From assembly GCA_004000155.1 (NCBI GenBank), contig RCSS01000193.1:1-11617 (forward strand): a stretch of DNA of 11,617 bases. The letters are read 5' to 3'. This DNA is from Tubulinosema ratisbonensis. Taxonomy: Eukaryota > Microsporidia > Tubulinosematidae. Below the pieces are notes generated by a model. The model did no database searches and was not told where the DNA came from. It worked only from the letters and a program-made list of their open reading frames with translations. The position numbers and the translations under genes are program-made. Shown one piece after another: positions 1-11,617 of the stretch (position 1 is the stretch's first letter; the number at the start of each line of letters is the position of its first letter).

Positions 1-67
1 TGTAAAACATAAAGTGATTTTTAGATGATAAATTTAATTATTCAGGTATTATCTTATAAAAAGAAGA

Positions 68-289
68 TTTTTACCCTTTAACCAAAGCCTGCAAGTAAGG
101 TAGACTTAGGCAGTCAATAGAGTGCACGGGGTGGGGTTTAGCGTGTGAAAGGCTCACAGTATCTTGAGCTATACCTAAGTATGGGAAACATACTTTACAG
201 TATGTTTCCCATACTTAGGTATTAATATTATTATATAGAAGGTATAGCGAAAAGATTTTAGTATGGATTTCCCATCCCTAGGTAACAAA
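68..289 (+). ncRNA. Candidate structured non-coding RNA, copy 1
   Basis: No long reading frame is present, yet local G/C content is far above its surroundings and the sequence is related to 11156-11361. Conserved blocks are AACCAAA (80-86), CAAGTAA (92-98), TCAATAG (114-120), TTTAGCGTGT plus AAGGC (137-153) and CATCCC..GG.AACAAAAAA (273-292). Proposed pairings are a closing helix 68-75/281-289 with one bulged C; a hairpin 87-90+93-96 with 104-111; a long-range helix 128-136/270-278 (9 bp, two G.U); and 124-127/143-146, which would make a pseudoknot with that helix. A competing hairpin 144-148/154-158 encloses AAGGC. The G.U pairs favour plus-strand RNA. A TATA-like TTATAAAAAG lies at 54-63. 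It is not recognisable as tRNA, 5S, U6, SRP or RNase P RNA; a dispersed non-autonomous repeat is the main alternative. Confidence 0.5.
171..222 (+). repeat. Perfect 24-bp stem hairpin inside candidate RNA copy 1
   Basis: Arms 171-194 and 199-222 are exact reverse complements around a 4-nt loop (TTAC). The core GAAACAT/ATGTTTC is also present in copy 2 (AGAAACAT/ATGTTTCT, 11273-11280/11291-11298), but there the stem is only 8 bp with a 10-nt loop. A second 8-bp perfect complement, GCTATACC (168-175) with GGTATAGC (241-248), shares five bases with the left arm, so two alternative folds are possible. Confidence 0.85.
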
Positions 290-603
290 AAAAAAGGAGA
301 TTATTAATCCAATAAATTTAATTTTATCATCTAAAAATTTATCATGTAGAAAAAGATCAACATAAATAAATACTCCTCAAAAACATCTTTTACCTTAAAG
401 TACCAAAATCACTTTATTTAGTAATTAATCAACCAGACAGTCTTTTATAATTCGAAAACTTACATAACAAAATATTCAATATTTGTTTAATTAAATAAAA
501 GTTAATGTTAATTTGTAGATAAATTAATATTCTTTAAAAATATTAATAAGTTATTTTAGAGGATATTTTATAATTTTTTTTTATTTTTTTTAAAAATATT
601 TTA

Positions 604-614
604 ATCCCTTGACA
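604..614 (+). promoter_or_regulatory. CCC start-proximal motif of the GlnRS gene
   Basis: CCC at 606-608 lies 6 nt before the ATG at 615 in otherwise C-poor DNA. C-rich motifs just upstream of start codons are known in microsporidia. The motif supports choosing ATG 615 as the start and suggests a very short 5' leader. Confidence 0.55.
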
Positions 615-2708
615 ATGCATGAATTAAAAAATAAACTGATCGATTTAGGTTTTACTCCTCAAAAATCAGATGAATTATTAAAAAACAGTGCTTTTAGAAA
701 AAGAATGGAAGAAATAATAGCCACTAAAGAAGACCTAGTCACACTACATGTCATCCTAGCACAACATTCTTCAGATATAAATTTAATTAAAAGTATTAGT
801 AAGAAGGAAATAGTCAATGAAAAACAAATTATCAAAATTTTAAAGGAATGCAAAGACCTGTCAAAAATATCAGAGTTTGTTAAACAAAATACCCTGTCAG
901 AAGAAGAAATTAAAAAAATTATCAGTTCATGCAGAACTAAAAAAGAAGCTTTTAAAATTCTTAACGACAAAGGAGCTTTTAACAATCTTAAAGATTTGCC
1001 AGAAAGAGTTAAACACTTACCTGACCAGGCAGAAAAAGAAGAAACTTTTTGGTTGAAAGAAGGAGTAGTTTCTAAGTTACATTTACCAGGAGAGAATCCT
1101 CAACTGAGTGAAGAAATAAAAAATAATCATTTAAAAAGGACAGGTAAAAAAGTGGTAACCAGGTTCCCACCAGAACCAAATGGTCATTTACACATAGGAC
1201 ATGCCAAAGCAATGGCATTATCTTTTGATTATGCACAGATGTACGATGGGATTACCTTCTTAAGGTTTGATGATACTAACCCTAAAAATGAAGAAATTTC
1301 TTTCTACCATTCAATTAAAGAAGATGTAGAATGGTTAGGTTATAAACCTCACTACATTACTTCATCATCCACATATTTTGAACAAATGATTGATTTTGCT
1401 TATAGGCTTATAGAAAGTGATTTAGCTTATGTGTGTCATTTAACCTCACAAGAGATTCATGAAAAGAGGGTTAGTATTTTAGAAAATACCCCTGAAAATA
1501 ATAAAAATAAAATAAATGAGTTAATAGGAGGAAATTCTTACAATCCCTTTATTAATAAAGAAAATGAATGTTTAACAAATGGTTGTAATCATAAAAAAGG
1601 AAGTTATTTTTTTAATAATTGTATTAACAATGTAAAAAATAGATCACCTTTTAGGAATAGGAGTAAAGAAATTAATAAAATTTTATTTAAAGAAATGTTA
1701 GAAGGAAAGTGGAGTGAAGGGAGTGCAGTGCTAAGATTAAAAATGGAAGAAAGTAACAATCCTTTTATGCAAGATTTAGTGATTTATAGAGTAATAAACA
1801 AAGCACACCCAATTTATGGTAATAAATACTCTGCCTACCCCTCTTATGATTTTGCATTGTGTATCTGTGATTCTTTAGAAGATGTGACACATTCATTTTG
1901 TTCTAAAGAATTTCAAAGTAGACAGATTTCTTACCAATGGTTAATAAATAAGTTAAATATTTATAAACCAGTACAATGGGAATTTAGCAGATTAAATGTT
2001 TCTAACACAGTTTTATCAAAAAGAAAGATTAATAAGTTAATAAAAGAAGGAATAATCAGTGATTATGATGATCCTAGGTTATTTACTTTAAAAGGATTAA
2101 AAAAAAGAGGATTTACCTCTGAGAGTATAAATAAATTTGTTAGGAGTGTAGGAATAACTTACAGTGAAAGTATTATGGATATTAAATTATTAGAACAAAT
2201 ACAAAGAGATGAATTAAATAAGTCAGCAGAGAGAATTACTTGTGTGATTAATCCAATTAAATTAATGGTAAATAATGAATTAATTTATATTTCTAAAAAT
2301 GATTATCAGTCTAAGAGTGAAGATTCTTTTTTAAGGTTAACAGATACACAGTGTGTAGGATTACTTAATAAATTTAATATTAAAGTAATAAAGAAAGAAA
2401 ATGATATTTTACATTGTGAAATAACAAATGATAAACCAAAGAAATACATTCATTGGATAAAAGATTATGAAGAAATAACAGTTAATTTATTTACTTATTT
2501 ATTTAATTCATTCGATCCTGAAGAGAATGAAGATTATTTAAATGATATTAATAAGGATAGTATTAATGTATTAGTAGGATATATTGATAAGAAGGTAATG
2601 AATGATCCTATTGGCAGTAGGTATCAGTTTATGAGAGAAGGGTATTTTTATAAGGTAGGAGAAAAAGAGTTTAATAGGATTGTTGAGTTAAAATCATCAT
2701 TTAAGTGA
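615..2708 (+). CDS. Glutaminyl-tRNA synthetase (GlnRS), cytosolic, class I
   Basis: This enzyme charges tRNA-Gln with glutamine using ATP. I start at ATG 615 (697 residues); the frame is open upstream only to a TTG at 609, an unlikely eukaryotic start. Residues 1 to about 160 form the helical N-terminal region typical of eukaryotic GlnRS. The catalytic Rossmann domain carries PPEPNGHLHIGH (HIGH at about 193-196), the DDTNPKNEE block (about 219-227) and the KMSKS-type loop LSKRK (about 467-471). The C-terminal anticodon-binding beta-barrels run to the end, with IHWI.., the D.LNDIN..S region and a final QFMREGYF motif, so the protein appears complete. An unusual Asn-rich, low-complexity insertion of about 50 residues (about 290-342) precedes the conserved SPFRNRS..E.N..LF..M..G segment. 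Coding-strand composition shifts from C-rich near the start to G-rich at the end. The convergent gene downstream is separated by an intergenic hairpin. Family assignment is secure. Confidence 0.96.
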   Translation: MHELKNKLIDLGFTPQKSDELLKNSAFRKRMEEIIATKEDLVTLHVILAQHSSDINLIKSISKKEIVNEKQIIKILKECKDLSKISEFVKQNTLSEEEIKKIISSCRTKKEAFKILNDKGAFNNLKDLPERVKHLPDQAEKEETFWLKEGVVSKLHLPGENPQLSEEIKNNHLKRTGKKVVTRFPPEPNGHLHIGHAKAMALSFDYAQMYDGITFLRFDDTNPKNEEISFYHSIKEDVEWLGYKPHYITSSSTYFEQMIDFAYRLIESDLAYVCHLTSQEIHEKRVSILENTPENNKNKINELIGGNSYNPFINKENECLTNGCNHKKGSYFFNNCINNVKNRSPFRNRSKEINKILFKEMLEGKWSEGSAVLRLKMEESNNPFMQDLVIYRVINKAHPIYGNKYSAYPSYDFALCICDSLEDVTHSFCSKEFQSRQISYQWLINKLNIYKPVQWEFSRLNVSNTVLSKRKINKLIKEGIISDYDDPRLFTLKGLKKRGFTSESINKFVRSVGITYSESIMDIKLLEQIQRDELNKSAERITCVINPIKLMVNNELIYISKNDYQSKSEDSFLRLTDTQCVGLLNKFNIKVIKKENDILHCEITNDKPKKYIHWIKDYEEITVNLFTYLFNSFDPEENEDYLNDINKDSINVLVGYIDKKVMNDPIGSRYQFMREGYFYKVGEKEFNRIVELKSSFK

Positions 2709-2783
2709 AATAAATAAGAAATTAAGATTATTTATTATAATAAATATAAAATTAATTAATTAAAATATAAAAATAATTATTAT

Positions 2784-2892
2784 TTTTATATTTAAGTCAA
2801 CAAAAAAGATAAATGATATTAACAAAAATAAATAATAATTATTTTTATAAAATTAAATATTATTTATCTTTTTTGTTGATTTAAATATGAAA
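2784..2892 (+). repeat. Intergenic foldback with 37-nt arms
   Basis: Arms 2784-2820 and 2856-2892 pair along their full length, the only departures being three G.U pairs (one at 2787/2889, two within 2791-2820/2856-2885). The 35-nt loop can form its own 8-bp stem (2824-2831/2839-2846). It lies 75 nt after the GlnRS stop and before the convergent gene ending at 3034. It could act in 3'-end formation of one or both transcripts, or be a miniature foldback element. The distance from the stop codon is compatible with either. Confidence 0.8.
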
Positions 2893-3033
2893 TACATACG
2901 AAGATCATTTGCTATGCTTTCTTTAAAAGAATGTTTTATTAAGTAATTTAAAAATATAACTAATTATAATAAAAAAATATGATTTATATAAAAAACACAG
3001 TAAAAAATCAATCTTATCATTGATTAATAAACT

Positions 3034-4632
3034 TTAATTATCCAAATACCATCTACAATACTTGAAAAACATTCCTTCTTCCCAAACAATATCACTTAAA
3101 AATTCTTTTACATAATCAACATTCTCTACTTTTTTATTCTTAGACACACATAAACAGAATTCTTCTATGCTGACAAGTAACTTGGCCAACCTTTTTTCAT
3201 TAAAAAACAATTTAATTTTATTTAGAAAACTAAACTNGTNNNATTTATAATTATATTCAATAAGTTCATATAAAATAAAAGAGTTCAATCTTAAAATAAA
3301 ATCAGTGAACCTCACTGATAAAATTTTATAAACATTTTTTTGTTTTAGTCTGAGGGTTAGTAAATGATTTTCTGTCTTTTTTATTCTGTAAAGTATTTTG
3401 AATAAATAAACCAGTTTGTTAGTTTCTTCTTCGTTGATAAACATGTTTAATGGATATTTTATTATTGGTATGAGGGTAAGATAGTTCCATTGGTTATCTT
3501 TTTCTTCTATTTGGATATCTAAATTCATTTCATTTTCAAAGTTTATTTTTTTAGATTTTGAAGTTTCTATTGGAAAAGTTTGTTTGAATTTTTTGAAGGT
3601 GTTGTTGTATGCACTTTCTAGAATATAAAAGAATGATCTTTTACTTTTGTAAGCTGATTCTCTTAGTAACACAAATAAGGTTTGCATGAAATCTGATCTG
3701 CCAAACAAGATTGTATCTTTGATTCTTTGAAATTGTATATCTGCTAGATTGACGAATTTTGCTTTGTTTTCCTTTTCACTTTCTTGGATCTTGCATTGAA
3801 ATGCATGAATCAAGCTGTCATCCATCAACAAACTGTTTCTGATCAAATGTTTTGACAGGGTGTTTGGCAAAATTTTATTAAAATCTGACAGAATTTTGTT
3901 AAAATTTTGTTCTGGTAACAAAACTTTTTTAATTTCAAAATTGTCATTCAAATTTTCTTCTGAGTGCATGAAAGATTCTTTAACCGAAAGAAAAGTCTTT
4001 TCACACTCTTTTTCATTTACCAGGTCATTTAATTCAATAAATTTGTCTATTTCTTCAAATTTGTTAGTTAAATAACACTGTCTAATATTCTCAAACTGAA
4101 TATCTAACCCTAATTCATTATTTATTCCTAAATTACTGATCAAAAAATAGAACCATTGCAATTCAACATATAATTGTATTAAATTATCACAGTTTAAAAC
4201 ATTTTCTTCGTACCTGTTACATATTTTTTGTGCTACTTCTTTGGTACTCTTTTTTAAACACAAGTACCATTCTTTATACTTCAAAATTTCTAATACTAAG
4301 TTAATTTCTTCATCTTCCAAGCTTAAAATCGCTGTTTTACCATCAAAAAATATTTTCTTGTTTTCGTAAACCAGGTTAGGATACAAAGCTAAATGGGTTA
4401 AGTATTTTGTCACTGGTTTAGAAATTAAACTTAATTTTATGCAAAATTCAGCCAATAAGATGTCTTTTTCTGGTAGGTTATTTTTATAATATAAATAAGC
4501 TTGTGGGTTATTTTTAAGGGTTGCTAAGGTCAAAAATGGGTCTGTCTTAGAGGTGTTTAGTAATGAAATGTATTTTTCTATCTTGGTTGTTTTATTTGAG
4601 AGTGTTAATAATTTTATTAACAGTTTATCCAT
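3034..4632 (-). CDS. Gamma-tubulin complex component (Spc97/Spc98, GCP family)
   Basis: Predicted to be part of the gamma-tubulin small complex that nucleates microtubules at the spindle plaque. The 532-residue protein is largely helical. The recognisable family region is about 385-424, LTLIPIIKYPLNMFI followed by KLVYLFKILYRIKKTENHL, which matches the GCP pattern L.L.Y.V..PL..I......Y..LF..L.rlK..E..L. The preceding FVNLADIQFQRIKDTILFGR and SDFMQTLF (about 293-320) correspond to the family's lk.y.LlG.GDF..... segment, and LRLNSFILYELIEY (about 447-460) to its Fi..l..Y...evie segment. It is short compared with fungal or animal members. The start ATG (4630-4632) is directly preceded by CC. Four ambiguous bases (3237, 3240-3242) hit the codons around residue 465 without breaking the frame. 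GCP2 versus GCP3 type cannot be decided here. The coding strand alternates C-rich and G-rich twice. Confidence 0.75.
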   Translation of the reverse strand: MDKLLIKLLTLSNKTTKIEKYISLLNTSKTDPFLTLATLKNNPQAYLYYKNNLPEKDILLAEFCIKLSLISKPVTKYLTHLALYPNLVYENKKIFFDGKTAILSLEDEEINLVLEILKYKEWYLCLKKSTKEVAQKICNRYEENVLNCDNLIQLYVELQWFYFLISNLGINNELGLDIQFENIRQCYLTNKFEEIDKFIELNDLVNEKECEKTFLSVKESFMHSEENLNDNFEIKKVLLPEQNFNKILSDFNKILPNTLSKHLIRNSLLMDDSLIHAFQCKIQESEKENKAKFVNLADIQFQRIKDTILFGRSDFMQTLFVLLRESAYKSKRSFFYILESAYNNTFKKFKQTFPIETSKSKKINFENEMNLDIQIEEKDNQWNYLTLIPIIKYPLNMFINEEETNKLVYLFKILYRIKKTENHLLTLRLKQKNVYKILSVRFTDFILRLNSFILYELIEYNYKXXXFSFLNKIKLFFNEKRLAKLLVSIEEFCLCVSKNKKVENVDYVKEFLSDIVWEEGMFFKYCRWYLDN

Positions 4633-4634
4633 GG
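4633..4634 (-). promoter_or_regulatory. CC motif abutting the GCP start codon
   Basis: On the minus strand CC immediately precedes ATG, after a run with no other C nearby. It belongs to the set of start-proximal CC motifs seen at other genes in this window and fits the known microsporidian signal. Confidence 0.4.
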
Positions 4635-4757
4635 TTTAAAAAAATATTTTATAAATTAATTTTTAAATTATTCTTTGATAATTTATCAAATAAATAAATA
4701 AATATTAAATTTTCCAATTACAATATAAAAAATAAATTATTAAAAATATTTATTTTA

Positions 4758-5213
4758 TTATTCATCCTCTCCTTTCTCTTTTTTAATCCTTTTAACCATA
4801 TACTCTTTACATCCCTTAATTAACTCATCAACCAATCCTTCTTCAACCTCTTCTATCTTAAAATTATTTTTAAAATGATTAATTTTATTTTTAATTTCTT
4901 CTTCACTAAAAACATTCTCTTTGCTTGCATAAATATCTTTAGAAATAAACAAACTACCAAAAGAAACAGAATCATCACTAATTTTACTTTCATTACCCTT
5001 CTCTATCTCTTCATCATTTACATTTTTAAGTGACAAATATCTTGGCTTTTTTGATTGGATTGGCTTTCCTATCTTTTTGAGGGTAAAAAGTATTATGCTG
5101 TTGTACAACTTTATTGGTATTCTGTGCTGTGCTAACTCTCTTATTATTTCGTCTTGGGATGGTCTTTCTATCAAATGTTTTAGAAGTAGTTGTTTTAATT
5201 TGTCTCGTAGCAT
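4758..5213 (-). CDS. Orphan 151-residue charged protein
   Basis: I do not recognise this protein. Residues 1 to about 52 look like a compact helical domain (MLRDKLKQLLLKHLIERPS, then RELAQHRIPIKLYNSIILF), followed by a hinge rich in Lys, Ser and Glu (about 53-105) and a helical, strongly charged C-terminus ending KRIKKEKGEDE. There is no signal peptide and no membrane segment, so it is probably cytosolic or nuclear. It is likely a real gene: TTCCTTTATG at its start nearly repeats the start context of the RING gene, the frame is open throughout, and the C/G skew of the coding strand switches as in the other genes. It lies 125 nt upstream of the gamma-tubulin complex gene on the same strand, in a gap of plain A/T-rich sequence. 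Confidence 0.7.
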   Translation of the reverse strand: MLRDKLKQLLLKHLIERPSQDEIIRELAQHRIPIKLYNSIILFTLKKIGKPIQSKKPRYLSLKNVNDEEIEKGNESKISDDSVSFGSLFISKDIYASKENVFSEEEIKNKINHFKNNFKIEEVEEGLVDELIKGCKEYMVKRIKKEKGEDE

Positions 5214-5220
5214 AAAGGAA
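5214..5220 (-). promoter_or_regulatory. TTCCTTT start context of the 151-residue gene
   Basis: Reading the minus strand, CC sits 3 nt before ATG, with the same CCTTTATG string as at 10342-10349 in front of the RING gene. This is probably the microsporidian C-rich start signal. Confidence 0.5.
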
Positions 5221-5545
5221 TAAATAAATTTATTTTTTTANTGTTTTAATTTTTATTTATTTTTTTATTTTATTTTGTTTTATTTTAATTTTAATTTTAT
5301 TTTCTTATTTAATAATTTTATTTTAATATTTTTTAAATATTTGATTTTATTTTAATATTATTATTATTATTATTATTATTTTAATATTTTATTTTAATAC
5401 TTTTATTTTATTTTAATATTTTTTAAATTATTATTTTAGTTTGATATTTTTTAATTATTATTATTATTATTTTAATATTTTTTAAATTATTATTTTTTAA
5501 TTATTATTTTTTAATTATTATTTTAATTTTANGATTATAATTTTA
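5221..5545. repeat. T-rich low-complexity tract with (ATT)n microsatellite
   Basis: About 320 nt made almost only of T and A on the plus strand, with variations on TTTTATTTTAATATTTTT and a run of ATT units near 5357-5380 and again near 5458-5470. G occurs only a few times and C hardly at all. Single ambiguous bases at 5241 and 5532 suggest assembly or polymerase slippage trouble. It separates two minus-strand genes: the promoter side of the 151-residue gene and the terminator side of the 393-residue gene. No gene is visible in it. Confidence 0.85.
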
Positions 5546-5662
5546 TGGCAACAAGTTTTTTAACATTAAAAATAAAATTTTACATTTTTTATAAAAGTAA
5601 GATCCATCAATCTTTCAAAAAAAAAGTTAAAATCATTCTTTTACACACAAACAATATCAAAT

Positions 5663-6844
5663 TTATTGATTTTTTATCAAATCAATTTCATCTAAAATCT
5701 CCAAATCAGACTCAGANNCNCNTGNNNCTTCATCAATACAATCACAATACAAACAAACAGCCATCAATCTCATAAACTTCATCTCTTCCACCAAAATAAT
5801 AACCTCTAACTTCAATACTTTCGATTCATCTATCTCATCTATAAACAAATAAACCAAGCTCAACAACACTTTTTGGTAAATTTTTTCTTTTAAATAAAAC
5901 AAACAATCTTCTTTTGTGTATTTCAATAAAGGATGCTTAATCTTAAACCTAATAAACAACACTCTTTGAGTAAAATACATAGCTCTTCCTAACATAATCT
6001 TTAACAAAAAATAATACTTTTTTATTTGGAAAGTGTTAAGTTTTTTTTCTAAAACATATTTAACTGAAAATATTTTACATTTTTTTAAAAAATAAAGCAA
6101 ATATTCCATCTTTTGACTTTTTAACAAAGTAAATAAATCATCCTTAACTAAACATTTATCACAAATAGAAACATAAAATACGACCAAAGAGACAAATTTA
6201 TCTAATTCATAATTTATGCACTCAAAATTTTTGTTTATTTTTTGTAATTCATTTTTTAAATTTCTAAAATAAATAAAATTTAGTTTGTTAAAATTTGTTA
6301 GTTGGATTAGTTCTAATAAATTGTTAAAATGAGGTATTGAGTCTGTTAAACTGAAAGGATCGTTTATATTAAACATTTTATTTTGTAAATCAGAGTCAAA
6401 GGTAAAGTTATTGGGGAATGATTGTGCTTTTATTTGCATTTTTATGTCTAAAAATTCATGAAAATTTTTAAAATCTTGTAAATTTATGCTAACTATTTTA
6501 TCAATGTTTGAGAAAAACATTTCTGTAATGTTTTTTAATGAAAAATTACCGTAAAATTTTTCTTTATTTTGTAAATTAATCCATAATTCTTTTATTTTAG
6601 CAGAAAAATCTAATTCATTTAATTGTTCATTATTTATTTGCAAAACAGGGTTAGTGTTTATTTTTTCATTATTTTTTGGTAAAGGAGTGTCATTTTGATT
6701 TAAAAGAATTAATTTCATTTTTTTAATCCTGTTTGTAAAATTTATATTCCCATTTCCTTTTATTAGTTTGTTATGCTTTGTTGTTAAAGTTACTTTCTGT
6801 GTGAATTTTAAAAGAGAAATAAATAAAAATATTATTGGATTCAT
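5663..6844 (-). CDS. Orphan 393-residue protein with signal-peptide-like N-terminus
   Basis: No family is recognised. Residues 1 to about 17 (MNPIIFLFISLLKFTQK) are hydrophobic and followed by basic, polar sequence, which looks like a signal peptide or signal anchor and suggests entry into the secretory pathway. The rest is Asn/Lys-rich and mostly helical, with several Leu/Tyr/Phe-rich stretches (for example about 222-236) that are probably not full membrane spans. A Cys-containing segment near the C-terminus (CLYCDCIDE) leads into an acidic tail. Ambiguous bases at 5717-5727 blur about four codons just before the tail, so the extreme C-terminus is less certain. A second Met at residue 43 is an alternative start that would remove the signal; the first ATG has CC 8 nt upstream. 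Microsporidia carry many fast-evolving secreted proteins, which would fit. Confidence 0.65.
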   Translation of the reverse strand: MNPIIFLFISLLKFTQKVTLTTKHNKLIKGNGNINFTNRIKKMKLILLNQNDTPLPKNNEKINTNPVLQINNEQLNELDFSAKIKELWINLQNKEKFYGNFSLKNITEMFFSNIDKIVSINLQDFKNFHEFLDIKMQIKAQSFPNNFTFDSDLQNKMFNINDPFSLTDSIPHFNNLLELIQLTNFNKLNFIYFRNLKNELQKINKNFECINYELDKFVSLVVFYVSICDKCLVKDDLFTLLKSQKMEYLLYFLKKCKIFSVKYVLEKKLNTFQIKKYYFLLKIMLGRAMYFTQRVLFIRFKIKHPLLKYTKEDCLFYLKEKIYQKVLLSLVYLFIDEIDESKVLKLEVIILVEEMKFMRLMAVCLYCDCIDEXXXXSESDLEILDEIDLIKNQ

Positions 6845-8214
6845 CTGTTTGTGGTTCTTTTTTTTAATTTAATTGTTTTAATTTGATTGATAAATTATAA
6901 ATTTAATTAAATAAACTCTTTTTTGTATGCATTCATAAATTTAAAGGATTATTCCCTTTTTTTGATTTAAAATGTTTTAAATGAGTAAATTAAAAATTAA
7001 TTATTTTCAATTTTGTATTTATTAAATTAAAAAAATATTTATTTATTTACAATTAAATGATGTTAAAAAACTTTACTAATATTTTCACTAAACATGATTA
7101 TAAAATAAAGAAAATTTTTTAACATCATTTAATTTTAAGTAAAAAAAATATTTTTTTAATTTAATAAATAAAAAATTATATTTTTAAAATTTGATGGTAG
7201 ATGTAATAAATGCTGTCTTAATAAAAGAACAAATTTAAAAAAAAGAAGGATTTTACTACTAATGTAATTAACAATGAATTAGTAATTGTTTTACTATTTA
7301 AATCAATTTCTAATCTATTGTTAAATTTTTAGGATAAATGAATAAAAATATTCAAATTTTAAAAAAACATTTTAAAACAGATTTTACATTATGAAGCTTT
7401 ACTATCTCATCCAATCAGAAGTAATTATCATATAAAAAACAGATGAAATGCATTTGTTTAAGAAAAATTTTACGGGAGAAGAGTTCTTAATCAAAGAATT
7501 GTATTTTGTTAATCGTAAATACGCTTTTCATGGAAATAGCAAAAAAAAATACAGTAGTCTTTGAAGCTAAAATAATAAAACACATCAATCCATACACAGG
7601 TGTTTTTTTCTGATAAATAGTTCTCATATATTTTATTTTTTAAAAAGTGCGATCAAAATTATTACATTGGTAAACACCACATAAAAAATAAACTAATTTA
7701 TTTTACAAATACCCAATAAAGTAAATCAATTTGTAAATATTTTATAAGATTTAAAGAAGTATACAAAACAATCAAAAATTAATTTTTCTAACGAATTTTA
7801 TTTAGAACAATTTATAAAATCAAAAGTTAAATTTTTAACATATTAAGTAAAATTAATATTAATTTGATTATTTTGAGTTATAAAATGTTTAACATCTTTT
7901 GGTATAAGAAAAACAAATGCTTTTTTAAAACATTTTAAATCTAAATGAATAATATTCTTTACAAATTTTTAAGGATCCTTAAAATGAAAGGTTACCATAA
8001 ATTTAATATTCTAAAATTAATTTTTATTTTAAAACTTTTTTAATGTTTGTAATATTCATTTAGTCTCATACTTAAAATTCAGATTAACTAAATATAGTTT
8101 TAAAATTTGTTTCTTTATAAAACAATTTTATATTTAAAAAAATAGGTTTTATTACTTATTTTATTTAAAAAAATTTTATTCACTGATAATCTTATTTTTT
8201 TGATTCAATTAGAT
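6845..8214. other. Gene-free A/T-rich region with multiple inverted repeats
   Basis: There is no reading frame of convincing length on either strand. The stretch holds a large foldback (7009-7177), a weaker imperfect inverted repeat (about 7265-7282 with 7311-7328), an 18-bp perfect palindrome TTTTAAGGATCCTTAAAA (7967-7984), and an 11-bp inverted pair CTAAATGAATA (7941-7951 with 8053-8063) bracketing that palindrome. Two short overlapping frames between 7448 and 7613 contain more G/C than their surroundings but match nothing I know. The density of inverted repeats suggests decayed mobile DNA. Confidence 0.6.
7009..7177. repeat. Large foldback (62-nt arms), MITE-like
   Basis: Arms 7009-7070 and 7115-7177 are inverted copies. 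The inner 20 nt (7051-7070/7115-7134) and a 24-nt block (7017-7040/7146-7169) match perfectly; an unmatched stretch of about 10 nt separates them and one mismatch lies at 7015/7171. The inner block AATTAAATGATGTTAAAAAA has enough sequence complexity to exclude simple A/T chance pairing. The 44-nt centre is unpaired. It has no coding capacity and resembles a miniature inverted-repeat element; target-site duplications are not evident. Confidence 0.75.
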
Positions 8215-9168
8215 TTATTTTAAATTACAATTTTCTAACATTTTTTCATAAACAACAAAATTAATCATACCATCACTAACAAACCTTTCACTATCATTCT
8301 CAATACTTACATAAGTATCATCAAACAAATAAAAAAATCCATTTCTACGACTAACACACCTAAAAAAACTTTTATTTTTTTCTCCAAAAGTGATAAACCC
8401 TACAGATTTTAACAAATATAAACTTTTGAATTTGATCTCCAAATTTGTTTTTAAGTCAAATGTTTCTTTTGTAAAAAATGTTTGATTAAAAGAAAAAATA
8501 AGAATTTTGGGATGGTGAAGGTATCTTGGTTGAAGATCTTTGTTCGGTTGGTTAATTAATAAATTAATTGTGTGTTGAATGTTTTTTATTGCAAGGGTTA
8601 GAATTTTAAATGTGATTTTATAATTTTTATCGAAATATCCCAAGCCAAACAGTTCAAAAATGGTTGAACAATCAACAATCTGACAATATTCTTTATAACT
8701 TAGCTCATCTAACCTTTCAAAAAATAACATCCGATCCTCCATTTCTTCTTTAAACAATTGATTTACAATCGCAATGTACAAATTAGCAGAAAAAGAAGAA
8801 TTATCTTCAAAAAAAATCTTTTTCTCATGAAAATATTCCATAATTCTTTCGTAAAACATTTTGTTCTGAACTGGAAAACCATTCTTTTTAATTTGTTCTA
8901 TAAATTTGTATATTAATTTGGTGATACTATTTTCTTTTAGTTGTGATTTTTTAAGATAATCTATCAAATCATCAAAAGAAGCTAATGATTGGATACAAGT
9001 GTTTAGTGCTGATGATTGTCTGTTATAAGCTTTTATACCTCTTACATCGTAACCTTGTGCATATTTCTTTGTTTCTAGGATACGTAAATAAATTCTTACC
9101 ATGAATATGCAAAAAATGGCTGTGCCTGCAAAAGCAAAAATAAATATTTGTAGTGAAGTACCTAACAT
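8215..9168 (-). CDS. Membrane-anchored USP-like protein, probable pseudoenzyme
   Basis: The 317-residue protein resembles a small ubiquitin-specific protease (peptidase C19) without its catalytic residues. Residues about 5-24 form one hydrophobic span, followed by a basic stretch, giving an N-terminal anchor as in yeast Ubp1 or animal USP30. The Cys box reads G44-I-K-A-Y-N-R-Q-S-S53-A-L-N-T-C-I-Q-S-L, alignable with GL.N.GNTCYMNS.LQ.L; the nucleophile position is Ser53. The His box near the C-terminus reads GEKNKSFFRCVSRRNGFFYL then FDDTYV, where the family has GHY..........W..FDD..V; the His position is Ser267, while the Asp pair (283-284) and final VVYEK (YLLFY-like) are kept. It is shorter than most USPs, so parts of the fingers are missing. 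A ubiquitin-binding or scaffold role is inferred. Start context is ATCCTTAATG. The USP call is by motif only. Confidence 0.6.
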   Translation of the reverse strand: MLGTSLQIFIFAFAGTAIFCIFMVRIYLRILETKKYAQGYDVRGIKAYNRQSSALNTCIQSLASFDDLIDYLKKSQLKENSITKLIYKFIEQIKKNGFPVQNKMFYERIMEYFHEKKIFFEDNSSFSANLYIAIVNQLFKEEMEDRMLFFERLDELSYKEYCQIVDCSTIFELFGLGYFDKNYKITFKILTLAIKNIQHTINLLINQPNKDLQPRYLHHPKILIFSFNQTFFTKETFDLKTNLEIKFKSLYLLKSVGFITFGEKNKSFFRCVSRRNGFFYLFDDTYVSIENDSERFVSDGMINFVVYEKMLENCNLK

Positions 9169-9175
9169 TAAGGAT
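9169..9175 (-). promoter_or_regulatory. CC start motif of the USP-like gene
   Basis: The minus strand reads ATCCTTAATG, with CC 3 nt before ATG, nearly the same as ATCCTTTATG-type contexts at the other genes. It supports this start codon. Confidence 0.45.
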
Positions 9176-9662
9176 ATTTTTTTGTTTACTTATTTAAAGT
9201 ATATTTTTATTAAAAATACTTTTATAAATTTGTGTAAAATAACAGGTCTAGACTTAAAATTATAAATTTAATTTTTAAAAATATTGTGATTATGAATTTA
9301 ATTAAAGTATAAATAACTTATATGTTACCATTTTTAAAAAGAACAAAATTGACTAGAAGTCAGACGATATTTTCTAAAGAACTAATTGATTTATAAAAAG
9401 AGAAAAAAATTATCTTTTTTAAAAAAGAATAAATTTTTAAGAAGTATTAATTTAATAATAAATTTTAATAGTATATTTCTTTTAAAATAGTCTTAACATT
9501 GTGTTTAATTCTTTTTTTAATTTAATAAATTAAATATTTTTTTTATTTTAATTTTATAGGTAATTAAAAATATAATTTTTTAAATTTTAAAGAAATTTAT
9601 TATTTTGATAAAATACCTAATTATTTATTCTTTTATAAAAATCTTTAAACAGTCCTTTAATT

Positions 9663-9741
9663 CATTTTTTTGATAAATTAAAAAAAAATCTTTTTTTATG
9701 ATAAATTAAAAAAATTTCCTTTTTTATGATAAACTAAACCA
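9663..9741. repeat. Three degenerate tandem repeats plus an inverted copy downstream
   Basis: Three successive units share T6-7 (ATG) ATAAA(T/C)TAAA followed by A/C sequence, with unit starts near 9665, 9691 and 9719 (spacing about 25-28 nt). The second unit also has an inverted partner: 9687-9705 (AATCTTTTTTTATGATAAA) is exactly complementary to 9776-9794. The array lies upstream of the 48-residue gene and could fold into a hairpin or carry repeated protein-binding sites. Confidence 0.6.
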
Positions 9742-9846
9742 ATAAACTAATAATCAAAACTAAACATTTATTAATTTTATCATAAAAAAAGATTATTTTT
9801 TTAATAAAAGGAGTAAAAAGTATTTATACCTAAAAAATAATCAGGT

Positions 9847-9993
9847 ATGAATTTTAAACCTTATGTACCTATAATAGCTCTGGTTTCTGTGTTATTTCTC
9901 GGATTGACTGTATTCTTTTATTTCTACAAGTATGATAGAAAAGTATGTAAATTTAAAAGAAGAATTAAAACAACAAAAGTGAAGGCAGGTTAG
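9847..9993 (+). CDS. Small single-pass membrane protein, 48 residues
   Basis: The frame reads MNFKPYVPIIALVSVLFLGL, TVFFYFYKYDRK, then VCKFKRRIKTTKVKAG. Residues about 6-27 are one strongly hydrophobic span with helix-compatible composition; the C-terminal 20 residues are highly basic and polar. By the positive-inside rule the tail would be cytosolic and the N-terminus lumenal or external. The codons are richer in G and C than the flanking DNA (GTACCT, GCTCTGGTT, CTCGGATTG), unlike random A/T sequence, which supports a real gene. There is no CC directly at the start; the local context is AATCAGGTATG. The size and layout resemble small subunits of ER translocon, oligosaccharyltransferase or mitochondrial import complexes, but I cannot match any of them. 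Confidence 0.6.
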   Translation: MNFKPYVPIIALVSVLFLGLTVFFYFYKYDRKVCKFKRRIKTTKVKAG

Positions 9994-10201
9994 AAAAATA
10001 AATAATCTTTTTAAAAAATTGATATAAATATTTTATGACTATTTAAATATTCTTTTTATAACAAATTAATATTTAAATATTACGTAATGAAATATATTAT
10101 TGTTTATTTTAATAATTAATATTTTTTTTCAATTAAATTTTACTCTCTTTGTTACTGTTTAAACACTCTCTTGATATTATCTATTTATATTTTAATCATA
10201 A
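9994..10201. other. Short intergenic spacer before tRNA-Val
   Basis: About 200 nt of A/T-rich sequence between the 48-residue gene and tRNA-Val. No further feature is visible; tRNA promoters are internal. Confidence 0.5.
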
Positions 10202-10274
10202 GCCCTTGTAGTGTAGTGGTTATCACGTCTCCTTTACACGGAAAAGGTCCCCGGTTCGAACCCGGGCGAGGGCA
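10202..10274 (+). tRNA. tRNA-Val (anticodon UAC)
   Basis: A 73-nt cloverleaf reading valine codon GUA. The acceptor stem GCCCTTG/CGAGGGC has one G.U pair and discriminator A (10274). The D arm is GTGT-AGTGGTTA-TCAC, the anticodon loop TTTACAC with TAC at 10235-10237, the variable loop AGGTC, and the T arm CCCGG-TTCGAAC-CCGGG. The A box overlaps the D arm and the B box is GGTTCGAAC. No CCA is encoded, as expected for a eukaryotic nuclear tRNA. The anticodon stem TCTCC/GGAAA contains one C.A mismatch (10229/10243, positions 28-42), and the last D-stem pair is T.T. There is no intron. Confidence 0.95.
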
Positions 10275-10280
10275 TTTTTT
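10275..10280 (+). terminator. Pol III T-run terminator of tRNA-Val
   Basis: Six T residues directly follow the discriminator base, the usual RNA polymerase III stop signal. Confidence 0.85.
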
Positions 10281-10340
10281 CAATTATTTTTTTATATAAA
10301 ATTTTTTAATTAATTTTTTAAATATTAATATTTTTATTAA

Positions 10341-10346
10341 TCCTTT
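10341..10346 (+). promoter_or_regulatory. CC start motif of the RING gene
   Basis: TCCTTT precedes ATG at 10347, with CC 3 nt before the start, repeating the context at the 151-residue gene on the other strand. This is consistent with the microsporidian C-rich start signal. Confidence 0.5.
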
Positions 10347-10937
10347 ATGGATGTAAATTATTTAAAATCTTATTTCCTCATAATACTATTAACCTTCATA
10401 CTTGGTAACTTATTTTTCTTTGTTCTTTATTTTTCTAACAAATATTTCAAAATAAAGAGAAAGTCTTGTATTAAAAAAATAAGAGATTTGACTGACGAAG
10501 ACGATCCAAGAAAATGTGTGCTTTGCTCATCAAGGCCGGGAAACCCAGTTCTAACATTGTGTGGCCATACATACTGTCTGAACTGCTATAATGTCTATTT
10601 TAAGAATACTGGTGATACATATTATTGTATTTCTTGCCGTGATTTTTTACATGTAAATGATTTTATACCATTTTATCCTGGTTCTTTCGATACAAATGAT
10701 ATTTTAAGAGAAGAAAAAAGACCAATTATAAATAACATTTTAGAAGAAAATCAAAAAGAACTTATTAGGCGTAGAAGTTTATTGTTAGGTTATGTGATTG
10801 ATAAATACAATAGGATACCACTTAAAATTGCTGTACCTAATCAGAATGACCATAATTATTTTAAAAAATATCAGTTGTATTTGGTAATTGGTTCTGTGTT
10901 TATGTGTTTTGTTTATTTTGTTTATCATAAAAAATGA
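10347..10937 (+). CDS. RING-finger membrane protein, RNF5/Rma1-like E3 ligase
   Basis: Predicted ubiquitin ligase acting at an internal membrane, probably the ER. The C3HC4 RING at residues 57-97 has all eight ligands: Cys57, Cys60, Cys72, His74, Cys77, Cys80, Cys94, Cys97 (C-x2-C-x11-C-x-H-x2-C-x2-C-x13-C-x2-C). The core PVLTLCGHTYCLNC and the following DFIPFYPG resemble RNF5/RNF185/Rma1 (..LCGH.FC..C.. and VIPLYGRG). The usual Pro after Cys94 is Ile (CISC). A C-terminal hydrophobic span at about 177-193 with tail HKK is like the RNF5 anchor, but an additional N-terminal span (about 8-29) followed by basic KRKSCIKK is not usual for that family. Two spans place both the RING and the linker on the cytosolic side. 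Length is 196 residues. E3 activity is inferred from the intact RING. Confidence 0.85.
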   Translation: MDVNYLKSYFLIILLTFILGNLFFFVLYFSNKYFKIKRKSCIKKIRDLTDEDDPRKCVLCSSRPGNPVLTLCGHTYCLNCYNVYFKNTGDTYYCISCRDFLHVNDFIPFYPGSFDTNDILREEKRPIINNILEENQKELIRRRSLLLGYVIDKYNRIPLKIAVPNQNDHNYFKKYQLYLVIGSVFMCFVYFVYHKK

Positions 10938-11155
10938 GAATTTTTGATAAGCAAATGATTTTAAAAATCAATAAAGTAATTTATTTTTTCTTTTAAATTT
11001 AAGGTTCTGATCAGATATTTTAATTTTGAATAAAGTAAATTTGTAATTAATTTACATGATTAAGTAATTGGAATTGACCAGGAATAAATGTATTTTAGCA
11101 GTTTTTTTATAGATTTGTTTTTTTCGTTGAGACTCTACTTTGATGCAGTTCTTTA
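10938..11155. other. Spacer between RING gene and candidate RNA copy 2
   Basis: About 220 nt of A/T-rich sequence with a small hairpin GTAAATT/AATTTAC (11035-11055). The TATA-like TTTTATAG near 11105 lies about 50 nt before copy 2. Nothing else is recognised. Confidence 0.4.
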
Positions 11156-11361
11156 TTTTTTGTTTTGTAACCAAAACTAACAAGTAAAGGTATATTTAGA
11201 CAATCAATAGGGCACCGGAAGTGAATTTAGCGTGTATAAGGCCAAAATACCCAGAAGATTTTCTACTTGCATAGAAACATCTTTTAATCTATGTTTCTTT
11301 ATTGAAGAACTCTATAAAGCATACATACCTTATAGATTTTTTCATCCCCGGGAACAAAAAA
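11156..11361 (+). ncRNA. Candidate structured non-coding RNA, copy 2
   Basis: Diverged relative of 68-289 in the same orientation. By my hand alignment 33 of 42 columns agree across 80-120 versus 11169-11210, and 15 of 17 across 137-153 versus 11226-11242. The 3' block CATCCC..GG.AACAAAAAA is also shared (11343-11361). The same folds are possible: closing helix TTTTTTGTT (11156-11164) with AACAAAAAA (11353-11361); long-range helix 11221-11225/11341-11345 and 11215-11218/11348-11351 separated by two A.C mismatches; and GCAC (11212-11215) with GTGT (11232-11235). Inner pairs A-U here are G-C in copy 1, a compensatory difference. Hairpins at 11273-11298 and 11312-11335 fill the middle. The family is unrecognised. 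Confidence 0.5.
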
Positions 11362-11617
11362 TCCTTTAGCTGTAAGTATTTTTTGATAAAAATCATTAAT
11401 TTACAAAAAATTGTGAGTAGATGTAGCATACTTGAAACTTGATCAATAAAACAAACCAACAGATACATTTTAATTTTGTTTGTTTATAAAAAAAAATTCA
11501 AGAAAGAAAGCTATTACATTAATATTTGTACAAGAGCTTAACCAATTTAAGAAAATTGATTAAGTTTTAAAGTGCCCGTAAGTTAAAAGAAGTAAATCGT
11601 ATTTTAAAATTTCTTTT
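11362..11617. other. A/T-rich end of window
   Basis: About 250 nt after candidate RNA copy 2. I see no frame, RNA gene or strong repeat. The 11-nt string ATTAATTTACA occurs at 11046-11056 and 11395-11405 around copy 2, which may be chance. Confidence 0.4.

Follow-up and report, generated by a model that had tools for sequence, protein, structure and literature searches.

The locus and its surroundings

The window, that is, the whole stretch of 11,617 nucleotides that was analysed, corresponds to the entire contig C86 of the searched genome set and has a GC content of 22.3%. It harbours a glutaminyl-tRNA synthetase gene with 72% identity to its Anncaliia algerae counterpart, on the basis of which the source was placed as a microsporidian near Anncaliia. 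The published draft of Tubulinosema ratisbonensis comprises 7.56 Mb in 952 contigs, with 23.2% GC (PMC6675976), and the set searched here amounts to 4,116,903 bases (4.12 Mb) in 236 contigs, those listed all being longer than 10 kb. Four ORFs with no Pfam match and a gene for a RING-finger protein that, as judged by eye, probably has membrane segments are also present in the window (Table 1).

Two related elements, hereafter copy 1 and copy 2, are located at the two ends of the window on the same strand, as stated in the original prediction. Both were detected with a profile for which 49 other copies were used and the two window copies left out. No ORF of at least 60 aa is found at 75-292 or 11165-11361.

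Table 1. Positions of the features in the window and of the loci discussed in the text
Feature	Position	Strand	Remarks
Copy 1, probable SINE-like retroposon, full length, 3' A-tail	75..292	+	224.8 bits, E 5e-69 (search of window); aligned with 50 other copies
Copy 2	11165..11361	+	A6 at 3' end; 43.6 bits, E 1.2e-13
Candidate third copy, 5'-truncated	2885..2934	-	Weak; 22.7 bits, E 2.8e-7 (window alone); model positions 152-202
5' target-site duplication of copy 1, AAAAAGAAGATTTTTA	58..73	+	One base before the element; 14/16 identical to 291-306
3' target-site duplication of copy 1, AAAAAGGAGATTATTA	291..306	+	Overlaps the A-tail
Perfect inverted repeat inside copy 1	171..222	+	Arms 171-194 / 199-222, 24 nt, 100%
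Flanks of copy 1 resembling an inverted repeat, ATTTTTAGATGATAAA	17..32 / 325..340		By eye
Glutaminyl-tRNA synthetase gene	609..2708
Four ORFs	3034..9168
RING-finger protein	10347..10937
AT-rich intergenic inverted repeat	2784..2892		37 nt, 92%
AT-rich intergenic inverted repeat	7009..7177		36 nt, 94%
AT-rich intergenic inverted repeat	9680..9801		36 nt, 89%
158-nt head	L009:1282-1439
158-nt head	L027:1578-1733
158-nt head	L002:1580-1736
Head-element joint with internal deletion (C60)	L010:824-1097
LINE locus L101	C19:7800-12600	-	Endonuclease-like frame and two RT-like frames, broken into three

A dispersed family of short elements

The original prediction described two copies sharing conserved islands. 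These islands recur genome-wide: ATTTAGCGTGTNNAAGGC yielded 35 matches with at most two mismatches in the 4.12 Mb, against 0 for the reversed control. Allowing at most three mismatches over 28 nt, the 3' end matched at 142 places and the 5' end at 79 in the same sequence, again with none for the reversed control, and the 40 candidates that were scored, of 252 in a DNA search with one copy, are mostly 87-94% identical; the counts of 35, 142, 79 and 40 are all lower bounds.

Complete copies are approximately 220 nt long, extend from CCTGTAACC to GGCAACAAAAAA and end with a short A-tail, the length of which ranges from 4 to 10 nt among 50 copies. A profile that includes the window copies produced 88 hits in all, and the 51 full-length ones were used for the alignment and the tree. 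Their majority sequence of 219 nt starts with CCTGTAACCAAAGCC and ends with CATCCCTAGGCAACAAAAAA, and its GC content is 42%, versus 22% for the window. Model position 210 is reached or passed by 76 hits, of which 51 begin at positions 1-7 and 25 at scattered positions between 31 and 189, a ratio that favours full-length copies, as the loci were fetched mainly through the 5' and mid patterns. Eight loci with a 3' match and no mid match consist of six 5'-truncated copies, one with an internal deletion and one of full length.

In the tree, the 51 copies branch off as a comb whose inner branches are short, two of the 48 being well supported. Such a shape is typical of a family with few masters and many dead copies. 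Some copies diverge from the consensus by only 2-4%, and recent activity of the family is therefore probable.

Target-site duplications

The flank 5' of each copy was compared with the flank 3' of its tail for 50 full-length copies (score >90) and 21 of the 25 truncated copies (score >40), using the flanks of different copies as a control. Duplication scores of at least 8 were obtained for 18 of the 50 full-length copies, versus 1.9% of 977 mismatched pairs, and for 6 of the 21 truncated ones, versus 7.2% of 401 mismatched pairs. The duplications are 11-17 bp long. Clear cases are found around full-length (L016, L014, L043, L044 and L033) as well as truncated copies (L019 and L091), and L019 is flanked by AATGAACAACACAGA despite its truncation at model position 53. 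In L096 and L097, duplications are visible by eye that were scored low or missed automatically, and the counts follow the automatic score. The insertion points often have a T before and an A after, in a genome that is AT-rich. Scores of at least 8 are missing in 32 of the 50 full-length and 15 of the 21 truncated copies; their age, together with additional bases at the 5' junctions, could explain such cases.

The dispersed copies, their common 5' start and 3' end, the A-tail, the scattered 5' truncations and the duplications led us to regard the family as a retroposon. The window elements are thus very probably copies of a SINE-like, non-autonomous retroposon of ~220 nt rather than working RNA genes, which agrees with two of the options initially listed for them, a dispersed family and a transposon RNA. 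This reading as a whole, which we hold with high confidence, accounts for the elements without any regulatory, guide or ribozyme function.

In the mechanism that we propose, a short RNA would be made from a few master loci. At a nick in genomic DNA, a LINE enzyme of the endonuclease type would prime reverse transcription at the A-tail, as in target-primed reverse transcription, and incomplete copying would generate the 5'-truncated forms. The inserted copies would then decay as neutral DNA.

A MITE or another short DNA transposon would be expected to have terminal inverted repeats, and CCTGTAACC and GGCAACAAAAAA are not inverted repeats of each other. The A-tail, the one-sided (5') truncation and the variable length of the duplications also argue against such an element, and we consider it extremely improbable even though copy 1 contains a perfect palindrome and MITEs are known in microsporidia (PMC4405373).

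Copies of different ages in the window

The duplication flanking copy 1 has a score of 9.5, and scores of 9 or more are reached by 1.2% of the 977 mismatched flank pairs. For copy 2, no target-site duplication was recognised in the flanks. Its score drops from 92 bits with a profile that includes the window copies to 43.6 bits when both are excluded, it forms the longest end branch (0.48) in the tree of 51 copies, and as a query in a DNA search of its own genome it matches itself only. It also includes six consecutive T, at which polymerase III should stop. Most likely, copy 1 inserted moderately recently and copy 2 long ago, the latter having strongly decayed since.

The palindrome of copy 1 is imperfect in the majority sequence of the family, as though the sequence of one arm had been copied onto the other. 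It was likely made perfect by template-switch correction.

Folding and covariation

The central claim of the original prediction was that of a structured RNA with a long-range helix maintained by covariation. If the elements were functional RNA genes coding for guide, regulatory or ribozyme RNAs, their conserved helix should leave a trace in the many-copy alignment. The helix can form in both window copies, but its covariation was not confirmed with further copies, RNAalifold returning 0 pairs for the alignment of the 51 full-length copies. With the consensus fold imposed, the substitution rates are similar, at 0.095 in paired and 0.084 in unpaired columns.

We compared the copies with a null model in which the substitutions of each copy are re-placed randomly among sites with the same consensus base. 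Compensated doubles are at chance level in all four divergence groups, namely the young (32), intermediate (13) and old copies (5) and copy 2. For copy 2 and the consensus fold, there are 22 broken pairs versus 22.3 expected and four compensated doubles versus 3.9 expected. The numbers of broken pairs match the null model in the young copies, the old copies and copy 2. In the 13 copies of 8-20% divergence, 114 pairs are broken versus 133 expected, and 0.3% of the simulations are as low. The commonest substitutions in the family are G to A (244) and C to T (181), and the G-C to A-U changes of copy 2, which had suggested covariation, match these.

Some results are more favourable to a functional RNA. 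The arms of copy 2 alone have a folding energy of -11.8 kcal/mol and outperform 99.3% of 2000 neutral simulations (equalled by 0.7%, uncorrected), this being one of nine tests and performed on arms preselected in the original prediction. For the arms of eight other copies, 10% to 48% of the neutral simulations pair at least as well. The number of pairs changed on both sides is 24, versus 12.4 after row shuffling (0 of 500), and does not exceed the 23-29 obtained with slid structures. The covariation score of 0.106 is above both the shuffles (0.096; 0 of 500) and the slid structures (0.044-0.064), with the caveats that a consensus-derived structure tends to beat its slid versions and that related rows can beat every shuffle. 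Lastly, folding is somewhat better than that of shuffled sequences, with z values of -2.05 for a consensus-like copy, -1.74 for copy 2 and -6.5 for copy 1, the last one because of the perfect 24-bp palindrome.

Together with the duplications around many copies and the scattered 5' cut points, the lack of RNAalifold pairs and the chance-level compensation largely refute the proposal of functional structured RNA genes, which we regard as very improbable. In the strong pairing of the copy 2 arms we see a weak indication that the helix was maintained in an ancestral master. A related scenario would be that of a recently active family founded on a cellular RNA other than tRNA, 7SL or 5S, with copy 2 as a relic of the source gene or of an ancestral master whose helix was under selection; we find it unlikely.

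A long form and candidate partner LINEs

The 220-nt unit might also represent the 3' end of a longer retrotransposon, either a LINE or a longer retroposon, in which case most short copies would be its 5'-truncated ends. In line with this idea, a 158-nt head directly precedes CCTGTAACC in three copies (Table 1). This head has 11 matches in the genome including the query, and the 10 others are 74-91% identical to the L009 copy. The head-element junction is identical in nine of the 10 joints examined (L002, L009, L027, C2, C189, C93, C38, C124 and C36), which are those of all matches but C181. The tenth joint, C60, has an internal deletion that connects head position ~118 with element position 61. 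In addition, L002 and C2 have ~90 nt more in common upstream of the head, up to the end of the L002 contig. The long form may be either the terminal part of a longer element or a retroposon of compound structure.

Genome-wide, the RVT_1 signature gave 27 matches. The two strongest RT loci, C231 and C154, were rejected as partners: the former encodes RNase H and integrase and is of the LTR type, as determined from its ORFs and Pfam matches, and the latter is LTR-like by its ORF, as judged by eye. The RT parts of the LINE locus L101 score above the Pfam cut-off, and human LINE-1 ORF2p in the PDB is a match of the larger part. The endonuclease match of L101 is weak: its scores of 23.8 and 22.4 bits fall short of the Pfam cut-offs, and one cut-off is narrowly passed together with neighbouring matches. 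In the searched contigs, the L101 RT matches itself and two short sequences.

On the same strand, 622 nt past the last L101 frame, a 54-nt stretch resembles the last 55 positions of the element and has an A-run (17.4 bits, E 5.2e-6). It may be a tail shared between LINE and SINE or another truncated copy, no duplication being found around it that would settle whether it is the LINE's own tail. A decayed LINE RT in C201/L027 has a long-form copy downstream on the same strand, which may correspond to a nested insertion or to a common element. Two of the three LINE RT matches (C19 and C201/L027) are therefore followed by element-like sequence in the same orientation, as expected if the unit were the end of a longer retrotransposon. 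Nevertheless, near C157, the third RT match, the RT and the element-like stretch lie on opposite strands, the 158-nt head was not found in L101, and the sequences 5' of the head differ among L027, L009 and L010. Moreover, 51 of the 76 3'-reaching hits start within 7 nt of one base, which random truncation would not produce. We thus consider it unlikely that the unit is the end of a longer element. For the short SINE-like retroposon that we favour, LINEs of the L101 type are a plausible partner class.

Class assignment

Rfam searches at permissive thresholds with the window, five loci, single copies and the long form gave no convincing match to the element, in agreement with the initial remark that it fits no recognised RNA family. 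Below-threshold matches on the palindrome of copy 1 were to Plastid-psbM (E 0.003) and several miRNA precursors. A tRNA origin was rejected, since ARAGORN detected 0 tRNAs in 10 loci and no A and B boxes were identified: the best pair of boxes is no better than in shuffled sequences, 99.6% of which reach its score. In this search, the tRNA of the window, used as a positive control, scored 22, versus 17 for the element. A UGUAA motif prompted a test of an SRP origin. Neither Fungi_SRP nor Metazoa_SRP has a match in the searched genome, hence there is no local SRP RNA for comparison, and this result says little. As a pol III head was looked for and not found, the family is filed as SINE-like and not as a strict SINE.

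Alu and B1 are SINEs mobilized by L1-type LINEs. Like them, the retroposon described here is short, non-coding and multicopy, with an A-tail, target-site duplications, 5' truncation and a master-gene phylogeny. Unlike in them, no resemblance to tRNA, 7SL or 5S RNA and no A and B boxes were found in it, and its LINE partner is a candidate.

Microsporidia are textbook cases of genome shrinkage, and a short, probably recently active retroposon family is found inside the genome of a member of a shrinkage-prone group. Annotators of non-coding RNA in microsporidian genomes could take such copies for RNA genes.

For T. ratisbonensis, 160 TE sequences have been reported, with LTR, Mariner and Merlin as the three major families (PMC6675976). 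In Nosema bombycis, a SINE class appears in Table 2 of the genome report, with 28,669 bp or 0.18% of the genome (PMC3614468). This entry shares with our family the SINE label and a microsporidian host, but it concerns another genus and is a summary line without family, sequence or structure (PMC3614468). Four families of non-LTR retrotransposons (LINEs) have been described in A. algerae, a related host (PMC4202319). They represent a possible class of partner enzymes and, unlike the present retroposon, are autonomous and protein-coding. The word SINE does not occur in the main text of that article on A. algerae TEs (PMC4202319), and neither SINE nor SINEs occurs in the main text of the microsporidian MITE article (PMC4405373). 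None of the literature matches listed describes a SINE family in microsporidia, including Tubulinosema and Nosema. The family is thus a new one of a known kind, seldom described in microsporidia.

Other repeats in the window

Three AT-rich, long inverted repeats are found in intergenic regions of the window. They are possibly small DNA transposons or 3'-end hairpins. Separately, the sequences on either side of copy 1 resemble an inverted repeat, and a hairpin element may enclose copy 1.
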